Shown: positions 1 through 64,000 of the stretch, in pieces
Numbering within the stretch: the stretch's first letter is position 1
How the letters are laid out: every line of letters starts with the position of its first letter
DNA from: Streptomyces sp. NBC_01294
GTDB taxonomy: Bacteria; Actinomycetota; Actinomycetes; Streptomycetales; Streptomycetaceae
Reading direction: 5' to 3'
Assembly: GCF_035917235.1 (NCBI RefSeq)
Contig: NZ_CP108423.1
Span: 3,289,001-3,353,000 of the forward strand
DNA length: 64,000 nucleotides
Position numbers and translations under genes: made by a program
The notes under the pieces: model-generated
The model's input: only the letters and a program-made list of their open reading frames with translations
Databases searched by the model: none
Told to the model about the DNA's origin: nothing

Positions 1-576
1 GCCGCCGGGGACGTCGTAGCGGATCTTCGCCCAGACGGCCATCAGGCCGGGGAACAGGGGCGGGTAGATGCCCGACATGCCCTCCCCGTGCAGGAACGAG
101 TTGGCCATGTCGATCAGGGCGCCCGGGTCGCCCTCCTGGCCGCCGAGCCCCCAGGGCGTGCCGCGCAGGGCGACGACCACGCCGCCCGCCACCACGCCGG
201 TGGCGAGACCCGCCAGCGCGGCGCACACCAGGCGCTTCGCCATCTGGTGGCGGCGGAGCGTGCCGCGGTAGGCGGTGTACAGCAGGACCGCGAGCAGGGG
301 CAGGCCGAGTACGGCCACGTACTGCTGGAGCTTGGCGAGACCGCTGACCTGCCCGAGGCGGACGACCGGGTTCACGCTGATGTACGTGCTCAGCAGCGTG
401 AACCCGAGGGCGGCCACCAGGCTGACCACGGCCTCGGCGAGCGGGAGCACCCACCTCCGGGACAGCCATGCCCGGCCCCGTGAGGGCGACGGCCGGCTCG
501 CTGCTTCCGCCGACTCGGCGGGCCGCGTCGCCAGGGCGCCGGCCTCACCGACCTCCTCGGGGGCCAGGTGTGTCAT
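1..576 (-). CDS. Multi-membrane protein, probable GT-C type glycosyltransferase (3' end outside window)
   Basis: 192 codons are visible from an ATG at 576, and the frame runs off the left edge. After about 45 polar residues come hydrophobic helices (residues about 48-68, 80-100, 110-130), then a loop containing the motif YPPLFPGLMAVW. A membrane core with an aromatic-proline YPPLFP loop is typical of polyprenyl-phosphate-dependent GT-C enzymes such as actinobacterial arabinofuranosyltransferases. That assignment is inference from a partial protein. It is the last visible gene of the minus-strand glycan operon, 25 bases after the GT2 gene. It would act in the membrane, adding sugars to a lipid-linked or wall-linked glycan. 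A flippase or polymerase is possible but less likely. Confidence 0.6.
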   Translation of the reverse strand, partial: MTHLAPEEVGEAGALATRPAESAEAASRPSPSRGRAWLSRRWVLPLAEAVVSLVAALGFTLLSTYISVNPVVRLGQVSGLAKLQQYVAVLGLPLLAVLLYTAYRGTLRRHQMAKRLVCAALAGLATGVVAGGVVVALRGTPWGLGGQEGDPGALIDMANSFLHGEGMSGIYPPLFPGLMAVWAKIRYDVPGG

Positions 577-601
577 GTCAGTCCGTTTCTTGGGGGTCGG
601 C

Positions 602-1501
602 TCAGTTCTGGCCGGAGGTGAACACGTGCTTCGCCAGGGTGCGGGCGCCGTCCTTGTGTCCGCGGCGCAGTGCGCCGGGGAGCATGGTGAGCGCGTGCAT
701 GCGGGAGGCGCTGTGGAAGCGCGCCGCGCGGGCCGCCTTCGGCCAGCCGCGGGCGTCCATGCGCTCGGCCACCGCGGAGAAGTACCGCTCGGCCTCCACG
801 AAGCGGGTGCCGGAGAAGGCCTGGACGGACGATTCGCTGACGGCGTGCCGGCGGTACTGGAAGACGGTGGCGGAGTTGTCGATGACCATCTCCTCACCGC
901 CTTCGAGCAGGTCGATCACGAGCGCGAGGTCCTGGATCACCGAGTAGTCGTCCCGGAAGTTCACCTTGCGCAGCACCTCGCCGCGCCAGGCGATGGACGG
1001 GAAGTAGAGCCAGTTGCCGCGCAGCACGCTGGCGGCCAGCTCCTCGCCGCCCATCAGCCGGCGGCCCTTGACCCGCGGCGAGTAGAGCCGCTGCTTGGTG
1101 TTGTCCGCCAGTCCCTGGGTGACCCGGCCCTCGCCGTCGATCACCTCGACGCCGGGCTGGACCATGCCGACGCCCGGGTGGGCGCCGATGATCCCGCGCA
1201 CGGTCTCCAGGTAGCGCGGGTGCAGCAGGTCGTCGCAGCCCATGATGACCACGTAGTCGGCCTCGGAGAGCCGCACGCACTTCTGGAAGTTCTTGGTGAT
1301 GCCGACGTTCTGCTCGTTGCGCGTGTAGTGCACCCGGTCGTCACCGAGCTGCTCGAACCAGCCGGGTACGTCCGGCTCCTTGCCGTCGTCGATCACGACG
1401 AGGCGGAAGTCCGGGTCCGTCTGCGCCAGGATGCTGCGGACGGCGTCCTGCATCAGCTGCACGTCCCCGTAGTAGGGGAGCATAAAGTCGAAGGTCGCCA
1501 C
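602..1501 (-). CDS. GT2 family glycosyltransferase
   Basis: 299 aa with a GTG start. The N-terminus has the GT-A pattern: MLPYYGDVQLMQDAVRSIL, then VVIDDG, and about 60 residues later a D-x-D-like VIMGCDDLLHP. A charged C-terminal helix follows around the RRHAVSES region. This is the usual layout of an inverting NDP-sugar transferase such as a rhamnosyl- or galactosyltransferase. The gene lies 6 bases after the DUF2304 gene, in the operon carrying rfbB and rfbD, so dTDP-rhamnose is a plausible donor. The family is secure; donor, acceptor and linkage are unknown. Confidence 0.85.
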   Translation of the reverse strand: MATFDFMLPYYGDVQLMQDAVRSILAQTDPDFRLVVIDDGKEPDVPGWFEQLGDDRVHYTRNEQNVGITKNFQKCVRLSEADYVVIMGCDDLLHPRYLETVRGIIGAHPGVGMVQPGVEVIDGEGRVTQGLADNTKQRLYSPRVKGRRLMGGEELAASVLRGNWLYFPSIAWRGEVLRKVNFRDDYSVIQDLALVIDLLEGGEEMVIDNSATVFQYRRHAVSESSVQAFSGTRFVEAERYFSAVAERMDARGWPKAARAARFHSASRMHALTMLPGALRRGHKDGARTLAKHVFTSGQN

Positions 1502-1507
1502 GGAGCT

Positions 1508-1966
1508 TCAGGCCTTCACGGAGTCGGAGTCGGCTGCGGGAGCGGACGCAGGAGCGGGAACGGCAACGGTCTCGGCAGCGCCGACGGCGGCCGGGCCGGC
1601 GAGGTCGTCCTGCCCGAGGCGCTCGTCGTTGTGCCGCAGGCCCTCGTTGATGGCCACCGTCCGCGCCAGGTCGGTGATCTTCTTCTCCAGCGAGCGGAAG
1701 CGCAGGAAGGTGTTGAGCGTGAGGAAGCCCATCGCGAGCACCATCACGTAGAGCACCAGGTCGGTGCCTCGACCGACGCCGAGCTGCTGGGCGAGCCAGG
1801 TGACGTCCGTCGGGCGGAGCACCGCGTAGACGTTGACGACGACGAAGGCCGAGAACGCTATGCGCTTCCACGCACGGTTCTTCGCCTGGCCCCAGGTCCG
1901 GATGAACATCAGTGCCATGGACACCGAGCCGACGATCAGCAGCAGCTGAATCCAGAAGTACTTCAT
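1508..1966 (-). CDS. DUF2304 family small membrane protein
   Basis: 152 aa. Three hydrophobic segments (residues about 5-22, 36-52, 70-90) are followed by a helical charged segment (FRSLEKKITDLARTVAINE) and an Ala/Pro-rich tail. This is the DUF2304 pattern: three helices plus a short coiled coil. In actinobacteria and other bacteria such genes typically sit directly beside a DPM1-like GT2 gene, as here, where its ATG overlaps the preceding stop by four bases (ATGA). A role as membrane partner of that transferase is inference from neighbourhood. No catalytic motif is visible. Confidence 0.8.
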   Translation of the reverse strand: MKYFWIQLLLIVGSVSMALMFIRTWGQAKNRAWKRIAFSAFVVVNVYAVLRPTDVTWLAQQLGVGRGTDLVLYVMVLAMGFLTLNTFLRFRSLEKKITDLARTVAINEGLRHNDERLGQDDLAGPAAVGAAETVAVPAPASAPAADSDSVKA

Positions 1967-2724
1967 CGACGCCCACGCTCCCGCAGCGAAATGTCAAAAA
2001 GGATGTTGACGCCGTTGATCAGGGACTGACCCTTGGCGCGTGAGTAGTCGGTGTAGAGGATGTCCACCGGCACCTCGGTGACGCGCAGCGAGGAGCCGGC
2101 GAGGAAGCCGACCAGTTCGGAGGCGTGGGCCATGCCGTTCATGGTGATGTTCAGCTGCTCGGCGGCCTCACGGCCCAGCACGCGCAGGCCGTTGTGCGCG
2201 TCGGTGAGCTTGAGCTTGCGCGCGGTCGGGCTGACGGCGGCGGCCGTGCGCAGCACGACCTGCTTGATCCACGGCACTTGGCCGTTCTGTTCGATGAAGC
2301 GGGAGCCGAGCACCACGTCGGCCTCGTCGCGGCGCAGCACCGCGACCATCGTCTCGACGTCCTTGGTCTGGTGCTGACCATCGGCGTCGAAGGTGGCGAA
2401 GTAGCGGGCGCCGGGCTGGGCGAGCGCGTACGTGAGGCCGGTCTGCAGGGCCGCGCCCTGGCCAAGGTTGACCGGGTGGCGCACCAGGTGGGCGCCGGTC
2501 GTGGCTATGTGCCGGGCCGAGTCGTCGGTGCTGCCGTCGTCGACGACGACGATGTTGGGGAACGTCTTGCGGGCCCCCTCGACCACGTCGGCGATCACCT
2601 GGCCCTCGTTATAGGCCGGTATGACCAGCCAGACATCGTCGTATTCGGACACGGTAGCTCCAGCGGAACGGGGCACAAACGAGTGCTCGGTGATCGGTGT
2701 GACGTCGTGGGCCGGCACGGTCAT
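1963..2724 (-). CDS. GT2 glycosyltransferase, dolichol-phosphate mannosyltransferase (DPM1)-like
   Basis: 253 aa, ATG start overlapping the flippase stop. It has the DPM1-type signatures VIPAYNEGQVIADVV, VVDDGSTDDS (nucleotide binding) and FDADGQH (the D-x-D metal motif), plus LNLGQGAAL-type spacing (here NLGQGAALQTG). There is no C-terminal membrane domain; the next gene (DUF2304) supplies the membrane helices. It probably moves a sugar from an NDP-sugar to polyprenyl phosphate on the cytoplasmic face, giving a donor for a GT-C enzyme such as the one at the left edge. Substrate is not readable from the sequence. Confidence 0.85.
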   Translation of the reverse strand: MTVPAHDVTPITEHSFVPRSAGATVSEYDDVWLVIPAYNEGQVIADVVEGARKTFPNIVVVDDGSTDDSARHIATTGAHLVRHPVNLGQGAALQTGLTYALAQPGARYFATFDADGQHQTKDVETMVAVLRRDEADVVLGSRFIEQNGQVPWIKQVVLRTAAAVSPTARKLKLTDAHNGLRVLGREAAEQLNITMNGMAHASELVGFLAGSSLRVTEVPVDILYTDYSRAKGQSLINGVNILFDISLRERGRR

Positions 2725-4058
2725 TTCCCGACAGCCCCCACGCCCGGGCTGCTTGCGTCGGCCAGCTGCCGGGGGCCTTCACCGGCTGCCGCGGCGGCTC
2801 CGGGGAAGCTCAGCCTCAGGGCTGCCAGCATAGCGAGCACGGTGGCGAGGGAACCGAGAGCGTAGGCAACGATCACGCGCACGGCCACATCGCCCGGGAT
2901 CAGGGTGATGCCCACCAGGACCGCGGTACCGAGGGCCCAGCAGAGCAACTGCAGGTTGTGCCGCTTGAATACCATGAGGGCCTGTCCGAGCACCATCGCG
3001 AACATGTATGCCACGGTGCCCGCGGACATCAGGAAGAAGTCGAAACTGCCCAGCACCGGCTCGGCCTTGAAGAGCACCTGGATCAGCCAGGGCCCGAGCA
3101 CCGTGGCGGGCACGCCGCCGAGCAGCCCGAGCGCTCCGACGACCACGCCGATCCGGCGCAGCATCGCCCAGAACGCGGCCCGGTCGCCGGCCGTGAAGGC
3201 GGCGGTCAGGCCGCTGAGCAGCGAGGCCTGGAGCGAGCCGAAGACGAAGAGCGGCACCCGGGCCAGGACCAGCGCGCTGAGCAGGGCCGCGATCAGGGCG
3301 CTGTCGTCGGGGGCCAGCAGCTTGGTGCTCATCACCGCGGCGTTGACGACGAGCTGGGACAGCAGGGTCGCGCAGACGAGCAGGCCCAGTCCGCCGTACA
3401 GCTCCCGCCAGGCGATCGGTTCGCCGGGCCCGACGGCGCGCAGCAGCGCCGGCAGGGTGACGAGGGTCGCCACGATCGGCGCGATGGCCAGGACCAGGCT
3501 GAAGGCGAGGGCGGAGTGCAGCCCGAACACCGCGCAGCCGACGGCGAGCACGATGCGCAGGCCGCCGTCGACGGCGAGCTGGGCGCCGTACGCGCCGAAC
3601 CGGCCGAGGCCGGCCAGCACACCGCGGGTGAGGTAGCAGACGGCCATGCCGGTGAAGGCACCGCCGAGCGCCGCCACCAGACCGCGGTCGCCCTGGAACA
3701 GCAGGTCGGCGATCGGGCCCGCGAGGAGGCCCAGGACGAGCAGGGTCACGCCGAGGATCCCCGCGGTGAGCACGGTCGCCCGGCGGAGCACCGGGGCGGC
3801 GCCCTGGCCGAGGACCGCACGGGCGGAGACGATCCGGGTGAGCTCCTGCTCGATGGGGAAGAAGACGCCGATGCCGATGGACATCACGATCGTCCACAGC
3901 ACCGAGACGTTCGCCATCGCCGTGTCGTACCCGGCGAGGCTGTGACCGGCCACGCCCAGGTGGACGTACGAGGCCGCGCCGAGCACGACGGTGCCGCCGG
4001 CCACCGCGACGGTGCCCGGCGGCAGCGCCGCGCTCAACTTGTTCAGCAGGGCTTTCAT
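2721..4058 (-). CDS. Polysaccharide flippase-like integral membrane protein (Wzx/MATE-like)
   Basis: 445 aa with about 12 predicted hydrophobic helices spread along the whole length, no soluble domain and no ABC motif. The size and repeated alternation of Ala/Leu/Val-rich helices with short charged loops fit the MOP superfamily (Wzx-like flippases). It starts with ATG overlapping the rfbD stop by four bases, and its own stop overlaps the next GT gene. In this operon it would flip lipid-linked oligosaccharide across the membrane. Assignment rests on architecture and context, as flippases share few residues. Confidence 0.75.
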   Translation of the reverse strand: MKALLNKLSAALPPGTVAVAGGTVVLGAASYVHLGVAGHSLAGYDTAMANVSVLWTIVMSIGIGVFFPIEQELTRIVSARAVLGQGAAPVLRRATVLTAGILGVTLLVLGLLAGPIADLLFQGDRGLVAALGGAFTGMAVCYLTRGVLAGLGRFGAYGAQLAVDGGLRIVLAVGCAVFGLHSALAFSLVLAIAPIVATLVTLPALLRAVGPGEPIAWRELYGGLGLLVCATLLSQLVVNAAVMSTKLLAPDDSALIAALLSALVLARVPLFVFGSLQASLLSGLTAAFTAGDRAAFWAMLRRIGVVVGALGLLGGVPATVLGPWLIQVLFKAEPVLGSFDFFLMSAGTVAYMFAMVLGQALMVFKRHNLQLLCWALGTAVLVGITLIPGDVAVRVIVAYALGSLATVLAMLAALRLSFPGAAAAAGEGPRQLADASSPGVGAVGK

Positions 4059-4984
4059 CCCGCTCGGCCGTCCCGCGCCTGGTCGGCCAGTGCGGTGAAG
4101 CCGGGGGCGGTCAGTGCCTCGGCCAGCTGTACGTGCCAGTCGGCCAGCGGGGGCAGGCCCGCCTCGGCCCAGCGGTCGTGCCCGAGCACGCTGAAGGCGG
4201 GGCGGACGGCCGGGCGGACGTACGCGTCGGAGGTGGTCGGCCGGATCCGCTCGGGGTCGAGCCCGCTCAGCCGGTAGGCCTCGCGCGCCAGCCCCATCCA
4301 GGTGGTCCGGCCGCCGGCCGTGCCGTGGTAGACGCCGGCCGGGGCCTTGCCGTCGAGCGCGGCCCGGCCGAGCGCGACCAGGTGGCGGGCCAGCGCGTAG
4401 GACCAGGTGGGCTGGCCGTGCTGGTCGTCGACGACGTCGAGGGAGTCGCGCACGGCGGCCAGCTTCAGCATGGTGGCGACGAAGTTGTGCCCGTGCTCGC
4501 CGTACAGCCAGGCGCTGCGGACGACGTAGCCGTCCTGCGGCAGCACCTCGGCGACGGCCTGCTCGCCGACCAGCTTGGTGCGCCCGTAGGCGTTGACCGG
4601 GCCGGTCGCGGCGTTCTCGGAGTACGGCTCGGAGGCGTCGCCGGGCAGCACGTAGTCGGTGGAGATGTGGAGCAGGCGCGCGCCGGCGGCGGCGCAGGCC
4701 TCCGCGAGGACGCGCACGGCGGTGCCGTTGACGGCCGTGGCGGCTTCCTCGGCGGTCTCGGCGCCGTCCACGTCGGTCCAGGCGGCGCAGTTGACGACCA
4801 CCGCGACGCCTTCGACGGCGGCGCGGACCGCGGCCGGGTCGGTGATGTCGAGGTCCGTGCGTCCGAGGCCGACGGCCTCGATGCCGGCGTCCTTGAGCGC
4901 GGTCAGGACGTCCTGGCCGAGCATCCCGGCGGCGCCGGTGACGAGCCAGCTCCGCGCGGAGGCGTTCCCGGGGTGCGTGCTCAC
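4055..4984 (-). CDS. rfbD: dTDP-4-dehydrorhamnose reductase
   Basis: 309 aa. The GTG at 4984 overlaps the TGA of rfbB (GTGA), which decides the start; the frame stays open further upstream only as a shadow of rfbB. It has the NAD(P)-binding motif VTGAAGMLGQD near residue 15, STDYVLPG, and the extended-SDR catalytic pair in YGRTKLVGE. It reduces dTDP-4-keto-L-rhamnose to dTDP-L-rhamnose, the last step of the Rml pathway. rfbA, rfbB and rfbC are all within 3 kb, so the pathway is complete here. Confidence 0.93.
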   Translation of the reverse strand: MSTHPGNASARSWLVTGAAGMLGQDVLTALKDAGIEAVGLGRTDLDITDPAAVRAAVEGVAVVVNCAAWTDVDGAETAEEAATAVNGTAVRVLAEACAAAGARLLHISTDYVLPGDASEPYSENAATGPVNAYGRTKLVGEQAVAEVLPQDGYVVRSAWLYGEHGHNFVATMLKLAAVRDSLDVVDDQHGQPTWSYALARHLVALGRAALDGKAPAGVYHGTAGGRTTWMGLAREAYRLSGLDPERIRPTTSDAYVRPAVRPAFSVLGHDRWAEAGLPPLADWHVQLAEALTAPGFTALADQARDGRAG

Positions 4985-5958
4985 TTCTGCAGGGCCGCCT
5001 TCGCCTTCAGCGGCTCCCACCAGGCGCGGTTCTCGCGGTACCAGTCGATGGTGGCCTTGATGCCGTCCTCGAAGGTGACCTGCGGGGCGTAGCCCAGCTC
5101 GGCGCCGATCTTGCTGATGTCGATGGAGTAGCGGAGGTCGTGGCCCTTGCGGTCCTCGACCGGCTCGACCATGTCCCAGCCGAGGCCGGCGGCCTCCAGC
5201 AGGACGCCGGTGAGCTCCTTGTTGGTGAGCTCGGTGCCGCCGCCGATGTTGTAGACCTCGCCGGCGCGGCCCTTGCGCATGGCCAGGTCGATGCCGCGGC
5301 AGTGGTCGGAGACGTGCAGCCAGTCGCGGACGTTGCCGCCGTTGCCGTACAGCGGGACCTTCTTGCCGTCCATCAGGTTGGAGACGAACAGCGGGATGAC
5401 CTTCTCCGGGAACTGGTAGTGCCCGTAGTTGTTGGAGCAGCGGGTGACCACCACGTCCATGCCGTGGGTGCGGTGGTAGGCCAGCGCCAGCAGGTCGGAC
5501 GACGCCTTGGAGGCGGAGTACGGGGAGTTGGGCACCAGCGGCCACTCCTCCGTCCAGGAGCCCTCGCTGATCGAGCCGTAGACCTCGTCGGTGGAGATGT
5601 GGACGAAGCGGCCGACGCCGTGCTTGCGGGCGGAGTCCAGCAGGACCTGCGTGCCCACGACGTTGGTCATCACGAACGGGCCCGCGCCGGCGATCGAGCG
5701 GTCCACGTGGGACTCGGCGGCGAAGTGCACGACGACGTCGTGGCCGGGCATGACCTGGTCGACGGCCTCCGCGTCGCAGATGTCGCCCTTGACGAAGGTG
5801 TATCCCGGGTGATCCGCGACCGGCGCCAGATTCGCTTCGACGCCGGAGTAGGTCAGCTTGTCGAAGACCGTGATCCGGGCCGAGGCATCTGCGCCGAGCT
5901 GCTGGCGGACGAATTCTGAACCGATGAAGCCGGCGCCGCCGGTCACGAGGATGCGCAT
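4981..5958 (-). CDS. rfbB: dTDP-glucose 4,6-dehydratase
   Basis: 325 aa. Extended SDR: GGAGFIGSEFVR at residues 7-18, HFAAESHVDRS, the catalytic STDEVYG, and the YSASKASSD triad motif. The length fits the family (320-360). It converts dTDP-glucose to dTDP-4-keto-6-deoxyglucose. It is the first gene of the seven-gene minus-strand glycan operon and diverges from rfbA across 81 bases. A TAGACT hexamer at 5968-5973 (minus strand) ends 9 bases before the ATG, so the transcript probably has almost no leader. Confidence 0.95.
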   Translation of the reverse strand: MRILVTGGAGFIGSEFVRQQLGADASARITVFDKLTYSGVEANLAPVADHPGYTFVKGDICDAEAVDQVMPGHDVVVHFAAESHVDRSIAGAGPFVMTNVVGTQVLLDSARKHGVGRFVHISTDEVYGSISEGSWTEEWPLVPNSPYSASKASSDLLALAYHRTHGMDVVVTRCSNNYGHYQFPEKVIPLFVSNLMDGKKVPLYGNGGNVRDWLHVSDHCRGIDLAMRKGRAGEVYNIGGGTELTNKELTGVLLEAAGLGWDMVEPVEDRKGHDLRYSIDISKIGAELGYAPQVTFEDGIKATIDWYRENRAWWEPLKAKAALQK

Positions 5959-5967
5959 AATACGAAG

Positions 5968-6033
5968 AGTCTAGCGGCCTGCCGAACGTCACATTCCCTT
6001 GGCTCGGCTCCCCTGCACCCTCTCGCATAGGGT
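5968..6033. promoter_or_regulatory. Divergent rfbB / rfbA promoter region
   Basis: The 81-base gap holds a TANNNT -10-like hexamer for each gene: TAGACT on the minus strand (5973-5968), 9 bases before rfbB, and TAGGGT on the plus strand (6028-6033), 6 bases before the rfbA ATG. Neither gene has a clear Shine-Dalgarno sequence in the remaining space, so both may be leaderless, which is common in Streptomyces. The -35 elements are poor, so the promoter calls are tentative. Confidence 0.5.
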
Positions 6034-6039
6034 TCACCC

Positions 6040-6915
6040 ATGCGTGGAATCCTTTTGGCCGGTGGCACCGGATCGCGACTCTGGCCGTTGACCCGGGCCG
6101 TTTCGAAGCAGCTGCTGCCCGTCTTCGACAAGCCGATGATCTATTACCCCCTCTCCACCCTGGTGATGGCGGGTATCAGCGAAATCCTGATCATCACCAC
6201 CCCCGAAGACCGCGACCAGTTCGAGCGACTGCTCGGCGACGGTTCGCAGTTCGGCCTGCGGCTGGAGTACGCCGTCCAGGAGCGTCCGGAGGGCATCGCC
6301 CAGGCGTTCGTCCTCGGCGCCGACTTCATCGGCGACGAGTCCGTCGCGCTCATCCTCGGCGACAACATCTTCCACGGCAGTGGCCTCGGCACCCGCCTCG
6401 CCCAGCACACCGACGCCAAGGGCGGCCGCGTGTTCGCGTACCCCGTGGCGGACCCCACGGCGTACGGCGTGGTCGAGTTCGACGAGAAGGGCCAGGCCAT
6501 CTCCATCGAGGAGAAGCCGGTCAAGCCCAAGTCCCGCTACGCGGTGCCGGGCCTCTACTTCTACGACAACCAGGTCGTCGAGATCGCCCGCGGCCTGAAG
6601 CCCAGCGCCCGCGGCGAGCTGGAGATCACCGCCGTCAACGACGCGTACCTCCAGGCCGGCGAGCTCAATGTCACCATCCTCGACCGCGGTACCGCCTGGC
6701 TGGACACCGGCACCTTCGTCTCGATGGTGCAGGCCTCCGAGTTCGTCCGCGTGATCGAGGAGCGTCAGGGCTTCAAGATCGGCTGCATCGAGGAGGCGGC
6801 CTGGCGGGCCGGCCTGATCGACTCCGCGCAGCTGCGCGCGCTCGCCGAGCCGCTGACGAAGAGCGGCTACGGCGACTACCTGCTGACGCTGCTCGACGAG
6901 GAGAACGCACGATGA
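6040..6915 (+). CDS. rfbA: Glucose-1-phosphate thymidylyltransferase
   Basis: 291 aa. N-terminal nucleotidyltransferase signature [14 protein letters not shown], then [16 protein letters not shown] and [10 protein letters not shown]; the length matches short RmlA enzymes. It joins dTTP and glucose-1-phosphate to make dTDP-glucose, the first and feedback-controlled step of dTDP-rhamnose synthesis. Its stop overlaps the rfbC start by four bases (ATGA), so the two are translationally coupled. A -10-like TAGGGT 6 bases before the ATG suggests a leaderless message. Confidence 0.96.
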
Positions 6916-7511
6916 AGTTCCGCGAGCTCTCCATCGCGGGCGCCTTCGAGGTCACCCCGCAGCTGCACGGCGACCCCCGCGGCCTGTTCACCGAGTGGTA
7001 CCGCTTCGACCGGCTGGCCGAGGTCGTCGGCCACCCGCTGAACCTGGCGCAGGCGAACCTCTCGGTCTCCGCCGCGGGCGTGGTCCGCGGCGTCCACTTC
7101 GCCGACGTGCCGCGCGGCCAGGCGAAGTACATCACCTGCGTACGCGGCGCCGCGCTCGACGTCGTCGTGGACCTGCGGGTCGGCTCCCCCACCTTCGGTG
7201 AGTGGGAAGGCGTCCTCCTCGACGACGTGGACCGCCGCGCGGTCTACATCCCCGAGGGCTTCGGCCACGGCTTCTGCGCGCTGAGCGACGACGCCACGCT
7301 GTCCTACCTCTGCTCGGAGGCGTACAACCCGACCGGCGAGCACGGCGTGCACCCGCTGGACCCGGAACTGGGCATCGCGTGGCCGGCCGAGGTCCCGCAG
7401 CTGTCCGCCCGTGACGAGGCCGCCCCGTCGCTGGCCGACGCCATCGCGTCCGGGCTGCTGCCCGACTACGCCACCTGCATCGAGTTCACCGAGTCCCTGC
7501 GCGTGAGCTGA
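6912..7511 (+). CDS. rfbC: dTDP-4-dehydrorhamnose 3,5-epimerase
   Basis: 199 aa, cupin-fold RmlC. Visible hallmarks are the catalytic-His segment [29 protein letters not shown], and [11 protein letters not shown] (the strand before the active-site Tyr). It epimerises dTDP-4-keto-6-deoxyglucose at C3 and C5. It is cotranscribed with rfbA and ends before a strong terminator at 7527-7560. Some RmlC paralogues in antibiotic clusters do only a 3- or 5-epimerisation, but the adjacent rfbA, B and D favour the rhamnose role. Confidence 0.94.
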
Positions 7512-7526
7512 CCCCACCGCCGTACG

Positions 7527-7560
7527 AGAGGGCCGCACCCCGTCCGGGGTGCGGCCCTCT
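7527..7560 (+). terminator. Terminator of rfbA-rfbC
   Basis: A perfect 15-base stem (7527-7541 with 7546-7560) and a 4-base loop lie 16 bases after the rfbC stop. There is no long T-run, as usual in high-GC actinobacteria. Confidence 0.8.
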
Positions 7561-7631
7561 TCCGTACCCGGCCGCGTACGGGCCGGGCTCATACTCGGGC
7601 AGCGTCGACAGCGACGGAGACCGGCAACGCC

Positions 7632-7675
7632 GAAGGGCCCCGCCCCACCGCCGAAGCGATGGGCCGGGGCCCTTC
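7632..7675 (-). terminator. Terminator of the str operon (after tuf)
   Basis: An outer stem of 11 perfect pairs (7632-7642 with 7665-7675) encloses a GCCCCA/TGGGC inner stem. It starts about 48 bases downstream of the tuf stop on the minus strand and separates tuf from the convergent rfbAC unit. Confidence 0.75.
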
Positions 7676-7722
7676 AGTGCGACTTGGTGCCCGGAGACCG
7701 GGCTACCAGGTCAGAGCACGAA

Positions 7723-8916
<1,194 letters not shown>

Positions 8917-8993
8917 GGGGTCCTCCTGGAGAGTGGTTCTGTACGCCTTACTCATCGGCGCCAGGTGATCTTTGCTGGAATGCCGGTTCCCCC

Positions 8994-9023
8994 GGGGCAA
9001 CGGAGGGTTACTCCTGTTGCCCC
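8994..9023 (-). promoter_or_regulatory. Hairpin in the fusA-tuf intergenic leader
   Basis: GGGGCAAC (8994-9001) pairs with GTTGCCCC (9016-9023), and the stem continues with GGAG/CTCC across one bulged base. It lies between the fusA stop and the tuf ribosome-binding site. I recall a separate tuf1 promoter being described in this gap in Streptomyces. The hairpin could be a processing, stability or attenuation element; no T-run follows it on the minus strand. Confidence 0.55.
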
Positions 9024-9064
9024 AGAGGCTCCGGTGACAAGCCTAAAGCGTGTACTCGGAAGAG

Positions 9065-11197
<2,133 letters not shown>

Positions 11198-11236
11198 ATC
11201 GGCTCAGTCTTCTCTCGGTCTCGATGTGGGTTGGGA

Positions 11237-11707
11237 CTACCAGCGGTAGTGCGCGAAGGCCTTGTTGGACTCGGCCATCTTGTGCGTGTCCTCGCGCTTC
11301 TTGACGGCAGCGCCAAGACCGTTGGAGGCGTCGAGCAGCTCGTTCATGAGGCGCTCGGTCATGGTCTTCTCACGACGGGCGCGGGAGTAACCCACGACCC
11401 AACGCAGCGCGAGGGTGGAGGCGCGACCGGGCTTGACCTCGATCGGCACCTGGTAGGTGGCGCCACCGACACGGCGGGACTTGACCTCGAGCGACGGCTT
11501 GACGTTCTCCAGCGCGCGCTTCAGCGTGATGACCGGGTCAGCGCCGGTCTTCTCGCGGAGGCCTTCCATGGCGCCGTAAACGATGCGCTCGGCGGTGGAG
11601 CGCTTGCCGTTCAGGAGGATCTTGTTGATGAGCGACGTCACCAGAGGAGATGCGTAGACCGGGTCGATGATGACCGGGCGCTTCGGGGCGGGGCCCTTAC
11701 GAGGCAT
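11237..11707 (-). CDS. rpsG: 30S ribosomal protein S7
   Basis: 156 aa, normal bacterial length. Starts [11 protein letters not shown] and contains [15 protein letters not shown] and [12 protein letters not shown], the conserved S7 core that binds the 3' major domain of 16S rRNA. It lies 2 bases after rpsL and 39 bases before fusA in the str operon. Confidence 0.97.
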
Positions 11708-11709
11708 TC

Positions 11710-12081
11710 TTACTTCTCCTTCTTGGCGCCGTAGCGGCTGCGGGCCTGCTTGCGGTTCTTGACAGCCTGGGTGTCAAGCGCACCGCGGATGATCTTGTAA
11801 CGAACACCCGGCAGGTCCTTCACACGGCCACCACGCACGAGCACGATCGAGTGCTCCTGCAGGTTGTGTCCCTCACCCGGAATGTAAGCGGTGACCTCGA
11901 TGCCAGAGGTCAGACGCACACGCGCGACCTTGCGCAGCGCCGAGTTCGGCTTCTTCGGGGTGGTCGTGAACACACGCGTGCAGACGCCGCGACGCTGGGG
12001 CGAAGCCTCAAGCGCGGGGGTCTTTGTCTTCTCGACCTTGTCCTGCCGGCCCTTACGGACCAGCTGCTGGATCGTAGGCAC
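11710..12081 (-). CDS. rpsL: 30S ribosomal protein S12
   Basis: 123 aa from the GTG at 12081, preceded by GGAG at 12087-12090; the longer open frame upstream is leader. It begins [11 protein letters not shown] and contains [12 protein letters not shown] and [13 protein letters not shown]. Lys43 and Lys88, where streptomycin-resistance substitutions occur in Streptomyces, are both wild type. It is the decoding-centre protein and first gene of the str operon. Its promoter lies about 190 bases upstream, leaving a long untranslated leader. Confidence 0.97.
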
Positions 12082-12274
12082 TACTTCTCCGGTTTCTGTG
12101 TGCCGTGTAGTGAAACTAACCTGGAACTCCCCCGACCCACGCGGTCGGGTGTGTCGAACACTGCACGCTCTCACCGAAGTGAGGCAGGCGCAGATTGCGG
12201 TGTGGTCTTCCTCGGCTCCCCGCGGGGTTTGTGTACACGCGGGAGCCCAGGGCACACCCCAGGCACAAGGTCAG
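12082..12274 (-). other. Long rpsL leader region
   Basis: No convincing gene is seen between the str promoter and the rpsL start. The stretch is rich in short C/T tracts and has weak inverted repeats only. It would form the 5' untranslated leader of the str transcript. Confidence 0.5.
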
Positions 12275-12303
12275 AGCGTACCTACCTCACAGAGGTAGGT
12301 CAA
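12275..12303 (-). promoter_or_regulatory. str operon (rpsL) promoter with palindromic spacer
   Basis: On the minus strand: -35 TTGACC (12303-12298), exactly 17 bases, -10 TACGCT (12280-12275). The expected start is near 12268, giving a leader of about 187 bases before rpsL. A perfect inverted repeat, CCTACCTC-N3-GAGGTAGG (12281-12299), fills the spacer and touches both hexamers. This could be an operator or a supercoiling-sensitive feature; that part is inference. Confidence 0.8.
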
Positions 12304-12528
12304 AACAAATGCCCAGCACGAAAACACACCGTGCGCAAGCCGTACGCGTCCACCTGTACCGGCCCCCGCCGCGGCGGTCCGCCGCGGCCTGCCGGGGCGA
12401 CGGTCTCCGAACAAAACAACAGGCGCGCAGGGACGGCCTGTTGAGCGGGGCATCCCGCCCAAACGCCCTAAACTGACACCTTGCCCGAGCGCGGAGCGCC
12501 CGCGAGTCGATCAGCAGGGAGCAGCACA

Positions 12529-14994
12529 TTGGGGACCCTGGCACCCGAGCCGACCACCGTCGACGCCCGTCCCCCCGCCCCGGCCCGCCTACCGGCCCCC
12601 CGCCGGTCCGGACCGTTCCGCGGTCCCCTGCTCGCGTTGCTCCTCACCTCGGCCGCCTTCTGCACGGCCTGGGTGGCACGCGGAACCTTCCCCTTCGGCG
12701 CCACCGGCCGGGCCGTGAACGACCAGGCCAACCAGTACGTGCCCTTCCACCGCGGGCTGTGGGACCTGGTCCACGGGCAGGCCGCCGGCGACATGCTCTT
12801 CACCTGGCGCGGCGGCTTCGGACAGCAGTTCCTGTCCGACTACCACACCTATCTGGGCAATCCCTTCTCCTGGCTGGCCGTCCTCGTCCCGCGGGCCCAC
12901 GTCGACCTCGCCGTCTTCGCGATCACCCCGATCACCATGGGCACCGCCGCCGCCCTGATGACCGTGTACCTCGGCAGGCTGCACCCCGGCCCGTGGTGGC
13001 AGCGGGGCGTGCTCGGAGCCGCGTACGGCCTGTGCGGCTGGGCGCTCAGCGACGGCTCGTACATCCCGATGTGGCTGTGGGGCCTGGTCGCGCTCCCGAT
13101 GCTCGGCATCGCCGTCGAGTGGTGCCTGGAGGGCCGCCGCTGGCCGGGCGTGGCCCTGCTGGTCGCGCTCGCCTGGTTCGGGAACTTCTACACCGCGATG
13201 ATGGCCACGATGGCCGCCTGCGTCCTGCTGGCCATCCGCATGGCCACCCGCGACATGACCGGCGCGCAGCGGCTGCGCGCCCTGTGGCGGGCCGCCACGG
13301 CCGCGGGGACCGGGTTGCTGCTCACCCTCCCCCTCCTCCTGCCGTCGTTCCTGTCCAGCGGCGCCGCGCAGCCCACCAGGGCCGCGGCCTTCGACCCCGT
13401 ACGGATCGAGATCTTCCTCGCGGGCATGCTCCCGGCCACCCACCTGTGGGGCGGCCGCCCGCGGCTCTACGTCGCCTCGCTCGGCCTGATCCTGGCCGGC
13501 GCCTTCGTCTTCAACACCCGCATCGCGCGGAGGACCCGCCTGGTGTGGGGGGCCGCGACCCTGCTCGTGGCCGCCTCCTTCCAGTTCCCGCCCACCCAGT
13601 ACGTGTGGCACGGGCTGGCGGTGCCGAACGGCAACCCGTACCGCGAGGCGTTCGTCTTCAGCGGGATGCTCGTGATCACCGCCTGGCTGGCGCTGGCCCA
13701 CCGGCCGCGCCCGCTGCACCTGGCCGCGGTCGCATCGCTGCTGGTGGCGGCCACCTTCGCGCTCCGCCGCACCGACGACTTCGGCGGCTGGACCTGGCCG
13801 GCCGTCCTCGGCGGCGGGGCGCTCTCGCTGCTGGCCCTGGTCCTGCTGCGGCTCGGCGAGAAGCGCCGGTACCTGATCCCGGTGGCCGCCACCCTGATGA
13901 TCGGCACCGTCTTCGCCGAGTCCACGGTCGCGGCGGCGAGCGCCGACGCCCGCCGGGCCCGCGAGCGCTGGGCGAAGCCGATCGCCACCTCGAACCGGTC
14001 GATCGGCAACCACTTCGAGGCCGTCCGGGAGGTGAACGGCTGGCCCGCGTACCGGACCGACTCGGGGGCGCCCCAGACCTCGTACAACGACGCCCTGGCC
14101 CTGCGGGCGGAAGGGCCGCAGTACTACAGCAGCTACCTCCCCGAGGTCACCTACCGGGCCCTGGCGCCCCTCGGATACGGCTTCAAGAACGACGGCCGGA
14201 CCTTCTTCGGCGCCGACAACCCGGTACTCGACGCGATCTTCTCGATCGGAGCCCGGGTCCGCCCCGGAACCGCGCCGGACACCTGGACGGCCTCGAAGTT
14301 CCCGGCTCCCCCGCTGGTCACGGTCCGCACCGGCCCGTACACCTCACCCCACCCCGCGGACAGCGTCTACGCCCGCCAGGAGAACGTCCTGGGCGCCACC
14401 GTCTACCAGGTCCCCCGGGTCACCCGCGGGGGCACCGCCACCGAGCAGAGGTACGCGGCCCGGTGCACCCCCGGCTCCGAGGCCTACTGGTCCTCCCCCG
14501 CCCTCTACGGCACCCTCCGCGCCGGCGGCACCGAGAAGCGGCTGGAGGACCGGATGACCGGGGTGACCCCCCTGGGCGCCGTGCCGGCCTCGGGGAAGGT
14601 CGACGTCACCGTGTCGACCCGGACGCGGGGCGCGGACGCCGGGAACCACCCGCTCGGCTGCCTGGACCGCCCGGCGCTCGCCAAGGCCGTCCGCCACCTG
14701 ACCACCACCGGGGCCACCTCGGTCCGCACGGGCGGCCACACCATCGAGGCCACCCTCCCCCCGGGCGCCGCGGGCACGGCCGTCCTCGCGATGACGGACA
14801 TCCCCGGCTGGCGGTGCTCGGCCCCGGTGCGGAGCTTCCACGGCCTGGTCTCCCTCCCCCTCACCCCGGGCACGACCAAGGTCTCCTGCACCTTCACCCC
14901 GAAGGGCCTCACCCCGGGCCTGGCGGGCGCCGCCCTCGCCCTGATGGCCCTCACCGCCTCCACCGCCACCACACTCCGCCGCCGGCGCGCCTGA
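12529..14994 (+). CDS. YfhO-like large integral membrane protein
   Basis: 821 aa from TTG at 12529, chosen because AGGGAG (12516-12521) precedes it at 7 bases; a TTG at 12481 would add 16 residues. After a Pro-rich N-terminus there are about a dozen hydrophobic helices up to roughly residue 470. An extracytoplasmic region of about 300 residues follows (motif QTSYNDALALRAEGPQY) and then one final helix ending in an Arg stretch (RRRRA). This matches the YfhO family, membrane proteins implicated in glycosylation of lipoteichoic acid or other surface polymers in Bacillus. It lies alone on the plus strand between rpoC and rpsL and shares a two-way terminator with rpoC. Substrate unknown. Confidence 0.72.
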   Translation: MGTLAPEPTTVDARPPAPARLPAPRRSGPFRGPLLALLLTSAAFCTAWVARGTFPFGATGRAVNDQANQYVPFHRGLWDLVHGQAAGDMLFTWRGGFGQQFLSDYHTYLGNPFSWLAVLVPRAHVDLAVFAITPITMGTAAALMTVYLGRLHPGPWWQRGVLGAAYGLCGWALSDGSYIPMWLWGLVALPMLGIAVEWCLEGRRWPGVALLVALAWFGNFYTAMMATMAACVLLAIRMATRDMTGAQRLRALWRAATAAGTGLLLTLPLLLPSFLSSGAAQPTRAAAFDPVRIEIFLAGMLPATHLWGGRPRLYVASLGLILAGAFVFNTRIARRTRLVWGAATLLVAASFQFPPTQYVWHGLAVPNGNPYREAFVFSGMLVITAWLALAHRPRPLHLAAVASLLVAATFALRRTDDFGGWTWPAVLGGGALSLLALVLLRLGEKRRYLIPVAATLMIGTVFAESTVAAASADARRARERWAKPIATSNRSIGNHFEAVREVNGWPAYRTDSGAPQTSYNDALALRAEGPQYYSSYLPEVTYRALAPLGYGFKNDGRTFFGADNPVLDAIFSIGARVRPGTAPDTWTASKFPAPPLVTVRTGPYTSPHPADSVYARQENVLGATVYQVPRVTRGGTATEQRYAARCTPGSEAYWSSPALYGTLRAGGTEKRLEDRMTGVTPLGAVPASGKVDVTVSTRTRGADAGNHPLGCLDRPALAKAVRHLTTTGATSVRTGGHTIEATLPPGAAGTAVLAMTDIPGWRCSAPVRSFHGLVSLPLTPGTTKVSCTFTPKGLTPGLAGAALALMALTASTATTLRRRRA

Positions 14995-15081
14995 CCCGGC
15001 GGCCGGCCGCGCTCGGCGAAGCGGCCCCCCTCGGCGAAACGGCCCCGCGGGGGGCGTGCTGGGCCCCGCGGAAACGAAAAG

Positions 15082-15115
15082 GCCCCCCGCCGCTCCTCTC
15101 GGAGCAGCGGGGGGC
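15082..15115. terminator. Bidirectional terminator between the YfhO-like gene and rpoC
   Basis: A 15-base stem with one mismatch (15082-15096 with 15101-15115) has a 4-base loop. TTCTTCTT follows on the plus strand and CCTTTTCGTTT on the minus strand, so it can serve both convergent genes. Confidence 0.85.
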
Positions 15116-15131
15116 TTCTTCTTACGAGCTC

Positions 15132-19031
<3,900 letters not shown>

Positions 19032-19090
19032 TGTGCGTCAATCCCTCTTTCGGGGTCGAGTCTCAATCATGGTCTGAACGGTCCCGGGGA

Positions 19091-19122
19091 TGACGGGGGG
19101 CTCTTGAGCGAGCCCCCCGTCA
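19091..19122 (-). promoter_or_regulatory. Perfect 13-bp hairpin between rpoB and rpoC
   Basis: TGACGGGGGGCTC (19091-19103) is exactly complementary to 19110-19122, with a 6-base loop. It lies 6 bases past the rpoB stop. No U-tract follows on the minus strand, so complete termination is unlikely. An RNA-processing site, mRNA stabiliser or partial attenuator between the two polymerase genes is more plausible. Confidence 0.65.
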
Positions 19123-19128
19123 GGCCCG

Positions 19129-22100
19129 TCAGACCTCTTCGACGCTGCTCGGCTCGCGCCGGGACAGGTCGATACCGAGCTCCTCCGCCGCGCGGAAGAC
19201 GTCCTCGTCGGTGTCGCGCATCTCGATGGACATGCCGTCCGAGGACAGCACCTCCACGTTGAGGCAGAGCGACTGCATTTCCTTGATGAGCACCTTGAAG
19301 GACTCGGGAATGCCCGGCTCGGGGATGTTCTCGCCCTTGACGATGGCCTCGTAGACCTTCACGCGGCCGGTGACGTCGTCGGACTTGATGGTCAGCAGCT
19401 CCTGGAGGGCGTAAGCGGCGCCATAAGCCTCAAGCGCCCACACCTCCATCTCACCGAAGCGCTGGCCACCGAACTGCGCCTTACCACCCAGCGGCTGCTG
19501 CGTGATCATCGAGTACGGACCGGTCGACCGAGCGTGGAGCTTGTCGTCGACCAGGTGGTGGAGCTTGAGGATGTACATGTACCCGATCGAGATCGGGTCC
19601 GGGAACGGCTCGCCGGAGCGGCCGTCGAACAGGCGCGCCTTGCCGGACGGGAGGACCAGGCGGTCACCGTCGCGGTTCGGGATGGTGTGCTCGAAGAGGC
19701 CGGCGAGCTCGTCCTCGCGGGCACCGTCGAACACGGGGGTGGCGACGTTGGTACCGGGCTCGACACGGTCGGCACCGATGACCTTCAGACGCTCGGCCCA
19801 CTCCTCGCCGAGCCCGGAGACGTCCCAGCCGCGGCTGGCGAGCCAGCCGAGGTGGATCTCCAGGACCTGTCCCGGGTTCATTCGGGACGGGACACCCAGC
19901 GGGTTCAGGATGATGTCGACCGGCGTGCCGTCCTCAAGGAAGGGCATGTCCTCGATCGGAAGGATCTTGGAGATGACACCCTTGTTGCCGTGGCGGCCGG
20001 CGAGCTTGTCACCGTCGGTGATCTTGCGCTTCTGGGCGACGTAGACGCGGACCAGCTGGTTCACGCCCGGGGGAAGCTCGTCGCCCTCCTCGCGGTCGAA
20101 GACGCGGACACCGATGACCTTGCCGATCTCACCGTGAGGGACCTTGAGCGAGGTGTCACGCACCTCGCGGGCCTTCTCACCGAAGATCGCGCGGAGCAGG
20201 CGCTCCTCCGGGGTCAGCTCGGTCTCGCCCTTGGGCGTGACCTTGCCGACCAGGATGTCGCCGGCGACGACGTCCGCACCGATGCGGATGATGCCGCGCT
20301 CGTCGAGGTCCGCGAGGACCTCCTCGGAGACGTTCGGGATGTCCCGGGTGATCTCCTCGGGGCCGAGCTTGGTGTCACGGGCGTCGACCTCGTGCTCCTC
20401 GATGTGGATCGAGGAGAGGACGTCGTCCTGCACGAGGCGCTGCGACAGGATGATCGCGTCCTCGTAGTTGTGACCTTCCCACGGCATGAACGCGACGAGC
20501 AGGTTCTTGCCGAGGGCCATCTCGCCCTCTTCGGTCGCCGGTCCGTCGGCGAGGACCTGGGACTCGACGATCCGGTCACCCTCGTTGACGATGACCTTCT
20601 GGTTGACCGAGGTGCCCTGGTTCGAGCGGGAGAACTTGGCGACGCGGTACGTGGTGTACGTGCCATCGTCGTTGGCGGCGGTGATGTAGTCGGCCGAGAC
20701 CTCTTGGACGACACCGTCCTTCTCCGCACGGATCGAGTCACCGGCGTCGACCGCACAGCGGTACTCCATGCCGGTGCCGACGAGCGGGGCCTCCGCCTTG
20801 ATGAGCGGAACGGCCTGGCGCATCATGTTCGCGCCCATGAGGGCACGGTTGGCGTCGTCGTGCTCCAGGAAGGGGATCATCGCGGTCGCGACGGACACCA
20901 TCTGGCGCGGGGAGACGTCCATGTAGTCGACGTCGTCGCCGGCGATGTAGTCGATCTCGCCGCCACGACGACGCACCAGCACGCGGTTCTCGGTGAAGCG
21001 CATGTCGTCGGACAGGCCGGCGTTGGCCTGGGCGATGACGAAGCGGTCTTCCTCGTCGGCCGTCAGGTAGTCGACCTCGTCGGTGACGACGCCGTCGATG
21101 ACCTTGCGGTACGGGGTCTCGACGAAGCCGAACGCGTTGACACGGCCGTAGGAGGCGAGCGAGCCGATCAGACCGATGTTCGGGCCTTCAGGGGTCTCGA
21201 TCGGGCACATGCGGCCGTAGTGCGACGGGTGAACGTCACGGACCTCGAAGCCGGCCCGCTCACGGGACAGACCGCCGGGGCCCAGCGCCGACAGGCGGCG
21301 CTTGTGGGTCAGACCCGAGAGCGGGTTGTTCTGGTCCATGAACTGGGACAGCTGGCTGGTGCCGAAGAACTCCTTGATGGAGGCGACGACCGGCCGGATG
21401 TTGATCAGGGTCTGCGGCGTGATCGCCTCGACGTCCTGGGTCGTCATGCGCTCGCGGACGACGCGCTCCATACGAGCCAGACCCGTGCGGACCTGGTTCT
21501 GGATGAGCTCGCCGACGTTGCGCAGACGACGGTTGCCGAAGTGGTCGATGTCATCGGTCTCGACCACGATCGAACGGCCGGACTCGCCGGTCGTCTCGGT
21601 CTCGCCGGCGTGCAGCTTGACCAGGTACTTGATCGTCGCGATGACGTCGTCGGTGGTGAGCACACCGGCGTCGAGCGGCTCGTCGGCGCCGAGCTTCTTG
21701 TTCACCTTGTAGCGGCCGACCTTGGCGAGGTCGTAGCGCTTCGGGTTGAAGTAGAGGTTCTCGAGCAGCGTCTGAGCGGCCTCGCGGGTCGGCGGCTCGC
21801 CCGGGCGCAGCTTGCGGTAGATGTCGAGCAGCGCGTCGTCCTGACCCTGGGTGTGGTCCTTCTCCAGGGTGGCGCGCATGGACTCGTACTCGCCGAACTC
21901 CTCGAGGATCTGCTCGGTGGTCCAGCCGAGAGCCTTCAGGAGGACGGTGACGGACTGCTTGCGCTTGCGGTCGATGCGGACACCGACCATGTCGCGCTTG
22001 TCGATCTCCATCTCCAGCCAGGCACCCCGGGACGGGATGATCTTGGCGGCAAAGATGTCCTTGTCGGACGTCTTGTCGATGGAGGAGTCGAAGTAGACGC

Positions 22101-22611
22101 CAGGGGAGCGGACAAGCTGCGACACGACGACACGCTCGGTGCCGTTGATGACGAAGGTGCCCTTGTTGGTCATGAGCGGGAAGTCGCCCATGAAGACCGT
22201 CTGAGACTTGATCTCTCCGGTCTCGTTGTTCGTGAACTCGGCAGTAACGAACAGCGGAGCCGCGTACGTGAAGTCGCGGTCCTTGCACTCGTCGACAGAG
22301 TTCTTCGCCGGCTCGAAACGGTGGTCGCGGAAGGTCAGCGACATCGACCCGGAGAAGTCCTCGATCGGCGAGATCTCCTCGAAGATCTCTTCCAGACCGG
22401 ACTTGGTGGGGACGTCCTGTCCACTCTCAAGCGCCGACTCGACGCGAGACTTCCAGGCAGCATTGCCGAGAAGCCAGTCAAAGCTCTCGGTCTGCAGCGC
22501 CAGGAGGTTCGGAACCTCGAGGGGCTCCTTGATCTTTGCAAAGGAGATGCGCAGCGGGGCGGTGCTGGCACCGTTGTTCGTATTGGTCGAGGCGTTGCGC
22601 GAGGCGGCCAA
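19129..22611 (-). CDS. rpoB: DNA-directed RNA polymerase subunit beta
   Basis: 1160 aa from the TTG at 22611, preceded by GGAAGGA at 7 bases and giving the start [15 protein letters not shown]; the open frame continues 36 codons upstream into the leader. The rifampicin region [17 protein letters not shown], followed by [13 protein letters not shown], is wild type at the usual resistance positions. [11 protein letters not shown] and the C-terminal [16 protein letters not shown] are present. It is transcribed from its own promoter (22791-22819) and probably by read-through from rplJL. Confidence 0.97.
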
Positions 22612-22790
22612 GAGGGGGTCCTTCCGAGGGCTCGGACTCACTACGCGCGTACCGGTCCCAGCAGACACAGAAGACAAGCCCCCCAAATCCGGCTTAAAGG
22701 CCAGATCAGAGCGGTTCAATCAAGTGTGCTCAAGCGTGGGCATGTCCCTGGCGACGGGCAGGGGACAGCTAACAGGCAGCGCAAAGGGTC

Positions 22791-22838
22791 AGTGTAGCCA
22801 CTTGGCTCACTGATGTCCAGACCAGGTTTCCGGAAACC
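22791..22838 (-). promoter_or_regulatory. rpoB promoter with upstream palindrome
   Basis: Minus strand: -35 TGGACA (22819-22814), 17-base spacer, -10 TACACT (22796-22791); predicted start near 22784, about 170 bases before the TTG start. A perfect 14-base palindrome, GGTTTCCGGAAACC (22825-22838), sits just upstream of the -35, where an activator or repressor could bind. The promoter fit is good; the operator role is inference. Confidence 0.75.
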
Positions 22839-23133
22839 GGCAACAGGCCTTCCCCAACTCGTTCAACCGACACCGTGTTCATCCAACACCGCGTCCAACG
22901 CTGCGGCTCCCGTACACAGAGCGCGTATCAGTACTGCCCTCTTCGTAGTCGATCCATGCCTCAGATCTCGGATCGAGGTGGTCGACCTCTCGACGGGTCT
23001 GAGAATTGCGCGCCACGTCCCGTTCGTCAAGGCCCCCTGCTCCGAGCGGATCATCTTTCGACCCAGCCTCGAGGCAACGAAGATCACCCTACTCCCCAAC
23101 GAGACCAGGGCAAGTCAGGCACTGCGGGTACGC
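22839..23133 (-). other. rplL-rpoB intergenic spacer
   Basis: About 300 bases with no supportable gene and lower GC than the flanking coding DNA. It holds several short inverted repeats (for example GAGATC/GATCTC types near 22970) and weak -35-like TTGACG on the minus strand without a matching -10. Read-through RNA from rplJL would cross it. Confidence 0.5.
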
Positions 23134-23169
23134 CGAAGGGCGACCACCCTTACGGGTGATCGCCCTTCG
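23134..23169 (-). terminator. Attenuator-like hairpin after rplL
   Basis: A 16-base stem with one mismatch (23134-23149 with 23154-23169) and a 4-base loop starts about 29 bases after the rplL stop. It lacks a T-run on the minus strand. In many bacteria a partial terminator here reduces rpoBC expression relative to L7/L12, which fits the separate rpoB promoter. Confidence 0.7.
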
Positions 23170-23197
23170 CAGGAGCCTCAGGGAGGCCCCAGAGGTG

Positions 23198-23581
23198 TTA
23201 CTTGACCTCGACAGCCGCGCCGGCAGCCTTGAGGGACTCGGCGGCCTTGTCAGCGGCCTCCTTGGCGACCTTCTCGAGGACCGGCTTCGGAGCGCCGTCG
23301 ACGAGGTCCTTGGCCTCCTTCAGGCCCAGGGAGGTCAGCTCACGCACGACCTTGATGACCTGGATCTTCTTGTCGCCGGCACCGGTGAGGATGACGTCGA
23401 ACTCGTCCTGCTCCTCGACCTCGGCAGCAGCGACACCGGCGCCACCGGTGGCGGCAACGGCGACGGCCGCGGCGGCGGTGACGTCGAACTTCTCCTCGAA
23501 GGCCTTCACGAACTCAGAGAGCTCGATGAGGGTCATCTCCTCGAACTGGGCGAGGAGGTCGTCCTGAGAGAGCTTCGCCAT
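23198..23581 (-). CDS. rplL: 50S ribosomal protein L7/L12
   Basis: 127 aa from the ATG at 23581 ([15 protein letters not shown]); a start 6 codons upstream is possible but lies in the Shine-Dalgarno region. It has the N-terminal dimerisation helices, an Ala-rich hinge ([12 protein letters not shown]) and the C-terminal factor-binding domain with [21 protein letters not shown]. It forms the ribosomal stalk with L10 and recruits EF-Tu and EF-G. It lies 110 bases after rplJ. Confidence 0.97.
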
Positions 23582-23691
23582 GATGGGCGATCCTTCCACT
23601 AATTCGGCAGGTGCCGGATGTATATAGAGGCGGGCGTAACGGCCCGCTACGACCCACGCACTAGGCGGCGTGGATCAGTGCGCGAGCCGAA

Positions 23692-24222
23692 TTACTCGGC
23701 ACCGCCCTGCTCGGCGAGCTTGACGCGAAGCGCTTCCGCGGTGCGGACGAACTTCGACGGCAGCGCCTGGAAGAGCGAGGCAGCCTGAGACTGCTTGCCC
23801 TTGAACGCGCCGGCCAGCTTGCTGAGCAGAACCTCGCGGGACTCGAGGTCCGCAAGCTTCTTGATCTCATCGGCGGTGAGCGCCTTGCCATCAAGGACAC
23901 CCGCCTTGATGATGAGATTCGGGTTGTCCTTGGCGAAGTCACGCAGGCTCTTCGCCGACTCCACCGGGTCACCGGTGATGAAGGCGACCGCGGTCGGACC
24001 AGCGAAGTGCTCGTCCAGCGCGGTGATCCCGGCCTGGTTGGCCGCAATCTTGGTCAGCGTGTTCTTCACCACGGCGTACTGGGCGTTCTCACCGAGCGAA
24101 CGACGCAGCGTCTTGAGCTGCGCGACGGTGAGACCCCGGTACTCGGTCAGCACGGCGGCGTTCGAGCTCTGGAACTGGTCCGTGAGCTCGGCTACCGCGG
24201 CAGCCTTGTCGGGCCTTGCCAT
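23692..24222 (-). CDS. rplJ: 50S ribosomal protein L10
   Basis: 176 aa, normal length. Starts [13 protein letters not shown] and contains [16 protein letters not shown] and [11 protein letters not shown], the rRNA-binding domain. The C-terminal helix binds L7/L12 dimers. A GGAGG Shine-Dalgarno precedes the ATG. It heads the rplJ-rplL-rpoB-rpoC cluster and has a 200-base leader with an attenuator-like hairpin, as expected for L10 autoregulation. Confidence 0.96.
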
Positions 24223-24430
24223 AGAGCGTCGGCCTCCTTCCGGGTGATGAGGACCGCTCAGAAGGGGCTGAACAAAACGAAACGCCCCGGCGCAAGCGCA
24301 CGGGGCGTAAGCTCGACCGAATCACTCCGGGAGCTTCTCCACGAACACCTGCGCAGGACGTCCGCACTCAGCGGATCCTTCGGCCGCCGAACCCTTGCGG
24401 GCACGGCAACGACCAGCGGTCTTTGGCTTC
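24223..24430 (-). promoter_or_regulatory. rplJ leader, candidate L10 autoregulatory leader with attenuator
   Basis: The message from the promoter at 24437-24466 has a leader of about 207 bases. Within it ACGCCCCG pairs with CGGGGCGT (24282-24308), followed on the minus strand by TTTCGTTTTGTTC, which looks like an intrinsic terminator 60 bases before the rplJ ATG. The L10(L12)4 complex is known to bind such leaders in other bacteria. Whether the kink-turn binding site is present needs covariance analysis. Confidence 0.65.
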
Positions 24431-24436
24431 TGGTGA

Positions 24437-24466
24437 AGCGTACGTGAAGCGGCCGACCCAAGGCAA
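24437..24466 (-). promoter_or_regulatory. rplJ promoter
   Basis: Minus strand: -35 TTGCCT (24466-24461), 18-base spacer, -10 TACGCT (24442-24437). The -10 hexamer is identical to that of the rpsL promoter. The promoter sits 7-37 bases after the stop of the upstream lipoprotein gene, so rplJL can be transcribed independently of it. Confidence 0.7.
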
Positions 24467-24473
24467 ATCGCCC

Positions 24474-25376
24474 TCAGGACCGCTTCAAACCTCCCAGTCC
24501 GGCGTCCTTCAGCGTCTGGTCGGCCTCCTCCAGCGTCCGCTCGGTCTCCTTTCGGCTCTCCTCGATGCCCTTCATGACCGCGTCGAAGTCGGCCACCTGG
24601 TCCGCGGGCGGCGCGACGACCGGCTGGGCCGTCCCGTAACCGGAGAACTTCGCCGAGACCGTCGTGGTGCCCGCGCCGATCGTCCGTACCGTGTCGACGC
24701 GGACGGGATAGCCGTCCTTGCCGATCCACAGGTCCACTTCCAGGCTCGTGACGTCCTTCACGGCCTCGCGGAGGTACTGGCGGTTCGCCGCCTCCATCAC
24801 CTTGGTGGCCTCGTCCGCCTTGACCAGGTCCGCGTTGGTGAAGCTGCCCTTGAAGTGCCGGGCCTCGACACCGTCGGGCTGCTCCGCGCCGACGAGCGTG
24901 AGCTTGTCCTGGCCCAGGAGCAGCGCGAGGTACTCGGCCGGGTCGTCGTTGAGCCGGTACCGGGGCGTGCCGTCCTTGTTCAGGTTCATCTTCATCCAGG
25001 ACTTGCCCTGCACCGGCTTGTCGCTGTGGGTGTAGATGTCGTCGCCGATCAGGATCTGATCGCCCCTGCCCTCGGCCTGGTCCCGGATGGCCGTGGTCGC
25101 CGGGTACCAGCCCTTCGTCCCCGTGATCCGCTCCGGCTTGCCGGAGCTGCCGGTGATGGTCATGTCCATCGTGGCGAACTTGGCCGGCACGGTCTTCAGG
25201 TACGAGGCCTTCACCGCGTCCGCGGGCGTCTGCCCGGCCTGCGCGGCCTTGCCCCCGTCCGTCTTCCCCTCGTCCCCCGTGCCGGCCTTGCCGCCCCCGC
25301 AGGCCGTGAGGCCGCCCATGAGCAGGGCGGCCCCCGCCGCACCGACGCACAACCGCGTCAGGACAGCCGTGTTCAT
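24474..25376 (-). CDS. Secreted lipoprotein, LppX/LolA-like fold (first of pair)
   Basis: 300 aa. Signal peptide LCVGAAGAALLMGG and lipobox LTAC place the acylated Cys near residue 26, followed by a Gly/Lys-rich linker. The mature part has repeated amphipathic beta-type strands and the motif VDLWIGKDGYPVRVDTV, which recalls the LolA/LppX_LprAFG lipid-carrier fold. It ends with a charged helix. The neighbouring gene encodes a second, related lipoprotein, and the pair lies between rplA and rplJ as I recall for other Streptomyces. Cargo unknown. Confidence 0.72.
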   Translation of the reverse strand: MNTAVLTRLCVGAAGAALLMGGLTACGGGKAGTGDEGKTDGGKAAQAGQTPADAVKASYLKTVPAKFATMDMTITGSSGKPERITGTKGWYPATTAIRDQAEGRGDQILIGDDIYTHSDKPVQGKSWMKMNLNKDGTPRYRLNDDPAEYLALLLGQDKLTLVGAEQPDGVEARHFKGSFTNADLVKADEATKVMEAANRQYLREAVKDVTSLEVDLWIGKDGYPVRVDTVRTIGAGTTTVSAKFSGYGTAQPVVAPPADQVADFDAVMKGIEESRKETERTLEEADQTLKDAGLGGLKRS

Positions 25377-25425
25377 TTGTTCTCCCCCGTGTGCCGATCT
25401 GTGTACTGCGGTGGTGCGGCGCCGG

Positions 25426-26289
25426 TCAGGCGGTGCCCTCGGAGTCCTTCATCATCTCGCCCAGGTCCATGACCTGATCGGCCGGCGGCGCGGTGATCTC
25501 GACCGGCTTGTTGAAGTCCAGGAACTTGATGGTGATGTCCATCGGGCCGGAGGTGCCGGTGCCCCGGGTGCGGACCTGCTTGGCCTGGTCGGCCTCGTCG
25601 ATCCAGATGTCCATGACCAGGCTCTTGATGCCCTCGTCCTCCAGCGCCTTGATGTTCTTCTCCTGGCGCTCCTTGGTCTCGGGAGCGGAGGAGGCGCTGG
25701 CGGCCCGCATCTCGTCGAGCGTGACGGTGCCGGTGAGGTGCGTCGTCTTCTGGCCGTCGATGGTCTCCTCGCCGACCTTCTTGAGGTCCTTGGCGGCGCT
25801 CAGGCTGTCGGCCGAGTCACCCGGGTTCTGGCCCTGCTGGGCCGAGCCGAGCGAGTCCAGCTGCTTGGCCTGCTCCGGAGCCAGGGTCTTGAGGTCGAAC
25901 TTCAGCCACTTGTCCCCGGAGCCCATGTACATGGCGCCGTCGATCAGGCGGATGCCGACCTTCTCGCCCGGCTTCTCGGGGGAGTCCATCGTCATCGACA
26001 TGCCCACGGTGGGCTTGAGCCGCATGGAGACCTCGCCGGTGACCTTCTGCCCCGCGGCGTCGCCGACCATCGTGTAGCGGAGGGAGGTGATCTCCTCCGA
26101 CTTCTTCTTCGTCTTCTGCAGGTACGCGGCCGGCGTGACCTCCGCCGGCTTCTCCGCCGCCTTGGACGGGGCCGAGGGGGCCCCGTTGTCCTTCTTCGCG
26201 TCCTTGCCGTCCTCGCACGCCGTGGCGCCCCCCACGAGCAGGACGGCGGCCAGGACGGCTCCGGCGGTCTTCTTGCGGTACGTGTTCAT
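25426..26289 (-). CDS. Secreted lipoprotein, LppX/LolA-like fold (second of pair)
   Basis: 287 aa from the ATG at 26289, chosen because it gives an immediate signal peptide (NTYRKKTAGAVLAAVLLVGG) with lipobox ATAC and has GGGGAAA just upstream. The Cys is followed by a Lys/Pro/Ala linker. The fold region contains MVGDAAGQKVTGEVSMRL and VMDIWIDEADQAKQVRTRG, parallel to the neighbour's DLWIGKDGYPVRV segment, so the two are probably old duplicates. Both end with a PADQV motif near the C-terminus. It is attached to the outer face of the membrane; function unknown. Confidence 0.72.
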   Translation of the reverse strand: MNTYRKKTAGAVLAAVLLVGGATACEDGKDAKKDNGAPSAPSKAAEKPAEVTPAAYLQKTKKKSEEITSLRYTMVGDAAGQKVTGEVSMRLKPTVGMSMTMDSPEKPGEKVGIRLIDGAMYMGSGDKWLKFDLKTLAPEQAKQLDSLGSAQQGQNPGDSADSLSAAKDLKKVGEETIDGQKTTHLTGTVTLDEMRAASASSAPETKERQEKNIKALEDEGIKSLVMDIWIDEADQAKQVRTRGTGTSGPMDITIKFLDFNKPVEITAPPADQVMDLGEMMKDSEGTA

Positions 26290-26426
26290 GTGTTTCCCCA
26301 CCCCGTTGTGCCGGTCGGTCAGACCGGCTCGGCGACTTTTGCCGACAATCACCCTACGTCGAGCCTCTGACACTAATCGCACAGGGCTCGCACAGCACAC
26401 GGGAATTCGCGCGGCGCGCACAAGAA

Positions 26427-26466
26427 AACGGGCCCTCCGCCCCGGTAAGGGGGCGGAGGGCCCGTT
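26427..26466 (-). terminator. Terminator of rplK-rplA
   Basis: A perfect stem of about 17 pairs (26427-26443 with 26450-26466) ends in TTTTCTTG on the minus strand, 25 bases past the rplA stop. This is among the strongest intrinsic terminators in the window. Confidence 0.85.
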
Positions 26467-26490
26467 CAGCCACTCAGCGAGCCGTCAGGC

Positions 26491-27219
26491 TCAGACAGCA
26501 GCCGGGTCTTCCTCGACGAGGAGGTTCCGGGTGCGGTTGGAGTCCAGCTGGATGCCGGGGCCCATGGTGGTGCTCAGGGCGGCCTTCTTGATGTAGCGGC
26601 CCTTCGCGGCGGACGGCTTCAGACGGAGGATCTCGTCCAGGGCCGCGCCGTAGTTCTCGACCAGCTGCTCATCGGAGAAGGAGACCTTGCCGATGATGAA
26701 GTGCAGGTTCGAGTGCTTGTCGACGCGGAACTCGATCTTGCCACCCTTGATCTCGGTGACAGCCTTCGCGACGTCCATCGTGACGGTGCCGGTCTTCGGG
26801 TTCGGCATGAGGCCACGGGGACCGAGCACGCGGCCGAGGCGGCCGACCTTGCCCATGAGGTCCGGGGTGGCCACAACGGCGTCGAACTCGTTCAGGCGGT
26901 TGCCCTTGGCGATCTCGTTGATCAGCTCGTCGTCGCCGACGATGTCGGCGCCGGCGGCTTCCGCGGCCGCAGCACGGTCACCGGTCGCGAAGACCAGGAC
27001 CCGGGCGGTCTTGCCGGTGCCGTGCGGGAGGTTCACGGTGCCACGCACCATCTGGTCGGCCTTGCGCGGGTCGACACCCAGGCGGAAGGCGACCTCGACG
27101 GTGCTGTCGAACTTGGTCGCGGAGGTCTCCTTGGCGAGACGGACGGCCTCGAGCGGGGCGTACTGCTTCTCCCGGTCGATCTTGGCGTCCGCAGCGCGGA
27201 GAGTCTTGCTGCGCTTCAC
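26491..27219 (-). CDS. rplA: 50S ribosomal protein L1
   Basis: 242 aa. Conserved segments include [35 protein letters not shown] and [16 protein letters not shown]1 forms the mobile stalk at the E site, and in many bacteria represses its own operon by binding mRNA. It lies 86 bases after rplK and ends in a strong terminator. Confidence 0.97.
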
Positions 27220-27305
27220 TTCTGCTCCTGTGTTGTTTCAGGCGTGGAGTCGTGGTGCGGACCAGCGCTTGGTCCTACCACTGGTGGTGCTGGAGGGGGG
27301 CTGGA

Positions 27306-27740
27306 TCAGCCTTCGACCGTGACGCCCATCGAGCGCGCGGTGCCGGCGATGATCTTCATCGCGGCATCGACGTCGTTGGCGTTCAGGTCGGGCATCTTCA
27401 GCTCGGCGATCTCGCGGACCTGGGCGCCGGTGAGCTTGGCGACCTTGGTCTTGTGCGGCTCGCCGGAGCCCTTCTCGATGCCTGCGGCCTTCAGGATGAG
27501 GCGCGCGGCCGGCGGAGTCTTGGTGATGAAGGTGAAGGAACGGTCGTCGTAGACCGTGATCTCCACCGGCACGACCATGCCACGCTGCGACTCGGTCGCG
27601 GCGTTGTAGGCCTTGCAGAACTCCATGATGTTGACGCCGTGCTGACCGAGCGCGGGGCCGACCGGCGGAGCCGGGTTGGCCGCACCGGCCTTGATCTGGA
27701 GCTTGATGAGCCCCGTGATCTTCTTCTTCTTGGGAGGCAT
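27306..27740 (-). CDS. rplK: 50S ribosomal protein L11
   Basis: 144 aa. Starts [15 protein letters not shown] and contains the Pro-rich [19 protein letters not shown] and [13 protein letters not shown], both hallmarks of L11. It forms the GTPase-associated centre with 23S rRNA helices 43/44, the thiostrepton target, and is needed for the RelA stringent response. It sits 185 bases after nusG, beyond a hairpin, so it may be transcribed partly from its own promoter. Confidence 0.97.
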
Positions 27741-27846
27741 TGCTCTCTCCGGGTCCTAGTGAGAGTTTTTCGCCGCCAATCCGGTCATCCGGATGGAGGC
27801 ATACCGCACCACGATAACGGGTATCGGTGCGGGGCTGAAAACCGAG

Positions 27847-27882
27847 CAGGTCAGACCGCCCTTTACGGGGCGATCTGACCTG
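27847..27882 (-). terminator. Hairpin between nusG and rplK
   Basis: A 15-base stem with one mismatch (27847-27861 with 27868-27882) is followed on the minus strand by GGTTTTC. It probably gives partial termination after nusG, allowing different levels of nusG and rplKA. Confidence 0.7.
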
Positions 27883-27925
27883 TCCGGAAGCTGTGGCTCA
27901 GAAGCCGTGACCCACGCGAAGTGGA

Positions 27926-28843
27926 TCAGTTCTTCTGGATCTGGTCGAAGCTCAGCTCGACCGGGGTCTCGCGGCCGAAGATCTCAACGAGGCCCTTGAC
28001 CTTCTTCGAGTCGGGGTTGATCTCGTTGATGGTCGCCTGCAGCGTCGCGAACGGACCGTCGGTGACGGTGACCGAGTCGCCGACCTCGAAGTCCAGCACC
28101 TCGATCGTCCGCTTGACGGCGGGCGCGGGCAGACCGGCCTCTTCCGCGGCGGCCTTGGCGGCCTTCTCCTGCGCCTCCGGGGCGAGCATCTTGACGATCT
28201 CGTCCAGCGTCAGCGGGTACGGGTCGTACGCGTTGCCGACGAAGCCGGTGACGCCAGGCGTGTTGCGGACGACGCCCCAGGACTCGTTCGTCAGATCCAT
28301 GCGGACGAGAACGTAGCCGGGCAGCTTGTTCTGCCGGACGTTCTTGCGCTCGCCATTCTTGATCTGGACGATCTCTTCCTCGGGCACCTCGGCCTGGTAG
28401 ATGAACTCCTCGACGTTCAGCGAGACGGCACGCTGCTCCAGGTTGGCCTTCACGCGCTTCTCGTAGCCGGCGTAGGTGTGGATCACGTACCACTCGCCGG
28501 GCAGGAGGCGAAGCTCCTCGCGGAGGGCCTGGATCGGGTCGACGGGCTCCGCGGGCTCGACCTCGGCGGCCTCTTCGGCCTCCTCGTCGACCTCGGCAGT
28601 GACCTCGACGTCGGCATCGGCCTCGTCGGCGACCTCTTCGACCTCGGCGTCGTCCTCGATCTCGGCGTCAGCCGCGCTCTCGTCCTCGACGTGCAGCGCG
28701 GCCTCCTCGGCTGCGACACCCGCCTTGGCGTCGGCGTGCTCGGCCTCATCGGGGTCCACAGCGTCTGCCGCCTCGACGATGTCGAGCTCGTCCTCGACGG
28801 ACTCGACGGAGTCGTGGCTCACGTTCAGGTTCGGGTCAGACAC
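27926..28843 (-). CDS. nusG: Transcription termination/antitermination protein NusG
   Basis: 305 aa from the GTG at 28843 ([14 protein letters not shown]), with AGGAAG upstream. The first 130 residues are highly acidic (Asp/Glu/Ala runs), an extension common in actinobacteria. The NGN domain starts at [22 protein letters not shown], includes GYVLVRMDL and GVTGFVG, and the KOW domain is at [14 protein letters not shown]. It binds RNA polymerase and Rho or ribosomal S10. It lies between secE and rplK. Confidence 0.96.
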
Positions 28844-28927
28844 GGTGGCTGCTTCTTCCTGGATACAAAAGGTGGTGGAACATGCGAAAACGGGCGGCAC
28901 CCATCAAGGCGCCGCCCTCCGCGGGGA

Positions 28928-29209
28928 TCAGCCGAAGACGAACTTGATGGCTTCCTGGAACCCATAGTCAATCACGGTCACCAGACCGATCATGATGACC
29001 ACGAAGACAATCACCACGGTGGTGTACGTCGTGAGCTGGTTGCGAGTGGGCCAAACAACCTTGCGGAGTTCCGCGACAATCTGGCGGTAGAAAAGCGCGA
29101 GCCGGCCCAGAGGACCCTTCTTGCCGCGCTTGCCGCCCTTGCGGGCCTTCTTCTCGCGCGTCTCGTCCTCGGCGTCAGGCATGTCGATGGAGCCCAGGGC
29201 GTCCGTCAC
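28928..29209 (-). CDS. secE: Preprotein translocase subunit SecE
   Basis: 93 aa from the GTG at 29209, chosen because AGGTGAG lies 5 bases upstream; an ATG 8 codons earlier is less well placed. A charged Lys/Gly-rich N-terminus is followed by the amphipathic FYRQIVAELRKVVWPTRNQL signature and a single C-terminal membrane helix (VVIVFVVIMIGLVTVID). It clamps SecY in the translocon. It is cotranscribed with nusG and directly follows tRNA-Trp. Confidence 0.95.
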   Translation of the reverse strand: MTDALGSIDMPDAEDETREKKARKGGKRGKKGPLGRLALFYRQIVAELRKVVWPTRNQLTTYTTVVIVFVVIMIGLVTVIDYGFQEAIKFVFG

Positions 29210-29315
29210 GTCTCTCACCTGAATCCGGGTCATGGCCGTACCGCGCCCGGTTGCGCCGCACGGCGTTGCATCTAAGTACGTACCTGCGCACACACATCCG
29301 AGAAGGAGTGTGGAG

Positions 29316-29388
29316 CAGGGCCGGAGGGACTCGAACCCCCAACCGCTGGTTTTGGAGACCAGTGCTCTACCAATTGAGCTACGACCCT
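29316..29388 (-). tRNA. tRNA-Trp (CCA)
   Basis: A 73-base cloverleaf: acceptor AGGGTCG/CGGCCCT, D-arm GCTC..GAGC, anticodon stem CTGGT/ACCAG around loop with CCA, and T-loop GTTCGAGTC. The 3' CCA is not encoded. It lies 107 bases before secE on the same strand. Confidence 0.96.
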
Positions 29389-29580
29389 TTGTGTCCCCCA
29401 ACCTACCGCATCCGAGCGAGTGCACGGAGTGCTCACGCTTTGAGCGGCTGGCGAGGTCCAACGACAGGTGAGTGTACGTGAACCACGCCCTGTCGTCGAA
29501 CAGCACCCGACCTGACATGCACCAGTCCGTTGACTGAAACGGTGTGCGGCGCTTCTTGACCGTCTGGGACGATTGCTCGC

Positions 29581-30807
29581 ATGACCTCTGCAACGCCTTC
29601 CTCCGAGCGCCGGGTGTCCGCCCGTATCGGCGCCATTTCCGAGTCCGCGACCCTCGCAGTCGACGCCAAGGCCAAGGCCCTCAAGGCCGCAGGGCGCCCG
29701 GTGATCGGCTTCGGCGCCGGCGAGCCCGACTTCCCGACCCCGGACTACATCGTCGAGGCCGCGGTCGAGGCCTGCCGCAACCCCAAGTACCACCGCTACA
29801 CGCCGGCCGGCGGCCTGCCCGAGCTGAAGACCGCGATCGCCGCCAAGACGCTGCGCGACTCCGGCTACGAGGTGGACGCGTCCCAGGTCCTGGTGACCAA
29901 CGGCGGCAAGCAGGCGATCTACGAGGCCTTCGCGGCCATCCTGGACCCGGGTGACGAGGTCATCGTCCCGGCCCCGTACTGGACCACCTACCCGGAGTCG
30001 ATCCGTCTCGCCGGCGGTGTCCCGGTCGAGGTCGTCGCCGACGAGACCACCGGCTACCGGGTCTCCGTCGAGCAGCTGGAGGCCGCGCGCACCGAGCGCA
30101 CCAAGGTCGTCCTCTTCGTCTCCCCGTCCAACCCGACCGGTTCGGTCTACAGCGAGGCCGACGCCCGCACGATCGGCGAGTGGGCCGCCGAGCACGGCCT
30201 GTGGGTGCTGACGGACGAGATCTACGAGCACCTCGTCTACGGCGACGCCAAGTTCACCTCGCTGCCGGTCCTGGTCCCGGCCCTGCGCGACAAGTGCATC
30301 ATCGTCAACGGCGTCGCCAAGACGTACGCGATGACCGGCTGGCGCGTGGGCTGGGTCATCGCCCCGCAGGACGTCATCAAGGCGGCGACCAACCTGCAGT
30401 CGCACGCCACCTCCAACGTCTCCAACGTGGCCCAGGTCGCCGCGCTGGCCGCCGTCTCGGGCAACCTCGACGCGGTCGCGGAGATGCGCAAGGCCTTCGA
30501 CCGCCGCCGCCAGACGATGGTGAAGATGCTCAACGAGATCGACGGCGTCTTCTGCCCGACCCCCGAGGGCGCGTTCTACGCGTACCCGTCGGTCAAGGAG
30601 CTCATCGGCAAGGAGATCCGCGGCAAGCGCCCGCAGTCCTCCGTCGAGCTCGCCGCCCTGATCCTGGACGAGGTCGAGGTCGCGGTCGTCCCCGGCGAGG
30701 CCTTCGGCACCCCCGGCTACCTGCGCCTCTCCTACGCCCTGGGCGACGAGGACCTGGTGGAGGGCGTCTCCCGCATCCAGAAGCTCCTGGCCGAGGCCAA
30801 GGCCTGA
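29581..30807 (+). CDS. aspC: Pyridoxal-phosphate aminotransferase, aspartate type
   Basis: 408 aa. Class I/II fold: [13 protein letters not shown] near the N-terminus, [34 protein letters not shown] and the PLP lysine in [16 protein letters not shown] (Lys near residue 246). A conserved Arg near the C-terminus (YLRLSYALG) binds the substrate carboxylate. It is most like the 1-gamma/AspC type aspartate or prephenate aminotransferases. It diverges from tRNA-Trp and is followed directly by the tandem repeat array. Confidence 0.88.
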
Positions 30808-30835
30808 CCACACCCCCCTGAGCGGCGCCACCCCG

Positions 30836-31250
30836 GTCGGGGCGGCGCCGCTCTTTCATCCCCGCCGGCGTTTGAGGCGCGGGGTCCGGGGCGGCGCCGC
30901 TTTTTCAGCCCCGCCGGCGATCGAGGCGCGGGGTCCGGGGCGGGGCCGCTTTTTCAGCCCCGCCGGCGATCGAGGCGCGGGGTCCGGGGCGGAGCCCCAA
31001 CCTCTCAGCCCCGCCGGCGTTTGAGGCGCGGGGTCCGGGGCGGCGCCGCTCTTTCATCCCCGCCGGCGTTTGAGGCGCGGGGTCCGGGGCGGCGCCGCTC
31101 TTTCATCCCCGCCGGCGATCGAGGCGCGGGGTCCGGGGCGGAGCCCCAACCTCTCAGCCCCGCCGGCGTTTGAGGCGCGGGGTCCGGGGCGGAGCCCCGA
31201 TCTTTGAGCCCCGCCGGCGATTGAGGCGCGGGGTCCGGGCGGCACCCGGC
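30836..31250. repeat. Array of eight imperfect 49-51 base GC-rich repeats
   Basis: Each unit starts CCCCGCCGGCG, has a variable TTTG/ATCG/ATTG core, then AGGCGCGGGGTCC and GGGGCGG, and ends in a C/T-rich linker (CTTTTTCAG, CTCTTTCAT or CCAACCTCTCAG). Eight unit starts fall between about 30860 and 31212, and a partial unit precedes them. CCCCGC and GCGGGG arms let each unit fold. It fills the aspC to adenosine-deaminase gap. Single copies of this kind of motif occur widely between Streptomyces genes; a tandem block is less usual. Reading frames inside it are spurious. Confidence 0.85.
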
Positions 31251-31339
31251 GGCCCCGGCGGCCCGCTCTCGCGTTCGGGCAAGCCCCCAAAAGGCAAAAC
31301 CCCCTCCCGCCAAGCGCAGCGGTACGGCAGGATCAACAA

Positions 31340-32359
31340 ATGGAGCACGCACGCGATCTCACGCTTCTGCCGAAAGCCCACCTCCACCTGCACTTCACCG
31401 GGTCGATGCGCCCATCGACCCTCCTGGAGCTCGCCGACAAGTACGGCGTGCGCCTCCCCGACGCCCTCACCGCCGGGGAGCCCCCCAAGCTGCGCGCCAC
31501 CGACGAGCGCGGCTGGTTCCGCTTCCAGCGCCTCTACGACGCCGCCCGCTCCTGCCTGCGCGAGCCCGACGACATCCGCCGCCTGGTCCGCGAGGCCGCG
31601 GAGGAGGACGTGCGCGACGGCAGCGGCTGGCTGGAGATCCAGGTGGATCCCACCTCCTACGCCCCCCTCCTCGGCGGGATGATCCCGGCCGTCGAGATCA
31701 TCCTCGACGCCGTCGACGCGGCCTCCCGCGAGACCGGCCTCGGGATGCGGGTCCTCATCGCCGCGAACCGCATGAAGCACCCCCTCGACGCCCGCACCCT
31801 GGCCCGCCTGGCCGTCCGCTACGCCGACCGCGGCGTCGTCGGCTTCGGCCTGTCCAACGACGAACGCCGCGGCATGGCCCGCGACTTCGACCGGGCCTTC
31901 GCCATCGCCCGCGAGGGCGGCCTCCTCGCGGCCCCGCACGGCGGGGAGCTCACCGGCCCGGCCTCGGTCCGCGACTGCCTCGACGACCTGCACGCCGCCC
32001 GCATCGGGCACGGCGTGCGGGCCGCGGAGGACCCCCGGCTGCTCAAGCGCCTCGCCGACCGGCAGATCACCTGCGAGGTCTGCCCGGCCTCCAACGTCGC
32101 CCTCGGGGTGTACGAGCGGCCCGAGGACGTGCCGCTGCGCACTCTCTTCGAGGCCGGGGTGCCGATGGCGCTGGGCGCGGACGACCCGTTGCTGTTCGGG
32201 TCCCGGCTCGCGGCCCAGTACGAGATCGCCCGCCGTCACCACGGCTTCACGGACGCGGAGCTCGCCGAGCTGGCCCGCCAGTCGGTGCGCGGTTCGGCCG
32301 CGCCCGAGGACGTACAGGCCAAGCTGCTGTCCGGGATCGACCACTGGCTCACCGGGTGA
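31340..32359 (+). CDS. add: Adenosine deaminase-like protein
   Basis: 339 aa. Metal-dependent hydrolase of the ADA family: KAHLHLHFTGSMRP (first two His ligands), GFGLSNDERR (G-x-x-E/D region), the HG motif in RIGHGVRAAED, and ALGADDPLLFGS, where the usual TDDP Asp is kept. The likely reaction is adenosine (or adenine nucleoside) to inosine in purine salvage. Several related deaminases act on other purines, so substrate is not certain. The last 11 bases overlap the convergent gene on the other strand. Confidence 0.85.
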   Translation: MEHARDLTLLPKAHLHLHFTGSMRPSTLLELADKYGVRLPDALTAGEPPKLRATDERGWFRFQRLYDAARSCLREPDDIRRLVREAAEEDVRDGSGWLEIQVDPTSYAPLLGGMIPAVEIILDAVDAASRETGLGMRVLIAANRMKHPLDARTLARLAVRYADRGVVGFGLSNDERRGMARDFDRAFAIAREGGLLAAPHGGELTGPASVRDCLDDLHAARIGHGVRAAEDPRLLKRLADRQITCEVCPASNVALGVYERPEDVPLRTLFEAGVPMALGADDPLLFGSRLAAQYEIARRHHGFTDAELAELARQSVRGSAAPEDVQAKLLSGIDHWLTG

Positions 32360-32765
32360 GCCGCAGGTCCCCCTCGTAGCAGTCGGCGCGCACCCGGCCG
32401 CCGTCCGGGAAGCCGATCTCCAGGTGGGTGCGGCCCTGCTCGGGCAGCGCGAACTCGGCGACCGACGAGACGGTCTCGCCGACGTGCCGCAGGAAGGGGT
32501 GGTCGCCGAGGTCCTCGCCGACCTCGATGCGGCCCCACTCCCCCATGTCGTACGCCTCGTGCGGCGCGGACGACTCGACGATGAGGCACTGGTCGGAGCC
32601 GGTGGTGATCCGGATGGAGTCGCCGACGCTGTCGATCAGCCAGACGTCGAGGGGCGCCTCGGAGCGTTCCCCGTCGCTGATGTGCCAGGACGCGACGACT
32701 CTGCTGAGTGTGCGACCCACGAGGCGGGTGGGGTCCGTACCGGCCCCGTGCCTTGGACAGAGCAT
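32349..32765 (-). CDS. Conserved hypothetical protein
   Basis: 138 aa, no family recognised. Mixed alpha/beta composition without signal peptide or membrane helix; acidic patches (EWGRIEVGEDLGDHP) and a hydrophobic core segment VWLIDSVGDSIRITTG. The 3' end overlaps the convergent adenosine deaminase gene by 11 bases, and it begins 16 bases after the murB stop on the same strand, so it may be cotranscribed with murB. The start at 32765 is uncertain. Confidence 0.55.
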   Translation of the reverse strand: MLCPRHGAGTDPTRLVGRTLSRVVASWHISDGERSEAPLDVWLIDSVGDSIRITTGSDQCLIVESSAPHEAYDMGEWGRIEVGEDLGDHPFLRHVGETVSSVAEFALPEQGRTHLEIGFPDGGRVRADCYEGDLRLTR

Positions 32766-32781
32766 GGGCGGCCGGGGCTCC

Positions 32782-33837
32782 TCAGATGCTGACGCCGACC
32801 GTCACCGGCTCGTTGACCAGGGTGACGCCGAAGGCCGCGTGGACGCCCGCGACGACCTCGCGAGCCAGGGTGAGGAGGTCCTCGGTGGTGGCCTCGCCGC
32901 GGTTGGTCAGCGCGAGGGTGTGCTTGGTGGAGATGCGCGCGGGGCCGGCGCCGTAGCCCTTGGTGAAACCGGCCTTGTCGATCAGCCAGGCCGCGCTGGT
33001 CTTCGTACGGCCGTCGCCGGCGGGGTACGCGGGCGGGGCGGTGTCGGGGCCGAGGCGGTCCTGGGCGCGGGCGAGGAAGGCGCTGTAGGCCTCGTCGGTC
33101 AGGATCGGGTTGTGGAAGAAGGAGCCGGCCGACCAGGTGTCGTGGTCGGCGGGGTCCAGGACCATGCCCTTGCCGGCGCGCAGGCGCAGCACGGTCTCGC
33201 GGGCGGTGGCGGCGGGGACCCGGTCGCCGGCCTCGACCCCGAGGGCGCGCGCGGTCTCGGGGTACTTGATCGGCGCGGAGAGCCCGCCGGCGTCCTCCAG
33301 GGCGAAGCGCACGCGCAGCACGACGTAGCGGTCGGGCTGGTCCTTGAAGGTGCTGTTGCGGTACCGGAAGGCGCACTCGGCGGCGCCGAGGGTGACCGTC
33401 TCGCCGGTGGTGCGGTCGTAGGCGACGACCTCGGTGATGGTGTCGCAGACCTCCTGGCCGTACGCCCCCACGTTCTGGATGGGCGTGGCACCGGCCGAGC
33501 CGGGGATCCCGGCGAGGCACTCGATGCCGGCGAGGCCGGTCTCGACGGTGCGGGCGACGGCGTCGCTCCAGTTCTCGCCGGCGGCGAGTTCCAGCCGCGT
33601 CCCGTCCAGGTCGAAGCCGGTGGTCGCGATGCGCAGGGCGGTGCCGTCGAAGCCCTGGTCGCCGATGACCAGGTTGCTGCCGCCGCCGATGATCAGGAGC
33701 GGGGTGCCGCTCTCGTCCGCGGCGCGCACGGCGGCGACCACCTCGGCGTCGGTGGTCGCGGTGACCAGGCGGGCGGCGGGACCACCGAGACGGAAGGTGG
33801 TCAGCGGGGCGAGGGGGGCGTCGTGGAGTTCCTGCAC
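32782..33837 (-). CDS. murB: UDP-N-acetylenolpyruvoylglucosamine reductase
   Basis: 351 aa. FAD-binding segment LLIIGGGSNLVIGD, GIPGSAGATPIQNVGAYGQE, YRNSTFK, and the catalytic-serine segment SAGSFFHNPIL; the C-terminal Glu motif is in the last 30 residues. The long length and Tyr-containing loop fit the type I enzyme. It reduces the enolpyruvyl group to give UDP-MurNAc in peptidoglycan synthesis. It stands away from the dcw cluster, as usual in Streptomyces. Confidence 0.95.
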   Translation of the reverse strand: MQELHDAPLAPLTTFRLGGPAARLVTATTDAEVVAAVRAADESGTPLLIIGGGSNLVIGDQGFDGTALRIATTGFDLDGTRLELAAGENWSDAVARTVETGLAGIECLAGIPGSAGATPIQNVGAYGQEVCDTITEVVAYDRTTGETVTLGAAECAFRYRNSTFKDQPDRYVVLRVRFALEDAGGLSAPIKYPETARALGVEAGDRVPAATARETVLRLRAGKGMVLDPADHDTWSAGSFFHNPILTDEAYSAFLARAQDRLGPDTAPPAYPAGDGRTKTSAAWLIDKAGFTKGYGAGPARISTKHTLALTNRGEATTEDLLTLAREVVAGVHAAFGVTLVNEPVTVGVSI

Positions 33838-33849
33838 GTGGACAAGAGT

Positions 33850-33890
33850 ACGGTCCGTGCCCCTCGCATCCCTGCGGGGCCACGGACCGT
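33850..33890 (-). terminator. Terminator between the DUF3291 gene and murB
   Basis: ACGGTCCGTG (33850-33859) pairs perfectly with 33881-33890 around a nested CCCTCGC/GCGGGG stem. It lies just downstream of the DUF3291 gene and within the murB upstream region. Confidence 0.65.
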
Positions 33891-33917
33891 CCTCGCTCGT
33901 CCCCCGTGCCGGCGGAA

Positions 33918-34316
33918 TCAGTACTCCGTCTTCTGCTCGGCGAGGCGGCGCTCGGCCTCCGCCCAGCCGAGGGGCAGTTCGCCGGCCCGTGCGGTCCAGA
34001 AGGTGAAGGCCGATTCCCTCATGTACGCGCTGGCGGCGCGGGAGCTGGAACGGTGGGGCTCGCTGCGGGCGAAGCGGTACAGCGCGTCCCGGTCCTCCCA
34101 GGCGGAGAGGGTGAGGAAGGTGCGGCTGAAGACGCGCGCCCGCAGGGCGACGCCGTGGGCGCCGGGGGCCTTGCGGATCTGGCCGATGATGCCGGGGGCC
34201 TTGAGGAAGAACCTGACGGCGCCGGCGAGGGTCTCGGTCTCGAAGCGGGAGGCCATGACGTAGACCTCGGCGTCGGGGGCCGGTGCGGTGGGCGTGGACC
34301 AGGGGATGTCGGGCAT
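33918..34316 (-). CDS. DUF3291-like small protein (ferredoxin-fold monooxygenase-like)
   Basis: 132 aa from ATG at 34316, chosen because GAAGGAG lies 8 bases upstream and would be overrun by the GTG at 34325. The beta-alpha-beta pattern with AEVYVMASRFE, FLTLSAWEDRDALYRFARSEPH and a C-terminal WxxR-like segment fits the DUF3291/antibiotic-biosynthesis-monooxygenase-like dimeric ferredoxin fold. Function is unknown; proteins of this group bind small hydrophobic ligands or heme in some cases. Confidence 0.6.
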   Translation of the reverse strand: MPDIPWSTPTAPAPDAEVYVMASRFETETLAGAVRFFLKAPGIIGQIRKAPGAHGVALRARVFSRTFLTLSAWEDRDALYRFARSEPHRSSSRAASAYMRESAFTFWTARAGELPLGWAEAERRLAEQKTEY

Positions 34317-34521
34317 GACGGGCACTCCTTCACGATGAGTCGTACGGATCTTCGTGCGCGGGCGGTGCTGCGGTTCTCCCGGCCGGCCCCCACGCGGGCC
34401 GCACCGGCGAGCGGGGTCGGGCGGCGAGGGCAGGCGGCGGGGTCGGCCTGCGAGGTCGGGCGGCGGGGGCAGCCGGCGGGCTCGGGCGGCCGAGGTCAGG
34501 CGGCGGGCTCGGGCGGCCCCG

Positions 34522-35976
34522 TCAGCCTGCGGCGGGCACCTTCTCGGGCGCCGCGACGGCCTCGCCGACGGCGGCGGGGAGCGGGGAGGGCGTCGCCCGG
34601 CGCGGCAGGAGCAGGGCGAAGGCGGCGGCCAGGGCGACGGCGCCGGCGCCGATCCACAGCGCGGGGATGGTGCCGTCGGTGAAGGCCTGCGGGGATTCGA
34701 AGCCGCCCTGGGCGGAGAAGACCGAGGCCAGGACCGCGACGCCGAGGGCTCCGCCGACCTCGCGCAGGGCGTTGTTGGCGCCGGAGGCCTTGCCCTGGTC
34801 GGCGGGCGACACCGTGGACATCAGAACGTTGGCGGCGGGGGCGAAGTAGAGGGCCATGCCGATCCCGCTCAGGATCAGCGGCGGGAGCTGGGCCGCGTAC
34901 GAGACGTCGGTGCTCAGGATCGCCGCGAACCAGCCGAGGCCGAGGGCCTGGAGGGCCAGTCCGGCGACGACGACGGGGCGGCCGCCGATGCGGTCGGAGA
35001 GGATCCCGGCCAGCGGGGCGACGATCATCGGCATGCCGGTCCAGGGGAGCATGCGCAGTCCGGCCTCGGTGGGCGAGTGGCCGGCGACGCCCTGGAGGAA
35101 CTGGCTGAGCAGGAAGATCGAGCCGAACATGCCGAGGAACATCAGCAGGCCGGCCAGGTTGACCCCGAGGAAGCCGCGGTTTCGGAAGAGCCGCATGGGG
35201 AGCATGGGGTTGGCGTTGTGGAAGCCGTGGTGGATGAAGCCGCCGACGAGCGCGGCGCCGACGATCAGGCCGGTGAGGACGGGGGCGCTGGTCCAGCCCT
35301 CGGCGTTGGCGTTGACCAGGGCGTAGACGATGCCGAAGAGGCCGCCGCTGATGAGCAGGGTGCCGGGGAGGTCGAGGCGGGCCCCGGGGGCGGTGGACTC
35401 GGCGAGGCGCAGCCGGGCGAGCGGGATCAGGGCGAGGCCTATGGGGACGTTGAGCCAGAAGATCCACTGCCAGGAGATGTGCTCGGTGAGGCTGCCGCCG
35501 ATGAGGGGGCCACTGGCGACGGCGATGCCGCCGACGGCGCTGAAGATGCCGAGGGCCATGCCGCGGCGGGCGGCCGGGACGGCGGCGGTGAGCAGGGTGA
35601 GGGTGAGCGGCATCATGACCGCGGCGCCGACGCCCTGCACGGCGCGGGCCGCGATCAGCGCGTCGATGCCGGGCGAGAGGGCGGCCGCGGCGGAGGCGCC
35701 GGTGAAGACGGTGAGGCCGGCGATGAAGAGCCGGCGGCGGCCGAAGCGGTCACCGAGGGCGGCGCCGAACATGAGGAGGACGGCAAAGGTGAGCGTGTAC
35801 GCGTTCACCGTCCATTCCAGGTCCTCCAGCCGGCCGCCGAGGTCCTCGCGGATGGCGGGGAGGGCGGTGGTGACGACCAGGTTGTCGAGTGCGGCCATGA
35901 AGCTGGCCGTGCCGGTGAGGACGAGGGCCCAGACGGCCGGCCCGCGGAGCCTGGTGTCCGAGTCTTGTGTGTGCAC
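34522..35976 (-). CDS. MFS drug exporter, DHA2 (EmrB/QacA) type
   Basis: 484 aa, GTG start with GGGGGA upstream. About 14 hydrophobic helices; motif A variant GAALGDRFGRRRLF between helices 2 and 3, and the helix-5 antiporter motif around GPLIGGSLTEHISWQWIFWLNVPIG. Such proteins expel lipophilic drugs or cations using the proton gradient. A TetR gene lies 79 bases upstream and an operator-like palindrome overlaps the promoter, so the pump is probably drug-inducible. Confidence 0.9.
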   Translation of the reverse strand: MHTQDSDTRLRGPAVWALVLTGTASFMAALDNLVVTTALPAIREDLGGRLEDLEWTVNAYTLTFAVLLMFGAALGDRFGRRRLFIAGLTVFTGASAAAALSPGIDALIAARAVQGVGAAVMMPLTLTLLTAAVPAARRGMALGIFSAVGGIAVASGPLIGGSLTEHISWQWIFWLNVPIGLALIPLARLRLAESTAPGARLDLPGTLLISGGLFGIVYALVNANAEGWTSAPVLTGLIVGAALVGGFIHHGFHNANPMLPMRLFRNRGFLGVNLAGLLMFLGMFGSIFLLSQFLQGVAGHSPTEAGLRMLPWTGMPMIVAPLAGILSDRIGGRPVVVAGLALQALGLGWFAAILSTDVSYAAQLPPLILSGIGMALYFAPAANVLMSTVSPADQGKASGANNALREVGGALGVAVLASVFSAQGGFESPQAFTDGTIPALWIGAGAVALAAAFALLLPRRATPSPLPAAVGEAVAAPEKVPAAG

Positions 35977-35993
35977 GATTCCCCCTGCGAGTT

Positions 35994-36024
35994 GTTAGTT
36001 ATCGCTGACTAACTTGCACGGTCA
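35994..36024 (-). promoter_or_regulatory. MFS gene promoter with TetR operator
   Basis: Minus strand: TGACCG (36024-36019), 17 bases, TAACTA (36001-35996). The inverted repeat GTTAGT-N8-ACTAAC (35994-36013) covers the -10 and part of the spacer. The same arms and spacing recur upstream of tetR, which strongly suggests control of both by one repressor. Confidence 0.75.
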
Positions 36025-36054
36025 TGAGGATGCACCGGCAGATCGCACGCACCC

Positions 36055-36624
36055 TCACTTCTCCGGGTGGCCCTTGGCCCGGGCCGACGGGTAGAGCCCC
36101 TCCCAGACCCGGTGTCCGGGCGGGAACCCCATGGCGGCAAGGGTGTTGATCAGCATCCCGTACGCCATGAAGGTCGTGGTCTCCTTCGCGTCGCCGCCCA
36201 GCGGCAGGTGGGCGGTGTCCCAGAGCTCCATCCAGCCGGCGCGGACGGCCTCGCCGAACGCGTGGTCGCCGGCCGCTTCGGCCGCGGCCACCGTGACGTA
36301 GACCTGGAGCTGCATCTGGAGCTTGTCCGGGTCCTCGGCGATCAACCGGGTGTACGCGGCGGCCATGGCGTGCAGCGCCTCCTCGCCGTGCAGCCCTTCG
36401 GCCGCGTCGGCGAAGACCTCCCGCGTGTCCTTCAGGCAGCGCTCGGAGGCGGCCAGGAAGATCGCCTGCTTGTTGGGGAAGAGCCGGAACAGGTACGGCT
36501 GCGAAACCCCCACCCGCTTGGCGATGGCGTCGGTGGAGGTCCCGTAGTAACCACCGCGCGCGAACTCGTGCATCGCCGCGCGGATGACGCTCTCACGCCG
36601 CTCGTCCGCACTCATCCTCACCAT
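36055..36624 (-). CDS. TetR-family repressor of the adjacent exporter
   Basis: 189 aa from ATG at 36624; a TTG further up lies inside the operator. Helix-turn-helix in the first 50 residues (AMHEFARGGYYGTSTDAIAKR, then VSQPYLFRLFPNKQAIFLAA), followed by the ligand-binding helical domain. No Shine-Dalgarno fits, and the -10 TAACTT ends 7 bases before the ATG, so the message is probably leaderless. An operator in its own promoter and a matching one before the MFS gene imply autorepression and ligand-induced release. Confidence 0.9.
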   Translation of the reverse strand: MVRMSADERRESVIRAAMHEFARGGYYGTSTDAIAKRVGVSQPYLFRLFPNKQAIFLAASERCLKDTREVFADAAEGLHGEEALHAMAAAYTRLIAEDPDKLQMQLQVYVTVAAAEAAGDHAFGEAVRAGWMELWDTAHLPLGGDAKETTTFMAYGMLINTLAAMGFPPGHRVWEGLYPSARAKGHPEK

Positions 36625-36631
36625 GGAAACA

Positions 36632-36660
36632 AAGTTAGTACTCAATCACTAACTAGGCAA
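36632..36660 (-). promoter_or_regulatory. tetR promoter and autoregulatory operator
   Basis: Minus strand: -35 TTGCCT (36660-36655), 17-base spacer, -10 TAACTT (36637-36632), then 7 bases to the ATG, the geometry of a leaderless transcript. The perfect inverted repeat AGTTAGT-N8-ACTAACT (36633-36654) lies exactly across spacer and -10, so a bound dimer would block polymerase. Confidence 0.85.
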
Positions 36661-36876
36661 GGGCGGGCACACCCGGGGCTCGGGCGGAAACGGGAGGAGG
36701 GCCGAGCCCCGAGCGCCGAGGACCAAGGACCGAGGGCCGAGCGGCGCAGGAGGGAGGGGTGGAGGGGCGAAAGGGCAGGACGCCCCCGCCCCGCCACCCC
36801 ACCTCCGCGCGCGCCCCGGGCAAGCCCCAGGCGGCGTCAGACAGCCCCAGGCAGCCTCAGGCCGGTTCAGGCAGCC
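36661..36876. other. Intergenic spacer
   Basis: 216 bases without a supportable gene. Its left part is purine-rich. The right end has short direct repeats of CAGGCAGCCTCAGGCC type (about 36850-36885) running into the 3' end of the hydratase gene. Confidence 0.5.
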
Positions 36877-37305
36877 TCAGGCCAGCTCGACCACGGCGCG
36901 GGACATGCCCAGGACCTTCTGGCCGGCGCTCATCGCCGTCAGGTCGACCCGGACACGGTTGTCGTCCAGCTTGGCGGCGACCTTGGCGGTGACCTCGATC
37001 AGGCCGCCCTGGTCGTCGTTCGGGACCACGACCGGCTTGGTGAAGCGCACGCCGTACTCGACGACCGCACCCGGGTCGCCCACCCAGTCGGTGACCACAC
37101 GGATCGCCTCGGCCATGGTGAACATGCCGTGCGCGATCACGTCCGGCAGTCCGACCTCCTTGGCGAACTTCTCGTTCCAGTGGATCGGGTTGAAGTCGCC
37201 CGAGGCGCCCGCGTACCGGACGAGCGTGGCGCGCGTCACGGGGAAGGACGCCGCCGGCAGCTCGGTGCCGACCTCGACGTCGGCGTACTGGATCTGCGCT
37301 GCCAT
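36877..37305 (-). CDS. MaoC-like (R)-hydratase subunit, HadB type
   Basis: 142 aa single hot-dog domain. Hydratase-2 motif: the segment YAGASGDFNPIHWNEKFAKE carries the Asp-His dyad, and GLPDVIAHGMFTMA follows. In mycobacteria HadB pairs with an N-terminal MaoC-type subunit (HadA or HadC) as the FAS-II 3-hydroxyacyl dehydratase. The preceding gene, one base away, is that type, so a heterodimer is likely here. Streptomyces lacks mycolates, so the acyl substrate is unknown. Confidence 0.85.
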   Translation of the reverse strand: MAAQIQYADVEVGTELPAASFPVTRATLVRYAGASGDFNPIHWNEKFAKEVGLPDVIAHGMFTMAEAIRVVTDWVGDPGAVVEYGVRFTKPVVVPNDDQGGLIEVTAKVAAKLDDNRVRVDLTAMSAGQKVLGMSRAVVELA

Positions 37306-37306
37306 G

Positions 37307-37759
37307 TCAGGCCTCCTCGGGGGCGCGGGAGACGAGCTTCGTCCACGCCGTCACCACGTGCTCGCCGGTCTCGTCGTGGACCTCGCCGCGGATGTCGATG
37401 ATGTCGTTGCCCGCGAGCGACTTCACGGCCTCGATGGTGGAGGTCACCGAGAGCCGGTCACCGGCGCGCACCGGGCGGGAGTACGCGAACTTCTGGTCGC
37501 CGTGCACGACGCGGCTGTAGTCCAGGCCCAGCTGCGGGTCCTCGACGACCTGGCCGGCCGCTGCGAAAGTGATGGCAAACACAAAGGTCGGCGGCGCGAT
37601 CACGTCGGAGTAGCCGTACGACTTGGCGGCTTCGGGGTCGGTGTAGACGGGATTGGCGTCACCCACCGCGACCGCGAATTCGCGGATCTTCTCCCGGCCG
37701 ACCTCGTACGGATCGGTGGGCGGGTAGCTCCGCCCCACGAAGGACTGGTCGAGAGCCAT
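37307..37759 (-). CDS. MaoC N-terminal domain dehydratase subunit, HadA type
   Basis: 150 aa from ATG at 37759, preceded by AGGAGGT at 8 bases; upstream starts lack this. Contains YPPTDPYEVGREKIREFA, AVGDANPVYTD and APPTFVFAITF. This is the FAS1-like dehydratase domain that lacks the catalytic dyad and supplies the acyl-binding surface to its partner. It follows rpmG and precedes the HadB-type gene by one base. Confidence 0.85.
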   Translation of the reverse strand: MALDQSFVGRSYPPTDPYEVGREKIREFAVAVGDANPVYTDPEAAKSYGYSDVIAPPTFVFAITFAAAGQVVEDPQLGLDYSRVVHGDQKFAYSRPVRAGDRLSVTSTIEAVKSLAGNDIIDIRGEVHDETGEHVVTAWTKLVSRAPEEA

Positions 37760-37897
37760 GCTCACTACCTCCTGCTGAAGGAACACGAAAGACGCAAGAA
37801 CAAAGACGGAAGAGACAGGTGCGGAAACGACACAAGGCCGCCCCCAATGAAGGGGACGACCTCATGACGGTGCCTGTTAAACGAGACTTCGCTGGGG

Positions 37898-38062
37898 TCA
37901 GCGGGTCTCGCGGTGCGCGGTGTGCGAGTTGCAACGCGGGCAGTGCTTCTTCATCTCAAGACGGTCCGGGTTGTTACGCCGGTTCTTCTTGGTGATGTAG
38001 TTCCGCTCCTTGCACTCCACGCAGGCCAGCGTGATCTTCGGGCGGACGTCGGTGGCAGCCAC
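37898..38062 (-). CDS. rpmG: 50S ribosomal protein L33, zinc-binding form
   Basis: 54 aa from the GTG at 38062 with AAGGAG just upstream. The sequence [19 protein letters not shown], then a basic stretch and [17 protein letters not shown], shows both CxxC pairs, so this is the zinc-containing (C+) paralogue. Streptomyces also has zinc-free L33 under Zur control elsewhere. It lies 89 bases downstream of tRNA-Met, in the order tRNA-Thr, tRNA-Met, rpmG, hydratase genes. Confidence 0.95.
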
Positions 38063-38150
38063 GTGAGTGCTCCTTGACGGAAATTGGGACGGATGAACGC
38101 ATACAAGAGTAGCCGACCGGGAGACCGACCCCGCAATCGGCTACTGTGTG

Positions 38151-38223
38151 TAGCGGCGACCGGACTTGAACCGGTGACACAGCGATTATGAGCCGCTTGC
38201 TCTACCGACTGAGCTACGCCGCT
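38151..38223 (-). tRNA. tRNA-Met (CAT), elongator type
   Basis: A 73-base cloverleaf: acceptor AGCGGCG/CGCCGCT, anticodon stem AGCGG/TCGCT enclosing CTCATAA, T-arm CCGGTTCAAGTCCGG. The first acceptor pair is A-T and the anticodon stem lacks the initiator GGG/CCC, so this is the elongator. It lies 48 bases after tRNA-Thr, with a small hairpin at 38238-38257 between them. Confidence 0.94.
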
Positions 38224-38237
38224 TTGATGTGATCAGC

Positions 38238-38257
38238 TCCCCACCCGAGGGTGGGGA
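38238..38257 (-). other. Hairpin between tRNA-Thr and tRNA-Met
   Basis: TCCCCACCC pairs with GGGTGGGGA around a two-base tip. Likely a processing or folding element in the precursor RNA of the tRNA pair; there is no T-run. Confidence 0.5.
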
Positions 38258-38271
38258 ACCTCTCTCACCAG

Positions 38272-38344
38272 AGCCCCAATGCGGAATCGAACCGCAGACC
38301 TTCTCCTTACCATGGAGACGCTCTACCGACTGAGCTATTGGGGC
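38272..38344 (-). tRNA. tRNA-Thr (GGT)
   Basis: A 73-base cloverleaf: acceptor GCCCCAA/TTGGGGC, anticodon stem TCTCC/GGAGA around loop with GGT, T-arm TGCGGTTCGATTCCGCA. First gene of the tRNA-Thr, tRNA-Met, rpmG run. Confidence 0.95.
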
Positions 38345-38693
38345 GAGCGATGAAGACATTACACGGTTGCCTGCCGATCGCCCAAATCCTTTGCGGGGAC
38401 AGGGCTCCGAGGGGGTTCGGCAACCCTTCCCGATCAACCCGTGCGCCCCTTCCGACCCGCTTCTCGGGCGAAATGTGTGTGGGCTCACACCTCCATGCGT
38501 GCCGATCGGAGCCACCGGGACCGGCCGGCGCGCTCGGGCGCGCCGCGGCGTACGGGCACCACACCGGTACGACTATTGCGCTCTTCCGTGAAGCGGGGTG
38601 CGCCGCACCCTAGGCTCTGAGCACGCTGCGTGATCTTGGGCCGCGGGCCGCGGCCACGGCTCCAGGAACCGCCCGAGCCACCGCAGGAGCGCG
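38345..38693. other. Divergent spacer between tRNA-Thr and the amidohydrolase gene
   Basis: 349 bases with no supportable gene. Minus-strand sequences must drive the tRNAs, plus-strand the amidohydrolase gene, but I find no -35/-10 pair good enough to name. Confidence 0.45.
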
Positions 38694-39962
38694 ATGTCCG
38701 ACAGCCAGCCGCAGCAGCCGTCCCAATCCCCCCGCAGCGGCAACGGCAACGCGGCCGCCGCCGAGGCCACCACCCTGCTGCTCGCCGGGGCCCGCCTGAC
38801 CGACGGCCGTACCGTCGACGTCCGTCTCGGCGGCGGCCGCATCCAGGCCGTCGGCACCGCGGGCAGCCTGCCCTCCCCCGCGCTGTCCCGGGTGGACCTG
38901 AGCGGCTACCTGCTGCTGCCCGCGCCCGCCGAGCCGCACGCCCACGGGGACACCGCGCTGACCGCCGACGGCGAGGGGCCCGTCTCCTACACCCCCGACG
39001 AGGTCCAGCGCCGGGCCACCGAGGCGGCCCTCCTCCAACTCGGCCACGGCGCCACCGCCGTGCGCTCCCACGTACGGATCGGCGACGTGCACGGCCTCGG
39101 CCCGATGGAGGCCGTGCTCCAGGCCCGCCGCTCCCTGCGCGGGCTCACCGACCTCACCGCCGTGGCCGTCCCCCGGCTGCTGACCGGGGTGGCCGGCGCG
39201 GACGGGCTCGCCATGCTGCGGGACGCGGTCAAGATGGGCGCCTCCGTGATCGGCGGCTGCCCGGACCTGGACCCGGACCCGACGGGCTTCCTCGAAGCCG
39301 TCCTGGAACTCGCCGACGAGCATGGCTGCCCCGTGGACCTGCACACGGACGGTGACGACCCCGCCCGCCTCTCCCGGCTCGCGGCGATGGCCGGCGGGCT
39401 GCGCCCCGGGGTGAGCATCGGCCCCTGCGGCGGCCTGGCCCGGCTCCCGATGGACGCGGCGGCCCGCGCCGCCGACCAGCTGGCCGCGGCCGGCGTACGG
39501 GTGACCTGCCTGCCCCAGGGCGACTGCGCGGCCCTGGAACGCCGCGGGCTGCGCACCGCACCGGTACGCCTGCTCCGGGCCGCGGGCGTACGGGTCGCGG
39601 CCGGCAGCGGAGCGCTGCGGGACGCCGGCAACCCGGTCGGCCGGGGCGACCCGCTGGAGGCCGCGTACCTGCTGGCCTCCCAGGGCGGCCTCCGGGCGGG
39701 CGAGGCCTACGCGTCGGTCAGCACCTGTGCCCGCGAGGCCATGGGCCTGCCGGAGGTACGGGTGGAGGCCGGCTTCCCTGCGGAGCTGCTCGCCGTGCGC
39801 GGGGACCGGATCGCGGGCGTGCTGTCCCTCGCGTACAGCCGGATCGTGATCCACCGCGGGCGCGTGGTAGCCCGTACGAGCGCGGTGCGGGAGTACTGCG
39901 ACTCCGCCGTCGCGGTGGCCCTGGACCTGCCCCGGCAGGGCCGTACGGAGCCCGGACCCTGA
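38694..39962 (+). CDS. Amidohydrolase homologue (cytosine-deaminase-like) with altered active site
   Basis: 422 aa. After a Gln/Ser/Pro-rich N-terminus the amidohydrolase layout is clear: GARLTDGRTVDVRLGGG, GYLLLPAPAEPHAHGDT, VRSHVRIGD, a late GNPVGRGDPLEAA and a terminal beta-sandwich strand. Against cytosine deaminases, the SHC histidine position reads IGPCGGLARLP and the catalytic GSDN Asp position reads GSGALRD. Two metal or catalytic ligands thus seem lost, so it may be non-catalytic or act on something else. It stands alone on the plus strand. Confidence 0.65.
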   Translation: MSDSQPQQPSQSPRSGNGNAAAAEATTLLLAGARLTDGRTVDVRLGGGRIQAVGTAGSLPSPALSRVDLSGYLLLPAPAEPHAHGDTALTADGEGPVSYTPDEVQRRATEAALLQLGHGATAVRSHVRIGDVHGLGPMEAVLQARRSLRGLTDLTAVAVPRLLTGVAGADGLAMLRDAVKMGASVIGGCPDLDPDPTGFLEAVLELADEHGCPVDLHTDGDDPARLSRLAAMAGGLRPGVSIGPCGGLARLPMDAAARAADQLAAAGVRVTCLPQGDCAALERRGLRTAPVRLLRAAGVRVAAGSGALRDAGNPVGRGDPLEAAYLLASQGGLRAGEAYASVSTCAREAMGLPEVRVEAGFPAELLAVRGDRIAGVLSLAYSRIVIHRGRVVARTSAVREYCDSAVAVALDLPRQGRTEPGP

Positions 39963-40015
39963 AGTTCGCCGTGCGTTCGCGGGCGTGCGTGCCCGGCTCG
40001 TCGTACGGTCGGGAC

Positions 40016-40672
40016 ATGCGCATCGTCATCGCGGGTGGACACGGTCAGATCGCGCTGCGGCTGGAGCGCCTGCTCGCCGCGCGCGGGTACGAGGTCGCGG
40101 GCATCATCCGCGATCCGGCACAGGGCGACGCCCTCAGGGAGGCCGGCGCCGAGCCGGTGCTCTGCGATCTGGAGTCGGCCACGGTCGAGCACGTGGCGGG
40201 GATCCTGCAGGGCGCGGACGTCGCGGTGTTCGCGGCCGGCGCGGGCCCCGGCAGTGGCGTCGGGCGCAAGGACACCGTGGACCGGGGCGCGGCGGTGCTC
40301 CTCGCCGACGCGGCCGAACGGGCCCGCGTACGGCGCTTCCTGATGGTCTCTTCGATGGGCGCGGACGCGCACCACGACGGCGACGAGGTCTTCGACTTCT
40401 ACCTGCGGGCCAAGGGCGAGGCCGACGACCACGTACGGACCCGGCTGGGCCTGGAGTGGACGGTGCTGCGCCCCGGCTCGCTGATCGACGACGCCGGGAC
40501 GGGCCTGGTCCGTCTGGAGGCGCAGACGGGCCGCGGGGCCGTCCCGCGCGACGACGTGGCGGCGGTACTGGCCGAACTGATCGAGACCCCGGCGACGGCG
40601 GGACTGACCCTGGAGCTGATCTCCGGTTCCACCCCGGTCCAGGTGGCCGTCAAGGCCGTGGCCGGCAACTGA
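40016..40672 (+). CDS. NAD(P)-binding Rossmann-fold protein (NmrA/atypical SDR)
   Basis: 218 aa from ATG at 40016, which places the nucleotide motif RIVIAGGHGQIALRLERL at the very N-terminus. It continues with the atypical-SDR pattern: VFAAGAGPGSG, FLMVSSMGAD and LEWTVLRPGSLIDD. No YxxxK pair is seen, as in NmrA-like or NAD(P)H-binding sugar-epimerase-like proteins. It lies 53 bases after the amidohydrolase gene and may be cotranscribed. Function unknown; redox sensing or a reductase role are both possible. Confidence 0.8.
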   Translation: MRIVIAGGHGQIALRLERLLAARGYEVAGIIRDPAQGDALREAGAEPVLCDLESATVEHVAGILQGADVAVFAAGAGPGSGVGRKDTVDRGAAVLLADAAERARVRRFLMVSSMGADAHHDGDEVFDFYLRAKGEADDHVRTRLGLEWTVLRPGSLIDDAGTGLVRLEAQTGRGAVPRDDVAAVLAELIETPATAGLTLELISGSTPVQVAVKAVAGN

Positions 40673-40694
40673 CGGCCCGGCGGGCGGCGGCGGT

Positions 40695-41135
40695 TCAGAA
40701 CTCGGCGCTGACCTTGTCGTCGGACCGCCCGACCGAATCCTGCTGGTACCGGTCCTCGTACGCCTGCCGGATCCGCTCGATGCGCGTACTGCGCTCGCCG
40801 GCCTCCTTCTCGGGGTAGAGCAGGACCACCTCGTACGAGGCCTCGCGGACGATCTTGCCGTCCTGGCCCCGCCACTGGCCGTACCCGTCGTGGAGGGTGA
40901 GCCCCTCGGGGAAGGCGGGGGTGATCTCCCGGTCCAGGAACCGCATGAACTCCTGCTCCCCCACCAGGCCCCTGCCATCGGCGCGTTCGCTGCCGAAGTA
41001 CAGCCGGGTCTCCTGGTGCGGCTCCCCCACGTCCGTGTGCAGGGCCGCTCCCATCAGGGCCGGAATCCCTGCCCCGAGCAGGGCGATGAGCACACCGCCG
41101 CCGACCTTCCCCCGCGTGTCAGATGTCCACTTCAC
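40695..41135 (-). CDS. DUF3574 family secreted or membrane-anchored protein
   Basis: 146 aa. One N-terminal hydrophobic segment (GVLIALLGAGIPALMGAAL) is followed by the DUF3574 pattern: QETRLYFG, EFMRFLDREITPAFPEGLTL, GQWRGQDGKIVREASYEV. There is no lipobox cysteine, so the helix may act as signal anchor. These proteins are small and exported; no function is established. It is convergent with the Rossmann-fold gene and divergent from nothing obvious. Confidence 0.75.
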   Translation of the reverse strand: MKWTSDTRGKVGGGVLIALLGAGIPALMGAALHTDVGEPHQETRLYFGSERADGRGLVGEQEFMRFLDREITPAFPEGLTLHDGYGQWRGQDGKIVREASYEVVLLYPEKEAGERSTRIERIRQAYEDRYQQDSVGRSDDKVSAEF

Positions 41136-41236
41136 TCACGGTGAACGAACAGGAGCCACCGACGATGCGGCCGATGTCGGCCCGGTGCGCCCCGGCCCCG
41201 CACTTTTCACGCCGCGGGTCACACGGACATGCGAGA

Positions 41237-41264
41237 AGACCCCCGTTACGAATAACGGGGGTCT
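41237..41264 (-). terminator. Terminator of tRNA-Tyr
   Basis: A perfect 12-base stem (41237-41248 with 41253-41264) and 4-base loop lie 10 bases after the 3' end of the tRNA on the minus strand. Confidence 0.85.
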
Positions 41265-41273
41265 CACATCGCG

Positions 41274-41355
<82 letters not shown>

Positions 41356-41555
41356 AAGAGCTGCTGCCATTTTTTCCGCCTCGCGGCGGCGCTCCCTGGC
41401 AACGACGTAAACGATACCTGATGACCGGGGATGCTTCGCCACCGGATTGATCAGCGCTGCGGGTGAGCGCGGTGGCTACGCTTTGCGGAGCGGGCCGGGG
41501 ACGTCCGGCCGCGCCCTCCGGGGCGATCACAACCGACTTCAAGGAGCCACAGCAC

Positions 41556-42044
41556 ATGGCCGACTCCAGTTTCGACATCGTCTCGAAGGTCGAGCGGCAG
41601 GAGGTCGACAACGCCCTCAACCAGGCCGCCAAGGAGCTCTCGCAGCGCTACGACTTCAAGGGCACCGGCGCCACGATCGCCTGGTCCGGCGAGAAGATCC
41701 TGATGGAGGCGAACTCCGAGGAGCGCGTCAAGGCCGTCCTCGACGTGTTCGAGACCAAGCTGGTCAAGCGCGGGATCTCGCTCAAGGCGCTGGACGCCGG
41801 CGAGCCGCAGCTGTCCGGCAAGGAGTACAAGATCTTCGCCACGATCGAGGAGGGCATCTCCCAGGAGAACGCCAAGAAGGTCGCGAAGATCATCCGGGAC
41901 GAGGGTCCCAAGGGCGTCAAGGCCCAGGTCCAGGGCGAGGAGCTGCGCGTCAGCTCCAAGAGCCGTGACGACCTGCAGGAGGTCCAGGCGCTGCTCAAGG
42001 GCAAGGACCTGGACTTCGCGATCCAGTTCGTGAACTACCGCTGA
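41556..42044 (+). CDS. yajQ: YajQ family nucleotide-binding protein
   Basis: 162 aa from ATG at 41556 with AAGGAG upstream. Starts [19 protein letters not shown], contains [17 protein letters not shown] and ends in the conserved [12 protein letters not shown]. The two ferredoxin-like domains of YajQ bind nucleotides; c-di-GMP binding is known for Xanthomonas and Pseudomonas members. Standing alone before a strong stem-loop, it is probably monocistronic. Confidence 0.93.
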
Positions 42045-42070
42045 CCCAGGTCCGCGACCTGCCACCACGC

Positions 42071-42102
42071 CGGCCCGGCGGTCTTCACCGACCGCCGGGC
42101 CG
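42071..42102 (+). terminator. Terminator after the yajQ-like gene
   Basis: A perfect 13-base stem (42071-42083 with 42090-42102) with a 6-base loop starts 26 bases after the stop. No T-run follows. Confidence 0.75.
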
Positions 42103-42237
42103 CGGCGGTTGCGGGGTGTGTGAGCGGGGCGTGTGCGGCGCACGCGCCACCGCGGACTCCTGTGGGTACTTGGGCGGCGTCGGGTGCGCCCAGCACGCTG
42201 GGGGACATCACATCACCGCGTGACAGGAGGTTCTCGC

Positions 42238-43665
42238 ATGCCTGGGGCCGGCACGTTTCGCGATGACTTCGGGGCGTCCGTCGTCGTCGCGCTGGTCGCA
42301 TTACCCCTGTGCGTCGGGGTGGCGGTCGCTTCCGGGGTGCCGGCCGAGCTGGGGATCGTCACCGGGGTGGTCGGCGGTCTGGTCACCGGATGGTTCCGCG
42401 GCAGCTCGCTCCAGGTGAGCGGGCCCGCGGCCGGGCTGACCGTGCTCGTCTACGAGGCGGTGCAGGCGTACGGTCTGCCCGCGCTCGGGGTGCTGGTGCT
42501 GGCCGCGGGCGTGGCGCAGCTGGGCATGGGGGTGCTGCGGCTCGGGCGCTGGTTCCGGGCGATCTCCGTCGCCGTCGTGCACGGCATGCTGGCCGGGATC
42601 GGGCTGGTCCTGATCTGCGGGCAGCTGTACGCCCTGGGCGGCGTGGAGGCTCCGGGACAGACTCTGGCGAAACTGCGCGGGGTGCACGAGCTCGGGGCGC
42701 AGGCCGACTGGGCCGCCGTCCTGCTCGGGGTCGGGACCATCGCCGCCATGGTCGCCTGGCGCCGGATGCCCGCCCGGCTGCGGATCGTGCCCGGGGCGCT
42801 CGTCGGGGTGGCCGCCGCCACCGCCGCGGCCGCCCTGTTGCGGCTGCCGGTCGACAAGGTGCGGGTGACGGGGGTCTTGGCGGCCGTGTCCCCGCCCGCC
42901 TGGGGCGACTTCGCGGTGCTGGCCTCCGTCGGCGCGGCCGGGACCGTGGTCGCGCTGGCGCTGATCGCCTCGGCCGAGACGCTGTTCAGTGCCGCCGCCG
43001 TGGATCGGATGCACGACGGGCCGCGGACGGAGTACGACAAAGAGCTCATCGCCCAGGGCGTCGGCAACAGCGTGTGCGGGCTGCTCGGGGCGCTGCCGAT
43101 GACGGCCGTGATCGTTCGCAGCGCCGCCAACGTGGAGGCCGGGGCGCGCACCCGGGCGTCGAGGGTGCTGCACGGCGGCTGGCTGCTGCTCTTCGCCGTG
43201 GCGTTCCCCCAGGTGCTGGAGAGCGTGCCGCTGGCCGCGCTGGCCGGGGTGCTGCTGCACGCGGGCTGGAAGCTGCTGCCGGCCAAGGCGGTGGCCGCGC
43301 TGTGGCGGACGCACCGGGGCGAGGCGGTGGTGCTGCTGGCCACGGCCTCCGCGATCGTGGTCACCAACCTCTTCGAGGGAGTGCTGGCCGGGCTGGGGCT
43401 CGCCGTCGCCAAGGCGGCCTGGGAGACCTCCCACGTGCACATCGAGGAGGTGTGGGAGGGCGAGGAACTGTGCGTGCGGGTCGTGGGGAACGCCAGCTTC
43501 CTGCGGCTGCCCAAGCTGCTCGACGCGCTGGACGCGCTGCCGCACGGAAAGCCGGTGCGACTCGACCTGAGCGGGCTGCGCCACCTTGACCACGCCTGCC
43601 TGACCGCCCTGGAGGGGTGGGAGCGCACCCGGACGCCGCTCCCCGGCCGGGAGGGCGTCATCTAG
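42238..43665 (+). CDS. SulP family anion transporter
   Basis: 475 aa from ATG at 42238, preceded by AGGAGG at 7 bases. Ten or more hydrophobic helices begin at VVVALVALPLCVGVAVASG, the usual SulP helix 1; the Ser/Gly region GSSLQVSGPAAGL marks the anion site. The C-terminal 80 residues (VRVVGNASFLRLPKLLDAL) resemble a STAS domain. It would import sulfate, bicarbonate or a dicarboxylate; no carbonic-anhydrase domain is fused, so substrate is open. Confidence 0.9.
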   Translation: MPGAGTFRDDFGASVVVALVALPLCVGVAVASGVPAELGIVTGVVGGLVTGWFRGSSLQVSGPAAGLTVLVYEAVQAYGLPALGVLVLAAGVAQLGMGVLRLGRWFRAISVAVVHGMLAGIGLVLICGQLYALGGVEAPGQTLAKLRGVHELGAQADWAAVLLGVGTIAAMVAWRRMPARLRIVPGALVGVAAATAAAALLRLPVDKVRVTGVLAAVSPPAWGDFAVLASVGAAGTVVALALIASAETLFSAAAVDRMHDGPRTEYDKELIAQGVGNSVCGLLGALPMTAVIVRSAANVEAGARTRASRVLHGGWLLLFAVAFPQVLESVPLAALAGVLLHAGWKLLPAKAVAALWRTHRGEAVVLLATASAIVVTNLFEGVLAGLGLAVAKAAWETSHVHIEEVWEGEELCVRVVGNASFLRLPKLLDALDALPHGKPVRLDLSGLRHLDHACLTALEGWERTRTPLPGREGVI

Positions 43666-43683
43666 CCAGGCTACCCTCCGCGC

Positions 43684-44919
43684 GTGGAAGACGAGTTGAA
43701 GCGCACCCTGGGAGTGTCCGACGCCGTCGTCGTCGGGCTCGGCGCGATGGTCGGCGCCGGCATCTTCGCGGCCCTCGCCCCGGCGGCGGGCGCGGCGGGC
43801 GGCGCGCTCCTCGCCGCCCTGGCCCTGGCGGCGCTCGTGGCCTACTGCAACGCGCATTCCTCTGCGCGGCTCGCCGCCCGGTACCCGTCCTCCGGCGGCA
43901 CGTACGTCTACGGGCGCGAGCGGCTCGGCCCCTTCTGGGGGTATCTGGCCGGCTGGGGATTCGTGGTGGGCAAGACCGCGTCCTGTGCGGCGATGGCCCT
44001 CACCGTGGGTGCGTACGTGTGGCCCGGGCAGCAGCATGCCGTGGCCGTCGCGGCGGTGGTGGCGCTGACCGCCGCGAGCTACGGCGGCGTCCAGAAGTCG
44101 GCCCGGATCGCCCGGCTGATCGTGGCGGTGGTCCTGGCGGTGCTGGCCGGGGTGGTCGTGGTGTGCCTGTCCTCCGGCGCGGCCGATCCGGGGCGGCTGG
44201 GGGGCTCGGACTGGGGTCCGGTGGGGTTGTTGCAGGGCGCCGGTCTGCTGTTCTTCGCCTTCGCGGGCTACGCCCGGATCACCACCCTGGGCGAGGAGGT
44301 GCGCGACCCGGCGCGGACGATCCCGCGGGCGGTGCCGCTCGCGCTGGGGCTCGCCCTGCTGGTGTACGCCGCGGTCGCGGTGGCGGCGCTGTCGGTGCTC
44401 GGCGCCGACGGGCTGGCGCGGTCGGCGGCCCCGCTCGCCGACGCGGTTCGGGCGGCCGGCCGGCCGGAGCTGGCCCCGGTCGTCCGGGTGGGCGCGGCCC
44501 TGGCCGCGCTGGGCTCGCTGCTGGCCCTCGTGCTCGGGGTTTCGCGGACGGCCTTGGCGATGGCCCGGGACGGCCATCTTCCGCGCGCGCTGGCCGCCGT
44601 ACATCCCCGGTATCAGGTGCCGCACCATGCCGAGCTGGCCGTGGGTGCGGTCGTGGCGGTGCTCGCGGCCACCGCGGATCTGCGGGGCGCGATCGGTTTC
44701 TCCTCTTTCGGAGTGCTCGCCTACTACGCGATCGCGAACGCCTCCGCGTGGACTCTCGGTTCAGGTGTCAAGGGGCGGGCCGTGGCAGCGGTCGGGCTGT
44801 CCGGCTGTGTGGTGCTGGCGTGTGCGCTGCCCCTCGCGTCGGCGGTGGCGGGGGCGGCGGTGCTGGCGCTGGGCGCGCTGGCCTACGGGGTGCGGAGCCG
44901 GCTCAGATCCGGGAGCTGA
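43684..44919 (+). CDS. APC superfamily amino acid permease
   Basis: 411 aa, GTG start. Twelve-helix APC fold; the GLGAMVGAGIFAALAP helix-1 motif and the central ARITTLGEEVRDPARTIPRA segment are characteristic. It lies 18 bases after the SulP gene, probably in the same transcript. Substrate unknown, but amino acid or amine uptake is likely. Its 3' end overlaps the convergent SMI1/KNR4 gene by 17 bases. Confidence 0.88.
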   Translation: MEDELKRTLGVSDAVVVGLGAMVGAGIFAALAPAAGAAGGALLAALALAALVAYCNAHSSARLAARYPSSGGTYVYGRERLGPFWGYLAGWGFVVGKTASCAAMALTVGAYVWPGQQHAVAVAAVVALTAASYGGVQKSARIARLIVAVVLAVLAGVVVVCLSSGAADPGRLGGSDWGPVGLLQGAGLLFFAFAGYARITTLGEEVRDPARTIPRAVPLALGLALLVYAAVAVAALSVLGADGLARSAAPLADAVRAAGRPELAPVVRVGAALAALGSLLALVLGVSRTALAMARDGHLPRALAAVHPRYQVPHHAELAVGAVVAVLAATADLRGAIGFSSFGVLAYYAIANASAWTLGSGVKGRAVAAVGLSGCVVLACALPLASAVAGAAVLALGALAYGVRSRLRSGS

Positions 44920-45427
44920 AATCGGCCCAGGGCGCCGGCTCCAGGTCGCACTCCTCCCCCAGGACGGACTCTTCGCAGAACCAGGCGGTGCCGTCGAGCC
45001 AGCCGTGCAGCCAGCCCGCCAGGCTCGGGCCGTCGATGGACCAGGCGAGGTCCGGTTCCCCCGGATTCGGGTCGAAGAGCAGGACTTGGGCGGTGTCGGA
45101 GCGGCCGTCCACGCAGGCGACCACACCACAGCCGAAGTCGGCTATCGGCAGGACACCCTCGGGCCATCGCCACCCGGAGGACCTCCGCTCCCCGTACTCC
45201 CGGACGGCCTGACGCAGCGTCGGCAGACCGCCCCCGGGGCCGAATCCGCCGTCGCCGATGCGGGTGTAGAGCGCGGCGAGCAGCGGCGGCAGGGCGAAGC
45301 CGAGTATGCCCTCGGCCCGGGCGATCTCCCCGCCGCCCAGCGGCGCCGGCAGGGCCCTTCCGTGCCCGCGCGCGGAGTTGCGCACGCGGTCTGCGACTTG
45401 CTCCAGCAACTGCTCGGTCTCGTTCAT
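44903..45427 (-). CDS. SMI1/KNR4 family protein
   Basis: 174 aa from ATG at 45427. The SUKH-fold signature is visible: EIARAEGILGFALPPLLAALYTRIGDGGFGPG, then GVLPIADFGCGVVACVD and WFCEESVLGE. SUKH proteins often act as immunity proteins to secreted toxins or as small regulators. No toxin gene is adjacent, so no partner can be named. It overlaps the end of the APC gene. Confidence 0.82.
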   Translation of the reverse strand: MNETEQLLEQVADRVRNSARGHGRALPAPLGGGEIARAEGILGFALPPLLAALYTRIGDGGFGPGGGLPTLRQAVREYGERRSSGWRWPEGVLPIADFGCGVVACVDGRSDTAQVLLFDPNPGEPDLAWSIDGPSLAGWLHGWLDGTAWFCEESVLGEECDLEPAPWADFSSRI

Positions 45428-45538
45428 GCGTTCATGGTGACGCACCCCACTGACAGCCGCCCGAGCCTGTGGACAACTCAGCCGAGGACGGGGTGCGCAA
45501 CTACGACGACGCCTTTGTCCCGCAGGAAGCCGACGAGG

Positions 45539-45931
45539 TCACCGAGAGGCGAACGGGGCGTCCGTCGGGACGATTTCGCGGCCCAGCGGGAGCAGGGCGA
45601 GCGGGACCATCTTGAAGTTGGCGATGCCGAAGGGAATGCCGATGAGCGTGATGCAGAGCGCGATGCCGGTGAAGATGTGGCCCAGGGCCAGCCACCAGCC
45701 CGCCAGGACCAGCCACAGGACGTTGCCGATGGCGGACCCGGCGCCCGCGTCGTGGCGCTCGACGGTGGTGTAGCCGAAGGGCCAGAGGGCGTAGACCGCG
45801 ATGCGGAAGGCGGCGATGCCGAAGGGGATGCCGATGATGGTGATGCACAGCAGCACGCCCGCGAGCAGGTAGCCCAGGAACAGCCATATACCGCTGAGGA
45901 TGAGCCAAATGACGTTCAGGATTGTCTTCAC
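45539..45931 (-). CDS. YccF domain membrane protein
   Basis: 130 aa with two copies of the YccF pattern: [17 protein letters not shown] with [15 protein letters not shown], and [17 protein letters not shown] with [15 protein letters not shown]. Four hydrophobic segments in total. The GTG start overlaps the htpX stop (GTGA), so it is translationally coupled to the protease. Function is unknown. Confidence 0.88.
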
Positions 45932-46791
45932 TGGCGGCGGCCTGCCATCTGTTCGAGCCGGGCGATGCGCTCGGCCATCGGAGGGTGTGTGGAGAACATC
46001 TTAGAAAGGCCTTCTCCCGGACGGAACGGGTTGGCGATCATCATGTGGCTCGCCGTCTCCAGTCGCGGCTCCGGCGGCAGCGGGAGCTGCTTGGTGCCCG
46101 CGTCGAGCTTGCGCAGGGCGCTGGCCAGGGCGAGCGGGTCGCCGGTGAGCTGGGCGCCGGACGCGTCGGCCTCGTACTCGCGCGAGCGGCTGATGGCGAG
46201 CTGGATCACGGAGGCGGCCAGCGGGCCCAGGATCATGATCAGCAGCATGCCGAAGAGGCCGGGGCCCTCGTCGTCGCTCGATCGACCGACCGGAATGAGC
46301 CAGGCGAAGTTCACCAGGAACATGATCACCGAGGCGAGTGCTCCGGCGACCGACGAGATCAGGATGTCGCGGTTGTAGACGTGGCTGAGTTCGTGGCCGA
46401 TGACCCCGCGCAGCTCGCGCTCGTCGAGGATGCGCAGGATGCCCTCGGTGCAGCAGACCGCGGCGTTGCGCGGGTTGCGGCCGGTGGCGAAGGCGTTGGG
46501 TGCCTCGGTGGGCGAGATGTAGAGGCGTGGCATGGGCTGGCGTGCGGACGTGGAGAGCTCGCGCACCATGCGGTAGAGCTGGGGAGCCTCGAACTCGCTG
46601 ACGGGGCGGGCGCGCATCGCGCGTAGAGCCAGCTTGTCGCTGTTCCAGTACGCGTAGGCGTTCGTCCCGAGGGCGATGAGGACGGCGACGATCAGGCCGC
46701 CCCGTCCGAAGAAGCTTCCGATGAGGATGATGAGTGCGGACAGCCCGCCGAGGAGTACGGCGGTCTTGAGCCCGTTGTGCCGGCGGTGCAC
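45928..46791 (-). CDS. htpX: HtpX-like membrane zinc protease
   Basis: 287 aa, M48B family. Two N-terminal hydrophobic segments, the zinc motif [13 protein letters not shown] (near residue 140), two further hydrophobic segments, and the third-ligand region [13 protein letters not shown]. It degrades misfolded membrane proteins under envelope stress. It is followed by the coupled YccF gene. Confidence 0.92.
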
Positions 46792-47005
46792 GGTACGCCC
46801 TCCAAGTGGTGCGGCAGGGGAGCCCCGTCATGGATCTGAGGGTCTACGGTCCAGTGGACCCTCCCTTACTGGTCAACGCGAGGTGAGGGCGTCCGGTTCC
46901 CAGGGCGCACCGGGCCGGCCGCCCGCCGCCGCCCCCTCGGGAGGGGCGACGGGGCGGCGGCGGGGCGGCGGCGGGGCTGCCGACGGCTGCTGCGGGCGTT
47001 ACTCC

Positions 47006-47065
47006 GTACGGGTCACGAGTACGGGCAACGTGTACGGGTTACGCGTACGGGGCAGCGCGTGCGGG
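47006..47065. repeat. Five tandem copies of a 13-base GTACGGG repeat
   Basis: GTACGGG starts at 47006, 47019, 47032 and 47045, with a degenerate GTGCGGG at 47059, separated by 6-7 variable bases. The set abuts the nuoN stop, in the space before htpX. Confidence 0.7.
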
Positions 47066-48625
47066 CTACTGCGCGAAGAGGCTGCCCGACGCGAAGCGCA
47101 GGACCAGCTGCGGGGCGCCCGAGAGGACGACCGCCGCGGTCGCGGTGAGGACGATGGCCGCCGTCACCGGCCAGGGGGCCTTCGTACGGGCCGCCGCGCC
47201 CTCGGTGCCCTGAGCGGCCTCGGCGCCCTCGGCGCCTTCCGGCGCCCGGAAGAGGAGTGCGGTCCACCGCAGGTAGTAGTACAAGGCGATGACGACGTTG
47301 ATCGCCATGACCACGGCCAGCCAGCCCAGGCCCGCGTCGACCGCGGACCGGAAGACGGTGACCTTGGCGAAGAGCCCGATGATGCCCGGCGGCAGGCCCG
47401 CCAGGCAGAGCAGGAAGAAGGCCAGCGAGAGGGCGGCCAGGGGGCGCTCGGCGTACAGGCCCCGGTAGTCGCTGACCCGGTGGAGCGGCTTCGTGCGGGC
47501 GACCAGCACCGCCACGGCGAAGGCGCCGAGGTTCACGACGGCGTACATGAGGGCGTAGGCGACGGCGGAGCCGATCTGGTCGCGACCGGTGTACGCGGCG
47601 GCGGCGATCGGGACGAGCACGTAACCGGCCTGGCCGACCGAGGACCAGGCCAGCAGCCGTACGGCGCTGTTCGGGCGGTCGGCGGACTGGCGCAGGGCGC
47701 CGGCGTTGCCCACCGTCATGGTGAGGGCGGCGAGGACGGCGAGGGCCGGGCCCCAGATGTCGGAGTACGCCGGGAAGGCGATCACCGTGATGACGACGAG
47801 GCCGGCGAAGCCGACCGCCTTGCCGGTCACCGAGAGGTAGCCGGCGATGGGCAGCGGGGCGCCGACGTAGGTCTCGGGGACCCAGAAGTGGAAGGGGACG
47901 GCCGCGGCCTTGAAGGCGAAACCGACGAGGGCGAGCGCGACACCGGCCATGGCGAGGGTGTCGAGCTGCCCGGGGACGTCTTCGAGCCGGTCGGCGACCT
48001 GGGTGAGGTGCAGGGAGCCGGTGGCGGCGTAGACGAAGCTGACGCCCAGCAGCGACACGGCCGTGGCGGTGACGGAGGAGAGGAAGAACTTGAGGGCGGC
48101 CTCGGAGGAGAGCCGGTCGCCGCGGCGCATGCCTACGAGGGCGAAGGCGGGCAGCGAGGCGACTTCGAGCGCGACGATCAGGGTGGCGAGGTCGCGGGAG
48201 GCGGGCAGCAGGGCCGCGCCGGCCGCGGAGGAGAGCAGCAGGAACCAGTACTCGCCGGCCGGCATGCGCGTCTCGCGGACGGGGATGACCGACAGCAGGG
48301 CGGTGACCAGGGCGCCGGCCAGCACCAGGAACTGGATGACGAGCGTGAAGTGGTCGGCGACGTAGCTGCAGGCCGCCGGGTCGCCGGTGAGGCAGAAGGT
48401 GCTGCGGTCGCCGGAGCGCAGCGGCAGCAGGGTGGCGATCGCGGCGGCCAGGCCGGCCACCGAGATCCAGCCGAGGAGCGGCTTGCTGCGCTCGGGCACG
48501 AAGAGGTCCGCGACGAGGACCCCGAGGCCGACGGCGGCGGTGATGACGACGGGCGCGATGGCGAGCCAGTCGACGGACTGGACGAGGCTGGGCGCCTCGG
48601 CGGAGAGGACCGTCAGGGCCGTCAT
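47066..48625 (-). CDS. nuoN: NADH-quinone oxidoreductase-like subunit N
   Basis: 519 aa from ATG at 48625, overlapping the nuoM stop (ATGA). Antiporter-like membrane subunit with about 14 helices; the VALEVASLPAFALVGMR helix-5 segment keeps the Glu of the proton channel, and GLAELQ-type loops are replaced here by GLPPGIIGLFAKVTVF near the C-terminal half. It is one of three proton-pumping paralogues with NuoL and NuoM, and the last gene of the operon. Confidence 0.92.
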   Translation of the reverse strand: MTALTVLSAEAPSLVQSVDWLAIAPVVITAAVGLGVLVADLFVPERSKPLLGWISVAGLAAAIATLLPLRSGDRSTFCLTGDPAACSYVADHFTLVIQFLVLAGALVTALLSVIPVRETRMPAGEYWFLLLSSAAGAALLPASRDLATLIVALEVASLPAFALVGMRRGDRLSSEAALKFFLSSVTATAVSLLGVSFVYAATGSLHLTQVADRLEDVPGQLDTLAMAGVALALVGFAFKAAAVPFHFWVPETYVGAPLPIAGYLSVTGKAVGFAGLVVITVIAFPAYSDIWGPALAVLAALTMTVGNAGALRQSADRPNSAVRLLAWSSVGQAGYVLVPIAAAAYTGRDQIGSAVAYALMYAVVNLGAFAVAVLVARTKPLHRVSDYRGLYAERPLAALSLAFFLLCLAGLPPGIIGLFAKVTVFRSAVDAGLGWLAVVMAINVVIALYYYLRWTALLFRAPEGAEGAEAAQGTEGAAARTKAPWPVTAAIVLTATAAVVLSGAPQLVLRFASGSLFAQ

Positions 48626-50199
48626 GAGTTGCCTCCTGCGAGGAGCTTCTGAACGGCCGGGTCGGTGAGGCCGAGGAGGACCGCGGGCCACAGGCCGGCG
48701 AGGACGGTGAGGGCGACGAGCGGGGTCCAGGCGGCGAACTCGTAGCGCTGGATGTCCGCGACGGCGAGCTCGGGACCGGCTTTCGGGTCTCCCATGCAGA
48801 CGCGCCGTACGACGATCAGCAGGTAGGCGGCGGTGAGGAGGGTACCGAAGGCGCCGACGGCCGTGTACGTGAGGAACGCGGGGCGGGACAGGCCCTCGGC
48901 CGGGTCGAACGCGCCGAAGAGGGCCAGCATCTCGCCCCAGAAGCCGGCCAGGCCCGGCAGGCCCAGGGAGGCGACGGCGGCGAAGGCCAGGAACGCGCCG
49001 AAGCGGGGGGCGCGGCCGTAGAGGGCGGCGCCGGTGGCTCCGGCGAGCGTGTCGAGGTCGGCGGTGCCGTAGCGGTCCTTGAGGGCCCCGACCAGGAAGA
49101 AGAGGAGGCCGGTGATCAGGCCGTGGGCGATGTTGGCGAAGAGCGCGCCGTTGACTCCGGTGGGGGTCATGCTCGCGATGCCGAGGAGGACGAAGCCCAT
49201 GTGGCCGACGGAGGAGTACGCGATGAGGCGCTTGAGGTCGCCCTTGTTCCCCTTCCGGGCCAGCGCGAGGCAGGCGAGCGATCCGTAGACGATGCCGACG
49301 GCGGCGAAGGCGCCCAGGTAGGGGGCGAAGGTCTGCATTCCGTCGGGGGTGACGGGGAGCAGGATGCGGACGAACCCGTACGTGCCCATCTTGAGCAGGA
49401 CGCCGGCCAGCAGGACGGAGCCGACGGTGGGCGCGGCGGTGTGGGCGTCAGGCAGCCAGCTGTGCAGGGGCCACATCGGGGTCTTCACGGCGAGGCCGAT
49501 GCCGATGGAGAGGACGGCCAGCAGCTGGGTGGTGTGGGACAGTTCGCGGCCGTTGTCAGAGGCGAGTGCCACCATGTCGAATGTGCCGCTCTTCAGTCCG
49601 ATCAGCAGCAGACCGAGCAGCATGACGACGGAGCCGAGGAGCGTGTAGAGGATGAACTTCCAGGCGGCGGCCTGCCGCTGAGCACCGCCCCAGCGGGCGA
49701 TGAGGAAGTACATCGGGATGAGGACCATCTCGAAGGCGAGGAAGAAGAGCAGCAGGTCGAGGACGGCGAAGGTCGCGAGGGTGCCGGACTCGAGGACGAG
49801 GAGCAGTGCGACGAAGGCCTTCGGGGAGGGGCCCTCGGGGAACTTGAAGTAGCTGTAGAGCGCGCAGAGGAAGAACAGCAGCGCGGTCATCAGGAGGAGG
49901 GGGAGCGAAATGCCGTCGACACCGAGGTGGATCCGGACGTCGAGCGCCGGGATCCAGCTGATGTCCGTCGTCGCCTGGAAGCGGGACGGGGCGTCGTGGT
50001 CGAAGCCCAGGGTGAGGGCGATCGCCGCGGCGAGGATCACGCCGGTCACGGTCACGCCGTGGCGGAGCACGGCCTGCTCGGGGCTGCGGCCCTTGAGGCC
50101 GGGCGGGGCCGGCAGGAGGGCCGCGGCGGCGCCGAGGAGCGGTGCGGCCACGATGAACGCCAGAAGGAACTGCATCACGGACGGGCTGATATCAATCAC
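48622..50199 (-). CDS. nuoM: NADH-quinone oxidoreductase-like subunit M
   Basis: 525 aa from GTG at 50199 (weak GTGAG at 6 bases). A GTG at 50217 overlapping the nuoL stop (GTGA) would add 6 residues; ATG at 50175 is also possible. The fold is antiporter-like: FLAFEMVLIPMYFLIARWGG carries the channel Glu, and VKTPMWPLHSWLPDAHTAAPT is the invariant helix-7/8 motif with its Lys. It would pump protons in a complex-I-like membrane arm. Confidence 0.9.
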   Translation of the reverse strand: MIDISPSVMQFLLAFIVAAPLLGAAAALLPAPPGLKGRSPEQAVLRHGVTVTGVILAAAIALTLGFDHDAPSRFQATTDISWIPALDVRIHLGVDGISLPLLLMTALLFFLCALYSYFKFPEGPSPKAFVALLLVLESGTLATFAVLDLLLFFLAFEMVLIPMYFLIARWGGAQRQAAAWKFILYTLLGSVVMLLGLLLIGLKSGTFDMVALASDNGRELSHTTQLLAVLSIGIGLAVKTPMWPLHSWLPDAHTAAPTVGSVLLAGVLLKMGTYGFVRILLPVTPDGMQTFAPYLGAFAAVGIVYGSLACLALARKGNKGDLKRLIAYSSVGHMGFVLLGIASMTPTGVNGALFANIAHGLITGLLFFLVGALKDRYGTADLDTLAGATGAALYGRAPRFGAFLAFAAVASLGLPGLAGFWGEMLALFGAFDPAEGLSRPAFLTYTAVGAFGTLLTAAYLLIVVRRVCMGDPKAGPELAVADIQRYEFAAWTPLVALTVLAGLWPAVLLGLTDPAVQKLLAGGNS

Positions 50200-50213
50200 G
50201 GCTGACTCACGGC

Positions 50214-52211
50214 TCACGATCCGGCGTTGACGTTGGCGAGGACGGCGGTGGCGATCGCCAGGACCACGGCGCCGGCGAGCAGGGCGCTCAGGTAGCTCTG
50301 CACGTTGCCGGTCTGGGCGCGGCGTACGAGGCTGCCGAGCAGCCGGGTGCCGGTGCCCGCGCCGCGGACGTACGTGTCCACGACCTCGCGGTCGAGGAAG
50401 CGGACCAGGCTCGCCGACGCCCGGACGGGGCGGACGAAGAGCCGGTCGTAGACGGCGTCGAGGTGGAAGCCGTCGGCGGCGTGGCGGTGCAGCGGGCCGA
50501 GGAGCGCCCTGCCGGGGTCGGGGGCGGATCCGGCCGGGACGGCGGGGTGATCGTGGGTCACCTCGGCCACCTCGGGGGTTTCCGCGGCTGATTCGGCGGC
50601 GGCGACGGAGGCGGGTACTCCGACCGCGGCGCCGGCGGCGGCCTTCACGGTGGCGCGCTGCCAGAGGGCGTAGGTGAGCATCACGCCGATGACGGCGGCG
50701 CCCGTGCCGAGGACCGAGGTGACCACGGTCGGGGTGAGCGCCCTGCCGTCGAACCAGTCGGCGAGGGGGCCCGCCGCGAGGCCGAAGCCGACCGTCGGGA
50801 TCGCGAGCAGCCACAGCACGCCGGTCATGGCGAGGGGCTCCTTGCCGTGGTCGGGGACGGCCGCGCCCCTGCCGCGGAAGGCCATCAGCCACAGCCGGGT
50901 GGCGTAGGCGGCGGTGAGCAGGGCGGTCAGCACGCCGGCGACCAGCACCACCCAGCCGGCGCTGCTGGGAGCGAATTCCGAGTGGCCGGTCGCGGTCTGC
51001 TCGGCGGCGACGAGGACGGCTTCCTTGGAGAAGAAGCCGGCGAAGGGCGGGATGGCGGCGAGCGCGAGGAGCGCGAGCGTCATCGTCCAGAAGGCGTCGG
51101 GGATGCGCTTGGACAGGCCGTCCATCCGGGACATGGCGGCCAGGGAGTTCGTACCGGCGGCGTGGATGATCACGCCCGCGCCCAGGAAGAGGAGCGCCTT
51201 GAAGGCGCCGTGGGACAGGAGGTGGAAGACGGCGGCGCTGCGGTCGCCGACGGCCAGGGCGCCGGTCATGTAGCCGAGCTGGCCGACCGTGGAGTAGGCG
51301 AGCACCCGCTTGATGTCGTCCTGGGCGAGGGCGGCGAGGGCGGAGCCGATCATCGTGACGGCCGCCAGGACGGCCATGACCACCAGGGCCGCGCGGGAGG
51401 CAGCGAAGACGGGCAGGAGGCGGGCGATGAAGTAGACACCGGCGGCGACCATCGTCGCGGCGTGGATCAGCGCGGAGACCGGGGTGGGGCCCGCCATGGC
51501 GTCGGGGAGCCAGGTGTGCAGCGGGAACTGCGCGGACTTGCCGGCGACTCCGGCGAGCAGGAGCAGCGCGATGAGCGTCGGGTGGTCGAGCCCGCCCGTG
51601 GCGACGGTGCCCAGGATCTTCGTGATCTGGAAGGAGCCGGCGTCGGTGGCGAGCGCGAACAGGCCGATCAGGAAGGGGACGTCACCGAGCTTGGTGACGA
51701 GGAAGGCCTTCAGGGAGGCGGAGCGGGCCGCTTCGGTCTCCCAGTAGTGGCCGACGAGGAAGTACGAGCAGATGCCCATGACCTCCCAGCCGACCAGCAG
51801 CACCATCAGGTCGCCGGAGTAGACGACGAGCAGCATCGCGGAGGTGAACAGTGAGACGAGAGCGGCATACGACGGGTAGCGCGGGTCCTCACGCAGGTAC
51901 GCCGTCGAGTAGAGCTGTACGCACGTGGCGACGACCCCGACCAGGATGGCGACCAGTGCGGCGAAGCCGTCGATGTAGAGCGAGAGGTCGATCGGCACCG
52001 AGCCGGTCGGGGTCAGCTCGGTCGCGGTGCTGATCGCCGGGCCGCCGCCCTGGCGGAAGGCGACGAGCACGGCCAGTACGGCGGCGCCGAGCGTCGGCAG
52101 GATCGCGAGCGGCCGGACGAACCCGGGGGCGGTGCGGCCGAACAGCAGTCCCGCGACCGCGCCCAGGAACGGCAGCAGCGGGACGAGGACGGCGAGGGTC
52201 GTGGTGCTCAC
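50214..52211 (-). CDS. nuoL: NADH-quinone oxidoreductase-like subunit L
   Basis: 665 aa, GTG start overlapping the nuoK stop (GTGA). It has the helices common to antiporter-like subunits, with [21 protein letters not shown] and [26 protein letters not shown]. The C-terminal extension beyond residue 500, including an Ala/Val-rich linker and a long amphipathic stretch, fits the lateral helix of NuoL. Confidence 0.93.
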
Positions 52212-52555
52212 GCGGTGACCTCGCTCTGGTGGTTCGCGGCGGGCTCGTGGCCCTCGGCGGTGTCGCGCAGCCGGTCGACGTCGGAGGTGCCCCGGTTGCG
52301 GTACACCATCAGCACGATCGCGAGACCGATGCCGATCTCGGCGGCGGCGATGGCGATGGTGAAGAGGGTGAGGGCCTGGCCGGCGTGCAGGGCGTCGCGC
52401 AGCCAGACGTCGAAGGCCACCAGGTTGAGGTTGACGGCGTTGAGCATCAGCTCGACGGACATCAGGACCAGGATGGCGTTGCGGCGGGCGAGTACTCCGT
52501 ACAGGCCCGTGCAGAAGAGGAGCGCCGCGAGCACGGCGGGGTAGGCGAGGTGCAT
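52208..52555 (-). CDS. nuoK: NADH-quinone oxidoreductase-like subunit K
   Basis: 115 aa from ATG at 52555, overlapping the nuoJ stop (ATGA). Three helices; the conserved glutamates sit in [18 protein letters not shown] and [17 protein letters not shown], both intact. The C-terminus is longer and more polar than usual (about 15 extra residues, [14 protein letters not shown]). Confidence 0.93.
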
Positions 52556-53163
52556 CAGCGCCGGCCCTTCTTCTCGCCGGGGCCGGCCGGGGTGGCGGCT
52601 TCGGCGGGGTCGTTCCTGCGGGACAGCACGATGGCCCCGATCAGGGCTGCGAGGAGGAGGACGGAGAGCGCCTCGAAGGGCAGCACCCAGTGCTGGAAGA
52701 GGATCTCGCCGGAGACCTTCGTGGAGCCCTGGACGGGTCCGTCGAGGTCGATCCAGGTCGTCCGGAAGGCGTCGACGACGACCCAGACCAGCGCCACGGC
52801 CGCGACGACGGCGACGCCGAGCGCGAGCAGGCGGTTGCCGGAGTCCGCGTCCGGGGAGCGGCCGATGGGCGCCTTGGTGAGCATCAGTCCGAAGAGGAGG
52901 AGGACGACCACGGAACCGAGGTAGATGAGGACCTGGACCCAGGCGATGAACTCCGCGGTCAGCAGCAGGTACTCGACGGCGATGCCCCCGAGCGCGACGA
53001 CCAGCCACAGGGCGGCGTGCACCAGCTGCTTGGTGGTGACCGTGACGAGGGCCGCGCCGAGGGTGGCGAGGCCGACGAGGATGAAGGCGATCTCGACGCC
53101 GGTCGGGGAGAGGAAGCCTGGCCCGGTGACGGCGGCTGCGGCCAGGGTGGCGGCGGGGGTCAC
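52555..53163 (-). CDS. nuoJ: NADH-quinone oxidoreductase-like subunit J
   Basis: 202 aa from GTG at 53163 overlapping the nuoI stop (GTGA). Five helices; helix 3 motif [25 protein letters not shown] contains the pi-bulge Tyr region. A polar insertion ([12 protein letters not shown]) follows helix 3, and the tail ends in Lys/Arg. Confidence 0.9.
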
Positions 53164-53765
53164 GCGTCTCCCTCCGGGGTCGGGGTGGTCGGCGGTTCGG
53201 TCTCGGCGGCCGGGGCGGCGGCTTCGGCAGCGGCGGCGGCTGCCGCGGCGGCCTCGGCCTTCTCCACTGCCTTGCGGGCGGCGGCGATCTCCTTGGGCTC
53301 CTCGGCGGCCGGGTCCAGCGCGGGCGGGGCCGGGACGGTCCACATCCACTCGCGGAGCTTGTCGCGCTCGTGGGTCAGCTCGTGGATGTCGGTCTCCGCG
53401 TACTCGAACTCCGGCGACCAGAAGAGGGCGTCGAAGGGGCACACCTCGATGCAGATGCCGCAGTACATGCAGAGGGAGAAGTCGATGGCGAAGCGGTCGA
53501 GGACGTTGCGGCTTCGCTCGCGGCCACCGGGGGTGGACGCGGGCACCGTCTCCTTGTGGGAGTCGATGTAGATGCACCAGTCGGGGCACTCACGGGCGCA
53601 GAGCATGCAGACCGTGCAGTTCTCCTCGAACAGGCCGATGACGCCGCGGGAGCGGGGCGGGAGTTCGGGCTGGACGTCGGGGTACTGGGCCGTGTGCGAG
53701 CGCTTCGTCATCGTGCGCAGGGTGACGGCCAGGCCCTTGGCGAGGCCGGATCCGGGGATGGGCAT
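53160..53765 (-). CDS. nuoI: NADH-quinone oxidoreductase-like subunit I (8Fe ferredoxin)
   Basis: 201 aa, ATG start sharing a base with the nuoH TAA. Two complete [4Fe-4S] motifs, [12 protein letters not shown] and [12 protein letters not shown], bind clusters N6a and N6b. Beyond residue 135 the protein is an Ala/Glu/Pro-rich tail ([20 protein letters not shown]) not normally present. It carries electrons to cluster N2 of NuoB in ordinary complex I. Confidence 0.93.
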
Positions 53766-54733
53766 TACTGGATCGCCACCTTCACGATGCCGGTGAGCGC
53801 GATCTGCGCGAGCGCGAGCGGGATGAGTGCGGTCCAGGCAAGCTTCTGGAGCTGGTCCTCGCGCAGGCGCGGGTAGCTCACGCGGAGCCAGATCACGACG
53901 AAGGCGAGGATCGCGGTCTTGAGCAGGGTCCAGACCCAGCCGAGGCCGTCGGCGCCGAAGGGGCCCTGCCAGCCGCCGAGGAAGAGGACGGTGGTGAGGG
54001 CGCAGAGGACGACGATGCCGGCGTACTCGGCGAGCAGGAAGAGGGCGAAGCGCAGGCCCGTGTACTCGGTGTACGCGCCGAAGATGATCTCGGAGTCGGC
54101 GACGGGCATGTCGAAGGGGGGCCGCTGCAGTTCGGCGAGGCCGGCGGTGAAGAAGACGAGCGCGCCGACGATCTGCCAGGGCAGCCACCACCACTCGAAG
54201 CTCTCGACGATGCCGGGGAGGGAGACCGTACCGGCGGCCATCGCGACGGAGGCGGCGGCGAGCAGCATGGGGAGCTCGTAGGCGAGCAGCTGGGCGGCGG
54301 TGCGCAGGCCCCCGAGCAGGGAGAACTTGTTCGCGGAGGCCCAGCCGGCCATGAGCGAGCCGAGGACTCCGACGCCCATGACGGCGAGCACGAAGAACAC
54401 GCCCGCGTCGATGACCTGGCCGACCGCGCCCTCGCCCGGGCCGATCGGGATGGCGAGGAGGACGAGGAGGTACGGCAGGAGGGCGACGGCGGGGGCGAGC
54501 TGGAAGATCCGGCGGTCGGCGTTGGCCGGGACGATGTCTTCCTTCTGCGCGAACTTCACACCGTCGGCGACGAGCTGGGCCCAGCCGTGGAAGCCGCCGG
54601 CGTACATGGGGCCGAGGCGGCCCTGCATGTGGGCCATCACCTTGTGCTCGGTCTGCCCGACGACGAGCGGGAGCACGAGGAAGACGGCGAAGACGACGAT
54701 CAGCCGCAGGGCCACGTCGAGGACGTCGTTCAC
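53765..54733 (-). CDS. nuoH: NADH-quinone oxidoreductase-like subunit H
   Basis: 322 aa from GTG at 54733 overlapping the nuoC stop (GTGA). Eight helices; [23 protein letters not shown] is clear. In the quinone-channel loop the usual PEAE reads [15 protein letters not shown], so the first Glu is Val and the second Asp, though [10 protein letters not shown] remains. It normally lies at the quinone tunnel and contacts NuoB and NuoD; no nuoD exists in this operon. Confidence 0.92.
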
Positions 54734-56259
54734 GCGTCGCCTCCGTTGTCGGGGGTGGGAGGGGGAGTGGGGGTGGGAGTGGAGGTGGGGGTGGGGCTGG
54801 TCTTGGGGTCGCGGGGGGCCGCCTCCGGCGTGTTTGCCTCCGGCGGGGTCTGCGGGGTCTCGGCCTCGGGCCCGGTGGTCTCCGACCCGTTTGCCTCCGA
54901 CCCGTTTGCCTCCGGCGCGGTCTGCGGGGTCTCCGCCGCGGGCCCGGTGGTCTTCGGCTTCGCCGGGGTCGCCTGCGGGCCGGGCGTCGTCGGCTTCGCC
55001 GGGGCCGATGCGTCCTCGGCGGCGGGCTTCGGGGTGCGCGGGGGCGCCTCCGGCGCGGGCGGCGGGGTCTCCGCCTGCGGGCCGGGCGTCGCCTTCGCAG
55101 GAGTCTCCGAGGCCGGCGGGGCCTCGAAGGCGGGCTTCGGGTCGTGCCAGGGGGCGTCCGTGCTGCGGGGGGTCGGTCGCTTCGGAGCTGTGGCTTCGGT
55201 CTCCGGGGTTGTCGCGGCCTGGCTGGCCGAGCCCTCCGTTACCGAGCGGGTGCGGCGGGGCGGGCGCGGGGCGTCCGTTGTCGGCGATTCCGGGGTTGCC
55301 GGGGACTCCGGGGTTGCCGGGGATTCCGGGGTGGCCGCGGCCTGGCTGGCCGAGCCGTCCGTTACCGAGCGGGTGCGGCGGGGCGGGCGCGGGGCGTCGG
55401 TTGCCGGGGATTCCGGGGTTGCCGGGGATTCCGGGGTGGCTGCGGCCTGGCTGGCCGAGCCCTCCGTTACCGAGCGGGTGCGGCGGGGCGGGCGCGGGGC
55501 GTCGGTTGCCGGCGATTCCGGGGTTGCCGGGGATTCCGGGGTGGCTGCGGCCTGGCTGGCCGAGCCCTCCGTGACCGAGCGGGTGCGGCGGACCGGGGCG
55601 CCCTCGCGCGGGGTGCGGGCGGCGGCGCCCGCCGCTCCTGCCGCGCGGGGGGTACGGGCCGGGCGGGCCGGAGCGGGCGGGAGCTGGCCCTTCATCGGGC
55701 CCCAGTCGTTGGGGTCGGGGACGCCCGGCGGGAGCATCTGGCGGCGCTTCGGGCCGTCGGGGTCCGCGCCCTCGCCCGGCTCCTTGGCGCCGGGCCAGGC
55801 CTTGGCGACGCGCGCCGCCAGGACGAAGTCCTTGCGCAGCGGGTGGCCCTCGAAGTTCTCCGGCAGGAGGAGGGGGACCAGGTGCGGGTGGTCGGTGAAG
55901 ACGATCCCGAACATTTCGAACGTCTCGCGTTCGTGCCATTCGGCTCCCGCGTACACGGCGACCGCCGACGGCAGGGAGGGGGCGCTGTGCGGGACGGTCG
56001 TGCGCAGCAGGAGGCGGCGTACGCGGTGGTTCTCCAGCGAGACGACGTGCGCGCAGATCCGGAAGCCGGCGCCGGCCTCGTCGACCGCGCTCAGCCAGTC
56101 GAAGTACGTGCAGCCCAGCTTGTCCCGGGCGATTTCGAGGGAGGAGATCCAGCTGCCGACGGGCACGTCCACCGTGAGGACGTCGTACGAGAAGTCGGCG
56201 ACGGCCTCGGCGCCGAAGACCGTCGGGGCCGCGTCGGGGAGGGAGTCGTAGAGGTTCAC
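54730..56259 (-). CDS. nuoC: NADH-quinone oxidoreductase-like subunit C with a long repetitive C-terminal tail
   Basis: 509 aa from GTG at 56259 overlapping the nuoB stop (GTGA). Residues 1-195 are a normal NuoC (30 kDa) domain: [22 protein letters not shown] and [15 protein letters not shown]. Residues 195-509 are Pro/Ala/Thr/Glu-rich and mostly repetitive: four copies of a 35-residue unit (one is 41) starting [18 protein letters not shown] with TPESPA sub-repeats, residues 224 to about 353, then further Pro/Thr-rich sequence. No NuoD domain is present; some species fuse C and D, but this tail is not NuoD. The stop overlaps nuoH, so nothing was lost to a frameshift within the gap. Confidence 0.9.
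55201..55590 (-). repeat. 105-bp in-frame tandem repeat in nuoC
   Basis: Three full and one partial unit; periods are 105, 105 and 123 bases. Inside each unit the 18-base TPESPA-coding element (GGGGATTCCGGGGTTGCC type on the plus strand) is itself repeated two or three times, and the longer unit differs by one extra 18-mer. Copies are nearly identical at the DNA level, so expansion seems recent. Confidence 0.88.
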
Positions 56260-56864
56260 GCGCCGGCCCCCGGAGTGGGCGCGGCCGGGGGCGTGACCAG
56301 GCCGCTCGTGAGCTGGGCGACCGACGGACCCTCGGCGTAGCGCTCGGCCAGCGACTCGCGGGCGATCTTCTCCTGGAGCTTGAGGATGCCCTGGAGGAGC
56401 GCCTCCGGGCGCGGCGGGCAGCCGGGCACGTAGACGTCGACGGGGATGATCTGGTCGACGCCCTTCGTCACCGAGTACGAGTCCCAGTACGGGCCGCCGC
56501 AGTTGGAGCAGGCGCCGAAGGAGATGACGTACTTCGGCTCGGGCATCTGCTCGTAGAGCCGTTTGACGGCCGGGGCCATCTTGTCCGTGACGGTGCCCGA
56601 GACGATCATGAGGTCTGCCTGGCGGGGCCCCGGCGCGAACGGGATCACGCCGAGGCGGATGAAGTCGTGGCGGGCCATGGACGCGGCGATGAACTCGATC
56701 GCGCAGCAGGCCAGGCCGAAGTTGAAGACCCACAGGCTGTACCGGCGGCCCCAGTTCAGGACCACCTTCATCGGTTCCGGGGCCAGGCGGGAGAGGACTC
56801 CGAGGCGCTTGGGCTCCGGGAGCAGTACGCCCTCGGTCGGCGTCACAGCCGGTGTCACGTCCAT
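56256..56864 (-). CDS. nuoB: NADH-quinone oxidoreductase-like subunit B (cluster N2)
   Basis: 202 aa from ATG at 56864. Cluster ligands: the tandem Cys in GLACCAIEF, Cys in [18 protein letters not shown], and [14 protein letters not shown]. The [18 protein letters not shown] segment is closer to archaeal or cyanobacterial (FpoB/NdhK) NuoB homologues than to the typical bacterial GGYYHYSYSVVRG version, and it has an extra Cys. The C-terminus has a short Ala/Pro tail. It overlaps nuoA by 10 bases. Confidence 0.94.
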
Positions 56865-57262
56865 TCGAGGACGCCCTTCTTGTACGCATAGAGCAGGCCG
56901 ACGGCCAGGAAGCCCAGGAAGATGAACATCTCCACCAGCGTCGTGGCGCCGTAACCGGCGGCGGCGAACACCGTCGCCCACGGGAACAGGAAGATCGAGT
57001 CGACGGCGAAGATGACGTAGAGGAACGCGTAGACGTAGTAGCGGACCTGGGTGTGCGCCCAGCCCTCGCCGACGGGGTCCACACCGCATTCGTACGTCAG
57101 CAGCTTCTCGTGAGTCGGGACCACGGGCCGCAGCAGGCGGCCGGCGCCGAACGCCACGGCCACGAAGAGCACACCGAGGGCGGCCAGCAGACCGACGACC
57201 GAATAACTCCGGAAGTAGTCCGCCGTGAGCACGGTTACGGTCGATACCGTTGGTTCGGGCAC
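56855..57262 (-). CDS. nuoA: NADH-quinone oxidoreductase-like subunit A
   Basis: 135 aa from GTG at 57262, chosen for GAGGAAC at 7 bases; a GTG at 57286 would add 8 residues but has no ribosome-binding site. Three helices and the [36 protein letters not shown] loop, whose YECG Cys is conserved; beyond it the usual long first helix [18 protein letters not shown]. It opens the ten-gene operon. A -10-like TAGACT lies at 57316-57311 on the minus strand; no clear -35. Confidence 0.92.
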
Positions 57263-57310
57263 GTCCGTTCCTCGCTCCTCGGTCACTGTCGACGATCTGG
57301 TACGGACGGG

Positions 57311-57316
57311 AGTCTA
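57311..57316 (-). promoter_or_regulatory. Candidate -10 hexamer for the nuo operon
   Basis: TAGACT on the minus strand, about 49 bases before the nuoA GTG at 57262. No acceptable -35 lies 16-19 bases upstream, so an alternative sigma factor or activator may be involved. The same CTAGACTC context occurs before rfbB. Confidence 0.4.
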
Positions 57317-57409
57317 GGGCCTGCCTCACACGGGGTGGGGTTATCCCCCGTTCACAGCACCCCGGCCACCCCATGGCATGAGCGGGGCGCGCTTGACAGG
57401 CTGTGGCGC

Positions 57410-58588
57410 ATGACCACGAGCCACGTCATCCCCGACAATGATCGACCTCCCCCGGTACGCGCCGTATTCAGCGCCGCGACGTGGAGGGAGATCGCCTTTC
57501 TGGTGAGCAACCTGCCCGTGGCGATCGTCGGTTTCGTTTACGCAGTTGTCATGGTTGCCGGGACGGGCGGTCTTTCCGTGACCGCGATCGGACTTCCGCT
57601 CCTCGCGTGCGGTCTCTATTTGTCTCGGCAATTGGGACGGCTGGACCGGGCACGCGCCCGCTGGCTGCTGGGCGTGCGGGTGGACGAGCCGACCCCGCTC
57701 CCCGGCCCGAAGCGGGCCGGCGGATTCTTCCCCTGGCTGTGGACGAGCATCAAGGACCCGGTCGCCTGGCGGACGGTGCTCTACCAGCTCATCCGGCTGC
57801 CGTGGGGGGTACTCACCTTCACGGTAGTCCTGGCCGGGCTGTTCGTGCTGTGGCCGGTGCTGCCGTACCTGGTGCGCCTGATGGCGAACGCGGACCGGGC
57901 GATGGCGCGGGGGCTCCTGTCGCCGTCCGACGACCTGGAGCGGCGGATCGCGGAGCTGGAATCCGACCGGGGCGTCGTGGTCGACACGGCGGCGGCCGAC
58001 CTGCGGCGCATCGAGCGGGACCTGCACGACGGGGCGCAGGCGCGGCTGGTGGCGCTGGCGATGGGGCTGGGCCTGGCGAAGGAGAAGCTGCTGGAGGACC
58101 CGGAGGGCGCGGCGGCGATGGTCGACGAGGCCCACGGGGAGGTGAAGCTCGCGCTCCAGGAGCTGCGGGACCTCGCGCGCGGGATCCATCCGGCGGTGCT
58201 GACGGACCGGGGGCTGGACGCGGCGCTGTCGTCGGTGGCGGCGCGGTGCGTGGTGCCGGTGAAGGTGGCGGTGGACCTGCCGGAGGTGCGACCGGCGGAG
58301 GCGATCGAGGGGATCGCGTACTTCGTGGTGTCCGAGCTGCTGCAGAACGTGAGCAAGCACGCGGGGGCGGGGGCGCGGGGCGCGAGCGTGGAGGTGTGGC
58401 GGGCGGGGCAGAGGCTGCTGATCCGGGTGTCGGACGACGGTCGGGGCGGGGCGGCCACCTCCGGGGGGAGCGGGCTGGCGGGGCTCGCCGAGCGGCTGGA
58501 TGCGGTGGACGGGGTGCTGGTGGTGGACTCGCCGGAGGGGGTGGGGACCGTGGTCACGGCGGAGCTGCCGTGGCGGGGGCGGGGGTGA
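57410..58588 (+). CDS. Sensor histidine kinase, NarL-system type (first of pair)
   Basis: 392 aa from ATG at 57410. The N-terminal membrane sensor domain has four helices ([55 protein letters not shown]) as in the putative-sensor PF13796 group. Then come an HisKA_3 helix with the phospho-acceptor His in [18 protein letters not shown] and an HATPase domain (QNVSKHAG N-box, DDGRGGA G1, [12 protein letters not shown]2). Upstream it diverges from nuoA. The next gene is a paralogue, then a response regulator. Confidence 0.9.
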
Positions 58589-58658
58589 GGCTTGCGGTGC
58601 GTGGTGGTGAGCGGGGCCCCTGCCGGGTGGGTGGGGGTCCCGTTCGCGTGGCCGGTGC

Positions 58659-58716
58659 GGCGCCGCCGCCTCGTGGGGCCGCCCCGGGTCCCGCGCCTCA
58701 AGCGCCGGCGGGGCTG
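58659..58716. repeat. Single inverted copy of the 30.8-31.2 kb repeat unit
   Basis: Read on the minus strand, the stretch contains AGCCCCGCCGGCG, GCTTGAGGCGCGGGA, and CCCGGGGCGGCCCC, closely matching the unit of the 30836-31250 array. It lies in the 263-base gap between the two kinase genes. The rest of the gap shows nothing I can name. Confidence 0.7.
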
Positions 58717-58851
58717 GATTTGGCCGGGTGGATTGGCGGGCTTGGTGGGGTTAACCCCCCGGTGGAGATGCCTACTCGCCGCATGGTTCGGCCGGGTGGG
58801 GGGCGGCAGGGTGGGGGTGTAGCGGAGGACCGGAAGGGTGGGGTCGGGATC

Positions 58852-60171
58852 ATGGGCAACGGCAACGGCAAGGGCAATGCAGGCGGTGTCGGGGCGGTGC
58901 TGCGGGCTCCGGTCGAGGGGCGGACGTGGCGGGAGTTCGGGTACCTGCTGATCGGGCTGCCGCTGAGCACGCTGTACTTCTCGCTCGCCATCACCGGCGT
59001 GAGCCTCGGCGCCGGACTGCTCGTCACCTTCCTCGGCGTTCCGGTCCTCGCCGGCGTGCTCGCCATGTGCCGCGGGTTCGGTCACCTGGAGCGGGCCCGG
59101 GTGCGGGCGCTGCTCGGGGCGGACATCGCCGATCCCGCGCCGATCCGGGCCGAGAAGGGCGGGGCCCTCGCCGCCATGGGTGCGCTGCTCAAGAGCGGGA
59201 GCGCCTGGCGGCACGTGCTGTACTCCGTGGTCCACTTCCCGTGGGCAGTGTTCGGTTTCTGCCTGGCACTGACGTTCTGGGCGACCGGCTGGTCCCTCCT
59301 GCTGTACCCGCTCTGGTTCTGGGTCTTCCCGGCCTACACCGACCAGCCCGGCCTGCAGCTCGTCCAGAACGGCGAGTACACCTTCTACCTCGACTCGCCC
59401 CTGGCGATCACCCTCACCTGCCTCGCCGGAATGCTCCTCACCCTCGCCACCCCGTGGGTGATCCGGGCCCTGACCACCGTCGACCGGGTCGTGGTCGGCG
59501 GACTGCTCGGCCCGTCCCGCCTGGCCACCCGCGTCACCGAGCTGGAGTCCGACCGGGGTGTGGTCGTCGACACCGCGGCCGCCGACCTGCGGCGCATCGA
59601 GCGCGATCTGCACGACGGGGCGCAGGCCCGGCTGGTGGCGCTGGCCATGGACCTGGGGCTGGCGAAGGAGAAGCTGGCCGAGGACCCGCAGGCCGCCGCC
59701 CGCATGGTGGACGAGGCGCACGGCGAGGTGAAGATCGCCCTCCAGGAGCTGCGCGACCTGGCCCGCGGGATCCACCCGGCCGTGCTGACCGACCGCGGAC
59801 TGGACGCGGCGCTGTCCTCGGTGGCCTCGCGGTGCGCGGTGCCGGTACGGGTGGCCGTGGACCTCCCGGCCCGGCCCGCGGCGGCGATCGAGGGGATCGC
59901 GTACTTCACGGTGTCGGAGCTGCTGCAGAACATCAGCAAGCACGCCGTGGCCCGGTCGGCCTCGGTGGACGTGTGGAAGTCCGGGGACCGGCTGCTGATC
60001 CAGGTCGCCGACGACGGCCGCGGCGGGGCCGGCACGGGGCCCGGTACCGGGGCCGGGACCGGGCTGGCGGGGCTGACCGAGCGGCTGGACGCCGTGGACG
60101 GGGTACTGGTCGTCGACTCCCCCACCGATGGCGGGACGACGGTCACCGCCGAGCTGCCCTGGCGCGCGTAG
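58852..60171 (+). CDS. Sensor histidine kinase, NarL-system type (second of pair)
   Basis: 439 aa from ATG at 58852, after a Gly/Asn-rich start. Four membrane segments (FGYLLIGLPLSTLYFSLAI; VSLGAGLLVTFLGVPVLAG; VHFPWAVFGFCLALTF; GMLLTLATPWVI), then [20 protein letters not shown] with the His, and an HATPase domain (ISKHAV N-box, DDGRGGAGTG G1). The catalytic half is nearly identical to that of the upstream gene, while the sensor half has diverged and includes a larger extracytoplasmic loop (about 25 residues), so the pair is a duplication. Confidence 0.9.
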   Translation: MGNGNGKGNAGGVGAVLRAPVEGRTWREFGYLLIGLPLSTLYFSLAITGVSLGAGLLVTFLGVPVLAGVLAMCRGFGHLERARVRALLGADIADPAPIRAEKGGALAAMGALLKSGSAWRHVLYSVVHFPWAVFGFCLALTFWATGWSLLLYPLWFWVFPAYTDQPGLQLVQNGEYTFYLDSPLAITLTCLAGMLLTLATPWVIRALTTVDRVVVGGLLGPSRLATRVTELESDRGVVVDTAAADLRRIERDLHDGAQARLVALAMDLGLAKEKLAEDPQAAARMVDEAHGEVKIALQELRDLARGIHPAVLTDRGLDAALSSVASRCAVPVRVAVDLPARPAAAIEGIAYFTVSELLQNISKHAVARSASVDVWKSGDRLLIQVADDGRGGAGTGPGTGAGTGLAGLTERLDAVDGVLVVDSPTDGGTTVTAELPWRA

Positions 60172-60201
60172 ATCTCGTAGATCTCGTAGATCTCGTAGAT
60201 C
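60169..60201 (+). repeat. Tandem 9-base TAGATCTCG repeats at the kinase stop codon
   Basis: Three complete copies of TAGATCTCG and a partial fourth (TAGATC) start on the TAG stop itself. Each copy holds the palindrome AGATCT. A multi-frame stop block and possible protein-binding cluster. Confidence 0.75.
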
Positions 60202-60519
60202 CACGGATGGACGGCTCGAGGGGCGGGCGGGTCGGCGGGCGGCCGCCGGCGGGCCGGCCCCTTCGTCCGTTCCGGCGCGCGCGGCTCCCGGCGCGCGCCT
60301 CCCTCCCTGCACGCCTCCCCCTCCGCTGCACCCGTTTGCACCATCCGTTTGCGGCATCCCTTCGTGGCGGCCGCTTGCGGCGTCCGACGTTCCACATGCG
60401 AAAACTCCCCCCGTACGCCCACCTGTTGTCGCGGCTCTGCCTTCAGCGGGGCTTGAGGCTGGGATGCTTGGCTGAGTCGGGTAGTGCGGGAAACGAGTGG
60501 ACGCGGGAGCTGCTGAATC
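60202..60519. other. Spacer between the second kinase and the response regulator
   Basis: 318 bases without a supportable gene. It has short GGCCGC/GCGGCC-type motifs and a lower-GC patch near 60400-60480, but no clear promoter pair. The regulator may be transcribed separately from the kinases. Confidence 0.5.
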
Positions 60520-61191
60520 GTGGACGACAGGGTGCGGGTGGTCATCGCCGAGGATTCAGTGCTGCTGCGCGAGGGCCTGACCCGGTTGCTGACCGACCGG
60601 GGGCATGACGTCGTGGCGGGCGTCGGGGACGCGGAAGCCCTGATCAAGACGGTGGCGGAGCTGGCGGCCGAGGACGCGCTGCCGGATGTGGTGGTGGCCG
60701 ACGTGCGGATGCCGCCGACCCATACCGACGAGGGCGTGCGGGCGGCCGTGCGGCTGCGCCGCGACTACCCCGGGATAGGCGTGCTCGTGCTGTCTCAGTA
60801 CGTGGAGGAGCAGTACGCCACCGAACTGCTGGCCGGTTCCAGCACCGGGGTGGGATACCTGCTCAAGGACCGGGTGGCCGAGGTACGGGAATTCCTGGAC
60901 GCTGTCGTCCGGGTGGCCCGGGGCGGTACGGCCCTGGACCCGGAGGTCGTCGCGCAGCTGCTCGGCCGCAGCAGGAAGCAGGACGTCCTGGCGGGTCTGA
61001 CCCCGCGCGAGCGCGAGGTGCTCGGGCTGATGGCCGAGGGGCGTACCAATTCGGCCGTGGCGAAGCAGCTGGTCGTGAGTGACGGAGCGGTGGAGAAGCA
61101 CGTCAGCAACATCTTCATGAAACTGGGCCTGTCGCCGAGTGACGGGGATCACCGGCGTGTACTGGCCGTTCTCACCTATCTGAAATCTTGA
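60520..61191 (+). CDS. NarL/FixJ family response regulator
   Basis: 223 aa from GTG at 60520 with GGGAG upstream. Receiver domain: VIAEDSVLLREGL carries the acidic pair, VVVADVRMPP the phosphorylated Asp (near residue 58), and LLKDR the conserved Lys (near 118). The output LuxR-type helix-turn-helix is LTPREREVLGLMAEGRTNSAVAKQL, continuing VEKHVSNIFMKLGL. It is the only regulator beside the two paralogous kinases, so both may feed it. Confidence 0.93.
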   Translation: MDDRVRVVIAEDSVLLREGLTRLLTDRGHDVVAGVGDAEALIKTVAELAAEDALPDVVVADVRMPPTHTDEGVRAAVRLRRDYPGIGVLVLSQYVEEQYATELLAGSSTGVGYLLKDRVAEVREFLDAVVRVARGGTALDPEVVAQLLGRSRKQDVLAGLTPREREVLGLMAEGRTNSAVAKQLVVSDGAVEKHVSNIFMKLGLSPSDGDHRRVLAVLTYLKS

Positions 61192-61341
61192 TCGACTGAC
61201 ACTCTGTCAGATATGGCATACCGGTCGGGCTGTCTCAAGGGGCGGTCCTACGGTCCAGAATGTGGTCGCTCCTGGGGACCTGATCCCTACCGACGTAGGG
61301 TGGGTTATGGGGGTGTCACGCCTCGAAGGAGGTCCAGTTCA

Positions 61342-64000
<2,659 letters not shown>

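Follow-up and report, generated by a model that had tools for sequence, protein, structure and literature searches.

A Second nuo Cluster of Streptomyces sp. NBC_01294 Probably Encodes an EFG-less Variant of Complex I With Its NuoD Subunit Supplied in trans

The window analyzed here, a 64,000-nt stretch of the Streptomyces sp. NBC_01294 genome, carries ten nuo genes on its minus strand between positions 47066 and 57262, in the order A-B-C-H-I-J-K-L-M-N (hereafter nuo2; Table 1). Both this order and the lack of nuoD, nuoE, nuoF, and nuoG within the cluster, as described in a first-pass annotation, were confirmed by coordinates and family matches; in the locus scans, the queries for NuoE, NuoF, and NuoG were stop-to-stop open frames rather than curated genes. 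Junctions between successive genes measure −10 nt (A/B), −4 (B/C), −4 (C/H), −1 (H/I), −4 (I/J), −1 (J/K), −4 (K/L), +14 (L/M), and −4 nt (M/N). Because nuoC2 and nuoH2 overlap by 4 bases, as the annotation had also noted, no gene is hidden between them. NuoC2 consists of a single NuoC domain of ∼120 residues followed by a long Pro/Ala-rich repetitive tail, with no fused NuoD domain detected by Pfam. On the basis of the gene junctions and Pfam domains, we rejected the possibility that a nuoD lies concealed in an overlap, is fused to NuoC2, or is broken by a frameshift.

Table 1. Genes of the nuo2 cluster and neighboring features in the window.
Feature	Coordinates	Strand	Length	Supporting matches and remarks
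htpX-like M48 peptidase	45928..46791	-		PF01435
nuoN2	47066..48625	-	519 aa	PF00361; TIGR01770 E 8.3e-91, 305 bits vs. cut-off 332.6
nuoM2	48622..50199	-	525 aa	TIGR01972 over cut-off
nuoL2	50214..52211	-	665 aa	TIGR01974 over cut-off; PF00361, PF00662
nuoK2	52208..52555	-	115 aa	PF00420 E 1.1e-29
nuoJ2	52555..53163	-	202 aa	PF00499 E 2e-35
nuoI2	53160..53765	-	201 aa	NCBIfam NuoI matches
nuoH2	53765..54733	-	322 aa	PF00146 E 1.8e-100
nuoC2	54730..56259	-	509 aa	PF00329 E 2.3e-32, residues 31-150
nuoB2	56256..56864	-	202 aa	PF01058; signature GGPYWDSY
nuoA2	56855..57262	-	135 aa	PF00507 E 2.9e-31
korA	61342..63285	+		2-oxoacid:ferredoxin oxidoreductase alpha subunit; TIGR03710 over cut-off; PF01855, PF01558
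korB	63278..64000	+		beta subunit, cut at window end; PF02775 E 6.7e-31

All ten nuo2 products were matched by Pfam, with only generic Fer4 models for NuoI2 and one antiporter model shared by NuoM2 and NuoN2. NCBIfam matched nine of the products initially, and NuoN in a further search, under the model cut-off. Four NuoB2 cysteines (C53, C54, C119, and C149), which we take to be the ligands of cluster N2, are unchanged in every one of the 21 rows aligned (19 NuoB2 and two NuoB1), and eight [4Fe-4S]-type cysteines of NuoI2, presumably the ligands of the NuoI clusters, are invariant in 19 of 19 (18 NuoI2 and one NuoI1). NuoI2 of the present cluster also keeps its N-terminal segment (...QYP). Contrary to a passage of PMC9239103 in which nuo2 is said to be without NuoC and NuoL, both subunits are present and recognizable here.

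The main nuo operon (nuo1) lies ∼29 kb from nuo2, and nine Nuo2 subunits share about 30–51% local identity with their Nuo1 counterparts (nuoN1 fell beyond the stretch compared). Genome-wide, the single NuoE-family match lies within the main operon, as does one of three NuoF-family matches, the other two being distant from both clusters; nuo2, having no NuoE, F, or G of its own, does not belong with the 14-subunit NADH dehydrogenases. NuoD-encoding genes occur at two sites, the main operon and a stand-alone locus (C1:3563195-3564337), so that the genome check suggested by the first-pass annotation turned up both a second nuo operon and a separate nuoD. This stand-alone gene, nuoD2, is situated ∼217 kb from nuoA2 and encodes a 380-aa protein with 34% identity to NuoD1. 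With ten subunits encoded in the cluster and NuoD2 in trans, the genome thus has the full eleven-subunit set expected for an EFG-less complex I.

Comparison across genomes links this NuoD2 to the cluster. It was found in 59 of 61 genomes with NuoH2, and the two exceptions are assemblies only 72 and 80% complete. Across 246 genomes, 88 had both the NuoB2 signature and NuoD2, five the signature only, 11 NuoD2 only, and 142 neither, although relatedness among these genomes overstates the significance of the co-occurrence. All 22 Streptomyces genomes carried NuoH2 and NuoD2 together, and the annotation was right in calling partial second nuo clusters common in the genus. Outside the host's class, 13 of 20 stretches fetched from elsewhere in the phylum have an operon of 11 genes with nuoD2 placed between nuoC2 and nuoH2, and the gene is likewise in place in seven named MAG loci, including Nitriliruptorales and Acidimicrobiales. 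Within the host's class, no in-place nuoD was found in those nuo2-type loci whose sequence was followed through the C/H junction; in Kibdelosporangium banguiense, nuoD2 is found just past nuoN2. In the NuoD tree, sequences with a characteristic tryptophan (Trp-type, see below) form one clade (SH-aLRT 99) in which operon copies branch early, and the 60 stand-alone sequences of the host's class form a single clade nested among them. Because of this nesting and the operon position in other classes, we regard nuoD2 as the cluster's own subunit, moved out of the operon.

The first-pass annotation had posed a choice between a NuoD supplied by a complete operon elsewhere and an assembly lacking a canonical quinone site. 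The co-occurrence, the ancestral operon, and the tree led us to reject the default assumption of a NuoD borrowed from the main operon, and the comparative sequence evidence favors a dedicated NuoD2 encoded in trans over both outcomes. The second alternative fails in that a NuoD2 exists, and holds in part: the quinone-binding tyrosine (Thermus Y87) is replaced by tryptophan in the members checked. Passages on nuo2 and nuoD2 in PMC3765725 and PMC8388888 already report this kind of cluster with the same separate nuoD2 in Streptomyces; they say nothing of an ancestral operon of 11 genes, of the change to Trp, or of the membrane-free form described below, none of which we found in print.

The tryptophan occupies this position in 67 of 67 Trp-type NuoD sequences and in a further 25 of 25, including those from operon forms that retain the membrane arm with NuoH2, while tyrosine is kept in NuoD1 and other EFG-less NuoD (10/10). 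Of the 67, 62 retain His38, the second ligand of the quinone. In canonical complex I this tyrosine binds the quinone head group, and the residue is called strictly conserved in the passage of PMC8119997 that treats it; NuoD2 would thus represent a natural and ancient change at such a residue. Since tryptophan lacks the tyrosine hydroxyl, menaquinone is not assured as acceptor, and we file Nuo2 as a variant of EFG-less complex I rather than a typical member.

The closest comparison is with EFG-less 11-subunit enzymes, such as that encoded by Desulfitobacterium hafniense nuoABCDHIJKLMN (PMC11238625) and the cyanobacterial and plastid NDH-1, which have the same eleven subunits and no NADH module, keep the cysteine ligands, and are expected to receive electrons from ferredoxin. 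Unlike these, nuo2 of the host's class has nuoD2 outside the operon and tryptophan at the quinone site, and many of its relatives retain B, C, I, and D only. F420H2 dehydrogenase (Fpo/Fqo) is likewise complex I-like and EFG-less, but NuoD2 scored 311 bits against the FpoD model, with a cut-off of 600, and so was not recognized as an FpoD-type large subunit. Group 4 [NiFe] hydrogenases have a large/small/ferredoxin-like core homologous to B, D, and I of complex I. The score of NuoD2 against NiFeSe_Hases (PF00374), a model of NiFe hydrogenases in general, was 20.9 bits, below the 25.8 cut-off.

Many actinomycetes have only nuoB2-C2-I2 plus nuoD2 and no membrane genes, and the NuoD tree implies three or more losses of the membrane arm in lineages that retain BCDI. 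All 21 of the old membrane-free clusters lack the N-terminal segment of NuoI2 (two recent losers were counted apart); it is kept in intact clusters and has a counterpart in NuoI1. At least two NuoB matches were found in 26 of the 28 genomes of the NuoB2 search, the single match being B2 itself in G128 and ambiguous in G190, and most genomes that lack NuoH2 gave a single NuoH match, that of NuoH1. One fetched stretch (L135, from G027) proved to be the main operon rather than a BCI cluster and served only as the source of a NuoB1 and a NuoD1 row. An initial picture of orphan NuoD2 without partners in membrane-free genomes was overturned by the NuoB2 search and by BCI clusters in the fetched stretches. 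Because BCDI persists after arm loss in many lineages, pumping cannot be its sole role across the family.

A possible electron source is encoded nearby by korAB (Table 1); the truncated korB matched PRK11866 and PorB_KorB, with scores below the cut-offs. Among 93 genomes with the NuoB2 signature, at least 72 have korA, on the same contig in 62 of these and within 10 kb in 60 (among the matches listed). The case for KorAB as an obligate partner is weakened: korA is present in 193 of 246 genomes and missing, at E 1e-50, from 11 of the 99 NuoD2-bearing genomes, and among 43 genomes lacking the B2 signature (from the matches listed), korA and nuoH1 share a contig in 33 and are 11–33 kb apart in all of these. 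These last two observations mean that its link to nuo2 may be mere shared neighborhood, and KorAB is possibly, as a candidate, the electron source of Nuo2. The authors of PMC2773412 state in the relevant passage that they could not identify the physiological electron acceptor of M. tuberculosis KorAB. On the genomes compared here, Nuo2/BCDI can be nominated as a candidate partner for actinobacterial KorAB.

The sequence comparison shows the gene content, the conservation of the cysteine ligands, a NuoD2 dedicated to the cluster, its place in the ancestral operon, and the Tyr-to-Trp change. The reading we prefer, at a probability of roughly 0.7 judged from sequence comparison, is that Nuo2 is an EFG-less, 11-subunit, ferredoxin-fed, menaquinone-reducing proton pump whose nuoD2 moved out of the operon before the host's class diversified. 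Electrons would enter at the NuoI2 [4Fe-4S] clusters, with reduced ferredoxin as the likeliest donor and the neighboring KorAB as its possible producer, and pass to cluster N2 in NuoB2. Menaquinone would then be reduced in the NuoB2/NuoD2 pocket, with tryptophan replacing the usual tyrosine, and the NuoA/H/J/K/L/M/N arm is predicted to pump protons. Described as unclear in function in a passage of PMC9239103, nuo2 thereby gains a full subunit list and a testable mechanism.

The most serious competing explanation, though on balance unlikely, is that the Trp-type module has ceased to be a quinone reductase and BCDI acts as a ferredoxin/KorAB-linked hub with another acceptor, to which the Streptomyces arm is coupled. 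The universal tryptophan, the repeated arm loss with BCDI kept, and the missing NuoI2 segment in old membrane-free clusters fit such a hub; yet the tryptophan is already present in operon forms with a membrane arm, and His38 is mostly kept. For the membrane-free genomes, BCDI might instead dock on the main complex I arm as an alternative Q module, as the multiple NuoB and single NuoH1 matches would allow, but we consider this improbable given that the NuoI2 segment lost there is kept in intact clusters and matched in NuoI1.

Exchange with the main complex is a quite improbable account of nuo2 itself. The two complexes would share NuoD1 and NuoEFG, or have alternative L/M subunits, with NuoD2 incidental, an idea suggested for Streptomyces as hybrid or differential incorporation in passages of PMC9239103 and PMC3765725 and compatible with the proximity of the main operon and the lone NuoE match. 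Against it, NuoD2 falls within the nuo2 clade, the ancestral operon, with its 11 genes, is complete in itself, and the local identities of nine Nuo2 subunits to their Nuo1 counterparts are about 30–51%. Decay of nuo2 into a leftover in Streptomyces, for which repeated partial losses in other lineages offer a precedent, is very improbable: NuoH2 and NuoD2 are universal in the Streptomyces genomes, the cofactor cysteines are intact, and passages of PMC9739823 and PMC3765725 report much higher levels of nuo2 products in S. coelicolor than in S. lividans and suggest transcription as an operon.

More broadly, we tentatively suggest, at less than even odds, that Trp-type NuoB2-C2-D2-I2 is a membrane-free, four-subunit ferredoxin oxidoreductase and the missing redox partner of KorAB in many Actinomycetes, the pump having been lost repeatedly and Streptomyces keeping the ancestral, pump-attached version. 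A Q module that outlives its pump would be a natural experiment on how complex I and hydrogenases relate.

An htpX-like peptidase gene neighbors nuo2 and some BCI clusters, lying beside BCI in L158–L160; its similarity cluster spans 17 of 42 loci, including four in the 20 stretches of the NuoB2 search.

The ten genes that the first-pass annotation had read as a nuo operon lacking nuoD, E, F and G (nuo2; order A-B-C-H-I-J-K-L-M-N, minus strand) were confirmed in position and order, each subunit being matched in family searches. The 4-nt overlap of nuoC2 and nuoH2 was as stated there, and the genes overlap at all other junctions except L/M (+14 nt). NuoC2 and NuoL2 were clearly present in the family searches, contradicting the description of nuo2 as lacking NuoC and NuoL in the part of PMC9239103 consulted. 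The NuoC2 tail is long and Pro/Ala/Thr-rich with near-identical repeats (one type, 34 residues, not shown), and the length of the NuoC2 ORF differs between relatives.

A search of the genome for a second nuo operon and a stand-alone nuoD, proposed in the same annotation, found both: across the 8.5-Mb genome, the NuoD family search returned two places, the main nuo operon (nuo1) and a lone gene, nuoD2, ~217 kb from nuoA2. The stretch fetched for the main operon covers the nuoA1–nuoM1 region, with nuoN1 outside it. NuoD2 (380 aa) shares 34% identity with NuoD1; no other nuo gene was among the ORFs listed around it, and the neighboring ORF is presumably an arylamine N-acetyltransferase. The single NuoE match in this genome lies in the main operon, and two NuoF-family (PF01512) matches are distant from both nuo1 and nuo2. 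Both nuo2 and nuoD2 are already described for Streptomyces in the open-licence literature consulted, and the missing nuoD is not new for the genus, since the parts seen of PMC3765725 and PMC8388888 already report nuoD2 separate from nuo2.

Coordinates of nuo2, nuoD2 and associated features (C1, contig of the source genome; window, C1:3289001-3353000)
Feature	Location	Coordinates
nuo2 cluster	window	47066-57262
Pro/Ala/Thr-rich NuoC2 tail	window	54730-55750
Pair of similar sensor kinases with a LuxR-type response regulator, between nuo2 and korAB	window	57400-61191
nuoD2	C1	3563195-3564337
NuoF-family match	C1	7042581-7043042
NuoF-family match	C1	965975-966448
NuoH2 remnant, genome G030	L127	10930-11301
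korA-like fragment, genome G194	L162	6893-6997

Across 246 genomes of Actinomycetes, bit scores separated NuoD2 orthologues from NuoD1 paralogues, and likewise NuoH2 from NuoH1. NuoD2 was counted by hand in 99 genomes, taking rows >250 bits (two partial) plus G157, whose 225-bit NuoD2 falls inside the NuoD1 range and was included as its Trp was checked. NuoH2 (>250 bits) was found in 61 genomes, 59 of which also carry NuoD2; the two without it have a completeness of 72% (G014) and 80% (G108). A NuoB2 DNA signature occurred once each in 93 genomes with zero control matches, and it fails on some diverged NuoB2 (e.g., G065). Of the 246 genomes, 88 have both signature and NuoD2, 5 the signature only, 11 NuoD2 only and 142 neither. 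Four stretches (L113, L122, L290, L295) carry nuo2 with large gaps at A/B, B/C or H/I, those of L122 holding unrelated ORFs.

Outside the class, 13 of 20 stretches fetched hold nuoD2 between nuoC and nuoH2 in a nuo2 operon (one, L172, is cut within nuoD2); the remainder comprise one stand-alone NuoD2, five other clusters without the NADH module (EFG-less) with Tyr-type NuoD, and one ordinary operon. The EFG-less clusters (L177 and L178, both from G366, and L179–L181) belong to the same phylum, one genome thus having two. In-place nuoD2 also occurs in seven named MAG loci (Nitriliruptorales, Nitriliruptoraceae, Acidimicrobiales, unclassified Actinomycetota). In a quick-method NuoD tree of 83 rows, with several long branches and 19 same-genus rows omitted, Trp-type rows formed one side of a branch (SH-aLRT 99), the early branches were operon rows, and the 60 stand-alone rows of the class formed one clade. 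This topology and the in-place genes outside the class argue that nuoD2 moved out of an ancestral operon.

The quinone head group is bound by Thermus Y87 and H38, according to the part of PMC8119997 consulted. The Y87 column is Trp in 67/67 NuoD2, 62 of which keep His38, and in 25 further sequences, 12 of them stand-alone ones from the class and 13 from other classes (12 in-operon, 1 stand-alone); Tyr occupies it in 10/10 NuoD1, Thermus and other EFG-less NuoD rows. Trp was also present in 120/120 best database relatives of an operon NuoD2 (the best 120 of 7,996 above threshold) and in 79/80 named loci, one locus not being parsed. Trp is thus older than both the relocation and the membrane-arm losses.

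NuoH2 is absent from 33/93 signature genomes, some of whose assemblies are incomplete. We read 26 NuoB2 stretches from such genomes: 21 carry nuoB2-nuoC2-nuoI2 (BCI) with no nuo2 membrane gene, as does G161 with nuoI2 ~4 kb away; G030 retains A, B, C and I together with a broken H; and three (G016, G070, G229) end at contig ends. The 123-aa NuoH2 remnant of G030, with a large internal deletion, lies between nuoC2 and nuoI2, and J–N are missing from the stretch. No further nuo gene was seen near NuoD2 in 20 + 17 stretches read; one of 12 more has a 40% NuoL-like match. By eye, membrane-free rows of the NuoD tree comprise a clade of 33, G161 and G016 within a group that otherwise keeps NuoH2, and G030, suggesting that the membrane arm was lost at least three times, a count in which G070 is not placed. 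The NuoI N-terminal segment runs along the membrane arm. A conserved GLxKGLxVTL...QYP-like form is present in NuoI2 of 22/22 intact nuo2-type clusters and 12/12 eleven-gene operons, and missing in 21/21 old membrane-free clusters, where the first Cys codon follows the nuoC2 stop by -25 to 86 nt; G161 has a degenerate copy and G030 an intact one. Cofactor cysteines of NuoB2 and NuoI2 are retained in alignments. An ancestral operon of this type, the Trp change and membrane-free BCI with nuoD2 were not met in the open-licence literature consulted, subscription papers being mostly outside its scope.

Ferredoxin is the likely electron input to Nuo2, and KorAB, a 2-oxoacid:ferredoxin oxidoreductase, is a candidate source. 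The korA gene begins 4.1 kb away from nuoA2, and among the matches listed it lies ≤10 kb from the NuoB2 signature in 60/72 genomes (41/50 outside Streptomyces) and ≤0.9 kb in 15/22 membrane-free genomes, divergent to the cluster where orientation was read. The part of PMC13118837 consulted remarks that nuoABC lies near korAB in Streptomyces. In that of PMC2773412, the authors were unable to identify the electron acceptor of M. tuberculosis KorAB; those of PMC11238625 describe the donor for 11-subunit enzymes as generally unsettled. Against the link, however, korA lies 11–33 kb from nuoH1 in 33/33 same-contig genomes without the signature, among rows listed; no korA match was found in 11/99 NuoD2-positive genomes (E 1e-50), nor was korA found beside the eleven-gene operons fetched. 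The kinases and regulator beside nuo2 match in position the AbrC1/2/3 system, as described in the part of PMC9739823 consulted. In G194, which has no korA match at E 1e-50, a short korA-like fragment adjoins the BCI cluster; korA was perhaps recently lost there and BCI kept.
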